Shown in pieces: positions 1-42,674 of a stretch of DNA of 42,674 nt. The notes beneath the pieces are model-generated. The model saw only the letters and a list, made by a program, of their open reading frames with translations, had not been told where the DNA came from and made no database searches. A program made the position numbers and the translations under genes. The stretch's first letter is position 1; every line of letters starts with the position of its first letter. Source of the stretch: a virus. The stretch spans positions 1-42,674 of IMG/VR virus record IMGVR_UViG_3300031623_000012, one strand, 5' to 3'.

Positions 1-628
1 TTGATTGCCAAGTTGCGATTGTATTATATCTGCCTACTTCTTTTCTGTCGCCAAAATAAACTCCTGTATCTAAATTACACGCAAGAAAATCTTCTTCTGT
101 TTGTGTTACTAAACTTTTATTAGGTACAATTGTTAGTGTACGACCATAAGGTTCAACTAGTCTACAAAGTGCGGCAGTAATAATTGTTTTACCTGCACCA
201 GTGGCAATTTCTTGCAGGCTTTGTGGTGTCTCTAAAAATTTATTAATTGTTTCAACTTGGTAGTCACGTAGTACAATTGGTTGTCCGGCACAAGGATGAT
301 TTGCAGGCCACGTAAGATCTGATAGATAGTTTTTATCAATTAGTTTAAATTCAAAATTGTGTTTAGTTCGTTTGTCGTCAAGTTCAACGTATACTCCACC
401 TGCTTCAAGTATTGGAAGAATTTGATCAACTAGGTTTAGATATGTTGTACCACCCAAACCAAAAAATGATACCTTACCATCCCATCTACCTAGCTTTACA
501 GCAGGCAAGTGATAAGCATAAGGAATTTGATACTTAAATTTGTTTGCAAGTTTTTGACGCCACTTCAAGTCTAAATTTTCAAATTTAACATTGACTTCGT
601 CTTTTATTACCAGTTTACATGAACTCAT
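1..628 (-). CDS. uvsW: UvsW-like ATP-dependent DNA/RNA helicase, N-terminal part (cut by window edge)
   Basis: The reverse strand reads open from an ATG at 628 to the window edge, giving about 209 residues. The first ~90 residues match the UvsW N-terminal substrate-binding domain, including a 'LGRWDGKVSFF' stretch equivalent to T4 'YGNWDGRIRLL'. A 'LRDYQVETINKF' Q-motif-like segment and a Walker A motif ATGAGKT near residue 140 follow. UvsW is a superfamily 2 helicase that unwinds branched DNA and R-loops and drives T4 recombination-dependent replication. The ATG overlaps the stop of the upstream gene (ATGA), so the two are probably translationally coupled. The C-terminal helicase domain lies outside the window. 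Family assignment is confident; completeness cannot be judged. Confidence 0.9.
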   Translation of the reverse strand, partial: MSSCKLVIKDEVNVKFENLDLKWRQKLANKFKYQIPYAYHLPAVKLGRWDGKVSFFGLGGTTYLNLVDQILPILEAGGVYVELDDKRTKHNFEFKLIDKNYLSDLTWPANHPCAGQPIVLRDYQVETINKFLETPQSLQEIATGAGKTIITAALCRLVEPYGRTLTIVPNKSLVTQTEEDFLACNLDTGVYFGDRKEVGRYNTIATWQS

Positions 629-1941
629 AGTTTTATTACAGCTTTGTCAGTCCAATCCCAATTACTTGGTTGACTTGTACTATAATACAACTTTTTAGGA
701 AGATTTTCAAGAAATCTTTTAAGATTATCGTTACCTGCTTGATAATAACCACCACCTAATGTAGTTAATGAAGCACGTGGTTTAATTTTTGATTTTATTA
801 ACGACCTTGGTATTCTATTCCTTACAATTATAACTTTAGTTTTTTGGTCTATGTATTTAAATTGTTTGCTCATTTGCATTAATTCGTGTCTATTTTCCCA
901 AAGACCTCTATCTATTTTTGACTGTTCAAATGGTTCGTTGTTTAGATCTTTTACATCAAACCCCCATGATATTTCTTTTAAAAGATCAATTCCATTACGT
1001 TCAAATGTTTTAAGCCAATGCCACATTTCTTCAATATCGTCACGCGAGTCTAAGTCTCCAGTTACCGGCATACATATAGGAAAGCTATCTAATTCAATTA
1101 GTCCAGACACAACTTCGTCTCGACTGTATTCGTTAGAGTCAACCCAAAGTTTATTAGTATCATGGTGTGCTATTCTTCCACCTGTATATGTAATAGACTG
1201 TACTTGCAAATGAGAAGAACCAATAAAGAAGTTCTTTAATGCATCTACTTGTTGTATTAGTTTTTTATTTTTAATATTTTTATTCCAATACTCTAGTAAT
1301 GATTCTGATGCATGGTCGATAATAATTTCACCAGCAACTAGTCTTGCAGTTGGTTTCCTAAAACCTTTTATTTCTTTCTTAACTTCGTCGTAGTCGTTAA
1401 GTAGTGTTTCGTCTATAAATTTAAAGTCGTATCTAACTGCCATTAGTGTAAGATAATATGTTGTAACATCAGATTGTTTAAAAGTCCAAATTTTAGTTTC
1501 GCCGTCATATTGAACAAAAGTACTAGGCAACCCTTTTTTATCTTTTAAACATCTTACAAGTGTTACAAGTTTTTTAGTATAAGGAAATCTTAAATCAATT
1601 TTAGCTACTTCTTTTTCGTCAATATATTTTTCAATACTTTTTTCAAAGTTTATTTTACGAAAAGGGTTCTCATATTGAGGGTTATCAAGTAAGTCTTTGA
1701 TGTCCATTTTGTGCTTCTGAAACTTTGTTAGGTATCGTTTTAGGAGTATAACAGCTAATTTACCTTGCTTTTCTGTCCATGGATATTGTGCTTCAGCCAA
1801 GGAAACTATGGTTTCTCTGTCTTTTGGGTGCGGGTTCACTAGGGCTTTTTGGGTAGTTGGATAGAAATAATCGTTATATGCTAATATATTGATAGCTTCG
1901 TTTATTGTTTTTGGTAAATGTGCATTTATTTGAGTGGGCAT
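625..1941 (-). CDS. Conserved phage protein of unknown function, coupled to uvsW
   Basis: This 438-residue protein has no motif I can name with confidence. It lies directly upstream of uvsW and its TGA overlaps the uvsW ATG. Residues ~125-180 contain 'FVQYDGETKIWTF', which resembles the 'W-x-x-x-x-K-x-W-x-F' segment of HARP/UvsW-like N-terminal DNA-binding modules (weak similarity). No Walker A or DEAD-type box is seen, so it is not itself an obvious helicase. The N-terminus (MPTQINAHLPKTINEAINIL) shows no signal peptide. A sigma70-type promoter sits just upstream. Inference: a replication or recombination partner of UvsW, expressed early. Confidence 0.75.
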   Translation of the reverse strand: MPTQINAHLPKTINEAINILAYNDYFYPTTQKALVNPHPKDRETIVSLAEAQYPWTEKQGKLAVILLKRYLTKFQKHKMDIKDLLDNPQYENPFRKINFEKSIEKYIDEKEVAKIDLRFPYTKKLVTLVRCLKDKKGLPSTFVQYDGETKIWTFKQSDVTTYYLTLMAVRYDFKFIDETLLNDYDEVKKEIKGFRKPTARLVAGEIIIDHASESLLEYWNKNIKNKKLIQQVDALKNFFIGSSHLQVQSITYTGGRIAHHDTNKLWVDSNEYSRDEVVSGLIELDSFPICMPVTGDLDSRDDIEEMWHWLKTFERNGIDLLKEISWGFDVKDLNNEPFEQSKIDRGLWENRHELMQMSKQFKYIDQKTKVIIVRNRIPRSLIKSKIKPRASLTTLGGGYYQAGNDNLKRFLENLPKKLYYSTSQPSNWDWTDKAVIKL

Positions 1942-1957
1942 AATCTAATTAAATACT

Positions 1958-1985
1958 AGTATAACATATTTGGTAAAGAAGTCAA
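1958..1985 (-). promoter_or_regulatory. Sigma70-type promoter for the 438-aa gene and uvsW
   Basis: On the minus strand a -35 TTGACT (1980-1985) is followed by a 16-bp spacer and an extended -10, TGTTATACT (1958-1966). Transcription would start about 10 nt before the ATG at 1941. The site occupies the 47-bp gap between the divergent genes at 1941 and 1989. Confidence 0.6.
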
Positions 1986-1988
1986 CCT

Positions 1989-2456
1989 ATGAAGAAGATA
2001 AAAAAACGCAATAAAACATTAAAACTTAGAGTTAAAAAAGCCCTAGATAGACGTAAAAATGTTAAACATTTTACTCCGACTGTAGAACAATGTCAAAGTT
2101 GGTTTAGAATTTTGAACAGAGGTATGTTTGGTAGCAACTTAATAATGCCAACACTTATTGTAAGAAAAATGATTTATGATTGGGGACTGTGTGTGGTTGA
2201 TTGGGACAATAGAAAATGCAGAAAAGGAACGTTTAATCAAAAAGTAATTCCTTATCATTTAGGTAATCATTTAGATTATAGAATAGAATTACACAATAAA
2301 TTTCCTAGATGGAAAGATTTTATAGAAACACTTGCACACGAAATGGTACATTTATATCAAATGCAAGTTTGGAAAGACCCTTACTCAAATCACAATTCTT
2401 ATTTTTATAGTTGGAGAAACTATTTTAAGTTACACGGTTTAAGACTGTATCAGTAA
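1989..2456 (+). CDS. SprT-like zinc metalloprotease domain protein
   Basis: The protein has 155 residues with a very basic N-terminus (KKIKKRNK...RVKKALDRRKN) followed by a SprT-like core. The zinc-binding active site HEMVH (HExxH) is near residues 117-121 in 'LAHEMVHLYQMQ'. A downstream 'NHNSYFYSWRNYFKLHGL' supplies the third His expected in SprT/Spartan-type proteins. Family members cleave DNA-bound proteins or have uncharacterised DNA-linked roles; the basic N-terminus fits nucleic-acid contact. The gene diverges from the uvsW operon and its last 32 bases overlap the convergent gene ending at 2425. The C-terminal zinc ribbon of cellular SprT is absent. The peptidase fold is clear; the substrate is unknown. 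Confidence 0.82.
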   Translation: MKKIKKRNKTLKLRVKKALDRRKNVKHFTPTVEQCQSWFRILNRGMFGSNLIMPTLIVRKMIYDWGLCVVDWDNRKCRKGTFNQKVIPYHLGNHLDYRIELHNKFPRWKDFIETLAHEMVHLYQMQVWKDPYSNHNSYFYSWRNYFKLHGLRLYQ

Positions 2457-3183
2457 ATTCTTTATAATTTAGTATTTTAAATTTTCCAAAATTAGCACTT
2501 GGATTAGACACCTCCAAATAGTCTGGTGGATCATCATGTACAACAGTCCAATTACAATATGGCCTCATTTTTTGTATTTGTCTAAATTGAGTGAGCCAGG
2601 CTTCGAATATCCCATCGTTGTTTCTAGCACCATAGTTATCGGTGTCTTGGTATATGTTATTCAGTTTGTTTTTCCCATACTCTCTAAAATCAAAACCAAC
2701 AAGATATATATTTTTATGTCCATGAACACACGAAGTCCAAAATGCGGCATTACCCGATATCCAGTGTGGGTTTTGTGGAATTAAATGTAAGTGCGAGTTA
2801 TCAATATTTTTATGAGGATGTCTATTAACTTCTAAAGACGGAGCGTAATGGAAACATTTTTCATATACTTTGTCTTCAACCATTTTAAGAGTCATTTTTG
2901 CATCAACTGAAAAAATATAATCAGGTACAAAATCTCTGTACAAAGCATTACAGCCATACGTTTGTCCTGTTGCTTTTAAACTATTTAAATCGAATCCTTT
3001 ACGTGAAGGTCCGTTTCCAATAATATACGCATTACCTTTAGGTACTGCTTTAACTTTATCTTTGTAGTATGCAGTTTCTTGTATTTTTTTGCCTTTACGA
3101 ATTATAAGATTAGTATTAACTGTTTCACCAATATACTGTTTCCATTCAATCTCTTTTCCTAATTGCTCCGGTTGAACACTCAT
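2425..3183 (-). CDS. MptE/DUF115- or GT42-like Rossmann protein, last gene of glycan operon
   Basis: The 252-residue protein has the N-terminal signature 'AYIIGNGPSRKGFDLNSL' followed by 'YGCNALYRDFVPDYIFSVD'. GNGPS plus CN near the nucleotide pocket is shared by DUF115/MptE-like proteins and by GT42 (Campylobacter-type) sialyltransferases. 'HPHWISGNAAFW'-like and 'IYLVGFDF' segments complete the pattern. These proteins handle nucleotide-activated sugars such as CMP-sialic or pseudaminic acid, or transfer pyrophosphate. It is the terminal gene of a minus operon; its ATG overlaps the stop of the preceding gene by one base (TAATG). A CMP-sugar transferase is the attractive reading given the context, but DUF115 is equally possible. 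Confidence 0.7.
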   Translation of the reverse strand: MSVQPEQLGKEIEWKQYIGETVNTNLIIRKGKKIQETAYYKDKVKAVPKGNAYIIGNGPSRKGFDLNSLKATGQTYGCNALYRDFVPDYIFSVDAKMTLKMVEDKVYEKCFHYAPSLEVNRHPHKNIDNSHLHLIPQNPHWISGNAAFWTSCVHGHKNIYLVGFDFREYGKNKLNNIYQDTDNYGARNNDGIFEAWLTQFRQIQKMRPYCNWTVVHDDPPDYLEVSNPSANFGKFKILNYKEFTDTVLNRVT

Positions 3184-4052
3184 TATAAATATTTTTCCTT
3201 TAAACGTTTTTTAATTCTTTGCCACGGAGTACCTGCTGTTATCTCTTTAGGCCACCATTCAGTATATGCTAACTTGTTTGCCCATGCTTCTCTGTCTGGC
3301 ATAACTGGATTATTAATTGTATTTAAATCGGTATTACCCACTTCATAACATAAACTAGATTTGGATACAAACACAGGAATACCTGCAAACACTGCCTCCA
3401 TGGCAGGATTAGATGAATGGTTTATAACTGCCCAAGCATCTTTTAATGTATCTTTAAAGTTAGTGTCGTCTATGGTACTATTATCTCTTTTAGGATGAGT
3501 TACTATAACATTATTATACTTTCCCCCATCTATATTGATTGGATTTCTTGGGTGCGGTCTTACTATTATAGGACGTGCAGTATGCTTTCTTATCTCTATT
3601 ATTTGTTGCTCAATCCATTTTTGCATTCGTGGCAGTCCTTTCCATTGTTCACTTGCATCATGTTGTCCACATATTATAATTTTTTCTCCAGTTTGTTTCC
3701 AAGGTTTTAATTGTTTAATAAACAACGGCCAACGTTTATCATCGAACGTTTGATTGGCAAAATCTGCGTCTCTATTAATGCCATTAATAGCAATTTTAAA
3801 AGTTCCGTTCCTTCGTATTCCGCCAACTTCTAATACAACAATAGGTTTGCCTTTAAGTCTAAATTTATCCCAAAGTGGTTTGTATTTTTGCATTCGCCCA
3901 AGCCATAATACTGACCATATTACTATTACTTCAGAATTTCCTTCATGATCAATTAATACTTCTTCACCAGCATCTCTTAAACTTTTTATAAAAGAAGCAA
4001 ACACAGGTTTAGAGTTTAAAGGTCCATGGTTTGTGAATACACTAATTCTCAT
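3183..4052 (-). CDS. KpsS/CDP-glycerol-transferase-like GT-B glycosyltransferase, paralogue 1
   Basis: The 289-residue protein shows the late GT-B nucleotide-binding half of capsule-type transferases: a strand ending 'RPIIVRPHPRNP', then 'DAWAVINHSSNPAMEAVFAGIPVFV'-type sequence, where the N-H-S-S loop precedes the helix contacting the donor. The C-terminus has 'ANKLAYTEWWPKEITAGT', shared in outline with three other proteins of this island. No membrane segment or signal is seen, so it is cytoplasmic. It overlaps both neighbours by 1-4 bases, indicating coupled translation in the minus operon. KpsC/KpsS and TagF-like enzymes transfer Kdo or polyol phosphate; donor and acceptor here are unknown. 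Confidence 0.72.
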   Translation of the reverse strand: MRISVFTNHGPLNSKPVFASFIKSLRDAGEEVLIDHEGNSEVIVIWSVLWLGRMQKYKPLWDKFRLKGKPIVVLEVGGIRRNGTFKIAINGINRDADFANQTFDDKRWPLFIKQLKPWKQTGEKIIICGQHDASEQWKGLPRMQKWIEQQIIEIRKHTARPIIVRPHPRNPINIDGGKYNNVIVTHPKRDNSTIDDTNFKDTLKDAWAVINHSSNPAMEAVFAGIPVFVSKSSLCYEVGNTDLNTINNPVMPDREAWANKLAYTEWWPKEITAGTPWQRIKKRLKEKYL

Positions 4053-4942
4053 GAAGCAGGACGTTCTTTCCAGTAGTCAATTTTTGAAACATCAGCTGGT
4101 GCATCAGCTCTAGGTGGACGCAAATCATTTTTAGCAGATGTACCTGCTTTTTTTCGTTTGCCTTTCATGTGATCTATGTATAGTCCAAGTTCACTATTAA
4201 CAAACACATGATGTCCTTTTACTCCTTTAGCATAACCAATGTCGTTTACTTTAATACTTTTTTCTTTTCTAAACAGTTTAGAAAGATGCCAAAAAACAAA
4301 CGAATCGTGCCATTCTAATAATTTAAAAACGTTATCTGTAACATAAAGTTGTTCCCACTCATTAATAAAGTTTTGTATTTCGGGATGTCGTAAATTGTAG
4401 CCGACAAATCCACACTCGGGATATTTTCCTCCGTCATTTAATTCAAATCTTTCTCGTCCTAAATAAGTTAACATTGTGTTTCCGGGTAATACATTTTCTA
4501 AGAATCCAATTGGCATTGGTCTAAATGTGTATGTGTCGGCGTCAACCCATACAATATAATCGTAATCAGCTGAGTTTCTTACAGCATTAACAACACAAAA
4601 TACTTTGTTTGAAAATCTCACTGCGTCCCATAAGAAAGATCCTTTACCTCTATCCATATTTCCAGCTTCTGGTAAACGTCTTACACCGCCCTCAATTGGT
4701 GTAGTTTCTCCACAAGCAATAGGATCGTTTTTATGTTTATTTTTAAACTTAAACAGTTCTGGTTCAGCTGTGTTTAAATCAATCCATGTAATTCTATCTG
4801 AGTTATAATCAGGTTTAGGCTCTTCGTTGTATACAACAATATCAACCTCATTAGGTAAATGTTTTACCATGGACTCAATTCCTCTTTTAGAAAACGACTC
4901 CCAGGTACCTGGCTTGTAACTTGTAATAACTTTTATTTTCAT
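4049..4942 (-). CDS. GT-A glycosyltransferase with DxD motif
   Basis: The 297-residue protein begins 'MKIKVITSYKPGTW', a Rossmann-like first strand. It has a clear metal/nucleotide-sugar DxD motif in 'YIVWVDADTYTF' near residues 133-137. Downstream 'ECGFVGYNLRHPEI' and 'LEWHDSFVFWHL' segments match the acceptor side of phage and bacterial GT-A proteins acting on LPS or capsule. The protein is soluble, and its C-terminal ~40 residues are basic and probably disordered. The gene follows asnB after a 16-base gap and overlaps the next gene by ATGA. Sugar specificity cannot be read from sequence. Confidence 0.75.
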   Translation of the reverse strand: MKIKVITSYKPGTWESFSKRGIESMVKHLPNEVDIVVYNEEPKPDYNSDRITWIDLNTAEPELFKFKNKHKNDPIACGETTPIEGGVRRLPEAGNMDRGKGSFLWDAVRFSNKVFCVVNAVRNSADYDYIVWVDADTYTFRPMPIGFLENVLPGNTMLTYLGRERFELNDGGKYPECGFVGYNLRHPEIQNFINEWEQLYVTDNVFKLLEWHDSFVFWHLSKLFRKEKSIKVNDIGYAKGVKGHHVFVNSELGLYIDHMKGKRKKAGTSAKNDLRPPRADAPADVSKIDYWKERPAS

Positions 4943-4958
4943 ACTCTCCTATTTAATT

Positions 4959-6716
4959 TTAAAAATTCATCTTGTATTTTTTAATCCAGTCCTTAAAAAT
5001 CCATGCAGGAACAATCGCCTTACCAGCTTTTTGACTTGCCTTAATTACGTTAATTTTACTGTCTTCGCCTATAGAATTTTTGTAAAACGTATTAAGGTTA
5101 CTATCAATATTGGTTGTTAACCAATGTCCTATAGGAACTGTCCAACCAGTTTTTCCTTTATTAATAATTGCATCAGGCATAATTCCTTTATATGCAATTT
5201 TTGTTAACATTTTAGTTTCGTTTTTGTTTGTACCTATTTTATTTTTTGTTGGAATATTTAAACAATATTGCATAAATGTTTTTGATGCAAGTGGAAAACG
5301 CCCTTCCATACCATATGCCATTCCGTATTTGTCATTACGATTAAACATTTCTTCTGGTACCTGTGCTACACAATCTAGAGCCATATAAGATGCTACCGGG
5401 TCATTAGGATTCCATAGTTCATCAGTATAACATTTTGCAAACTCTTGTAGTAAGGTGTCGTTTGTAATTGGATTTTCTAATAATTTTAAAGGACGTTTAA
5501 TTCTACTTAACCATAATTTTAATACTGCATTCCAACTATCCAACCCATTTTCAAGACCTTGTTTTTTTAACCACTCAGGATTTCTTAACATTTTCCAATA
5601 TTTTGGATATCCGCCAAGTATCTCATCTCCCATATCGCCAGCTATTGTGATTACTATATCTTGTTGTGATAAAAATTTATTAGTATAACAATACATAGCC
5701 ATACTTGGATTGTACACAGGTTGTTCCATATAGTATATAGAATCGTCCCATGAGTCTATAAATGCTTGTGGTGTTATTTTAACTTCGGTGTGATTAAATT
5801 TTTCTATGTTTGCTATAACCAAAGCACAATCAGAATCTTCATTATAGTCCTCATCAGTTTTAACATTAGGATACATTTTGTTTGTAAAGGAATTTACTTC
5901 TTTTCTAATTTGTTTAAGTTCGTATGCAACTAAACTTGAATCTAACCCACCACTCAAAAACACACCAATTTTTCTTCTACCTATTGAACATTGTTTAACG
6001 GCTTGTTTAACCATTGTTCTAAACTCTTTAGGGTCAAATGATTTGTTGCTGTTTGGTTTTATATAAACTCGTTTAGTTTTTATTATTTTTTTATTTGTTA
6101 TATCGTATACAATAGTCTCACCTGCTAATAATTTTTTAATTCCAGTAAAAAAAGTATTTCTTAAAGCATTAATTCCAGTACGACTCATAAAACTAACTGC
6201 AAGTTTGTCAAGTGTTCTTGCATTAGGTACACGGTCAATCATACCTTTTATTTCAGAACCAAATATTAATCCTTGTGATACTTCGGCATAAAATACAGGT
6301 TTTATACCTGCATGGTCTCTACTTAATGTAATTTGCTTTTTATCTACCTCGTAGTATGCAAACCCGTGCATTGAATCAATTTCGTTAATAAAGTCTAAAC
6401 CAAATTTGTCTAGTCCCCAAGCAAGTAGTTCTGTATCACAACCTGTAGTACCAGCAAACCCGTTGCTATTGTATTTTTGTTTTAGTTCGTAGTAATTAAA
6501 TATTTCCCCATTGTATACAAGTATGTTTCCTTTAGGTGTTATCCACGGTTGCTTAGATACGTTTGGATCAGCCATAATGCTTAAAAGATTATGCCCTAAT
6601 GTAACAGTATTATCGTGCCAAACACTTTGTCCGTCTGGTCCTCGATGTTTACATTTGTTAATATATTGATTTATAAATTCAGGATCTTTATCAGTTATTC
6701 CGTATATGCCGCACAT
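4959..6716 (-). CDS. asnB: Glutamine-hydrolysing asparagine synthase (AsnB-type amidotransferase)
   Basis: This 585-residue protein is full length for the family. Met-Cys at the start gives the N-terminal nucleophile of a class II glutamine amidotransferase (MCGIYGI). 'VYNGEIFNYYEL' near residue 70 supplies the Asn-Gly-Glu pocket. The synthetase domain has the ATP-pyrophosphatase loop SGGLDSS near 253 and a later 'AGDMGDEILGGYPKYW' segment. The family amidates aspartate, but homologues in polysaccharide clusters amidate uronic acids or amino-sugar acids. Here the gene lies inside a glycosyltransferase operon with one-base overlaps, so amidation of a sugar carboxylate is as plausible as asparagine supply. 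Catalytic residues look intact. Confidence 0.93.
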   Translation of the reverse strand: MCGIYGITDKDPEFINQYINKCKHRGPDGQSVWHDNTVTLGHNLLSIMADPNVSKQPWITPKGNILVYNGEIFNYYELKQKYNSNGFAGTTGCDTELLAWGLDKFGLDFINEIDSMHGFAYYEVDKKQITLSRDHAGIKPVFYAEVSQGLIFGSEIKGMIDRVPNARTLDKLAVSFMSRTGINALRNTFFTGIKKLLAGETIVYDITNKKIIKTKRVYIKPNSNKSFDPKEFRTMVKQAVKQCSIGRRKIGVFLSGGLDSSLVAYELKQIRKEVNSFTNKMYPNVKTDEDYNEDSDCALVIANIEKFNHTEVKITPQAFIDSWDDSIYYMEQPVYNPSMAMYCYTNKFLSQQDIVITIAGDMGDEILGGYPKYWKMLRNPEWLKKQGLENGLDSWNAVLKLWLSRIKRPLKLLENPITNDTLLQEFAKCYTDELWNPNDPVASYMALDCVAQVPEEMFNRNDKYGMAYGMEGRFPLASKTFMQYCLNIPTKNKIGTNKNETKMLTKIAYKGIMPDAIINKGKTGWTVPIGHWLTTNIDSNLNTFYKNSIGEDSKINVIKASQKAGKAIVPAWIFKDWIKKYKMNF

Positions 6717-7039
6717 TATTTGTCCTTAAAATATTTTTCTAATTTTCCTTCTTCGTCTCTGTGTTTGTTATCGGGGTCTAGCGAGTCTTTCTTTGTTGCT
6801 AATACCGGCCATTGTATAGACCACTTACCATTAAAGTCAACCCATTTTGCTGTGTTAGGATTAGTGTCTGGTTCAATAGCATCTTCCGGACATTCTGGTT
6901 CACATACTCCACAATCAATACACTCGTCTGGATTAATAACAAGCATATTTTCTCCTTCGTAAAAACAGTCCACCGGACAAACTTCAACGCAGTCTGTATG
7001 TTTACACTTAATACATTTGTCGTTAACAATATAAGTCAT
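6716..7039 (-). CDS. fdxA: 7Fe ferredoxin ([3Fe-4S][4Fe-4S], FdxA type)
   Basis: The 107-residue protein closely follows Azotobacter ferredoxin I. Cysteines at 9, 17, 21, 25, 40, 43, 46 and 50, plus an extra Cys12, match the FdI ligand pattern offset by one. '[14 protein letters not shown]' and '[14 protein letters not shown]' are the diagnostic segments. The long C-terminal tail typical of proteobacterial 7Fe ferredoxins is also present (residues 60-107). It would be a soluble low-potential electron carrier. The gene sits between asnB and a GT-B gene with one-base overlaps on both sides, so it is part of the glycan operon. Its redox partner is unknown; the radical SAM protein at 19277-20800 is a candidate consumer. 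Confidence 0.95.
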
Positions 7040-8022
7040 TATAATTTTAATTTTTCTTTAAAACGTTTGAATACGGTTCCGTCTTTAATTTCTTTTTCAG
7101 TCCATTGTTTATAACCGATGTCATGGACCCATTGTGTTCTATCAGGATATATCGGTGATTCTATTTTTAGTAAATCAGTGTTTGCAACATTCCAACAAAT
7201 AGCAAGATCTGATGTACAAAAGGTAGGGATGCCACGGATGCAGGAATCAATAGAGGCAGTAGAATTGTGAGTAATAACAGCATGACAATTACTTATAGCG
7301 TCTTGGAAGTTGAATCTGTAATGCTTTTTCTCATCTCCTACAAAAAACTTTGGCCCTATTATAAGTTCACAGTCTTTAGGAAACTCTTCTTTTCTATTTT
7401 CCATAGCGGCCATATGATTTGGATGAGGACGAATTAAAAATTTTCTTTTAGTTAATGGTCTTATTTTTTTATATACATTATTAAACCAATCAACAGGATC
7501 AAGTTCGTTCATGCTCCAATTATCTTTAGGTTGTAATACAAATAGAATAGGATCTTCCGGAGCAGATTTTCTCCATGGTTCGTATTTTATATTCCAACGT
7601 TTACACATCATTTCCCATCTATCAGGCGGACTGTTATCACTTAAAAAGTTTCCATTGTTCATGGGAGAGTATAACGATACACGCCAGTGGTGATGTTTAT
7701 CTGTTATTGTGTTACCAAAACTAGATAATATTCCACCGTCAAATGTAATAATATAAATGCCTTTTTTCTTTGCACGTTCAACTAAATCTCTTCGTCTTCC
7801 TTTAGTGTGATGCATTTGATTTGAACCACCATACCCAAACATACAACCAATTGGTGCAGTAGGTTCCATTTCGTTTTCAGTCCATTCTCCAGTTTTGGTT
7901 TCATTAACCATGATAGGATTATCCCCACAAGCACGTATACCTTCGGCCATGTGTTGTAATAGATCCCAACTAGCACCACGTCTACGATCTTTAACTGTTC
8001 TTCGAAATATTTCAACGTCCAT
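7039..8022 (-). CDS. KpsS-like GT-B glycosyltransferase, paralogue 2
   Basis: The 327-residue protein is related to the products at 3183, 8012 and 11414. It has '[12 protein letters not shown]', then '[19 protein letters not shown]' forming the donor-binding loop, and a tail '[18 protein letters not shown]'. The N-terminal half includes '[16 protein letters not shown]' and '[12 protein letters not shown]', which fit the first Rossmann domain of a GT-B enzyme. A ribosome site GGAGAAG lies 9 bases before the ATG, inside the end of the preceding gene, with which it overlaps by 11 bases. It is probably a capsule- or LPS-type transferase; donor unknown. Confidence 0.7.
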
Positions 8023-8890
8023 CTATTACTTCTCCTGCTCTAGGCCATCTTTCCTCAGCCGTAGGAAATCTTTTACTTGTTCCATCTAATATTTCCATAG
8101 CATAGCCATTTCTAAATTCTTCTTGTGTAAATTGTCCATAAGCAAGTGAATGAAACACTGGTCTAGGATCTTCATACTTAGGTGTTTCGATTTTTGTAAA
8201 GTCTTGCTCACACACAGGCATACAAGGGTTATCAAAATTAGCAAAGCAAGGTACACCATTTGTTAATGCTTTAATTGTAATTGAACTATTAAATGTAACC
8301 ACAGCATGAACTTGATCCCACTCAAATGGTCTTTGTGGTTGTTCGTTTGCACTAACGCCGGGCATCATTTTACCTTCATTGTCTAAAAATGATTTAGGAT
8401 TAAACGGTTTTTCTCTTATAATAATTTCTCTATCTGTATTTTTTTTTAATATTTTTAATGTATTTGCTAACCACTCCTGTCCATTAAACATTAATGCAAC
8501 AGAATGGCTTGGTGGAATTACTAAAATATACTTTCCGTTTTTGTGATAAGGACGTATTTCATTTTTAAATGTTTGTTTGAATCTGTCATCGGGCCTATTA
8601 TCAATAAATGTTTTAACGTGTTGATTTTTAGTACATCTCATCCAGTAAGGTGGTTTTCTGCTGTCATTCCAGTAAGGTCTATCGACGTAATAAAAATCAA
8701 TATCTTTTGCATCAGCCCAGTTGTATACTAGATTGCCTCCTCGCAAAAATCCCATAAACGCAACTTTTTTAGCATCGGTTGAATTAATTACTTCTTTGTA
8801 AGACATAGTTTTAGAATTTGGTAATCCTCTGGCTATGCATTGAATATACTTTTCTGTAATTCGACGATCAGTGTTAACGCAGTATATCAT
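8012..8890 (-). CDS. KpsS-like GT-B glycosyltransferase, paralogue 3; first gene of minus glycan operon
   Basis: The 292-residue protein is homologous to paralogues 1, 2 and 4. Shared features are 'REIIIREKPFNP', 'VHAVVTFNSSITIKALTNG' and the C-terminal 'HSLAYGQFTQEEFRNGYA'. Here the RPHP element is altered to REKP, a difference likely to matter for donor binding. The N-terminus 'MIYCVNTDRRITEKYI' starts the first Rossmann fold. This is the promoter-proximal gene of the seven-gene operon running to 2425. The 41-bp gap to the divergent gene at 8932 contains no convincing sigma70 promoter for this direction, so its control is unresolved. Confidence 0.7.
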   Translation of the reverse strand: MIYCVNTDRRITEKYIQCIARGLPNSKTMSYKEVINSTDAKKVAFMGFLRGGNLVYNWADAKDIDFYYVDRPYWNDSRKPPYWMRCTKNQHVKTFIDNRPDDRFKQTFKNEIRPYHKNGKYILVIPPSHSVALMFNGQEWLANTLKILKKNTDREIIIREKPFNPKSFLDNEGKMMPGVSANEQPQRPFEWDQVHAVVTFNSSITIKALTNGVPCFANFDNPCMPVCEQDFTKIETPKYEDPRPVFHSLAYGQFTQEEFRNGYAMEILDGTSKRFPTAEERWPRAGEVIDGR

Positions 8891-8917
8891 GTAAATTTAA
8901 TTATGCTTTTTTTACCT

Positions 8918-8925
8918 TATAAATA
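8918..8925 (+). promoter_or_regulatory. T4-type late promoter TATAAATA
   Basis: This is an exact copy of the T4 late consensus, six bases (TTTAAA) before the ATG at 8932. T4 late transcription starts about six bases after the element, so the mRNA would begin at or next to the start codon. Confidence 0.65.
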
Positions 8926-8931
8926 TTTAAA

Positions 8932-9669
8932 ATGAAAAACCTTATTATCCAATATTATATAGACATTAACAGATATTCACAACCAAAGTTTAATGGTATT
9001 GCTCCAAATACAGTTGAAAAGTATTCTGAATACAGTTTTAAAAATTATTGTGCTAAATTTGGACATGATTTTTTAAGAGTTACCGAACCAAACTTTGGAT
9101 ATATGCATCCAACCTGGGAAAGATTTGATCTTTGGTTTAATTCTAAATGGTTAGATGAATATGACCAAATATTATATGTAGATACTGATGTTTTTGCACT
9201 TGATCATGCTCCGGATATATTTGCACAGTACAATGATCTAACTACATTTAAGTCACCAGCATATGGCAAATACAGAGGACTATCTACAAGTAACATTAAG
9301 TTAAAATTTAAAGATACTATACTGCGAGATTGTGAGCCAAAAAAAGTCAGCGATACATTTTTTCAAACAGGTGTATGGATGCTTACAAAACAAACAAGAG
9401 ATAAAATGATGCCATGGGTTGAACGTTATATGGAGTTTGATGGACAATGTGATGATGGACAGTTTTTAAATTGGGCAGTTATTGAAAGCGGAGTAGAATA
9501 CCAAGATATGAATCCTATGTTTAATGTTAAGAACAATGGACTAAAAAAGAGCTGGAATTATAACAACACTTATTTTTTACATTCAGCAGGTGGACAAAAA
9601 TATCATACAACATCTAAAATACATACGTTTTTATCTAACACATTTCCTGATGTTAATCTAAGTGTGTAA
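8932..9669 (+). CDS. GT-A glycosyltransferase (GT8-like), paralogue of 12915-13601
   Basis: The 245-residue protein contains 'MHPTWERFDLWFNSKW' and the metal-binding 'LYVDTDVFAL' (DTD near residues 83-85), features of small GT-A enzymes that use nucleotide sugars. Its N-terminal 110 residues align by eye with the gene at 12915 ('HPT-x-ERFDL-x-FN', 'Y-x-DTDV', 'AP-x-IF-x-Y'), so the two are paralogues. A C-terminal 'YFLHSAGGQKYHTT' His may be a metal ligand, as in GT8 enzymes. It is a single plus-strand gene between minus-strand operons with its own late promoter. Its 3' end overlaps the convergent GT61 gene by 17 bases. Confidence 0.75.
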   Translation: MKNLIIQYYIDINRYSQPKFNGIAPNTVEKYSEYSFKNYCAKFGHDFLRVTEPNFGYMHPTWERFDLWFNSKWLDEYDQILYVDTDVFALDHAPDIFAQYNDLTTFKSPAYGKYRGLSTSNIKLKFKDTILRDCEPKKVSDTFFQTGVWMLTKQTRDKMMPWVERYMEFDGQCDDGQFLNWAVIESGVEYQDMNPMFNVKNNGLKKSWNYNNTYFLHSAGGQKYHTTSKIHTFLSNTFPDVNLSV

Positions 9670-10741
9670 GCAACTCAGCAACATTAACTTTTAAATTAAC
9701 CAAATCTTTTAATTTTTTATTTTTAGTTTTTTTAATATTAACCTTGTCAGTTTCGGCAAGATAGACCGAATGTTTCAATCCTAAATGATGGGAAAGAATT
9801 GGATATACTTTTTTATCTATAAATTCTTTATGTTGTATCTCAATAACTTTTGTATCTTTAGCACACCATAGTAAGTTTATAAGACCTGCCCCATGAGCCG
9901 CTAGAATATGTGTTGCTTCTGCAAATACTTTAATTTGTTCTTTTATAGTTAATGTATCAAGTGTTATAGTTTCCCAACCTTTTAGTGCTAATAATAACTG
10001 TTCTTGATTTGTAATATTTCTATTACTAGCATCTTTTCTTGTTATAAAAATTTTTCTATGTGGTTTAAATGATTCTCTATAACCAACGCCCAAGTTACCT
10101 AAATGTTGTAACCATAGAGGTAAGTTTGGAGTTACAATACCGTCTAGATGGTTACTCATAGAAGGTACTATTAATTGCTGGAATTTCCATGTTTCGTTTT
10201 TAGGCATGACATGATATTTTAATTCTGGAAATATCTCATTGGCAACTTTATTAAAATAATTGCTTTGGTTAGACAATATAAAAATATATTTTGAAAAGTT
10301 TGTACTCCATCTTTTTTCAAGTAAACGAAATTTAGATATTACGTCAATCCAAATATGCCATGGATTTTCAGCACTATCTTCGTCAATTGGCAACCAAACG
10401 TAAGTCCATGTTTCGTTGAACTGTTTAGTTATTGGAGGCATTTTGATATCAACAGCATCTCCCCAACGGGTAAACATTTTATGAACTTTATGTGGTTTAT
10501 TTTTAGCTTTAGATGTTAATGGCCACACATGATTTGTTATTAGATGTCGATCATGAGTAACTATTGCTGGTAAATTAGTAGCAGAACAGTTAGAAAAGTC
10601 TGTAACGAATGTAGGCAGGCTCCTCCATTTATTTTGTTTTACCAATGAATGCCAAGTAACATTGAATATAAATTCGGTGTCAATAATTTCTGCTCGAGAA
10701 AGGAAGTATTTGATGTCCGTAATATTTTTAACCAATTGCAT
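9653..10741 (-). CDS. GT61 (DUF563) family glycosyltransferase
   Basis: The 362-residue protein carries the C-terminal GT61 signature: 'HRKIFITRKDASNRNITN', 'IKEQIKVFAEATHILAAHGAG' (AHGAG near residues 280-285) followed by 'LINLLWC' and 'KVIEI'. GT61 proteins transfer xylose, GlcNAc or related sugars; bacterial and phage members occur in surface-polysaccharide loci. The N-terminal third is poorly conserved. The gene faces the SGNH gene at 10771 across a 29-bp gap and converges on the GT-A gene at 8932. The family call is firm from the RKD and HGAG motifs; substrate unknown. Confidence 0.82.
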   Translation of the reverse strand: MQLVKNITDIKYFLSRAEIIDTEFIFNVTWHSLVKQNKWRSLPTFVTDFSNCSATNLPAIVTHDRHLITNHVWPLTSKAKNKPHKVHKMFTRWGDAVDIKMPPITKQFNETWTYVWLPIDEDSAENPWHIWIDVISKFRLLEKRWSTNFSKYIFILSNQSNYFNKVANEIFPELKYHVMPKNETWKFQQLIVPSMSNHLDGIVTPNLPLWLQHLGNLGVGYRESFKPHRKIFITRKDASNRNITNQEQLLLALKGWETITLDTLTIKEQIKVFAEATHILAAHGAGLINLLWCAKDTKVIEIQHKEFIDKKVYPILSHHLGLKHSVYLAETDKVNIKKTKNKKLKDLVNLKVNVAELLTHLD

Positions 10742-10770
10742 TTACAATAATTATACTATAAAATAGCAGT
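10742..10770. promoter_or_regulatory. Back-to-back -10 elements in a 29-bp divergent gap
   Basis: Toward the minus gene (ATG at 10741) there is TATAAT at 10750-10755, eight bases before the start. Toward the plus gene (ATG at 10771) there is TATAAA at 10757-10762, also eight bases before the start. No good -35 box is seen for either. Both predicted transcripts would start 0-2 bases before the start codon. Confidence 0.4.
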
Positions 10771-11439
10771 ATGATTAAATTATTATCAAATGGATGTAGT
10801 TTCTTAACCACTAGACCAAGAGACGGAGTAGACACATTTGTTACCAAAATTTTGTCGGAAAATTATAATTTAGAATTAATTAACCTTGCTATGGGTGGCA
10901 GAGGAAACAACAGAATAAGTTTTTCTACTAAAACATGGTTTGAACAGTACGGACACAAAGATACATTTGCAGTTATTGGTTGGTCAAGTGCCTATCGTAA
11001 TGATTATGTTACTAACGACCCCCGGAAAAAAGATAGATTAGATGGTACAGATCTAACATGGCGTACATGGAACACGTTAGATAATGTTGGGTTTCTCAGA
11101 AAAAAACTGCCAAAATTGTGCCATGAGAACGATGCAATAATGAGTTTCTTAGATAATGTATTTGACCTACAAAATTATTTTGAAAGGAAAAAAATTCCTT
11201 ACGTAATGTATAATGCATTACCTAATAATTTTAAAAGCAACGTAAGTGATTTTGATATTATTACAAAAGCAATTAATATGGATAGATTTTTTAATCCTGA
11301 GGTTAGTCAGTATGAATATATTACAGATAAAAGATTAATAGTAAGTCCTGAGGATCCACACCCATCAACAGAAGGACATTTACAATGGGCAACACAACTA
11401 AAAGAATTTATAGATGCTAACAATTTACGCACCAGTTAA
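10771..11439 (+). CDS. SGNH/GDSL-like hydrolase, candidate O-acyl esterase or transferase
   Basis: The 222-residue protein shows SGNH blocks in order. Block I is 'LSNGCSF' with the nucleophile Ser near residue 9 (GCS replaces GDS). A block II-like 'NLAMGGRGNNRI' contains the oxyanion Gly and Asn. Block V is 'DPHPSTEGH' near residue 197, with the Asp-x-x-His pair shifted to Asp-Pro-His. Such enzymes add or remove acetyl or other acyl groups on sugars, which fits the neighbouring glycosyltransferases. It begins a four-gene plus operon and overlaps the next gene by 26 bases. No signal peptide is seen, so a cytoplasmic substrate is expected. Confidence 0.75.
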   Translation: MIKLLSNGCSFLTTRPRDGVDTFVTKILSENYNLELINLAMGGRGNNRISFSTKTWFEQYGHKDTFAVIGWSSAYRNDYVTNDPRKKDRLDGTDLTWRTWNTLDNVGFLRKKLPKLCHENDAIMSFLDNVFDLQNYFERKKIPYVMYNALPNNFKSNVSDFDIITKAINMDRFFNPEVSQYEYITDKRLIVSPEDPHPSTEGHLQWATQLKEFIDANNLRTS

Positions 11440-12223
11440 TAATAAAAACAGCAAGGCTTGGGAAGTTTTTAACGGAGTAAAAAAGTCTTGGCCCGATACT
11501 GTTAATATATTGGATAATACAGCAACAGAGCCATTAACTAATTCAATGTTTTGGGGATTTGTTAATAATAATTTGTTATTAGTAAAAAAATTAGAAGCAC
11601 GTAAACAGCAGTTTTGGTTTACTGATACACCATACTTTGGAAGATTTGACAATAATAATTTAAAATCCAATAATCATTATTGGCGTATTTGTAAAAATAG
11701 AATACACGTTCCTTTTATAAAAGATTGTAAGTCTGATCGATTTGAGAAATTTGGAATGAAAGTTCAAGCACCTAACTTTAAAGGAAAAAATATTTTAGTT
11801 TGTCCAAGCTCTCCTGGAATTCATCAGTATTTGGATAGACCCAATTGGTTAAAAGAAACGCTAGAAGAAATTAAAATATACACAGACAGACCAATTAAAA
11901 TAAGACATAAGCCACGCGGCAGAGGAACGTCAGGCCCTAGTGAAGCAACAGTTCCTTTAGCAGAAGATTTAAAAAACGCTTGGTGTTTAGTTACATCTTG
12001 TTCAATTGCCGCGGTAGAGGCCCAGTGTATGGGTATACCTGTTTTTTGTGATAAAAAAAGTTTTGCAAACGATGTTTCAAGCAATGAAGTAAAACATATA
12101 GAAAATCCGTATTTTGTTGGTGCTGAAGAGTGGCTATATAGTTTAGCATATCAACAGTTTACTCCAGAAGAGTATGCAAATGGAAAAGCAGTAGAAATTT
12201 TATTAGATAAAGGAATACTATAA
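11414..12223 (+). CDS. KpsS-like GT-B glycosyltransferase, paralogue 4
   Basis: The 269-residue protein is related to the three minus-strand paralogues. It has 'RPIKIRHKPRGRGTSG', 'DLKNAWCLVTSCSIAAVEA' and the shared tail 'YSLAYQQFTPEEYANGKA'. The donor loop is T-S-C-S rather than N-H-S-S, and RPHP is replaced by RHKP, suggesting a different donor or acceptor from paralogues 1 and 2. The start overlaps the SGNH gene and the stop overlaps the FkbM start (TAATG), so it is coupled to both. Confidence 0.7.
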   Translation: MLTIYAPVNNKNSKAWEVFNGVKKSWPDTVNILDNTATEPLTNSMFWGFVNNNLLLVKKLEARKQQFWFTDTPYFGRFDNNNLKSNNHYWRICKNRIHVPFIKDCKSDRFEKFGMKVQAPNFKGKNILVCPSSPGIHQYLDRPNWLKETLEEIKIYTDRPIKIRHKPRGRGTSGPSEATVPLAEDLKNAWCLVTSCSIAAVEAQCMGIPVFCDKKSFANDVSSNEVKHIENPYFVGAEEWLYSLAYQQFTPEEYANGKAVEILLDKGIL

Positions 12224-12918
12224 TGCCTAAACTTAAGAAAATAGCTGATAAACAATTTAGTTTTCCGTTAGTAGGAAAAGAAATATTGTTTGCTAATAAC
12301 CCAGGGCAAAAAACATATATAAAAAATAGAGTTGACCGGTTACTATCTAAAGAACCAGAAACTATTAAATGGCTAAACGGAATGGAAAAAGATTCTGTAT
12401 TTTTTGATATAGGTGCTAACATAGGAATATATTCATTATACAGTGCAATAAAAACAGAAAATGATGTGTATGCATTTGAACCACATTCAGCAAATTATAA
12501 AAACTTATTAGACAGTATTAATCTTAATAAACTTGAAAATTGTCAAGCCTGGTGTATGGCAGTAAGCAATAGAATTAGCTTATCTCATATAGGTGTAAAA
12601 AATATGCACGAAGGAGTAGCGGATAATGTTGTAGACAACAAAGGTGGCCTTTATCATGGATGTATTGAAATGCATTTAGATTATCTTGTAGGTAAAAAAA
12701 TATTGCCACACCCAGATTATATAAAAATTGATGTTGACGGGTTTGAAGATAGAGTATACAAAGGTGCAATATTATCAATACAACAAGCCAAGTCAGTATT
12801 AATTGAAATTGATCAAAAGCATGAACACATTGTAAGTCAAATAATCAATTTAGGGTTACATCTAGAGTCTAAACACAGAAGAAATAGTGAAGAACATAAT
12901 TATATTTTTGTAAAATGA
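12223..12918 (+). CDS. FkbM-family SAM-dependent methyltransferase
   Basis: The 231-residue protein has the FkbM layout. SAM motif I is 'VFFDIGANIGIYSLY' near residues 58-72, followed by the acidic end of strand 2 in 'VYAFEPHSANYKNLL'. The family-typical 'DYIKIDVDGFEDRVYKGA' lies near residues 165-182. FkbM enzymes O-methylate sugars or polyketides, and in phage and bacterial glycan clusters they cap or decorate sugar chains. The gene is coupled by TAATG to the preceding GT-B gene and by ATGA to the following GT-A gene. Confidence 0.88.
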   Translation: MPKLKKIADKQFSFPLVGKEILFANNPGQKTYIKNRVDRLLSKEPETIKWLNGMEKDSVFFDIGANIGIYSLYSAIKTENDVYAFEPHSANYKNLLDSINLNKLENCQAWCMAVSNRISLSHIGVKNMHEGVADNVVDNKGGLYHGCIEMHLDYLVGKKILPHPDYIKIDVDGFEDRVYKGAILSIQQAKSVLIEIDQKHEHIVSQIINLGLHLESKHRRNSEEHNYIFVK

Positions 12919-13601
12919 AACCGTTAGTTGTTCAATTTTTTGTACCTGCAAAACAATATAAAACTCCAGATTATAATAATATCGGAGTAAGCCAAGAGTT
13001 GTTTGACTATTCTGTAAAGTCAGTTAAACAATATGCAAAAAAATATGATCTAAGTTATAAGTTAGTTACTGATCAAAAAATAAATTGGATACACCCTACA
13101 TTTGAAAGATTTGATTTATTTTTTAACGATGCCTGGTGGAAAAATTACACACATATATTATATTTAGATACTGATGTAATTGTTTGGCCTAGAGCACCAA
13201 ATATATTTAACGAGTATTGGGGAGCAGATTCATTTAAACCTGTACGTGATAGAATAGCTTTAAGGCAAGGTTTAACATTACATAAAAATAATGCAAAAGG
13301 CACTTGTTTAGAAAAGTTTAAATCAGAAACATTACGAAACAATAGATTTAATGCAGGGGTGTTTATGTTAACAAAAAATTCAGTAGATAAAATGAAAGAA
13401 CATTTAGAGTATAAAACATTAAAAGGTGACGATAATGAGATGCTCATATATGCTATGCTAGAATCAGGTGTAGATGTTGAATGGTTAGATTGGTCTTATA
13501 ATAAGAAAAATGGTGTAAATGCAAACTTTGGTCATGCAAGTGGTTATCAAAAATTTAAACCAAATTATGAAATGTTAATTAAAGCAAAAGAAATATTTTA
13601 A
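12915..13601 (+). CDS. GT-A glycosyltransferase (GT8-like), paralogue of 8932-9669
   Basis: The 228-residue protein has 'IHPTFERFDLFFNDAWW' and 'ILYLDTDVIVWPRAPNIF', giving the DxD metal site near residue 82. It shares the N-terminal half with the gene at 8932 but diverges after residue 110, where acceptor recognition usually lies. It is the last gene of the plus operon and its stop overlaps by four bases with the convergent 2OG-oxygenase gene. Soluble, no signal peptide. Sugar specificity unknown. Confidence 0.75.
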   Translation: MKPLVVQFFVPAKQYKTPDYNNIGVSQELFDYSVKSVKQYAKKYDLSYKLVTDQKINWIHPTFERFDLFFNDAWWKNYTHILYLDTDVIVWPRAPNIFNEYWGADSFKPVRDRIALRQGLTLHKNNAKGTCLEKFKSETLRNNRFNAGVFMLTKNSVDKMKEHLEYKTLKGDDNEMLIYAMLESGVDVEWLDWSYNKKNGVNANFGHASGYQKFKPNYEMLIKAKEIF

Positions 13602-14212
13602 GTTATATCTTTCATTGTAAGAAAGGTGTTTTTATTATCTTTCATTATAAAAAAGTTTAGAGTAACTCTGTTTGTGGTTTGATTACTTTCATATGAGTGC
13701 CAAGTTTTACCCTGCTTACCACAAAATATAAATGTATTATTTGGTATCCATTCTGCTTCTTTAATAAAAGTGTTTTCTTGTTGTGCAGTATACATTTTTG
13801 TACCTACATTTTTTTCAGGAGTAATATATGTAACTGAACTCCAAATTTTATCAATACCTTCTTGGTGTATATAAAACTTATAAGGTAACGGTGGCGTAAT
13901 AGATATATGTCCATTAACTCCGATATTGTTATACCAGCGATTATCTTTATATCCACTACATAATTTTTTAGCATTTTTAAGAATAGTTGTACCAATATCG
14001 TGCATTTCGTCATACCAATCTATGTTATTATCTTTAAACTGCTTAGGATGATAATGCACTAAATCATTAATAGGTGCAGTAAATTTTTTGCAAATATTTT
14101 CTAATTTTATAAAAGAGTCATTAGTTAACGAGTTTTTTATTATTTGATGTGACCACGGATCTGTAATTATTGCTGAATTAATACAGTTATCTACAAAGTG
14201 TTTTCCGGTCAT
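13598..14212 (-). CDS. 2-oxoglutarate/Fe(II)-dependent oxygenase-like protein
   Basis: The 204-residue protein has the jelly-roll iron triad pattern. 'FYIHQEGIDKIWSSVTYI' gives an H-x-E pair near residue 116 (H-x-D is commoner). A distal His occurs in 'KTWHSYESN' near 171, and an Arg in 'TTNRVTLNFF' near 181 is the likely 2-oxoglutarate anchor. Phages often carry such hydroxylases of unknown target, some near structural or sugar genes. Its ATG overlaps the stop of the upstream 148-aa gene. The fold is well supported; hydroxylation of a sugar, protein or base cannot be distinguished. Confidence 0.72.
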   Translation of the reverse strand: MTGKHFVDNCINSAIITDPWSHQIIKNSLTNDSFIKLENICKKFTAPINDLVHYHPKQFKDNNIDWYDEMHDIGTTILKNAKKLCSGYKDNRWYNNIGVNGHISITPPLPYKFYIHQEGIDKIWSSVTYITPEKNVGTKMYTAQQENTFIKEAEWIPNNTFIFCGKQGKTWHSYESNQTTNRVTLNFFIMKDNKNTFLTMKDIT

Positions 14213-14655
14213 TTTAAATTACCTAAAATATTGTTATATTGTTTTAATGATAGTTTTATTTGTAAACATGGTCTACGTATGTATGGTTTTTTACGTGTTA
14301 AAATATTAAAAGTTAAAAGATAATTTGGCAAAATAAAAAGTGTATTTTGAACATACTTTATTTCTTTTGTAATATCCATAACACCAATTTTAAGATCATG
14401 ATCTTTTACATTATCGGCTCTTTCTTTAAAAAATAATAAACAAAGCACCTCTACTTGCATATTAATATCATTTAGATCATTTAAAAAAGTACAATCTAAT
14501 TTGTGTTTGTTTTTAAATTCTTTCCAAACGTCGCCGTCTAGCCTAGATTGATTTTCGTACAATCTGTCAAATTCTTTTAAATCAAGGAAATTATCGGTGT
14601 ATATGTGTTCTATAGGATTGTTGCTGAAATGTGATTTAAGTATTTTATTGAACAT
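14209..14655 (-). CDS. Unknown 148-aa phage protein
   Basis: The protein is not recognised as a whole. The N-terminal 'HIYTDNFLDLKEFDRLYENQ' resembles the opening strand-helix of phage 2OG-Fe(II) oxygenases ('HI-x-x-DNFL'), but no iron-binding His/Asp triad follows, so it may be a truncated or decayed relative. The rest is Leu- and Lys-rich with no membrane span or Cys cluster. The DNA is visibly more AT-rich than its neighbours, which may indicate recent gain. It is translationally coupled (ATGA) to the oxygenase gene downstream and sits six bases after the GT gene at 14662. Confidence 0.55.
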   Translation of the reverse strand: MFNKILKSHFSNNPIEHIYTDNFLDLKEFDRLYENQSRLDGDVWKEFKNKHKLDCTFLNDLNDINMQVEVLCLLFFKERADNVKDHDLKIGVMDITKEIKYVQNTLFILPNYLLTFNILTRKKPYIRRPCLQIKLSLKQYNNILGNLK

Positions 14656-14661
14656 AACATA

Positions 14662-15339
14662 TTAGGAACTGAATAGATTAATCAATTCTTTTTTCCATAC
14701 ATCTGCATACTCGCAGTCCCTATAATTTTCAAACCATGGACCACCTTCTGTGTAGTGTAATATTTTAGGTATGCCGTCTTTAGGTTCCTTATACCAACCC
14801 ACTAACCAGTTGTATTCGTGAGGTAATGACCCAATTTCAGAATCTTCTAACCAACTAAATCTATGTAAAAATTTAGGAGTTTGTTTGTTTAAAAATTCCG
14901 GAGTTAATATTTTATTTTTAGGATGGCCACAGTTCCAAAGTACCATACTGCTCCAGTTTTTTCTTGGATAAACTAATTGCACTTGTCCGTCCATCTTAAT
15001 AGATCCGTCTTCTGGTTTGTAATCGTGTTGTACACAAACTACTGCTTTAGAATTATCACAAAATTGTTCTAGTTCTTTTACAGGAACTTTCCAAACAAAG
15101 TCTAAATCACAAAACACTGCCCACCCTTTATAGTTGTTAAGGTGAGGAACAAAAAATCTTGTAAATGTAAATTCTGTTGATGCAAGTTTATCAGGTTCTC
15201 TAGTGTATAACCCTTGTTCTCTTAAATCTTTTTGTTTTAATGCAATAACCTCAGTTTGTCCGTTTCGTCTTTTAATCGAATGTTCGCAAACTTGATATGC
15301 TATGTCTTCTCTTGTATCGTAACCTACGTAAACTTTCAT
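14662..15339 (-). CDS. GT-A glycosyltransferase (GT8-like) of the YDTRE type
   Basis: Starting at ATG 15339 gives 'MKVYVGYDTREDIAYQVCEHSI', the usual opening of this phage/bacterial family. An ATG at 15375 would add 12 residues but lacks a ribosome site, whereas 15339 has AGGAAA about six bases upstream and overlaps the HAD gene stop (ATGA). 'GWAVFCDLDFVW' contains the D-x-D metal site. 'SSMVLWNCGHPKN' and 'LPHEYNWLVGWY' complete a GT8-like pattern, with a late 'ILHYTEGGPWF' His as probable metal ligand. It probably transfers a sugar from a nucleotide donor. It sits at the island's edge but in the operon behind uvsY. Confidence 0.75.
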   Translation of the reverse strand: MKVYVGYDTREDIAYQVCEHSIKRRNGQTEVIALKQKDLREQGLYTREPDKLASTEFTFTRFFVPHLNNYKGWAVFCDLDFVWKVPVKELEQFCDNSKAVVCVQHDYKPEDGSIKMDGQVQLVYPRKNWSSMVLWNCGHPKNKILTPEFLNKQTPKFLHRFSWLEDSEIGSLPHEYNWLVGWYKEPKDGIPKILHYTEGGPWFENYRDCEYADVWKKELINLFSS

Positions 15340-15962
15340 TTTTTTCCTGTAACTAATTTGTGTATGTCTTGCCAATTATTTACTCTGGTAATCTCTGGAT
15401 GATTAAAGTCCTGATTGTATTGGTGGTTGATTAATATAGTCTTTAAACCGTATTTGAGCCCGGCTAGTGCGTTCTTAGGCTTGTCCTCGACCCAGTATAA
15501 CCCGGTGTTGTGAAACTCCGCTAATGCACTGTCCTTGTCTGCACCTGTGCCTAGTATATGGTAATTTTCAAACACGTCCTTGCCAAATAATTCTCCCATT
15601 CGTTTTTTACGTAATTCTTGTGCCGGTTTGTCAGATGTTTGCGAAGTAATTGGTATAAATGTCCAACCTTCTGCGTGTAGTAATTTAATCCATGTTTGAG
15701 AGTTAAGCATAGGTCGTTGTGTTCCCATCCAGGCACTTCTATTGAATTCTCTAATTTCTTTCCTTACTTCCTCTTTTGTAATTCCAAATCTTTCATTCAT
15801 CTCGTAGGTATTTTGTTTGTCGGGTAGTAAGTTGTAAGGGTGGTATCTTGAACCTCTTTTATCAAACAAGGTACGTTGTAACATCCACTTGGTGAAATGG
15901 TGTTCCCATTCCAGTAGTACTCCGTCTACGTCTGTAAGTATTATTCTATTTGATTGTTGCAT
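15336..15962 (-). CDS. HAD-superfamily phosphatase-like protein
   Basis: The 208-residue protein has HAD motif I 'ILTDVDGVLLEW' (Asp11 and Asp13), a motif II-like 'FIPITSQTSDKPAQ', a Lys-rich motif III segment, and motif IV 'LYWVEDKPKNALAG' with Glu-Asp. Members hydrolyse phosphomonoesters, for example 5'-nucleotides or sugar phosphates. It lies between uvsY and a glycosyltransferase, so both nucleotide and sugar-phosphate substrates are conceivable. The start overlaps the end of uvsY by 17 bases. Motifs appear intact, so it should be active. Confidence 0.78.
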   Translation of the reverse strand: MQQSNRIILTDVDGVLLEWEHHFTKWMLQRTLFDKRGSRYHPYNLLPDKQNTYEMNERFGITKEEVRKEIREFNRSAWMGTQRPMLNSQTWIKLLHAEGWTFIPITSQTSDKPAQELRKKRMGELFGKDVFENYHILGTGADKDSALAEFHNTGLYWVEDKPKNALAGLKYGLKTILINHQYNQDFNHPEITRVNNWQDIHKLVTGKK

Positions 15963-16410
15963 CTTCCATACCCGCCACTCTTAACTTAACAATGTTTGTA
16001 ATTTGCCATTGTTTTTGGTCGAGCCCTTTGGTGATGCCTAGCCATTGGTTTCTTAATAATGCAAAGTCGTTTATAATTTTTGCCATGTCAACTACATCAG
16101 ATTCTCCGTCAACATATTTGTCAGCATCTCTGCTTGTTAGCTTTTTATTATAACTTTCTAAAAAAGTTCTAAATGTTTTTGATCTTAATCTACGATATTC
16201 AATGTTTAAATATTCTAGTATTGCTTCAATTTCTTGTAATTGATTAAACCTGTGTTCCACAACGCCAGGCATTGACGCCGATGCTTTTTCTAAATTGCCC
16301 CAAATAGAGCATTCTTTTTTTGCTTGTAATAGTTCATTATCAAAATGAATTATACAGTCTGGTATTTTGCTTATATTTTTACTAACTTCAGTATACCAAT
16401 TCACCATCAT
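15946..16410 (-). CDS. uvsY: UvsY recombination mediator
   Basis: The protein has ~154 residues (T4 UvsY 137). The core 'ECSIWGNLEKASASMPGVVE', the middle 'EYRRLRSKTFRTFLES' and the C-terminal 'LLRNQWLGITKGLDQKQW' and 'IVKLRVAGMED' follow the UvsY pattern in marine T4-like phages. UvsY loads UvsX recombinase onto gp32-covered single strands. The start is uncertain: the frame opens at 16443, but GGAG at 16411-16414 lies beside in-frame ATGs at 16410 and 16407 and a GTG at 16404, so an internal start is favoured. It is immediately downstream of uvsX in the same transcription direction, consistent with function. Confidence 0.82.
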   Translation of the reverse strand: MMVNWYTEVSKNISKIPDCIIHFDNELLQAKKECSIWGNLEKASASMPGVVEHRFNQLQEIEAILEYLNIEYRRLRSKTFRTFLESYNKKLTSRDADKYVDGESDVVDMAKIINDFALLRNQWLGITKGLDQKQWQITNIVKLRVAGMEDATIK

Positions 16411-16633
16411 CTCCGTATTCGTTTTCGTCGTCATCATTAGCATACACAGAATTGACCGCTTCTTCTAATTTAGGGTCATAATCAGACGATGCTTTAAGTT
16501 CTTTATCTTCAACACCAATATCTCTTAATGTGTTAATAAAGTCAACTGCTCCGTCTGTCTTGCTTCTTTCTGGTATGTAGTGAGAAAATGCGTTCCAAAT
16601 ACGTTCAATGTCTTCGTGTGTCATATCAGCCAT
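16388..16633 (-). CDS. Small acidic conserved protein between uvsX and uvsY
   Basis: The 81-residue acidic protein starts 'MADMTHEDIERIWNAF'. The tail 'VYANDDDENEYGDDGELVY' is highly acidic, a pattern typical of proteins that mimic DNA or contact basic partners such as ssDNA-binding or recombinase proteins. A GGAAG ribosome site lies seven bases before ATG 16633; an alternative ATG at 16624 overlaps the uvsX stop. No named family is recognised. The position between uvsX and uvsY suggests a recombination role (inference). Confidence 0.65.
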   Translation of the reverse strand: MADMTHEDIERIWNAFSHYIPERSKTDGAVDFINTLRDIGVEDKELKASSDYDPKLEEAVNSVYANDDDENEYGDDGELVY

Positions 16634-17690
16634 CTATTTCTTCCTTGGGTTCGGTTGTTGGTTCTATACTTGCTAATTTATCAAATTCTTTCATTAGCAT
16701 ATCCAATTTGGTTCCGACCCAGGCTTTTCTAAAGTCAATATGTTCTTTTCCTTTAGAATCTACGTATTTTAATCTATTTCCGGTTTGTACTAGGATGCCT
16801 TTTTTCTCAAATAAGTCTACTAATCCGCTATAAGGATCCATTCCAGTATCATACGGGATTTTAACTTGCACTGATTCAAAAGGTTTAGCATATCTTGTTT
16901 TCATAACTTTACAAGCGGCTCTAATACCTCTTACATCAGTAATTTTGTTACCTTTAGCGTCTTCTTTTAATTTTAGTTTTTTCATTGCAACAACAATACT
17001 TGATGCATATATGAATCCTTGTCCGCCTGATATTTTATCATCTGGATTAAACATATCTTGTGATGCGTATGTGTGGTTGGTTGCCATAAGTCCGACATTC
17101 CAACTACCAAACATATTAACACAGTTTCTTACAAGTGCTGTTAATGCCTTAGGTTTTCTACCCAAATCACCTTTCATGTCACCTGCTTCAAACTGATTAA
17201 CATCAGTTGGAGTTAACAACATACCCAAACTGTCTATAACAAATAGCACTTTTGGTGCTTCTTCTTTGTCGTCTGCGTGTTGTTCTTTATAAAGTTTCAT
17301 AAAGTCTGAAACTGTTCTTGCCACATCATCAACCATAGATAAACTTAATTTTAAAAGTTTATCTTCCGATGTGTCTACTTTTAATGCTTGTAGCCAAGTT
17401 TCGTCTAATGCGTTCTCGGTATCAATTAGTATAACAAATATACCTTGATCCTGTGCGTTCTTAACAATATTTCCTGCCGCTATGTATGATTTGCCTGACC
17501 CAGATTCTCCTGCAAGTACAGTTACTTTACCTAGTGGAATTCCTTTGTTAAAGTGACCAGTCATTAAATAATTTAATGCATAGTTTCCTGTGCTAATCCA
17601 ATCAGTAGGATCACTAAATCCTATTCCTAATCCTTGAATTGATTTTGTTATGCTTTTTCTAAATTTTGTTGCGTCAAATGGTTTTGTCAT
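16626..17690 (-). CDS. uvsX: UvsX RecA-like recombinase
   Basis: The 354-residue protein has the RecA core: Walker A GESGSGKS at 61-68, the strand-2 acidic 'ILIDTENALDETWLQAL', Walker B 'VLFVIDSLGML' near 150 and 'LMATNHTYASQDMFNPDD', a loop-region equivalent. 'KISGGQGFIYASSIVVAMKK' is typical of UvsX. It catalyses strand invasion for recombination-dependent replication and repair with UvsY and gp32. Promoter sequences lie only nine bases from the ATG, and there is no Shine-Dalgarno, suggesting a leaderless or near-leaderless transcript. Full length compared with T4 (391). Confidence 0.95.
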   Translation of the reverse strand: MTKPFDATKFRKSITKSIQGLGIGFSDPTDWISTGNYALNYLMTGHFNKGIPLGKVTVLAGESGSGKSYIAAGNIVKNAQDQGIFVILIDTENALDETWLQALKVDTSEDKLLKLSLSMVDDVARTVSDFMKLYKEQHADDKEEAPKVLFVIDSLGMLLTPTDVNQFEAGDMKGDLGRKPKALTALVRNCVNMFGSWNVGLMATNHTYASQDMFNPDDKISGGQGFIYASSIVVAMKKLKLKEDAKGNKITDVRGIRAACKVMKTRYAKPFESVQVKIPYDTGMDPYSGLVDLFEKKGILVQTGNRLKYVDSKGKEHIDFRKAWVGTKLDMLMKEFDKLASIEPTTEPKEEIDG

Positions 17691-17698
17691 AATTTAAT

Positions 17699-17727
17699 AT
17701 TTTAGCATACAAGGTCCTAATCGTCAA
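17699..17727 (-). promoter_or_regulatory. Sigma70-type promoter of uvsX
   Basis: On the minus strand, -35 TTGACG (17722-17727), a 17-bp spacer and -10 TAAAAT (17699-17704) precede the ATG at 17690. The -35 box falls in the loop of the hairpin at 17707-17747. The predicted start is about 17692, two bases before the ATG. Confidence 0.65.
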
Positions 17728-17747
17728 TATAAATTAAGACCTTGTAT
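17707..17747. repeat. Perfect 10-bp inverted repeat between gp32 and uvsX
   Basis: ATACAAGGTC (17707-17716) pairs with GACCTTGTAT (17738-17747). After one mismatch, TAAT/ATTA continues the stem, leaving an 11-base loop. There is no long U-run after it on the minus strand, so termination of gp32 transcription would be imperfect at best. It may be an attenuator, an mRNA 3'-end stabiliser or a protein-binding site. It encloses the uvsX -35 box. Confidence 0.7.
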
Positions 17748-17754
17748 TTGGTTA

Positions 17755-18777
17755 TTATTTTGCTTGTCTTGATCTTATTAGTTTTAAGATGTCTTCTGCT
17801 CTTTTGGCACTATCACCTGCAGGTTGTACAGTCGATTGTGCTGTTGGAGTTGAAGATGGTGCTAACACCGGTGCCGCTTCTGTTACTGGCATCGTTGTTG
17901 CTACCGCTGGTGCTACTTCAGAATTTGGTATATCTGATGTTTTTTCTACTGCAACAGGTCTACTTGCTGTTGGTACAGACACTTGTCTAGCACCTACGCC
18001 TGCAGGTCTATAATATTGCCCATACTTCTCAAGATCATACGCTTCACCCTCAACAGATGCTTCAAATAATTCTTTGATTATTTTTACTTCTGCGTCGGTT
18101 GGTTGTTTTGGTCTATAGTCTGATAAATTGTGTAAACCAAATTTATCAATAGCCGCTCTTTCTTTTTCATCGAGAGCACGTTCTCTTCTTGACCATTTTG
18201 ATGTTGAGTAATCAGCGTATCCACCTTTAGAAGTTTTATTAACTCTAAAGTCAACACCTTTTACCATATCAGTTGGTAACTCTTCCATCTCTGGATCAAG
18301 TAATGCCGATCTAATAATGTTAAAAATTTGAGGTCCAATAATAAATCTTCTAATTGGGTTCTCTGGTGTTGTATCTTCGTTTAATGGATTAGTTACAACA
18401 AAACCTTGGAAAATATAACTTTTCTTTTTCCAATATTTTCTGCCCATGTCTTCCATGCTTTTATCTTTAAACCATGGTCTAACTTCTGTTAGAACTGGAC
18501 AAGTTTTGCCATACATTTCCATACACGGTACTTGTACTTGAATTGGACGAGAATCAGTTTGACCTTTAATACCTGCAAAAGGTAGTTTGATCATATTTCT
18601 CTCAGTCCAAAAGAAAGTGTTCGCAGTATCTCTGTCAGGTAAAAATCTAACAACAGATTCCTGTCCTTCTTGTATGTTCCAGTGTGGGTAAATGGCGTTG
18701 TCTCCGCCTGTTTGTGAACCTGAGCGATTTGGTTCGTTTGCTTTTAACTTCGCTCTTATTTCAGCCAATGTAGCCAT
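17755..18777 (-). CDS. 32: gp32 single-stranded DNA-binding protein
   Basis: The 340-residue protein has a gp32-type N-terminus (MATLAEIRAKLKANE, the cooperativity region), an OB-fold core with 'WNIQEGQESVVRFLPD' and 'KKKSYIFQGFVVTNPL', and an Ala/Pro/Thr-rich linker before the C-terminal tail (residues ~265-340). In place of T4's zinc knuckle (one His, three Cys) only Cys85 and Cys93 remain, and the second Cys of T4 CPVC is Leu (CPVL), so zinc binding is probably lost. The tail is less acidic than in T4. A strong AAGGAGG site lies 10 bases upstream of the ATG. gp32 coats ssDNA for replication and recombination with UvsX/UvsY. Confidence 0.92.
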   Translation of the reverse strand: MATLAEIRAKLKANEPNRSGSQTGGDNAIYPHWNIQEGQESVVRFLPDRDTANTFFWTERNMIKLPFAGIKGQTDSRPIQVQVPCMEMYGKTCPVLTEVRPWFKDKSMEDMGRKYWKKKSYIFQGFVVTNPLNEDTTPENPIRRFIIGPQIFNIIRSALLDPEMEELPTDMVKGVDFRVNKTSKGGYADYSTSKWSRRERALDEKERAAIDKFGLHNLSDYRPKQPTDAEVKIIKELFEASVEGEAYDLEKYGQYYRPAGVGARQVSVPTASRPVAVEKTSDIPNSEVAPAVATTMPVTEAAPVLAPSSTPTAQSTVQPAGDSAKRAEDILKLIRSRQAK

Positions 18778-18820
18778 AATGTAAGCCTCCTTGTGTGCCT
18801 ATGTTGTTGTTTGCCTAAAT

Positions 18821-18849
18821 GTATATTAAGCTTCTTATTCTTAATATAC
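18821..18849 (-). promoter_or_regulatory. gp32 leader hairpin, candidate translational operator
   Basis: GTATATTAAG and CTTAATATAC form a perfect 10-bp stem with a 9-base loop, 44-72 bases before the gp32 start codon. It is followed by an A/C-rich unstructured stretch and AAGGAGG. T4 gene 32 mRNA has a structured operator at a similar distance that nucleates gp32 autorepression. No loop-pairing partner for a pseudoknot is obvious, and no U-run follows, so it does not look like a terminator. Confidence 0.6.
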
Positions 18850-18854
18850 TACTA

Positions 18855-18862
18855 TATTTATC
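18855..18862 (-). promoter_or_regulatory. Late-promoter-like GATAAATA before gp32
   Basis: The site matches seven of eight bases of TATAAATA. The predicted start (about 18849) coincides with the first base of the gp32 leader hairpin, so the transcript would carry a 5'-terminal stem-loop. Confidence 0.4.
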
Positions 18863-18871
18863 TAATAATGT

Positions 18872-19276
18872 CTAGTAAAAAATCTTATTTTTATCGAAAA
18901 TAAAGAATGGATAATCAAATTTAAAAGTATAGGTACCATTATATGACAAATAACCATGCGTTTTTATATCCTCGCTCTTGTCAGTAATGTAAGATCCTAA
19001 TATATCAAATTGCTTTAAAGAATCTTTGGTAATTTGACATTGTATATCTTTTACAATAACAAATATATCTTTTGTAATTTTATTTCCTTCTAATACAGTA
19101 TCTCTATCGTTTTTGTTTTTTAAACTAATAGATAATGTGTTTGCGCCTATAACAGGGTTTAATTCAAAAGAATTTTTATTATATTCCCCAGAATGAATTG
19201 TTTCGTTATTAAAAATAATTTCACCTGCAGGACATTTATTGGATCTTTTACCAATTTCTATATTAAAATTAATCAT
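18872..19276 (-). CDS. Small beta-rich protein partnered with radical SAM gene
   Basis: The 134-residue protein looks all-beta. 'GANTLSISLKNKNDRDTVLE' and a C-terminal 'GYLSYNGTYTFKFDYPFFIF' recall small beta-sandwich proteins I associate with marine T4-like phages ('N-x-L-x-I ... G-x-NG-x-W-x-F-x-F-x-x-PFY'); this is recollection, not a search result. The Gly-Ala-Asn and terminal aromatic strand resemble carbohydrate-binding modules. It starts directly after the radical SAM stop codon, so the two are co-transcribed. Function unknown: a substrate of the radical SAM enzyme or a binding partner are both possible. Confidence 0.7.
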   Translation of the reverse strand: MINFNIEIGKRSNKCPAGEIIFNNETIHSGEYNKNSFELNPVIGANTLSISLKNKNDRDTVLEGNKITKDIFVIVKDIQCQITKDSLKQFDILGSYITDKSEDIKTHGYLSYNGTYTFKFDYPFFIFDKNKIFY

Positions 19277-20800
19277 TTAATTTTTACTTTTGTTCCATTC
19301 ACGAATTAATCGATCGGCCATTTCTTTTTTTGTTTTATATCTGTATTCTGTCATGTATCCGTTAGTATGACAATATTCTATTAATTCGGTCCACCAAGTT
19401 ACCCTATTAATAAATGTGTTATCTGGATTTTGTTTACTATACCAATAATCATATATTAATCCTACGCCGGGTTTTACATCTTCCCAAGTAATATCTAGTT
19501 GTCTAGCATGAGTATCATATAATGGAGATCCTGGTAATAAATGTAATACACCTACTGGATTGACACTCATTTTTGGAAATGGAATATCTTTATATTTTTT
19601 TACTAACGCAAGTGTTTCTTCGAAATCTTTTCTTGTTTCAGTAACATAGCCAGTCATTATATTCCATTCTTGAGTAATACCAACATTATAAAGGCTTTCA
19701 ATCATTAAATGTAAATCATCATTTGTAAATTTTTTCTTCATGTGTGTTCGCACTGCTTCACTGCCCGATTCGACACCAATAGTAACGTGTTTACAGCCAG
19801 CTTCTGCCATAAGATGATAATCATCAGCAGTAGTTTGTCCTTTTGGTCGTGCAATATATTCTCCAAAATAATTTATTGTTCGTGGTAATCTTTTTGCAAG
19901 TGCTGTATTCATTTGTCTAAATGCTTTCATTGATCCGTTTATTAACGAATCAGATAACATAAAATTTGTTATTCCTTGCTTCTCATATATCTCAATCATT
20001 TCATCAGCAATTCTATTACCGTCTTTAAAGACAAATTTTGGTTCAAATGAAAATACATCACAAAATGTACATCTTCTTACACACCCTTTAGAACCGGTTA
20101 TGGTAGCCGCAACATCGTGGGTATATAAAACAGATTTTTGTTCAGCTGAAAGAAAAATATTTGAATTGTTTTTATAAAGATCTAATTTATAATCAATATA
20201 AGAAGGTGCAGGTAATTGGTTTAGTTCTTCAGCTGTTAATTGTGTATTAGTATTAAATTTTCCTTTTTTATTATTAAGTAGAATATCGATTAATAAACTT
20301 TCACTTTCATTTATTACAATGGTATCACATAGTCCAGTTTCTATTAGCACATCAGACATTTTTTTATTATTTTTGTAAGAATGGTTGGTATTATCGTCTT
20401 TACTAATACCTGGTCCACCAAGTATAATTTTTTGTTTAGGTTTAAATTTTTTTATATAATAACAAATATCGTGTGTAAATGTTAAACTTTGATAACTTAA
20501 TAGTGAAAATCCTATCCAGTTAGATTTTAAATTTATTAATTCTTTTGCTTTTTCTTCCACCCATTGATGATACCAGTCATAGGCTTCAACAGACATCTTA
20601 GTAAAAAACATTAGATATTGTTCTACATCTACAGCAATTTTTTTATTATAATATGCGATTTGTAATTCTAGATTGTAATCTAATGTTGTAGCTTTAAGTC
20701 CATTTGAGTTACATATTGCTTTTAGTAATGCCGGAGCCATTGGCATGGCATCAATTTTGGTAAAAGGAGTATATACAAATACTGCGTGATACTTTATCAT
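19277..20800 (-). CDS. Radical SAM protein with B12-binding-like N-terminal domain
   Basis: The 507-residue protein has a cobalamin-binding-like Rossmann domain (about 1-170; 'IGFSLLSYQSLTF', 'IILGGPGIS') but lacks the usual D-x-H-x-x-G cobalt ligand motif. The radical SAM core contains CX3CX2C in 'GCVRRCTFCDVF' near residue 240, then 'HVTIGVESGSEAVRTHM' and 'IMTGYVTETRKDFEETL', the SAM-contacting strands of B12-type and methylthiotransferase-like enzymes. The chemistry cannot be assigned; methylation, ring closure or cleavage are options. It needs an electron donor, and the 7Fe ferredoxin at 6716-7039 could serve. A late-type promoter lies upstream and the small beta protein follows. Confidence 0.85.
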   Translation of the reverse strand: MIKYHAVFVYTPFTKIDAMPMAPALLKAICNSNGLKATTLDYNLELQIAYYNKKIAVDVEQYLMFFTKMSVEAYDWYHQWVEEKAKELINLKSNWIGFSLLSYQSLTFTHDICYYIKKFKPKQKIILGGPGISKDDNTNHSYKNNKKMSDVLIETGLCDTIVINESESLLIDILLNNKKGKFNTNTQLTAEELNQLPAPSYIDYKLDLYKNNSNIFLSAEQKSVLYTHDVAATITGSKGCVRRCTFCDVFSFEPKFVFKDGNRIADEMIEIYEKQGITNFMLSDSLINGSMKAFRQMNTALAKRLPRTINYFGEYIARPKGQTTADDYHLMAEAGCKHVTIGVESGSEAVRTHMKKKFTNDDLHLMIESLYNVGITQEWNIMTGYVTETRKDFEETLALVKKYKDIPFPKMSVNPVGVLHLLPGSPLYDTHARQLDITWEDVKPGVGLIYDYWYSKQNPDNTFINRVTWWTELIEYCHTNGYMTEYRYKTKKEMADRLIREWNKSKN

Positions 20801-20814
20801 ACCTAATTATATAG

Positions 20815-20822
20815 TATTTAAT
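20815..20822 (-). promoter_or_regulatory. Late-promoter-like ATTAAATA before the radical SAM gene
   Basis: The predicted start is about nine bases before ATG 20800, leaving a tiny leader that contains TTAGG as the only ribosome-site candidate. It matches six of eight bases of the T4 consensus. Confidence 0.4.
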
Positions 20823-20842
20823 CTAGGTGGTCAAGTATGAAA

Positions 20843-22747
20843 TTATTGGTATTTAGAAAGATATTTTATTCTAGCAATTTGAAGGCCTGCTTCGCCTGTT
20901 ACTCGGTCACTGTCGCCTTCAATGCCTGAGATGTTTTGTGCGTGATCGTCTGTTTTATTTTTAATTGATTCTACTATGCTAGTTCTTGATTCTTTTAGTT
21001 TTTCTGTATTAAATTTTTCAATAGCAGTTTCAATTGCAGTAGTTTTGTCACCACCTTCTTTTAAATGTTGTTCAATAAAAGGTTTGATGTCTTCAAATTT
21101 ACCACTAAATTTTTTCTTGTCTGCTTTTTCTTTCTCTGCTTTTTCTTCTTGTTCTTTGTCGTCTGCTTCATCATCTGGATCTCTAATGACCATATCTGGA
21201 GCATTGTCTTCTTTAGGATTAATTGTATTGTCTACCCAATTTTCAAATTCTGCTGTTTCGCCTTTTGCTTTTTTATCTAATTTAGGATGTGCTTTTGGTT
21301 TAAATGCATTAGCATCCATTCTTACTTCATCTGCATATGCAGGATCTGATTGCATTTTTTTATAGTCGTCAATATATCTTCTTGCTAATTGTACTGCAAT
21401 TGATTTATTTTTTGGCCAATCGCTATCAGGATCATTAAACAATTCACCTTCTCTTTCTAAACCGTCAGCAACTCTAGATGCAAAGTTGGCAACTCTTTCG
21501 TCGTTGTTATCAGCAGTAAGCATACGTGATGCTATGTCAGAAAGAATACTTCCTAACATTGTATTTTTATTATTAAATTTTGTTACTGATAACATTTTAT
21601 CAGCCGAATCATCTTTTCTTAATATTAATTTTTTCTTAGGGTTAGTTAAAAATCCTTGTACTATTGCTCCATGATCAACAATTGGTTCTGCAGGAGCATC
21701 AATGGCATCATCTTCTTCGGGTTTATATTCGCTCATAATTCCGTGTATTAATGGTAATGCGTCCTCAACCCTATCATCTAGATTTTTTAATGTAAATTTT
21801 TCTCTGTATGCACTTCTTTCATCGTCACTTAATTCTGCAACTGCTGATGGTTTAAAGTTTTTAATAGTTTCATCATAATGTGCTTGTTTGTTTAAGTTTT
21901 TCATGTACGTTCTTAAATTTTCTAATTTTAATTTTGTTTGTTCAATTATATCACCAGCATTATCATTTAATTGATCTTTGTGTGAAACGTATCTAGAAAA
22001 TGAATTTAATTGTGCAATATTTTCTGATGTTTTAATAATGTGTTCTCCAAATTCGTCATGTGGTCTTCCTCCATTAGCAACGTGTCTTGTCATTGCTCTT
22101 GCACCTGCTAAATGAGTAATTGGATATTTGAATCTTTCACCATCTTCGTTTTCAATGTATAGTGAACTAATATGTCTAGATCTTGCACCAGGTACGTTTT
22201 CATCAACTGGTCCTGAGTGTCTAATTATTAATCTTGTTTTGTCTAAGTTTTCGTATGAAGATTTTGAAGTTCCTGTTAAGCCTTCTGCAACTGGTTCTGC
22301 AATTGGTGCCTTTTCAACACCTGCTAATTTAGTAATTCTGTCTATCTCTTCTTGCATATCATCAGTATTTACCGTTTGATTCGCATCTGCGAGATTTTGA
22401 TAATCTTGCTTCGATAGGTTCGATTTAGTTATATCACGCACATCAAAACGTAATTGATGCTCTACTGCAAAGTCTTTTAATTCTTTAAGAAACGCATACC
22501 ATTCTGTTTTGCTATCTTCGTCAATTTTGTTTACTAAATCCCGGTTGTAAAATACTTTCATATTTTCACCGTCTGCTAATGACACACTTACACGTCCAAA
22601 TGTATCAGCATCTTCTTTAAATTCAAAGTCAAAAAATACAGCCTCACCAGCATCTGCTGTAGGTTCGCCCGATTCATTACCTATTTCTATATTAGAAAAT
22701 TGTGATCTAATCTTATTAAACAAGTCAGCTGACGTTTTTGGGTTCAT
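20843..22747 (-). CDS. Large conserved marine-phage protein of unknown function, probable late gene
   Basis: The 634-residue acidic protein has no enzyme motif I recognise. The N-terminal region 'AVFFDFEFKEDADTFGRVSV' is followed by a 'RSRHISSLYIENEDGERFKY' and 'THLAGARAMTRHVANGGRPH' region (about residues 185-235). A central helical part follows, then a charged coiled-coil segment (~540-580, Glu/Lys repeats) and a C-terminus 'EAGLQIARIKYLSKYQ'. The motif 'DRITKLAGVEKAP' near 140 recurs as 'IMKLAGVHQ' in the protein at 24634. An exact TATAAATA promoter six bases before the ATG classes it as late. A virion or morphogenesis role is inferred from position behind terminase and from promoter type. 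Confidence 0.75.
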   Translation of the reverse strand: MNPKTSADLFNKIRSQFSNIEIGNESGEPTADAGEAVFFDFEFKEDADTFGRVSVSLADGENMKVFYNRDLVNKIDEDSKTEWYAFLKELKDFAVEHQLRFDVRDITKSNLSKQDYQNLADANQTVNTDDMQEEIDRITKLAGVEKAPIAEPVAEGLTGTSKSSYENLDKTRLIIRHSGPVDENVPGARSRHISSLYIENEDGERFKYPITHLAGARAMTRHVANGGRPHDEFGEHIIKTSENIAQLNSFSRYVSHKDQLNDNAGDIIEQTKLKLENLRTYMKNLNKQAHYDETIKNFKPSAVAELSDDERSAYREKFTLKNLDDRVEDALPLIHGIMSEYKPEEDDAIDAPAEPIVDHGAIVQGFLTNPKKKLILRKDDSADKMLSVTKFNNKNTMLGSILSDIASRMLTADNNDERVANFASRVADGLEREGELFNDPDSDWPKNKSIAVQLARRYIDDYKKMQSDPAYADEVRMDANAFKPKAHPKLDKKAKGETAEFENWVDNTINPKEDNAPDMVIRDPDDEADDKEQEEKAEKEKADKKKFSGKFEDIKPFIEQHLKEGGDKTTAIETAIEKFNTEKLKESRTSIVESIKNKTDDHAQNISGIEGDSDRVTGEAGLQIARIKYLSKYQ

Positions 22748-22753
22748 ATAGTG

Positions 22754-22761
22754 TATTTATA
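22754..22761 (-). promoter_or_regulatory. T4-type late promoter TATAAATA
   Basis: An exact consensus on the minus strand lies six bases before ATG 22747. It sits in the 20-bp gap after gp17. The mRNA would begin within a base or so of the start codon. Confidence 0.65.
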
Positions 22762-22767
22762 GTATTC

Positions 22768-24363
22768 TTATCCGTATAGGTTTGCAAATATAGGCATTGG
22801 TGCTGTCCACTCTGATGTTCGATCAGTCCATTTTTCAAATATTTTAGGATCAAAATCTGCCAATACTTTCATCATACGTGTCATTAATAAACATGAACTA
22901 ACAAGGTCGTCATGTTGCCCGGGTTTTGCTTTAAAACTCATGCCAGTTGCGACAAAATCTTTTAATTCAGATATTAATAATTTTGAACAAAGTTTCATTT
23001 TATCGTTTTCGACTAATTCTTTAAATTTAGTACAAGCATCAATTTTGTGTTTTGCAGTTGTATTAAAGCCTCTTCTAAATTTTCTTCTATGTCCTTTTCT
23101 GATAGGTTCTGATAAAAACATACCTTGAATATTTTCTTCGCCAATATCCATAACTCTTAAAAGTGCCGCTTCACCTATTGCATTATTTTCCATACTATAA
23201 AATATTTGAGGTGATGCACTAGAATCTTTTTCCATAATTATTTCGCAAATATGTTGTGTAATCCCTTGTAGTATTCTAACTTGTTGATTCATCGGTGTTT
23301 CGTTATGATGCCATTCTGCTACTTGGTCCATTGTGGGTAATTCAAATACTTGTATAGCCGCATAGTCACCACCTGTTCCCATACTAGGATCTAATGAAAC
23401 CATGTAAGTCATACCAGGCGTTGGTCTTTTATACCAACGTACTTGTCCTGTGTTTTCTAAAGGAAGAGTACCTTCTAATTCTGCTAGTTTAGTAGAGTTA
23501 ATTAATGTTTCATCAAAGATTAAAAATTCACATTCGTGTTCCCTTTTAAATCTTTCAATACCAATTCTAGATCTTTCTGTTTCCGCCCATACCTCATCTC
23601 GGTCGGGGTGTTCTGACCAGTGTGCTTTCATGGCATAGAAACCATTAGTTCCTACTATTTTATCGTTGCCATATTCGTCGAATCTTTTGTTTGCCTCTTT
23701 CCAAATTAATGCAAATTGGTCTTCATCACTGTTTGGAGTTGAAGTAATTAAACATTTACCTCCAGTTGATAGTGTTGGAGATAGTGAAGTCCAAAATTCT
23801 TTTGCTTTATCGGGTGGTTGCACGAATGCAAACTCATCACAATAAATCATTGTTAAGGACATACCCCGTCCTGTGTTTTCTGTTGTAGTAGTTGCTGATA
23901 TTTTAGAACCGTTATCAAACTCAATCGAATTTCTATTATATTGCACAACACCTGCTTTAATCCAACTAGGTAACATTTCATAAGCATAACGCACCCTAGA
24001 CATAATGTCTGATGCTCCTGCGTATTTGTGTGCGGCAATTAGTATTTGTGAATCTGGTCTAAACATAGCATACCAAATAAGGTATCCCGATGCACAAGTA
24101 GTTTTACCTGTTTGTCTTGGTAGCATAGCAATACTAAATCTATTTTTATTATATGCGTCAATTAATCTTTTTTGGAACTCATATGGCTTGAACGGCATCT
24201 CACCTTTTACAGGATGTTGAATTTTCATAAACGTTTCCATAAAGAACAAAGGACCAGTGTCCTTGTTCATACACTGTTCAAGTTGTAACACCTGTTCTTT
24301 AGTGTATTTGTGCTTTTTATGGGCACGTTTTATCTGTTCACTATCTAATGAGACATAAGCCAT
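22768..24363 (-). CDS. 17: Terminase large subunit gp17 (packaging ATPase/nuclease)
   Basis: The 531-residue protein has ATPase motor motifs: adenine-binding 'FKPYEFQKRLIDAY', Walker A 'LPRQTGKT' (81-88), Walker B 'MIYCDEFAF' near 170 and coupling motif 'LITSTPNS'. The RNase H-like nuclease follows with 'SLDPSMGTGGDYAAI' near 325, an acidic Glu in the middle and 'GQHDDLVSS' near 487. It cuts concatemers and pumps DNA into the prohead with gp16 and the portal. Slightly shorter than T4 gp17 (610). A late-like CTTAAATA lies seven bases before the ATG. Confidence 0.95.
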   Translation of the reverse strand: MAYVSLDSEQIKRAHKKHKYTKEQVLQLEQCMNKDTGPLFFMETFMKIQHPVKGEMPFKPYEFQKRLIDAYNKNRFSIAMLPRQTGKTTCASGYLIWYAMFRPDSQILIAAHKYAGASDIMSRVRYAYEMLPSWIKAGVVQYNRNSIEFDNGSKISATTTTENTGRGMSLTMIYCDEFAFVQPPDKAKEFWTSLSPTLSTGGKCLITSTPNSDEDQFALIWKEANKRFDEYGNDKIVGTNGFYAMKAHWSEHPDRDEVWAETERSRIGIERFKREHECEFLIFDETLINSTKLAELEGTLPLENTGQVRWYKRPTPGMTYMVSLDPSMGTGGDYAAIQVFELPTMDQVAEWHHNETPMNQQVRILQGITQHICEIIMEKDSSASPQIFYSMENNAIGEAALLRVMDIGEENIQGMFLSEPIRKGHRRKFRRGFNTTAKHKIDACTKFKELVENDKMKLCSKLLISELKDFVATGMSFKAKPGQHDDLVSSCLLMTRMMKVLADFDPKIFEKWTDRTSEWTAPMPIFANLYG

Positions 24364-24370
24364 AGTATAG

Positions 24371-24378
24371 TATTTAAG
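24371..24378 (-). promoter_or_regulatory. Late-promoter-like CTTAAATA before gp17
   Basis: It retains the TAAATA core with two mismatches to the T4 consensus, ending seven bases before ATG 24363. Predicted leader about one or two bases. Confidence 0.35.
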
Positions 24379-24399
24379 GTTATTTTTATGTTAAGAAAA

Positions 24400-24618
24400 C
24401 TAACTGTTTAAGTCAGGCTTTTGTAAATTAACAGCACAAGGTCCTTTTGCCGCTATATCTACGTCAAATGTTATTGATTCACCTTCATTTAAACTATCAA
24501 GACCTGCGGCCTTAACAGCTGAAACGTGAACGAATACATCTTTTTCTTTATCTTCTCTGGCTATAAATCCAAACCCTTTGTTGGGATTAAACCATTTTAC
24601 TTTTCCGTTTACACTCAT
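24400..24618 (-). CDS. Cold-shock-domain nucleic-acid-binding protein
   Basis: The 72-residue protein is a single cold-shock domain: 'GKVKWFNPNKGFGFIARED' with RNP1 KGFGFI at 14-19 and RNP2 'DVFVHVSAV' at 27-35. All aromatic RNA-contact residues are present and the length equals bacterial CspA. CSD proteins bind single-stranded RNA or DNA and can melt mRNA structure or antiterminate. It lies between the 444-aa protein and gp17 in the late morphogenesis operon, an unusual place for an RNA chaperone. Confidence 0.95.
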   Translation of the reverse strand: MSVNGKVKWFNPNKGFGFIAREDKEKDVFVHVSAVKAAGLDSLNEGESITFDVDIAAKGPCAVNLQKPDLNS

Positions 24619-24633
24619 ATTTTTTGATTATTT

Positions 24634-25968
24634 TTATTTTTTATCGGCAATAGCTTTTTTCATTGGTTCTTTTTTATTGCCATCTTTATCCATATCTAAG
24701 AAGTCTGGTTTTGCTTTTTTTTCAGTAACTTTTGCCGCTTCTTGATATGATTTTTTAAAGCCTTCGTATTGTGCTCTAAAACTGTCAGCTAAATCCTGTT
24801 CAGTAACTGTATCTTCTACTGCTAATGGATTATCACCTGGATATTCTTTTCTTACTTGTTGTTTTTGTTTGTTTAAACCACCTGAATGAACATTAACTAA
24901 TGTGTCTACATCTTGTACTTTTTCATCTGGTGCATTGTCCCAAGTTTCGGTTTCGTTTTCTGTTGTGTCGTGTTGAGAAATCATATCTCTCATTTTGCCC
25001 ATATCTTCTGAACCAACTGCATCATCTCCACATACTGGACATTCATTTCCTTCCTCGCCTTGCTCTACGTCAGTATCAGCGTCATTAGTTGGAATATCTG
25101 TTGAAGCTTCTGGTTCGTCGGCACCAATTTCGTCTGGTGTTACTTGGTGTACACCTGCAAGTTTCATTATTTGCATTAACATACCCGCTTCTTCAGGAGA
25201 ATCAGCAGTCATTGTTATTGCTTCTTTAATTGGTTTTTTGCCTTCTGTTTTCATTGCTTCTGTATTTAGCACAGTTTTTGTAACAACCGGAGCATCATTT
25301 TCTTTTTGGCTATGTCCAATTTCACAATCGCAACTGTGTATTGCACACTCTTGTCCACATTCATGATCTGGTGATCCAGGTGCTCTTGTTCCTTCCATGC
25401 TTTCTTGACCTCCAAAATCGTCTATTCCTTCTGGCTCGTCAATTCCGTGTCTTCTAGAACCACCGTCGTCAAAATCGCTGTTAACCATACCCATTGCAGT
25501 TTCAATTTCGTATGATTTTGGAAAAGGTGCTGTTGCTTTTTCTTTTGCTAGTGCTTGTAAAACTTGTGCTTTTGGCATTGTTAAATTTCCGTCTTCGTCA
25601 ACAAATTCGCCTACAACTTCTTGTGCACCAATATGCATATCTGACATACCGCCTTCGTTAGTTTCGCCGTTTTTGTATGCTCGGAATGCCTTTGCTAATT
25701 CGCTATATTCGTCGCCTTTAACTTTATAAATATCTTTGCCTTTTGATTTTAACCAATCAACAAAATTCATTTTGTTATCTGGTGCGTATTCTTTAACTGT
25801 TAAATCTTTGTTATCAACTGCCGCTTCAACTTCTTTACCTGCAACTAAACTATTTTCTTCTTTAACTTCAGCTGGGTTTGTTTTTTGAACTTGTTCTATT
25901 GCTTTTGCAACTTCCGGACTTTTAGTTGATATTCCCGATAATTCTTTTAATACGTCAATCATTTCCAT
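24634..25968 (-). CDS. Acidic Cys-containing conserved phage protein
   Basis: The 444-residue protein is strongly acidic and of low complexity in its middle. It contains two Cys groups: 'HECGQECAIHSCDCEIGH' near residue 205 and 'NECPVCGDD' near 315, possible metal sites. 'EEAGMLMQIMKLAGVHQ' (~270) resembles motifs in other large proteins of these phages, and the end 'DFLDMDKDGNKKEPMKKA' is EF-hand-like (D-x-D-x-D-G-N). A GAGG ribosome site lies about 10 bases before ATG 25968. The name is unknown; scaffold, core or capsid-associated roles are guesses from its place among packaging genes. Confidence 0.7.
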   Translation of the reverse strand: MEMIDVLKELSGISTKSPEVAKAIEQVQKTNPAEVKEENSLVAGKEVEAAVDNKDLTVKEYAPDNKMNFVDWLKSKGKDIYKVKGDEYSELAKAFRAYKNGETNEGGMSDMHIGAQEVVGEFVDEDGNLTMPKAQVLQALAKEKATAPFPKSYEIETAMGMVNSDFDDGGSRRHGIDEPEGIDDFGGQESMEGTRAPGSPDHECGQECAIHSCDCEIGHSQKENDAPVVTKTVLNTEAMKTEGKKPIKEAITMTADSPEEAGMLMQIMKLAGVHQVTPDEIGADEPEASTDIPTNDADTDVEQGEEGNECPVCGDDAVGSEDMGKMRDMISQHDTTENETETWDNAPDEKVQDVDTLVNVHSGGLNKQKQQVRKEYPGDNPLAVEDTVTEQDLADSFRAQYEGFKKSYQEAAKVTEKKAKPDFLDMDKDGNKKEPMKKAIADKK

Positions 25969-25972
25969 AATA

Positions 25973-26578
25973 TTATTTCCTCTTTGGGTCTGGGTGTGGA
26001 TTAGTTGCTTTTGTTAAAGGTGAATTTGCTGGGGCATCATCTTTAGTTGTTGCACCTTTAATATCTTTTAATTCTTGTTTTACACCTTCTTGTGGTTTTT
26101 TATCTTTTAATAATTCTTTTAACAAACTCATGTTTGCTTGTGTAGAATGAAAATCTTCTGCATTTACTTTAGGCGCATCTTTATATTCAATATCTTGTAA
26201 TTTGTTTACGTATTCAGATTTACCTGCAACTGCCATTTGATCTTGATATTCTTCTGTTGGTTCACCTGGTTTTCTCACAACTACGTGTGCTGGTGAAATT
26301 CTCATATAATCTGCAATATATTCTTTTAGTTCTCTAACTGATACTGGATAAGAAGTAGAAAGATCGTAAATTGTTACAGACTCGTTTGATAATGCTGGAA
26401 AGTCCAAAGGTAGCGATTGTATCGGAGTTTTCTTTCCTGCAGATAATTTTTGTATTTCAAATTTTTGACAGGCCGTCTCTAAACGAGAAGCGAAATTCTC
26501 TTTAGTATCACCTGCTATTTTGACTTTATACTCGTAAGTTTTAGTCGATTCTGTTAGATATTTTGCAAACGTGCTCAT
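25973..26578 (-). CDS. Conserved phage protein of unknown function
   Basis: The 201-residue protein opens 'MSTFAKYLTESTKTYEYKVK'. The first ~110 residues look like a small alpha/beta domain ('ASRLETACQKFEIQKLSAGK', 'LPLDFPALSNESVTIYDLS', 'LKEYIADYMRISPAHVVVRK'). The C-terminal 90 residues are Lys/Asp/Pro-rich and likely disordered. The element ACTAAATA at 26587-26594 precedes the ATG by eight bases. It is located between gp16 and the 444-aa protein; probably a virion or assembly protein. Not recognised further. Confidence 0.65.
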   Translation of the reverse strand: MSTFAKYLTESTKTYEYKVKIAGDTKENFASRLETACQKFEIQKLSAGKKTPIQSLPLDFPALSNESVTIYDLSTSYPVSVRELKEYIADYMRISPAHVVVRKPGEPTEEYQDQMAVAGKSEYVNKLQDIEYKDAPKVNAEDFHSTQANMSLLKELLKDKKPQEGVKQELKDIKGATTKDDAPANSPLTKATNPHPDPKRK

Positions 26579-26589
26579 ATTAGTACTAT

Positions 26590-27135
26590 TTAGTCTTTAT
26601 CCACTTCCTTGGTGTCAGATGTTTTAAGTAATTTCTTCATTAATTCATTACGATCAGATATAACAAACCCATCGCTTTCTTCAATCGGACCACCGTCTTT
26701 TCCGTCTTTGTCCAGTTTCAGCTTCTTAAGTTGTAATTCCACCATTTTAAGTTTCTTGTCTATCTTAGAGCTTTTTGCATCTATGGCATTACGTAACATA
26801 GAACTTGCAACCTCAAAAATACGTCCTGAATAACGTGAGTCAACGTTCATTCCTAAGTCCATTAAATTTTTATAACTTTCTTCAGCTTCAACAGCCAGTT
26901 TATCTAACTCTAGATCTCCTAGATCGCCTAGTCCTTTTACTTGTGGTAGAGCGGCCGCTATCTTGTCAAATTCTGCATAAGTTTTTTGCAGGTTCTTCTG
27001 TGTTTGCGGGTCAACATTTTTTGGAAGAGCTGTACCATTAGTTTTTAAAGCGTTTTCTTTTTCTTTTGCATCAACTTTTGCGAATGCATCTTTAACGTTT
27101 GGTAAATTTAATATGTCTTCTAACTTTTTAGTCAT
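26590..27135 (-). CDS. 16: Terminase small subunit gp16
   Basis: The 181-residue protein (T4 gp16 164) has the expected central helical hairpin: 'LAVEAEESYKNLMDLGMNVD', 'RIFEVASSMLRNAIDAKSSK' and 'KMVELQLKKLKLDKDG', matching the conserved region of T4-like gp16. The N-terminus 'MTKKLEDILNLPNVKDAFAK' and C-terminal 'VISDRNELMKKLL' resemble marine homologues. gp16 rings recognise DNA and regulate gp17. Unlike T4, 16 and 17 are not adjacent here: three genes, including the cold-shock gene, separate them. Confidence 0.8.
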   Translation of the reverse strand: MTKKLEDILNLPNVKDAFAKVDAKEKENALKTNGTALPKNVDPQTQKNLQKTYAEFDKIAAALPQVKGLGDLGDLELDKLAVEAEESYKNLMDLGMNVDSRYSGRIFEVASSMLRNAIDAKSSKIDKKLKMVELQLKKLKLDKDGKDGGPIEESDGFVISDRNELMKKLLKTSDTKEVDKD

Positions 27136-27140
27136 TTTGA

Positions 27141-27590
27141 TTATTTACGTTTCCCATTATGAAATAACTGGTCTTCTGATACTACCCTAAATCTCATTTT
27201 ATTTTGTTTGGCATAAGCATTTGCGGCCTCCCATTTGGCCATGTTTATCACAACTTGTTTTTTCTTTCCCATACTTTTACCAGCCGCCTCCATTGTTGTC
27301 TGGGATAATGGCTTAACCTCAACCATTTCGGCGTGTTTACGCCCTTCTTTGTCGTTATAAACAATGAAAAAATCTGGTACGTATATTGTATATTTGCCTG
27401 TAAGAGGATGTCTATAAGGTATTTTAATTGATTCACTTGCCCACTTGTATACGTTAGGATGTTCGTCGCATAATCTCATAAATGCTTGTTCCCAACTGCT
27501 TCTATATGTTGGCGTTTTTAAACCAACATACTTCTCTGGGTTTTTTAGAGCAAATTTTCCTTTAGCAAATCTTGGTAATCTTGGATTCAT
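27141..27590 (-). CDS. 4: gp4-like head completion protein with nuclease-like fold
   Basis: The 149-residue protein matches T4 gp4 (150 aa) in length and layout. PD-(D/E)XK-type residues are visible: Glu34 in 'RSSWEQAFMRLCDEHP', Pro72-Asp73 in 'YVPDFFIVYND' and Glu91-x-Lys93 in 'AEMVEVKPLS'. T4 gp4 acts on filled heads before neck and tail joining; the nuclease-like site may trim packaged DNA ends. The gene is overlapped by one base with the upstream structural gene (TAATG). Confidence 0.87.
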   Translation of the reverse strand: MNPRLPRFAKGKFALKNPEKYVGLKTPTYRSSWEQAFMRLCDEHPNVYKWASESIKIPYRHPLTGKYTIYVPDFFIVYNDKEGRKHAEMVEVKPLSQTTMEAAGKSMGKKKQVVINMAKWEAANAYAKQNKMRFRVVSEDQLFHNGKRK

Positions 27591-27967
27591 TAGTCTAGAA
27601 TGTTTCTAGACACAGTATCTTTCGTTGAACGAGTTTGTCTTACTCCCAATCTACTAGACTTGTATCTATTAGCATTTAATATAATTGTTATTAATTCAGA
27701 CAGTTGGGCCTCATCTGCGTTTGTTAATTGATCTAATATTTCTTGTGGGCTAACAGAGTCTATTTTTGCTTGTTGTAAAATAACATAAGCAGTTGTTTCT
27801 GCCGCAGTTCTAGAAAAACCTCTTTTAACAAAATGTCCAATTGCCGCATCATACTCACCTACGTTAAATTGAAACTCTTCTTCGTAATTTGTTGTTGTTA
27901 ATTTTTGTATTGTTTTGTCTAGTTCGTCTTTTTGTTTTGGTGGTAAGTTTGTATAAAATTCTGACAT
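27590..27967 (-). CDS. Conserved virion structural protein, T4-like marine phage type
   Basis: The 125-residue protein has the pattern 'VGEYDAAIGHFVKRGFSRTA' then 'AETTAYVILQQAKIDSVSP' and 'ITIILNANRYKSSRLGVRQ'. I associate this with a small baseplate or tail protein family of marine T4-like phages; no T4 number is assigned. It is helical with no Cys cluster. TAATG overlaps on both sides couple it to the gp48/54-like gene and to gp4. Confidence 0.68.
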   Translation of the reverse strand: MSEFYTNLPPKQKDELDKTIQKLTTTNYEEEFQFNVGEYDAAIGHFVKRGFSRTAAETTAYVILQQAKIDSVSPQEILDQLTNADEAQLSELITIILNANRYKSSRLGVRQTRSTKDTVSRNILD

Positions 27968-29349
27968 TATAATCCTGCCTTTTCAGTTATAATAGATACG
28001 TTGTGTGATGTTCTATTAATTTTTATATATCCTTCAGTTACTAATTTACGAATATTTGTATTTGCTTTAGCTTTATATACTGATTTTGTTGTAGCAGTAG
28101 ATCCTGTATATTCAACATCTGATTCTGCTATTGTTAATCCTTTTCTAGAGCCTACATCTTTATAATATATTCCTGCCGCAATAGAATTTCTTATAGTTGC
28201 GTTAGTAATAACAATGTTGTATGATTCGTCTGCTGTAAGATAAGTGTTACTATCTAAAACTGGATTTGATATTACTGTTGTATTTTGTTTATTTTGATTA
28301 TCCACTAAACCTTTTGACGTTGCAAGAGTTAGTGCTGTTGCCGCCACGGCGCCAATTGCAAATGATCCTACTGGATTTGTAATAGTACCTGCTTGTTTGC
28401 CGACTTCTAAAACTCCTTCTTTAACAATTCCTTTTAATTCTTCTTTAACACCCGCTTTTTTCATTTTTTTAGCATTGTTATATGTGTTTGATGCACCAAT
28501 AATTGCACCTAAAATATTTCCGCTTTTAGCCATATCTATTACAGAGCCAACACCATCAACAATACCGCCTGGACCAAAAATAGAAGTTGTACCTTTACCT
28601 AGTACACTTAAAGGAGAAGGTTCGTTATCATAATGTAATGTAGCCCACCCTCTAATATTTGTTTTATCAACTAGACCTGTTCTGTATCTTACAGTTTCAT
28701 ATAAAATTTGCATTGTGTTTTGCATAATTCCTGTACCGTCTGCCGCATCTAAATTGTCATGATTAAAAGAACCAATAACAGGATTAACTAATCTAAAAGA
28801 TGTAAATCTTTTTTTATGTAATACAAAAATTTCGATATTTTTTATAAACGGAAGTTTACTTTGTTTAGGAGTGTCTAATCCCCACTTTGTAGTTTTTCTG
28901 TCTGTTGTATAATAATCATCTTTAGCATAATTTTCTGCTAGGTCTTCATTAAGATGAACCGAATCTGCAACATTGTATTCGTAATATTTTTTCCAAAAAG
29001 CATTAACAGTGTCAGCATGATCATCATGAAATGTAATGTTAACTGGGTCGTAAGCAATACGTGTTGCTGTATACATTTTTTTATTATATTGAGTTTTTTC
29101 CTCAATGTTCATATTATAACGAGGAAGTTCGCAAGCCTTAACAAGCATATTCAATTCTATTAAGTTATTAGGAGTAAATTTAGATTGTGTAACAACATCA
29201 TTTAATGTTAATACTACATGAAACAGAAACTTCTGTTTTGGCAATAGCCTCATATTATCGTCAGTGTAAAGTCTTGACGCATGACGGTAGTCTTTCATTC
29301 CCGGAAGACCGTCTTGAAACCCTTTAAGAAAATTGTTTATACTTGGCAT
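27967..29349 (-). CDS. Tail tube cap/initiator-like baseplate protein (gp48/gp54 type)
   Basis: Start chosen at ATG 29349, giving 460 residues (MPSINNFLKGFQDGLPGMKD); a GTG six codons upstream overlaps the promoter and is rejected. 'RLLPKQKFLFHVVLTLNDVV', 'NMLVKACELPRYNM' and 'DPVNITFHDDHADTVNAFW' give the gp19-like tube fold that gp48 and gp54 share. A long C-terminal part (after ~250) has Gly/Ala-rich segments and 'AIGAVAATALTLA'. It would start the tail tube on the baseplate hub. Which of gp48 or gp54 it represents cannot be settled. It has its own terminator-promoter junction just upstream. Confidence 0.72.
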   Translation of the reverse strand: MPSINNFLKGFQDGLPGMKDYRHASRLYTDDNMRLLPKQKFLFHVVLTLNDVVTQSKFTPNNLIELNMLVKACELPRYNMNIEEKTQYNKKMYTATRIAYDPVNITFHDDHADTVNAFWKKYYEYNVADSVHLNEDLAENYAKDDYYTTDRKTTKWGLDTPKQSKLPFIKNIEIFVLHKKRFTSFRLVNPVIGSFNHDNLDAADGTGIMQNTMQILYETVRYRTGLVDKTNIRGWATLHYDNEPSPLSVLGKGTTSIFGPGGIVDGVGSVIDMAKSGNILGAIIGASNTYNNAKKMKKAGVKEELKGIVKEGVLEVGKQAGTITNPVGSFAIGAVAATALTLATSKGLVDNQNKQNTTVISNPVLDSNTYLTADESYNIVITNATIRNSIAAGIYYKDVGSRKGLTIAESDVEYTGSTATTKSVYKAKANTNIRKLVTEGYIKINRTSHNVSIITEKAGL

Positions 29350-29354
29350 ACTGT

Positions 29355-29362
29355 TATTTATA
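29355..29362 (-). promoter_or_regulatory. T4-type late promoter TATAAATA
   Basis: An exact consensus, five bases before ATG 29349 and six bases downstream of the gp19 terminator. The predicted transcription start is the start-codon A itself. Confidence 0.7.
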
Positions 29363-29367
29363 GCCAC

Positions 29368-29395
29368 AAAAAAAGCGCCTATAAAGACGCTTTTT
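29368..29395 (-). terminator. Intrinsic terminator after gp19
   Basis: On the minus strand AAAAAGCGTC pairs with GGCGCTTTTT (10 bp with one G-T pair) around loop TTTATA, and the stem runs into a T7 tract. The + strand also gives A-stem-T, so it could act in both directions. It separates gp18-gp19 from the gp48/54-like operon. Confidence 0.88.
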
Positions 29396-29419
29396 CTATT
29401 ATAATTGCAGGTTTAAATT

Positions 29420-30046
29420 TTATTGTCCGCCACCAGTTGAAAGTGTACCAATAGTTCTTGATACTGCTGTACCAAGTCCTGTACCAGTTGGTGTTTGTAT
29501 ACAGTTGTCATATCTTATTGACATTGTAATTGTTGCTGGATCTGATGTTGCATATGCTAAAGTATTGTAGTTAACGTTTTCAACATAAGCACCGTATAAC
29601 TCAAATGTTTCTAATACATTTGGTTTACTTGCTCCGTTACCACCGTCTAACATTTCAATTCTAGTTGTAAATTTGTAATCAATACCTGATGCCGCACTTG
29701 ATTGTTCAAAGAAATCAAATTGTTTTTGAATTTGTTCACCAACTAGTTTAGTAACCGAGTTGTTAACATCATCTCTTAATGTGATTGTAATTGGATCCCA
29801 AGTATGTTTACCTGCTACAAATACTTTTGAGTTGTAAACGTCTAATGTTACTGTATCAAAAGTTAAGTTAGGTCTTGTAATATCTATAACTTGTTTTGTT
29901 AATTCTGATCTTGGTGTAGTTACTCCAAAATTTTCTAGGATTGCTCTAAAACGATATTGTAGTTTTGGCATCAATAAGCCTTGTGATGCTGAACTTTGAT
30001 CGTTTGCTAAAGGTACTGTAAATTTTGATAATGTTGATATTGCCAT
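29420..30046 (-). CDS. 19: gp19 tail tube protein
   Basis: The 208-residue protein has gp19 hallmarks: 'LLMPKLQYRFRAILENFG', 'TKQVIDITRPNLTFD', 'VFVAGKHTWDPITITLRDD', 'ETFELYGAYVENVNYNTLAY' and 'TITMSIRYDNC'. T4 gp19 (163 aa) forms the hexameric inner tube; the extra length here is mainly at the C-terminus (Gly/Thr-rich). An AGGAG site lies eight bases before the ATG. It follows gp18 after a 25-base gap and ends at a strong terminator, as expected for a highly expressed pair. Confidence 0.93.
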   Translation of the reverse strand: MAISTLSKFTVPLANDQSSASQGLLMPKLQYRFRAILENFGVTTPRSELTKQVIDITRPNLTFDTVTLDVYNSKVFVAGKHTWDPITITLRDDVNNSVTKLVGEQIQKQFDFFEQSSAASGIDYKFTTRIEMLDGGNGASKPNVLETFELYGAYVENVNYNTLAYATSDPATITMSIRYDNCIQTPTGTGLGTAVSRTIGTLSTGGGQ

Positions 30047-30071
30047 ATTGTTTCTCCTATTTATCTAAAAA

Positions 30072-33000
30072 TTAGTTCCCTAATTTTGCAATTTCTCCTG
30101 TGTTTTTAATTCTTAAAGGTATGTAAATAAATTCAACCGATTTAACTGGTTCAATTGCTATATCAACATACAATTCGTTTCTGTCAATTCTAGTTGCTGT
30201 GTTGTTTGTATCATCACAAACTACTAAGAAGTCGTACAATGCTCTTTGTCCAACTAATTCTAACAAGAATGATTCTATTGCACCTTTAATTTCGTTTCTA
30301 GTTAATTCATCATTTGGTTCGAATATAAACGGTTTAGCAATAGCATCTAATTGACTTCTTAAGTAAACTGCTAATCTCGAAACGTTAATTCTATCTAATG
30401 CTGAACTTGACGTTGTTTTCGTTAAGTTACCAAAGTTAACAATACCTGCTCCTGAGAAGAAAGTAATTGGATTAACTTTTACTGTGTGCATAGCGTCTCT
30501 TATTGTTTCTGTTACAGAAATTGTTTGGAATTCACCAGTAGTTGCTTTAATATAACCAACTGCTGTTGCATTGTCAACAATACCTCTTCTTGTACCTGCT
30601 GGTGCAAACCAAGGAAATGCAACATTATCGTTGTTCGCTAAAGTTCTAATCATCATATGTGATGCCGGAACAACAATCTTTTTGCCTGTGTTGTCTGTGC
30701 TGTAACCTGATGGGTAAAATACACCCAAGTAATCACTTGAGCTTACTAGTCCATCGTCACCGTTATCAGTAGCTGATGCACTGTTATTTGCCCAATTTGT
30801 AATTGCTGTTGCTGTACCTTCTAATCTTAAAGGTGTATCACCAACTATAAATGCTGTGTTGTTTCTATCAGTGTTTAAGTTAATCATATTTTGCATTAAC
30901 TCTGGATAACCAGGACAAGCTATTACGTTAAATCCTCTTTGGTCTTCTCTAATTGCTTGGTTGGTATCTAGTTCTGATTTTAATTGTGCTACAACAACTT
31001 TTCTTTGTGCTTTTCTTCCAAAACAGCCAGAACCATCAGCTTTGTTACCTGATTTAGTAACCCATCTGTCTGGGTAGTAACCACCTACAGCTTCGTTGCT
31101 GAATCTAATGTTACCTAATCCACTTGATCCTGAACTTGGATATTTTGTAGTTGTTATGTAACTGTTTTTGTATTCTTTAACATTGTACCCAGAACGTCTA
31201 GTATTCCAAAGCATTATACCTTGTGGATATAAAGTTGGATTTGGTGCATCTGGATCTAAGAAGCCGTCTGTTAACAAGTCTTTAATTGAACTTGCTGTTC
31301 CAGCCTGTGTACTGTTATTTGCATTTTTTTCTGCTGATGTATTCCATCTAGCATCTGCAAACACAATACCGTCTTCTGTTGTTTGATCTGCTTTGTCTAC
31401 TGCTACCCATGCCGCACCAGTTGTTGTAACTGCTACTGAATTTGAAGTGTTAGTAGAACTTAATGTTGCTGAAGTGTTGTACTTGTACACTTTTGGATAG
31501 TTTTCTAAGTCTGAAGTATCAATCCATAAGTCGTTTGTTATAAGTGCAGTACCATCTGATTGTGTAGTTGGCGCTGTTGCACTAAATTGTGCACCATTTG
31601 GATCTGTATTTGCGTATGCTGTTTGATAACCTATCCAAGTTGTTCCGTTGTGTGCCATAATATCAGCTGAATCAATTGTTGTATCGTACCATAATGTACC
31701 ATCTGTTGGTTCATTACTTGGTGAACTTGATGCCGCAGTATAAGATAATCTTTTCCAACCAGTTGCCATTACTTCATTACCTACAGTTGAATCTTCTGAA
31801 TCACCTGTTGGAGTAACATATAAGTTGTCAATTAAAGTTGTACTGTTTGCAGTATAAGTTCCGTATGCGTGTGCTGAACCTACACCTAAACCAGCATCAT
31901 CAAGTGGTGTACCGTTGGTGTTATTCATTCTAAAATCACCACCTAATTTGTGTGTAATTTTAATTGCACCTGTATACTCGCCTGAAGTAACAATTTCTGC
32001 TGTTAAGTTTGTAAATCCTGCTAATGTAAATGCTGTTATAAAGTCGTCTGCGTCACCTAGTGTTGAACCATCTCCAGAAACCATAGTAACTGTTTTTGCT
32101 GTATCTAATGCTTCTTGATTTTTTAATGATTCTCTAACTGTAAATGTTTCGCCTGCTGTTGTACTTAGACTAGTTGTTTTAGATTGTACAACTGTTTGTC
32201 CGCCTTCATATCTAAATAACTGTACATCACCAACATTAGGAGTTGAATCTGCTTGTCCGTCCATTGATTGCTCAGTTATATTATATTGACTATAAAGTGT
32301 TCCAACTGCTATACCTGTTCCGCCTGTTGTTGGATCAACATTGTAAATCGCTGAATTGTGTGATGCATATAAATTTGCATTTACACTTGTCCATGCCGCA
32401 GTTGCCGAACTATAAAGTTTAGCAACAACATTTGCACCTGAATTTGCTGAAGTTGTTTTAGCCCAAATAGAACCATTAGGTCTATTTTGATCTGCTGTTT
32501 TCCATGTTGGTCTGCTAGTATGTGCTGATTGTTGGAATCTAGGACCTTTGTAAGTTCCTGCTGTAATACCTAAATCTGCTAACAGTGTACCTGAAGCACC
32601 TGCTTCAAATCTAATTGTGTTAAAGCCAGCAGTTGAATCGCCAAATGCTCCACCATTGTGGAATATTTCTAAGTTACCTGTTATTGCGTTAACTGACGCT
32701 GTAACTCCACCTGCGTTTGCAGTGTTGATAGCTGTTGCAACATCTGATAATGCTGTACCACCAGTTGTTACTAAAATACCATTAATTTGAATAGTGTTAC
32801 CATTAGTTACAGTTGTACCTGATGCAACTGATTTTACTGGATGTGAGTTGTGCCATGCTAATGACCCTACGTGTACCCAAGCATTACTATCGTTTTTGTA
32901 ATACATTTTATTTGATACGTGTGTTGTGTTTACAGCATAATCACCTTTTGCACCAATTGATGTTTTAGGTGCTCCGGTAGAACTGTTGCCAACTAGACTA

Positions 33001-33503
33001 GATACTGTTGTAATTAAAGTTGGTGTTTTTGCTGTGAATAGTTGATTAGTTTGTGACCACTCTTGAATACCAAAACTGCTTGATGCAAGGTCAAACCAGT
33101 ATGTTCCGTCTGTAGGTTTAGCTGTCGGAGACGATGCACTACCTACTAATTCTGTTAAGTCAACATTTGTTCTTAAAACGTATGCTCTGTTGGCTATTCC
33201 TAAGAAAGAATATGCCGCTTGTAGACCATGTTCATTTAATTCATAACCGTGTAATGAATTTCCTGAAGCGTCTGTATAAAATTTTGGATCTCCAAAAGTT
33301 TCTGTTAATTCTCTTTGTGAAGATAGCAAATATACTGTATTTGCGTTAGCAGTTGTTGTTCCTACTGCTGTACCAGTGCCTGAGCCTGGTGCTTTATCTT
33401 GTCCCGATGCTACTATAAAAAGAGGTGTAGTACCCGCATCTGATGGTACATAAAAACTTTCGTTTATTACACTTACCTCTACTCCTGGTGATGTTAATGC
33501 CAT
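30072..33503 (-). CDS. 18: gp18 contractile tail sheath protein with very large insertion
   Basis: The 1143-residue protein (T4 gp18 659) has the sheath N-terminus 'MALTSPGVEVSVINESFYVP' and a C-terminal sheath domain: 'FNVIACPGYPELMQNMINLN', 'SDYLGVFYPSGY', 'AVYLRSQLDAIAKPFIFEPN' and 'VEFIYIPLRI'. Between about residues 120 and 835 lies an insertion built from beta-rich units such as 'KPTDGTYWFDLASS', 'NEPTDGTLWYDTTI' and 'TNDLWIDTSDLENYPKVYKY', of a type usual in fibres. The insertion should face outward on the sheath. An AAGGAG site lies nine bases before the ATG and a late-like promoter 36 bases upstream. Confidence 0.93.
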   Translation of the reverse strand: MALTSPGVEVSVINESFYVPSDAGTTPLFIVASGQDKAPGSGTGTAVGTTTANANTVYLLSSQRELTETFGDPKFYTDASGNSLHGYELNEHGLQAAYSFLGIANRAYVLRTNVDLTELVGSASSPTAKPTDGTYWFDLASSSFGIQEWSQTNQLFTAKTPTLITTVSSLVGNSSTGAPKTSIGAKGDYAVNTTHVSNKMYYKNDSNAWVHVGSLAWHNSHPVKSVASGTTVTNGNTIQINGILVTTGGTALSDVATAINTANAGGVTASVNAITGNLEIFHNGGAFGDSTAGFNTIRFEAGASGTLLADLGITAGTYKGPRFQQSAHTSRPTWKTADQNRPNGSIWAKTTSANSGANVVAKLYSSATAAWTSVNANLYASHNSAIYNVDPTTGGTGIAVGTLYSQYNITEQSMDGQADSTPNVGDVQLFRYEGGQTVVQSKTTSLSTTAGETFTVRESLKNQEALDTAKTVTMVSGDGSTLGDADDFITAFTLAGFTNLTAEIVTSGEYTGAIKITHKLGGDFRMNNTNGTPLDDAGLGVGSAHAYGTYTANSTTLIDNLYVTPTGDSEDSTVGNEVMATGWKRLSYTAASSSPSNEPTDGTLWYDTTIDSADIMAHNGTTWIGYQTAYANTDPNGAQFSATAPTTQSDGTALITNDLWIDTSDLENYPKVYKYNTSATLSSTNTSNSVAVTTTGAAWVAVDKADQTTEDGIVFADARWNTSAEKNANNSTQAGTASSIKDLLTDGFLDPDAPNPTLYPQGIMLWNTRRSGYNVKEYKNSYITTTKYPSSGSSGLGNIRFSNEAVGGYYPDRWVTKSGNKADGSGCFGRKAQRKVVVAQLKSELDTNQAIREDQRGFNVIACPGYPELMQNMINLNTDRNNTAFIVGDTPLRLEGTATAITNWANNSASATDNGDDGLVSSSDYLGVFYPSGYSTDNTGKKIVVPASHMMIRTLANNDNVAFPWFAPAGTRRGIVDNATAVGYIKATTGEFQTISVTETIRDAMHTVKVNPITFFSGAGIVNFGNLTKTTSSSALDRINVSRLAVYLRSQLDAIAKPFIFEPNDELTRNEIKGAIESFLLELVGQRALYDFLVVCDDTNNTATRIDRNELYVDIAIEPVKSVEFIYIPLRIKNTGEIAKLGN

Positions 33504-33539
33504 TTAAATATTCTCCTTGCAAGTCTATGTTACTTGAAG

Positions 33540-33547
33540 TATTTATT
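33540..33547 (-). promoter_or_regulatory. Late-promoter-like AATAAATA before gp18
   Basis: Seven of eight consensus bases. It gives a leader of about 30 bases containing AAGGAG, unlike the leaderless arrangement at most other late promoters here. Confidence 0.5.
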
Positions 33548-33583
33548 ACAATATACGTAAACTACGACTTTATTTTGATTATT

Positions 33584-33656
33584 TAGGTACCTATATAGGT
33601 TACGTAAATACAGTTACAATGAATATAGGCACCACATGAAACCGTTTATAGGTACC
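33584..33656. promoter_or_regulatory. Overlapping palindromes and repeated TAGGYACC sites
   Basis: TAGGTACCTA (33584-33593) overlaps CCTATATAGG (33590-33599), and TTACGTAA follows at 33600-33607. TAGGCACC (33626-33633) and TAGGTACC (33649-33656) recur across the start of the plus-strand gene at 33636. The cluster lies in the divergent gap between gp18 and that gene, the longest non-coding stretch in the window. It looks like a binding-site array, but the protein is unknown. Confidence 0.45.
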
Positions 33657-34001
33657 AGGCCGTTATGTAAACAGTGCAAAATTAAAGTTAGAGCCATGGG
33701 TTATAGACGAGGTAAAAAAATTTATTGGCGTAGCTTATGCGATACTTGTATACGGAAAAAGAAGAAACTTCGTATAGGTGGTATAACACCATTACAACGT
33801 TCTGGATATAAGAAAAAAAATAAGTGTGAATTATGTGCGTTTAAACCCCAAGAACTTATGCAAATGGATGTGTATTTTGTAGATGGAAATAAGAACAATG
33901 TTGCTACACATAATTTAAAAACTATATGTGCTAATTGTCAACGATTAGCAAGTGTTAAGAAGTTGCGATGGAAGATGGGAGATCTAGAAGCTGATGGGTA
34001 A
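33636..34001 (+). CDS. HNH-like zinc protein with catalytic histidines lost
   Basis: The 121-residue basic protein has four CxxC pairs: C11/C14, C35/C38, C64/C67 and C98/C101. Residues 63-104 follow the HNH treble-clef layout ('CELCAF ... VDGNKNN ... NLKTICANCQ'), but both catalytic His positions are Tyr80 and Phe81 in 'MDVYFVDGN', and the closing His is Gln102. Nuclease activity is therefore unlikely, while zinc and nucleic-acid binding remain plausible. It could be a regulator, perhaps acting on the palindromes overlapping its own start. The gene overlaps the 3' end of the convergent dNMP kinase gene by 47 bases. Confidence 0.75.
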   Translation: MKPFIGTRPLCKQCKIKVRAMGYRRGKKIYWRSLCDTCIRKKKKLRIGGITPLQRSGYKKKNKCELCAFKPQELMQMDVYFVDGNKNNVATHNLKTICANCQRLASVKKLRWKMGDLEADG

Positions 34002-34551
34002 GTTTATCTACTTTTGCAAATAATTCTTCCAGTGTTCCGTTGTTATCTATAATGTAATCAAAGTCACTATCTAGCCAATCCCATTCAGATTGATGTGCTC
34101 CACGATCTTGCATTTCTTTTTGTGTGGGTAATTCGCCTCTTTTTACACATATAACTTTGCCACTATGTGCTTTAATTGTTTTAATTTCATTAATAAATCT
34201 AGTATCCGAAATAACAGTAGGTTCACCTTTATATCTGCCTAAGCAACTATCTAACCATATTGCATCGTACATTTGTCCACGCATTACTTCTGTGCCAAAA
34301 TATTGCAATATCCATCTAGGTGTTACAGGTTTACCAAACCGTTCACTCCAATAAGCATCAGGTTGTTCTCTCCATGCTCTACTTTCGTTTGTTGCACCTT
34401 CTAGCATTTCTCTGTTCCAATTAAACATGGAACTTACTGCATCTTTTAAACTTTTTGCAAATGAATCTTTTTTAAAACCGTGTTGTTCTACCAATCTTTC
34501 CGCAACGGTATCTTTGCCAGAACCCATTAGTCCTACTAATCCTATTAACAT
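33955..34551 (-). CDS. 1: Deoxynucleoside monophosphate kinase (T4 gp1 type)
   Basis: The 198-residue protein has P-loop 'GLMGSGKD' at 7-14, 'FAKSLKDAVSSMFNWNRE' and 'YFGTEVMRGQMYDAIWLD' (dNMP-binding helices), and 'VISDTRFINEIKTI', as in gp1-type kinases that phosphorylate dNMPs for phage DNA synthesis. T4 gp1 has 241 residues; this is a shorter marine version. Promoter TTGAAA-17-TATAAT precedes the ATG by six bases, indicating early expression by host sigma70 polymerase and a leaderless or near-leaderless mRNA. Confidence 0.9.
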   Translation of the reverse strand: MLIGLVGLMGSGKDTVAERLVEQHGFKKDSFAKSLKDAVSSMFNWNREMLEGATNESRAWREQPDAYWSERFGKPVTPRWILQYFGTEVMRGQMYDAIWLDSCLGRYKGEPTVISDTRFINEIKTIKAHSGKVICVKRGELPTQKEMQDRGAHQSEWDWLDSDFDYIIDNNGTLEELFAKVDKLTHQLLDLPSSIATS

Positions 34552-34557
34552 TAATTG

Positions 34558-34586
34558 ATTATACTACTTTTTAAGACGTTTTTCAA
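34558..34586 (-). promoter_or_regulatory. Sigma70-type promoter of dNMP kinase gene
   Basis: -35 TTGAAA (34581-34586), a 17-bp spacer and a perfect -10 TATAAT (34558-34563), six bases before ATG 34551. The -35 lies within the last codons of the 60-aa gene. The predicted start is at or next to the ATG. Confidence 0.75.
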
Positions 34587-34746
34587 TCTCTAATTTGGCT
34601 TCTTTTACCGCACCAAGTATGCTTCTACGTATTTCTAGATTCTTAGATCTTAATGCACTAATAGACATATTTTCTAGATCATCAATTATAATTTCTAGTT
34701 CGTCAAGTGTACAATCGGAATATGATTTATATCGAGAATCTGACAT
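34564..34746 (-). CDS. Small helical conserved phage protein
   Basis: The 60-residue protein has two predicted helices: 'TLDELEIIIDDLENMS' and 'SILGAVKEAKLEIEKRLKK'. No family is recognised. It sits between gp13 and dNMP kinase on the same strand. A TTTAAATA late-like element lies eight bases upstream of ATG 34746. Low charge balance and helix content fit a small dimeric coiled coil. Confidence 0.55.
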   Translation of the reverse strand: MSDSRYKSYSDCTLDELEIIIDDLENMSISALRSKNLEIRRSILGAVKEAKLEIEKRLKK

Positions 34747-34754
34747 GATACTCG

Positions 34755-34762
34755 TATTTAAA
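34755..34762 (-). promoter_or_regulatory. Late-promoter-like TTTAAATA
   Basis: Seven of eight consensus bases, eight bases before ATG 34746, in the 32-bp gap after gp13. Confidence 0.35.
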
Positions 34763-34778
34763 AAGATTTAGTAATGAA

Positions 34779-35540
34779 TTAACCAATAACAAAACTGTGT
34801 GGTGTTCCACCTTCTGCGAAATTATTAACTTCTAAGTCAAGTCTTTCCATCTCAGCCATACCAGCTTGTTTTAGTTCAGCACCATTAAGTGTTGTACCAC
34901 CTTGTGGACCAGCAATAGTATTAAATTTACCTCTTGCTTCACCTAGCATAACTTTACATACTGCTAATGTGTAATCTCTAATCCATGGTTTAGAATAGAT
35001 ATCTTTAAACAGTGTAATATCAGGTCTAAAATTATCAGTATGCATTAGAATACCTTCGTTATCTGCTCTAGGTCTTTGTGTAATTGTAAGTTTTTTAGTT
35101 GCAACATCAAAATGAAATTGTATAAAACTTCCAAACATTTTTCCAATTAATTCCTGATAAGATGCAAAAGCAAAGTATGTTGCAAGTCCGCCTGTTGCTC
35201 CTGCTCTTAACAAGTATGTGTTAGTATATGCCAGGTTAAAAGGTTCGAAAAGTGTTCCACCTTCTCCACCTTCTGTACGAGAGCCCACTGTTCTACGAAA
35301 TAATTTTCTAACGTTAATTATTTCATCAGGTAAAATGTAAGTATTTTGGTTCTTTTTCATTTCTAAAAAAGCATAAGATTCTTCAACAGCATTAGACGAT
35401 CTTTGTCTATATCTGTTAATGGCTCTTTCAAGTGCTATTTGATAGTGTTTTGGGTCTAATTCTACGTCAATCATGCCCTCACCTAAATTAGCTTTAACGT
35501 ATTCAAATACTTCTTGTTGACCTGTTTGTAGTTCTGACAT
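34779..35540 (-). CDS. 13: gp13 neck protein
   Basis: Start chosen at ATG 35540, giving 253 residues (MSELQTGQQEVFEYVKANLG). A longer frame to 35621 would run through the promoter and the divergent gp14 start and is rejected. 'ALERAINRYRQRSSNAVEES', 'YILPDEIINVRKLFRR', 'MFGSFIQFHFDVATKKLTI' and 'WIRDYTLAVCKVMLGEARG' follow marine gp13 neck proteins (T4 309 aa). gp13 with gp14 closes the filled head and makes the neck on which the tail docks. CATAAATA lies five bases upstream. In T4 genes 13-14-15 are collinear; here 13 is inverted relative to 14-15. Confidence 0.85.
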   Translation of the reverse strand: MSELQTGQQEVFEYVKANLGEGMIDVELDPKHYQIALERAINRYRQRSSNAVEESYAFLEMKKNQNTYILPDEIINVRKLFRRTVGSRTEGGEGGTLFEPFNLAYTNTYLLRAGATGGLATYFAFASYQELIGKMFGSFIQFHFDVATKKLTITQRPRADNEGILMHTDNFRPDITLFKDIYSKPWIRDYTLAVCKVMLGEARGKFNTIAGPQGGTTLNGAELKQAGMAEMERLDLEVNNFAEGGTPHSFVIG

Positions 35541-35545
35541 ACACA

Positions 35546-35575
35546 TATTTATGGCTTGTGTGTTATCAATAAATA
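35546..35575. promoter_or_regulatory. Divergent pair of late promoters for gp13 and gp14
   Basis: Minus strand CATAAATA (35546-35553) lies five bases before the gp13 ATG. Plus strand AATAAATA (35568-35575) lies eight bases before the gp14 ATG at 35584. Only 43 bp separate the two start codons. Each matches seven of eight bases of the T4 consensus. Confidence 0.6.
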
Positions 35576-35583
35576 TGTATGGA

Positions 35584-36744
35584 ATGCCAAGATTATCAAT
35601 TTTTAAGCCTGAAAAAGGCAACGACTATAAGTTTTTTGATCGTAACATCAAAGAGATGTTTACGGTGGGTGGAACAGACCTACACTTTCACAAATATATA
35701 GGACCATATGATCAAGGTGATGAGACCAAAGATGGATCAGCATCACCCACTCAGCCACAACGAGCTCAAAGTAATATTAATGAAACAACGATCCAAGATT
35801 TATTATTTTTAGAAAATAGAGATAGAAAATACTCATCAGATGTTTATACTGTACGAGGAATATACAATGTACAAGATATAGATTTTAATCTATCACAATT
35901 TGGTATGTTTTTACAAAATGATACTATATTTTTAACTGTACATATGAATGATATTGTTGAAAGATTAGGTAGAAAACCTATGTCGGGAGATGTTGTTGAA
36001 TTTCCGCATATGAAAGAAGATTTTTCATTAGATGAAACTATACCAATTGCACTTAAAAGATATTATGTAATAGAAGATGTTAATAGAGCGGCAGAAGGAT
36101 TTTCACAAACCTGGTGGCCACACTTATTAAGATTAAAATTAAAAACACTAGTTGACGCACAAGAATTTAGAGATATTATAGGTGACGCAACAACAACAGG
36201 TTCTCTTGCAAGTTATATGAGTACCTACAATAAAGAAAAAGAAATTAGTGATCAAATAGTTGCACAGGCAGAAGCAGATTCTCCTAAAGCTGGATTTAAT
36301 TACAAGCAATATTATGTTGCACCAATTGATGAAAGAGGAAATATTAGAACTGACAATGTAAACACAACTGAAAGAATTTCGGATAAACCAATAAATGCAG
36401 TAATAGATACACCAGCAGGTTCACATTATGGTTTTTATGTGGGAGGTGATGGTGTTGCACCAAATGGTCATCCGGCTGGATTCGGAACAGCGTTCCCAAG
36501 TAATTACGCTGATGGCGATTATTTCTTAAGAACAGACTTTTTACCTAATAGATTATTCCGTTTTGATGGAACCAGATGGGTTAAGATTGAGGATTCAGTT
36601 AGGTTAACTACAACAAACGATGATACAAGAGCAAATTGGAAAACAAAATTTGTTAACGAATCAAGTACAACAACTATTAATGGTTTAACGGTACAACAAA
36701 GGCAATCATTAACAAACGCATTAAAACCAAAGGCTGACAATTAA
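35584..36744 (+). CDS. 14: gp14 neck protein with C-terminal extension
   Basis: Start chosen at ATG 35584 (MPRLSIFKPEKGNDYKFFDR), the usual opening of marine gp14; an in-frame ATG at 35575 overlaps the promoter. The protein has 386 residues against 256 in T4. 'SQFGMFLQNDTIFLTVHMND', 'KPMSGDVVEFPHMKED' and 'QTWWPHLLRLKLKTL' are the gp14 core. The last ~90 residues carry 'DYFLRTDFLPNRLFRFDGTR' and 'WVKIED', a beta-unit also seen in gp15 and gp18. gp14 binds gp13 at the neck. The next gene starts two bases after its stop. Confidence 0.87.
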   Translation: MPRLSIFKPEKGNDYKFFDRNIKEMFTVGGTDLHFHKYIGPYDQGDETKDGSASPTQPQRAQSNINETTIQDLLFLENRDRKYSSDVYTVRGIYNVQDIDFNLSQFGMFLQNDTIFLTVHMNDIVERLGRKPMSGDVVEFPHMKEDFSLDETIPIALKRYYVIEDVNRAAEGFSQTWWPHLLRLKLKTLVDAQEFRDIIGDATTTGSLASYMSTYNKEKEISDQIVAQAEADSPKAGFNYKQYYVAPIDERGNIRTDNVNTTERISDKPINAVIDTPAGSHYGFYVGGDGVAPNGHPAGFGTAFPSNYADGDYFLRTDFLPNRLFRFDGTRWVKIEDSVRLTTTNDDTRANWKTKFVNESSTTTINGLTVQQRQSLTNALKPKADN

Positions 36745-36746
36745 AA

Positions 36747-38189
36747 ATGTTACACTTTTACGACGGACAAATTAGAAAATTTTTAACTCAATTTATAAGA
36801 ATTTTGAGTAATTTTAGTGTGGAGACAGGAAAAGGCAAAAACGACCAAGTAACTTTAAGAGCAGTTCCGGTTGTGTATGGAGATCCTACAAGACAAGTTG
36901 CAAACATTATAAGAAATAACAGTGAAAATGCATTACAGTACGCACCAAGAATTGCCGCTTATGTAAGAGAATTAACTTATGATAGAGATAGAATGCAAAA
37001 TCCTTATCATGTTGAAAAACAACATTTAAAAGAAAGAGATCTTTTGCCAGACGGAACTTATAGTGATAAGTTAGGTGCAGGATATACTGTAGAAAAAGTT
37101 ATGCCGTCTCCTTTTAGATTAGAAGTATCAGCAGATATTTGGACAACTAATACAGATCAAAAATTACAAATAATGGAACAAATTTTATATTTGTTTAATC
37201 CAGACTTTGAAATACAAAAAACAGACAACTATATTGACTGGACAAGTTTAAGTTATGTTGAATTAACAGGAACAACATTTAGTTCTAGAACTATTCCAAT
37301 TGGTGCAGATTCAGAAATTGATGTTGCAACATTACAATTTTCTATGCCAATATGGTTATCACCTCCTGTTAAAGTATCAAAATTAGGTGTAATACAAAAA
37401 ATTATAATGAGCATATATGATGATGACGGAGGAATTGCAAAAGAGTTAATAGATGGATCTCTACTTTCAAGAAGTTATATAACACCAAACAATTATGGAT
37501 TATTAGTGACCGGAAACCAATTAAGATTATTAGGATCAACCGGTACATCTGTAACAAGTGGAGGCGATGGGTACCAAACAGGTGCTAATGAGCCATCAAA
37601 TTTTGATCCTTTTGAAACATTTGGACCTGCAGTTAATTGGAAAGTTCTTTTAAATCAATATGGCAAAGTTACAAATGGTACATCTCAAATAAGATTAACA
37701 CTGCCAACAGGAAATGAAATAATTGGTACTATTGCAACTTCTACATTAGACGACACAATATTATTGTTTAACATTGATTCTGACACGGTGCCAACAAATA
37801 CGTTAACATCAGTTAAAAAAATAATTAATCCTGCAACATATGATCCAGGCACACCTGTAAATGCTGATAGATATTTGATTATAAATGACGTTGGAGATTC
37901 TACAGCATCAGTGCAAAGTGCAACTTGGGGAACGTTGATTGCAAGTGTAGGAGATATTATTGAATATAGCTCAGGTCAAAGCAAATGGTTAAAAGTTTTT
38001 GATGCATCAAATCCAGATTCAACGCAACATTATATTACTAATTCATACACAGGAATTCAGTATCGTTTTAATGGAACAGACTGGGTTAAATCATATGAAG
38101 GAATTTATTACGCTGGTAAATGGAGTATTGTACTAGATGGCGGCGGAAATACTGGATATGATGCAAGTTCAGATGCAACTACTCCTTGA
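36747..38189 (+). CDS. 15: gp15 tail completion / sheath stabiliser with C-terminal extension
   Basis: The 480-residue protein (T4 gp15 272) has the gp15 N-terminal core 'MLHFYDGQIRKFLTQFIRIL', 'VPVVYGDPTRQVANI', 'RIAAYVRELTYDRDRMQN', 'YTVEKVMPSPFRLEVSADIW' and 'DVATLQFSMPIWLSPPVKVS'. gp15 caps the finished tail and stabilises the sheath. Residues ~235-480 are an extra beta-rich region ending with 'QYRFNGTDWVKSYEG', similar to the gp14 extension. It is co-transcribed with gp14. Its last codons overlap the -35 box of the Nudix promoter. Confidence 0.87.
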   Translation: MLHFYDGQIRKFLTQFIRILSNFSVETGKGKNDQVTLRAVPVVYGDPTRQVANIIRNNSENALQYAPRIAAYVRELTYDRDRMQNPYHVEKQHLKERDLLPDGTYSDKLGAGYTVEKVMPSPFRLEVSADIWTTNTDQKLQIMEQILYLFNPDFEIQKTDNYIDWTSLSYVELTGTTFSSRTIPIGADSEIDVATLQFSMPIWLSPPVKVSKLGVIQKIIMSIYDDDGGIAKELIDGSLLSRSYITPNNYGLLVTGNQLRLLGSTGTSVTSGGDGYQTGANEPSNFDPFETFGPAVNWKVLLNQYGKVTNGTSQIRLTLPTGNEIIGTIATSTLDDTILLFNIDSDTVPTNTLTSVKKIINPATYDPGTPVNADRYLIINDVGDSTASVQSATWGTLIASVGDIIEYSSGQSKWLKVFDASNPDSTQHYITNSYTGIQYRFNGTDWVKSYEGIYYAGKWSIVLDGGGNTGYDASSDATTP

Positions 38190-38214
38190 TTAATTTAAGT
38201 TAAATTGTTATAAT
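38186..38214 (+). promoter_or_regulatory. Sigma70-type promoter of Nudix gene
   Basis: -35 TTGATT (38186-38191), a 17-bp spacer and a perfect -10 TATAAT (38209-38214), five bases before the ATG at 38220. The -35 overlaps the gp15 stop. The predicted start is at the ATG. Confidence 0.7.
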
Positions 38215-38219
38215 AAAGA

Positions 38220-38648
38220 ATGGAAAAGAATATTATTTGTTCTGGTGCGTTATTTTATAGCACTTCTACTAAACGTTTTCTTTTATTACAAAGAACCGAT
38301 TTTAAAACTAAAGGTATGTGGGGGTTAGTTGGCGGTAGGGCACGTTATACGGAGTCTGCATTTGAAGGTTTAAAGAGAGAAATTAATGAAGAAGTAGGAA
38401 CAACTCCTACTTTTAAAAAAGTAATTCCATTAGAATTGTTTACGTCAAACGATCAAAAATTTTTCTTTAATACATATCTTATTGCAATTGAAAATGAATT
38501 TGTAGCAAAATTAAACAAAGAGCATTCAGCATATTGTTGGTGTAATTTTGAATGTTGGCCAAAAAATTTACACGCAGGTTTACGAAATACTCTCAATAAT
38601 AAAGCAATTAAAGGTAAATTACAAACTATTCTAGACTTAATTGTTTAA
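38220..38648 (+). CDS. Nudix hydrolase
   Basis: The 142-residue protein has a complete Nudix box GX5EX7REUXEEXGU at 39-61 (Gly39, Glu45, Arg53, Glu54, Glu57, Glu58, Gly60). The layout 'RFLLLQRTDFKTKGMWGLVG' before the box resembles MutT/GDP-mannose-hydrolase-like members. It would hydrolyse a nucleoside diphosphate-linked compound such as a nucleotide sugar, oxidised dNTP, NAD(H) or an RNA cap. A sigma70 promoter makes it a probable early gene although it sits behind late tail genes. The 28-aa ORF starts right after its stop. Confidence 0.92.
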   Translation: MEKNIICSGALFYSTSTKRFLLLQRTDFKTKGMWGLVGGRARYTESAFEGLKREINEEVGTTPTFKKVIPLELFTSNDQKFFFNTYLIAIENEFVAKLNKEHSAYCWCNFECWPKNLHAGLRNTLNNKAIKGKLQTILDLIV

Positions 38649-38735
38649 ATGATAAGAAAAATAGTTATTTTTTTAATGGCACTTTTTATAATTGCTATGA
38701 TTGTTTTATCTTTTTATGGAAATGCTATCTATTAA
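38649..38735 (+). CDS. 28-aa single-span membrane peptide
   Basis: The frame starts directly after the Nudix stop codon (TAA-ATG). It encodes a basic start (MIRK) followed by one hydrophobic span 'IVIFLMALFIIAMIVLSFYG' and a short tail. Such peptides in phages can be small holin-like, lysis-timing or membrane-sensor proteins. No ribosome site is obvious, so coupling to the Nudix gene is likely. The stop codon shares TTAA with the stop of the convergent lipoprotein gene. The short length keeps confidence moderate. Confidence 0.5.
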   Translation: MIRKIVIFLMALFIIAMIVLSFYGNAIY

Positions 38736-38908
38736 AAAGTTCTTTTCCATTGAAATTGATTTTCCTCACATTCTTTTAAATTTTTAGCATTTTCTTTTAG
38801 AGTTAATTCACTACTAAAGTCATTACACGTAAAATTAAATTTATAACCTGAGCATTCAACTAATAAAACAGTTAGGCTGAGTAACACAAATATTATAATA
38901 AATTTCAT
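38732..38908 (-). CDS. Small lipoprotein (58 aa) after fibre genes
   Basis: The 58-residue protein has a lipoprotein signal: 'MKFIIIFVLLSLTVLLVEC' with lipobox LVEC and Cys19 as lipidation site. The mature part is about 40 residues with two Cys (28 and 47) that may form a disulfide. It starts by TAATG overlap with the upstream 210-aa gene. Known phage lipoproteins of this size block host receptors (superinfection exclusion, such as T5 Llp) or act as Rz1-type spanins, but the Pro-rich Rz1 pattern is absent. Placement with fibre genes suggests receptor blocking (inference). Confidence 0.65.
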   Translation of the reverse strand: MKFIIIFVLLSLTVLLVECSGYKFNFTCNDFSSELTLKENAKNLKECEENQFQWKRTF

Positions 38909-39540
38909 TATCCTGCACTAATTTTTACTGTACCAGAATCATTCCAAAGTTGTCCAGCATTACTTGGATCGCTTGTAGGCAAATCAGTTGCCATTATTTT
39001 GCCTGATTCGTTAACCATTACAGTACCAGCTTGATCAGGAAAATATATATCTCTTCTTGCAGTTGCATTGGTACCAAACAATCTAGTTTTTTTATAACCA
39101 GAAGCCTGTAACATTAAAGGCTTATCTACGTGAACAATTACGCCATCGTTTTGTACTATCAACATTGATTTGTGAGACCCGCCAACTCTTACAGTAAATT
39201 CTAATGCGGAATCGTCTGTTGCTCCTGCATCTCTAATTTTAGTATTAATACTTGCATAACGGATCATATCGCCGTCTGTGTTTTTGCCTTTAAATTGTAT
39301 TTTTCCTAATATATCACTTTTTGCTGGACTGTCAGAAAATCTCTCTAATGTAAGTAAAGGACCACTTGCTGATCCATCGTCTAATGTAGAAAGTAATAAT
39401 GCACTTTCACTAGTAGACTGATTTTTAATTTGTACTTTATGAAATATTTGTTTTTTGTGAAAGTCAGCATCTGTATCCGTTACTGTTTTACCTTCAGTAT
39501 CGTCATCTTCTACTTTCATTAAACTATATCTTTTTGGCAT
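38908..39540 (-). CDS. Tail-fibre-associated virion protein
   Basis: The 210-residue protein has an acidic N-terminus 'MPKRYSLMKVEDDDTEGKTV', a beta-rich middle ('LLLSTLDDGSASGPLLTLER', 'FTVRVGGSHKSMLIVQNDGV') and the C-terminus 'SDPSNAGQLWNDSGTVKISA', frequent at the end of phage fibre and collar proteins. It probably trimerises as a distal fibre piece or a fibre connector. An unusually strong AAGGAGGA site is encoded in the last codons of the upstream fibre gene, and ATG overlaps its TAA, so expression should be high and coupled. Confidence 0.7.
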   Translation of the reverse strand: MPKRYSLMKVEDDDTEGKTVTDTDADFHKKQIFHKVQIKNQSTSESALLLSTLDDGSASGPLLTLERFSDSPAKSDILGKIQFKGKNTDGDMIRYASINTKIRDAGATDDSALEFTVRVGGSHKSMLIVQNDGVIVHVDKPLMLQASGYKKTRLFGTNATARRDIYFPDQAGTVMVNESGKIMATDLPTSDPSNAGQLWNDSGTVKISAG

Positions 39541-42500
39541 TATTCCTCCTTAATATATTTTTTACCTGTTAGTTTTTCAATATCTTTAATCATTTCTTCC
39601 ATATTAACTCTAACAGTTTTACCTGTTATAGTATTTCTTGAAAAATATTCCCATTCACCTTGTTTATTGTGCGGTGAAAGTTTTGTAACGTTTCCTGCTT
39701 CATCTCTTACATATACTTCAGCACTTGCTGAATCATCTTTAGCATAAACGTGAGCATAGTTGGCTACGGTTGACGGATCAGATACAACTCCCATGGCCAT
39801 AGCACCACTTAATGTAACACCAGTAGATGATGTTTGTAATCTTGTTGTACTGTTATAATTTAAATCAACAGAAGTTGCCGCATTAAAAACAGCCATTGTT
39901 TTTGAGCCAGCGGCATTTTGAAATGTTTGTGTGCCTGATCTATAAACTAGTGAACCAGTACCTGCATCATCAATATAACTGTTGCTACCATCATGATAAA
40001 TTTCTAAATCACCACCAGTACCAAACTTTAATTTAACATTATCAGCTAATGTTTTTGTACCTGTGATTGCTTGATCATTACTTGTTAAAACTTGTATTGA
40101 TGTTGAGGCACCTGCCGCTTCTCTTTTTATATGTGTTCTAAAAGCATTAACAGTAGTTGAGCCTCCACTTGTACTCAATGCGTTTAATGTTACTGTTGTA
40201 CCTGATAATGCCGCTGTAAATGTTAATTGGTCTGTACCTTTTGATGATACAATTGGTCCTGAACTTACGTAAGCAGTTGTTCCGTCATGTACTACAAATA
40301 CTTCTGAAATAGATGCTGGCGTACCAGACTCACTTGAGTTGTAACCAACTACAACATAGTGAGAACCGGTATATGAATCACTTGAGAAAGTATCTATTGC
40401 TGTTTCAGATGATGATACTGTTACTGATGCAACAACTTTTGTATTGTCACCAGAAACAGCCGCTTCAGAATCACTTAATAAAATTCTAAACATCTTAACA
40501 GCAGTATTTGTTTCATTTCCTGATGCACGTAGTCTTACGTTACTTCCACTAATATCTGCTGTCAATGACACTAATGGATTATTACCAGTGTATACGTCGT
40601 TGTATGTTGCAATAAAGGCGGTTGTTCCGTTGTGAACAACTGAACACTCTATATTTTGTAATTCAGTTTTTGATGAATTGTTTGCACTAATATAATATTT
40701 TGCGCCTCTATAAGAAGCATGAGCCCAAGTATCTATATTTTCTACAGCACTATCAACATCTGTGTTTAATATAATTGCAGTGTTACCTGATGACGTAGCA
40801 CTTGTACTGTCACCCATCGCAATTCTAAAATATTTTATGGAGTTTACATCGCTTGTACCTGTACCTCTTAATCTTACTGTACTACCACTAATGTCTGCTG
40901 TATATGTTAAATGAGCATTAGATCCCGATCGCACACTACCACCTGATGCAACAAATGCCGTTGTATTATTGTGTACTAAACTTATTTGCTCTGCGGTCGT
41001 TTCTTCATTAATTTCGTCTCTTGCTACCACCATATAAAATGCTGAATCAAAGTCAGTTTCATCAAAACTATTAATAGTTGTTACAGAAGTTCCAATAGAA
41101 GTTTTATTTCCTGTTGTTGTATCACTTAAATCTGATGTTGAAGCAGTTGTTGTAATTGCTGTCCAACCACTACTATCATATCTTTCATATGTGCTTGATG
41201 ATGAATTATATCTTAACATACCAACTGCACCTGTTGAACGTTGTGCAGTTGTACCAGAAGGTAGTTTTAATGATCCAGTTGCACCGGATAAGTCAAGCAT
41301 TTCTGCTGTTAGTTTAATATTGTTATGTGTAATATATAAATCATCTGATGTTTGTGCGTTTGCTCTGTAAATATTTTTGGCTTCCATTCCTAGTCTTGCA
41401 AAGTAAATTACACTATTAGTAGAACACGAAGCTCGTAGTCTTGCTTTGCCGCTAGATACATCTGCTGTGAATGTTGCAAGAGAATTATTTCCTGTTTCAA
41501 GTGAACTTTGAGATATTGTTGCATCAGTACCTGCCACATTTACGGTCATAACAATCTCAGAATTCTGATATTCAGTACTTCCAGAATTTCCTACATTTAT
41601 AAAATATCTTGCAGATCTATATTTGAATACGTCAAACGAATCAATGGTTTCAACAGTAGAATCTATATCACTTTTCTTACCGTATAAGTTATTATCAACT
41701 TCACCTAATTTTGTTTTAGATCCTAAATCTTGTCTATATAATATTGCTGTGGCAGTTGTACCACCAGTTGATGCCGCTGTTAATGTTAATGTTGCTGATG
41801 AAATTGTTGATGACAAAGTAAAAGCATAATCACTTCTAGTAGATACTTTGGCATAATCGTTAAAATATACAGTTGTACCATTATGAGTTAAACTTACTTC
41901 TGAAATTTGATATTCTGTTTGCGTTGAATCTTTAAATAACACAACATATTTTGCACCTTGTATATCTGTTTTTGTAAACTGATCTAATGTTACTCCAGCA
42001 GTAGTGATTGCTGTGCTTGATGCTATAATTTTTGAGTTTGTGTTTGCTACTGTTTCATGATGATCACCTAATGCAATTCTATAAATTCTTAAATTTGTAT
42101 GTGTAGAGCTTTGTGTTGAACCAGATAATTGTAACATATCTCCAGATATTGCCGCAGTAAAATTAACTATGTTTGTACTGTCTTCATTTACATCATATAC
42201 AGAAATATAAGGAGTAGAATCATTGTGTACAACAGAAACTTTTACATGACCAATTAATGAATTATCATGATCTTCCATTGTAACATCATAAACAGCACCT
42301 CTAAATGCTCCTAAATCAAACTCGTCAATTACCGCAGATGTAGTTGTAAGTTTGTAGTAATTAAATTGTTTTACTGCTGTGTTGTTTCCTCCACCGCCGC
42401 CACTTGATTCTGCAAACGATAATGTACCTGCACCATCAGTTTGTATTACTTGTCCATTACTTCCGTCTGATGTTGGTAATGTATAAGCACCATTTATTGA

Positions 42501-42674
42501 AGGAGATGTTAAAGTTTTATTTGTAAGTGTGTCTGTAGTATCTGTACCTACTAACGTTGTTGTAGCATTAGGTAAAGATACTGTTTTATCTGAGCCTGTT
42601 GGATTTACAACTGTTAATATGGTTTCATAACCGTCAGCAACTGAGCCTTCAAAAGTAATAGTGTTTCCTGTGTT
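39540..42674 (-). CDS. Repeat-built tail fibre or virion protein, C-terminal part (5' end outside window)
   Basis: The frame is open to the window edge (1044 codons), so the first Met at 42278 is internal and the true start lies outside. Near the edge it has fibre-typical 'TDTLTNKTLTSPSINGAY'. It then carries six related beta units ('VVHNGTTAFIATYNDV', 'LTADISGSNVRLRASG', 'MFRILLSD' type), interrupted by 'GMLRYNSSSSTYERYDSSGW'. After ~710 comes 'GDLEIYHDGSNSYIDDAGTG' and a C-terminal 'NMEEMIKDIEKLTGKKYIKE' coiled segment. The layout is that of long marine-phage fibres that contact the host surface. It is followed by the 210-aa gene in one operon. Confidence 0.82.
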   Translation of the reverse strand, partial: NTGNTITFEGSVADGYETILTVVNPTGSDKTVSLPNATTTLVGTDTTDTLTNKTLTSPSINGAYTLPTSDGSNGQVIQTDGAGTLSFAESSGGGGGNNTAVKQFNYYKLTTTSAVIDEFDLGAFRGAVYDVTMEDHDNSLIGHVKVSVVHNDSTPYISVYDVNEDSTNIVNFTAAISGDMLQLSGSTQSSTHTNLRIYRIALGDHHETVANTNSKIIASSTAITTAGVTLDQFTKTDIQGAKYVVLFKDSTQTEYQISEVSLTHNGTTVYFNDYAKVSTRSDYAFTLSSTISSATLTLTAASTGGTTATAILYRQDLGSKTKLGEVDNNLYGKKSDIDSTVETIDSFDVFKYRSARYFINVGNSGSTEYQNSEIVMTVNVAGTDATISQSSLETGNNSLATFTADVSSGKARLRASCSTNSVIYFARLGMEAKNIYRANAQTSDDLYITHNNIKLTAEMLDLSGATGSLKLPSGTTAQRSTGAVGMLRYNSSSSTYERYDSSGWTAITTTASTSDLSDTTTGNKTSIGTSVTTINSFDETDFDSAFYMVVARDEINEETTAEQISLVHNNTTAFVASGGSVRSGSNAHLTYTADISGSTVRLRGTGTSDVNSIKYFRIAMGDSTSATSSGNTAIILNTDVDSAVENIDTWAHASYRGAKYYISANNSSKTELQNIECSVVHNGTTAFIATYNDVYTGNNPLVSLTADISGSNVRLRASGNETNTAVKMFRILLSDSEAAVSGDNTKVVASVTVSSSETAIDTFSSDSYTGSHYVVVGYNSSESGTPASISEVFVVHDGTTAYVSSGPIVSSKGTDQLTFTAALSGTTVTLNALSTSGGSTTVNAFRTHIKREAAGASTSIQVLTSNDQAITGTKTLADNVKLKFGTGGDLEIYHDGSNSYIDDAGTGSLVYRSGTQTFQNAAGSKTMAVFNAATSVDLNYNSTTRLQTSSTGVTLSGAMAMGVVSDPSTVANYAHVYAKDDSASAEVYVRDEAGNVTKLSPHNKQGEWEYFSRNTITGKTVRVNMEEMIKDIEKLTGKKYIKEE
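40120..42345 (-). repeat. Six ~100-aa degenerate coding repeats in the fibre gene
   Basis: Units open with 'IDSFD-x-x-x-YR-x-A-x-Y', pass through 'VHNGTTA' and 'TADISG-x-x-VRLRA' strands and close with 'FRI-x-x-GD'. Three lie on each side of a different ~75-residue spacer. The same order of elements in each unit indicates tandem duplication with divergence. Boundaries are approximate. Confidence 0.75.

Follow-up and report, generated by a model that had tools for sequence, protein, structure and literature searches.

A class-B-type radical SAM enzyme and a small CBM60-related protein are encoded by a conserved gene pair in uncultured tailed phages

Class B radical SAM enzymes, such as TsrM, TokK, OxsB, and MgmA, as well as PhpK and the RiPP C-methyltransferases, combine a Rossmann domain with a radical-SAM core that holds a CX3CX2C motif, and the DxHxxG motif is dispensable among them. 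The lower axial position of the cobalamin is taken by Arg69 in TsrM, which does not coordinate, and by Trp76 in TokK, and the residue two positions beyond the last Cys, which bridges SAM and cobalamin, is Glu in TsrM and Trp in TokK; Mmp10 is described as lacking the bridging residue, so this feature is not universal (PMC9692996). Sugar chemistry is represented in the superfamily by AprD4 (6fd2), a radical SAM diol dehydratase of the aminoglycoside paromamine, which, going by the title of its PDB entry, acts on a sugar-containing substrate. CBM60 (PF16841, 2xhh) is a calcium-dependent xylan-binding beta-sandwich that occurs as an appended module of hydrolases. Among tailed phages, the Campylobacter phages CP220/CPt10, marine EVGs, and pelagimyophages carry multiple uncharacterised radical SAM genes, and the portions of those reports available to us describe none with a conserved small partner (PMC2853527, PMC5332604, PMC7029224). 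Phage radical SAM genes have been counted for more than ten years, mostly without a function being assigned, and the literature searched (preprints and most subscription papers lay outside it) holds no description of the pair reported here or of CBM60-like partners in phages.

The DNA analysed here, which we call the window, is the 42.7-kb viral record IMGVR_UViG_3300031623_000012 (42,674 nucleotides). By gene content (gp32-like SSB, UvsX, terminase, tail sheath, and tail-sheath stabiliser) it belongs to a T4-like myovirus, and the nearest relatives of its terminase are those of PA5oct-type Pseudomonas jumbo phages (54%). Pfam, AF2, and Foldseek identify a class-B-type radical SAM enzyme of 507 aa (19277..20800, minus strand), which is followed, with 0 bp between the two ORFs, by a CBM60-related small beta-sandwich partner of 134 aa (18872..19276, minus strand) identified by AF2, Foldseek, and profile comparison. 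A virion-structural-like gene and the terminase lie on the upstream side of the pair and the gp32-like SSB and UvsX genes on the downstream side, in agreement with an earlier sequence-only reading of this DNA that had placed the two genes between virion and replication genes. Measured against an 87%-identical relative, dN/dS is ~0.09–0.20 for the enzyme and ~0.37–0.43 for the small protein, and within the L013/L016 pair of loci it is 0.04–0.12 for both alike. Judged by their sequences, neither gene is spurious, and purifying selection acts on both. The window also contains a glycan-type cluster (9653–13601 and 4959–6716) of GT61, FkbM methyltransferase, GT8-like, and DUF6071-like genes, together with an asparagine-synthase-like gene; the cluster is about 5 kb from the pair.

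The same reading had put the two genes under a late-like promoter, and this part of it did not hold. The intergenic stretch 5' of the enzyme gene (20801..20842, minus strand) lacks an exact copy of the T4-type late promoter TATAAATA, and one-mismatch matches to it are not enriched across the window (150 observed versus 171 expected from shuffles). The best promoter motif upstream of the enzyme gene is sigma-70-like, TTGACC-17-TATAAT (11/12 positions, 20834–20806); such sites show no excess in the region (17 versus 15.4 by chance), and this one would leave the mRNA almost leaderless, given how near it is to the ATG. Co-transcription of the two genes is likely because homologous pairs adjoin or overlap, with 45 of the 46 non-fused pairs overlapping or lying at most 1 base apart.

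The larger protein matches Pfam Radical_SAM at 1.3e-16. Its [4Fe-4S] motif CVRRCTFC (residues 240–247; 20060..20083, minus strand) has the CX3CX2C spacing (C240-VRR-C244-TF-C247) noticed from the sequence earlier, and the three Cys are invariant in 70/70 homologues. The AF2 model (pLDDT 90.3, pTM 0.90) consists of an N-terminal Rossmann domain and a radical-SAM core, and the Pfam match, the invariant Cys, and this model agree on a CX3CX2C motif in a partial TIM barrel, as characterises the radical SAM superfamily. Residues about 1–200 (20201..20800, minus strand) are predicted to form a cobalamin-binding-like Rossmann domain, as indicated by the model, by invariant columns (D41 and the GG at 128–129), and by a weak Pfam B12-binding match at residues 82–135 (0.0064, under its cut-off); that match and the full-length Foldseek alignments to TsrM, OxsB, and TokK are consistent with the cobalamin-type N-terminal domain by which class B is recognised. 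Strongly conserved motifs of the family are GCVRxCxFCD, MxK, and DSLxNG, the last forming part of the signature DSLINGS in the window enzyme (residues 284–290; 19931..19951, minus strand), in which D, L, N, and G are invariant.

The sequence-only reading had also remarked that the B12-like domain lacks the usual cobalt-ligand motif. DxHxxG is indeed absent from the window enzyme and from 70/70 homologues, but this loss does not exclude cobalamin, since TsrM and TokK have no coordinating residue at that place either. At the bridging position two residues after the last Cys, the family has Val (41), Ile (28), or Asp (1; n = 70) rather than the Glu or Trp of TsrM and TokK, and cobalamin binding by the window enzyme is best called putative. 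Foldseek places TsrM first (8.9e-17), AprD4 (2.3e-15) has the highest TM-scores among the fold matches listed (0.61/0.67), and MgmA, MiaB, OxsB, TokK, and CysS also match. Because AprD4 and MiaB, which we take not to be cobalamin methyltransferases, fit the fold about as well as the cobalamin enzymes do, methylation is only a candidate reaction of the enzyme.

Although class B enzymes are its best Foldseek and NCBIfam neighbours, the window enzyme is only 10–15% identical to them in fold alignments and falls far under the curated sequence cut-offs. The nearest NCBIfam subfamilies (PhpK, RiPP C-methyltransferases, and ApyD) all have cut-offs far above its scores, and the best of them, PhpK, gives 106 bits against a 600-bit cut-off; a close match to a known biosynthetic enzyme, which would have told against the earlier proposal, was not found. 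Membership was likewise rejected for the RiPP C-methyltransferases (81 versus 282 bits), AprD4 (20.5 bits versus an NCBIfam cut-off of 500), and BchE (score far under the cut-off). On sequence and model, the window enzyme is a class-B-type radical SAM enzyme, and no name was found for its family. Among cultured phages, the search for homologues returned only Streptomyces phage SF3 (27%). A further difference from the class B enzymes is the dedicated CBM60-like partner, and we know of no such partner for AprD4.

For the partner, AF2 predicts a mainly-beta sandwich with a short C-terminal helix (pLDDT 84.7, pTM 0.76), so that the 134-aa beta-rich protein described earlier is upheld both as an ORF (18872–19276, minus strand) and as a fold. 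The best PDB match in Foldseek is 2xhh (prob 1.00, E 0.03, TM about 0.5), others being clearly weaker; the entry title refers to calcium-dependent carbohydrate-binding modules linked by circular permutation, which we take to be CBM60/CBM36. Pfam CBM60 does not match the window protein itself, reaches E 0.0082 in a relative, and gives sub-threshold matches in two distant family members (17.0 and 16.6 bits versus a gathering score of 28.2). A PDB sequence search with the small-protein profile gave no match, and a direct sequence search of cultured phages found no homologue. A single CBM60 sequence scored just 7% probability against the family profile, and therefore an alignment of 13 CBM60 domains was built from genomes belonging to the same phylum as the Bdellovibrionia match. 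With this alignment, hhalign gave 87–91% (P about 1e-6) over 116–118 columns, including the C-terminal NG strand. Column-shuffled decoys reached at most 0.5% (n = 58); this was a repeat of an earlier set in which one of 30 shuffles had scored 99.6%. Foldseek, Pfam, and the profile comparison thus concordantly indicate that the small protein is a remote relative of CBM60.

The profile alignment lays the small family's NK...DT...D..V over the FxND...DRNLxV of CBM60, in which FxND...DRNL presumably provides the calcium and sugar ligands. This motif is not kept: K55, in the NKNDRDT loop (residues 54–60; 19097..19117, minus strand), stands at the Asp of FxND in 46/48 members, and of DRN only the Asp remains, as D70 (42/48). 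With Lys in place of the FxND Asp and without the RN, the small protein may no longer bind sugars. Conservation elsewhere includes P16 (43/48) and the NG (residues 113–114; 18935..18940, minus strand; N 32/48, G 38/48) of the C-terminal strand motif NGxYxFxFxxP. In contrast to CBM60 as a hydrolase appendage, the small protein is free-standing beside modification enzymes.

An alignment-based scan of IMG/VR identified at least 491 viral loci encoding a relative of the enzyme, of which the best 80 of 491 were taken further, yielding a tree of 71 distinct enzymes that are mostly 25–37% identical to that of the window. The partner adjoins 47/71 of them (43 have it downstream, 3 upstream, and in 1 a single ORF encodes both), a proportion that describes these nearest homologues and is no frequency for the whole family. 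All 29 members of the window enzyme's clade (support 98) have a downstream partner, all close relatives (68–87%) with a readable junction have both genes in the order seen in the window, and in most loci whose enzyme is 30–37% identical to the window's, the small-protein HMM matches the gene right after it. Reciprocally, a search from a distant small-protein subgroup found the radical SAM gene adjacent in 9/9 loci. The partner is missing beside the other 24/71 homologues, the Bdellovibrionia copies included; among 12 whole records tested, those without an adjacent partner (G001, G007, and G123) contain no small-family gene anywhere, and several of the paired records hold additional small-family copies.

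The arrangement of the pair varies around this association. The partner precedes the enzyme in L024, L051, L137 (which came from the reciprocal search), and one of the L076 pairs, and in L125 enzyme and partner are fused into one protein of 664 aa, which remained the sole example when further fusions were sought. The outer neighbours change from locus to locus, falling into 24 families upstream and as many downstream, and the distance matrices of enzyme and partner are correlated (r = 0.86 versus a null maximum of 0.18; 0.66 for pairs with enzyme identity below 60%). Co-occurrence, flexible order, fusion, changing flanks, and mirrored divergence argue for a functional association and not simple linkage. 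As far as comparison of sequences can tell, the two genes form a functional module in phages, and we regard this as strongly supported; the two-gene module was proposed from the window by itself, and co-occurrence of the two genes has proved pervasive in other phages.

Small-family genes also adjoin genes for other enzymes: Asp_Arg_Hydrox (Asp/Asn-hydroxylase-like) genes (L117 twice, L145), SPASM radical SAM genes (L148, L085), and an Anp1-like glycosyltransferase gene (L146). Since its relatives pair with hydroxylase-like, SPASM, and glycosyltransferase-like enzymes, the small protein looks like a target-binding subunit shared by several modification enzymes. We suggest, with a probability of roughly 45%, that the pair represents a conserved viral two-component modification enzyme, composed of a class-B-type radical SAM enzyme and a dedicated CBM60-like target-binding subunit. 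Computation shows how tightly the two genes are associated, which folds the proteins have, that the small protein is related to CBM60, and that its family is reused beside other modification enzymes. In the proposed mechanism, the enzyme would contribute a cobalamin-type Rossmann domain and a radical-SAM core with its [4Fe-4S] cluster, and the 134-aa beta-sandwich, translated straight after it, would capture the target, for which the likeliest candidate is a glycan or a glycosylated molecule, either produced by the phage or host or forming part of its coat. The radical SAM subunit would then abstract a hydrogen atom from the target and, if cobalamin is bound, methylate it; otherwise it would rearrange or dehydrate it, as AprD4 does with a sugar. 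The physical complex, the glycan target, the C–H chemistry, and the methyl transfer are what we infer. Of the targets named earlier (a virion protein, the partner itself, or a glycan), a glycan-type one is favoured on the strength of the CBM60 relationship, the place of AprD4 among the closest folds, the glycosyltransferase pairing, and the glycan cluster of the window (GT61, FkbM, GT8-like), and is weakened by the loss of the CBM60 motif.

In the strongest competing explanation, the small protein serves as the substrate: each enzyme would modify its own folded beta-protein, as RiPP maturases and protein hydroxylases do with the substrates encoded for them, and the modified protein would go on to serve in virions or infected cells. 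One dedicated paralogue per enzyme, its faster evolution relative to the enzyme, and a near-invariant K55 that could be the target residue would all fit; B12-type and SPASM radical SAM enzymes, Asp/Asn hydroxylases, and glycosyltransferases each include known peptide or protein modifiers, and the nearest matches include the RiPP C-methyltransferases and the protein methylase MgmA. We nevertheless think this unlikely, given that the protein is related to a binding module, that the L125 fusion would have to modify itself, and that no single residue would be expected to suit such unlike chemistries. A RiPP precursor with a leader and a cleavable variable core is also not what is seen: in the window protein the modelled strands run from residue 2 to 122, leaving a short tail, and the C-terminal KNKIFY is kept in most close relatives. 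Gene overlap and mirrored divergence would suit any stable complex, and small-molecule enzymes (AprD4, TsrM, OxsB, and TokK) are among the closest folds, so the partner could instead be a structural, stability, or electron-delivery subunit that binds no target, the enzyme's own substrate being a small molecule. This too we consider rather unlikely, as the same small family stands beside enzymes that are unrelated and would each call for a subunit of its own kind, and no redox cofactor motif is seen in it.

Modification of phage DNA or RNA would explain why the pair so often lies among replication genes (gp32/UvsX, gp46-like, gp61/gp41-like, and UvsW genes are among its neighbours), and MiaB-type tRNA enzymes have the same fold. 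Core genes are, however, widely placed in T4-like genomes, so that cargo ends up beside them; with no nucleic-acid-binding domain recognised in either protein, and with a CBM60-like partner, such hypermodification seems very improbable. We give still less credence to the two genes being ordinary auxiliary metabolic cargo, linked without a joint function. Phages of this type do carry many radical SAM genes, some in variable cassettes, going by the portions of the reports available to us (PMC5332604, PMC7029224, PMC2853527), and 24/71 homologues lack the partner, but the pair survives deep divergence, changing flanks, inversion, and fusion, the mirror correlation also tells against linkage alone, and the reciprocal co-occurrence strongly disfavours this explanation.

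The results as a whole suggest that many uncultured tailed phages carry a two-part system by which some target is chemically modified. One unnamed radical SAM family, with at least 491 IMG/VR loci, has a defining partner of identifiable ancestry, so that what was an ‘unknown auxiliary gene’ becomes the subject of a specific hypothesis open to experiment, and the small protein may be used as a marker for further modification enzymes in viral dark matter. More tentatively, and with doubts that outweigh our confidence, environmental tailed phages could share a modular decoration system. In it, CBM60-related adaptors of one family, each tied to an enzyme of its own (a class-B-type or SPASM radical SAM enzyme, an Asp/Asn-type hydroxylase, or a glycosyltransferase), would bring varied chemistries to a single type of polymer or surface, and the pair in the window would represent one of its branches.

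Several arrangements at other loci may be recorded here. Two enzyme/partner pairs lie near each other on one contig in L076 (4989–9108) and in L095 (1–6735). CBM60-like genes overlap Asp/Asn-hydroxylase-like genes in L117 (2590–4922, two in tandem) and L145 (2222–3446), and SPASM radical SAM genes in L148 (2475–4287) and L085 (6459–7959). In one unpaired enzyme clade, an Asp_Arg_Hydrox-type gene lies beside the enzyme (tested in L034, and by eye in L031, L035, and L036), and in L031 (8205–10010), L034, and L035 the enzyme homologue adjoins a gene of 601 aa that by eye resembles a TonB-dependent receptor. The Bdellovibrionia MAG L048 (4986–9060), whose genome is without any small partner, has two tandem enzyme copies followed by a gene that by eye resembles another radical SAM gene. 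Within the window, a search of 16000–23500 found no RNA families; downstream of the pair, the leader of the gp32-like gene contains a stem-loop (18778–18875, fold z −2.8), and the gp32 leaders of T4 are structured too.
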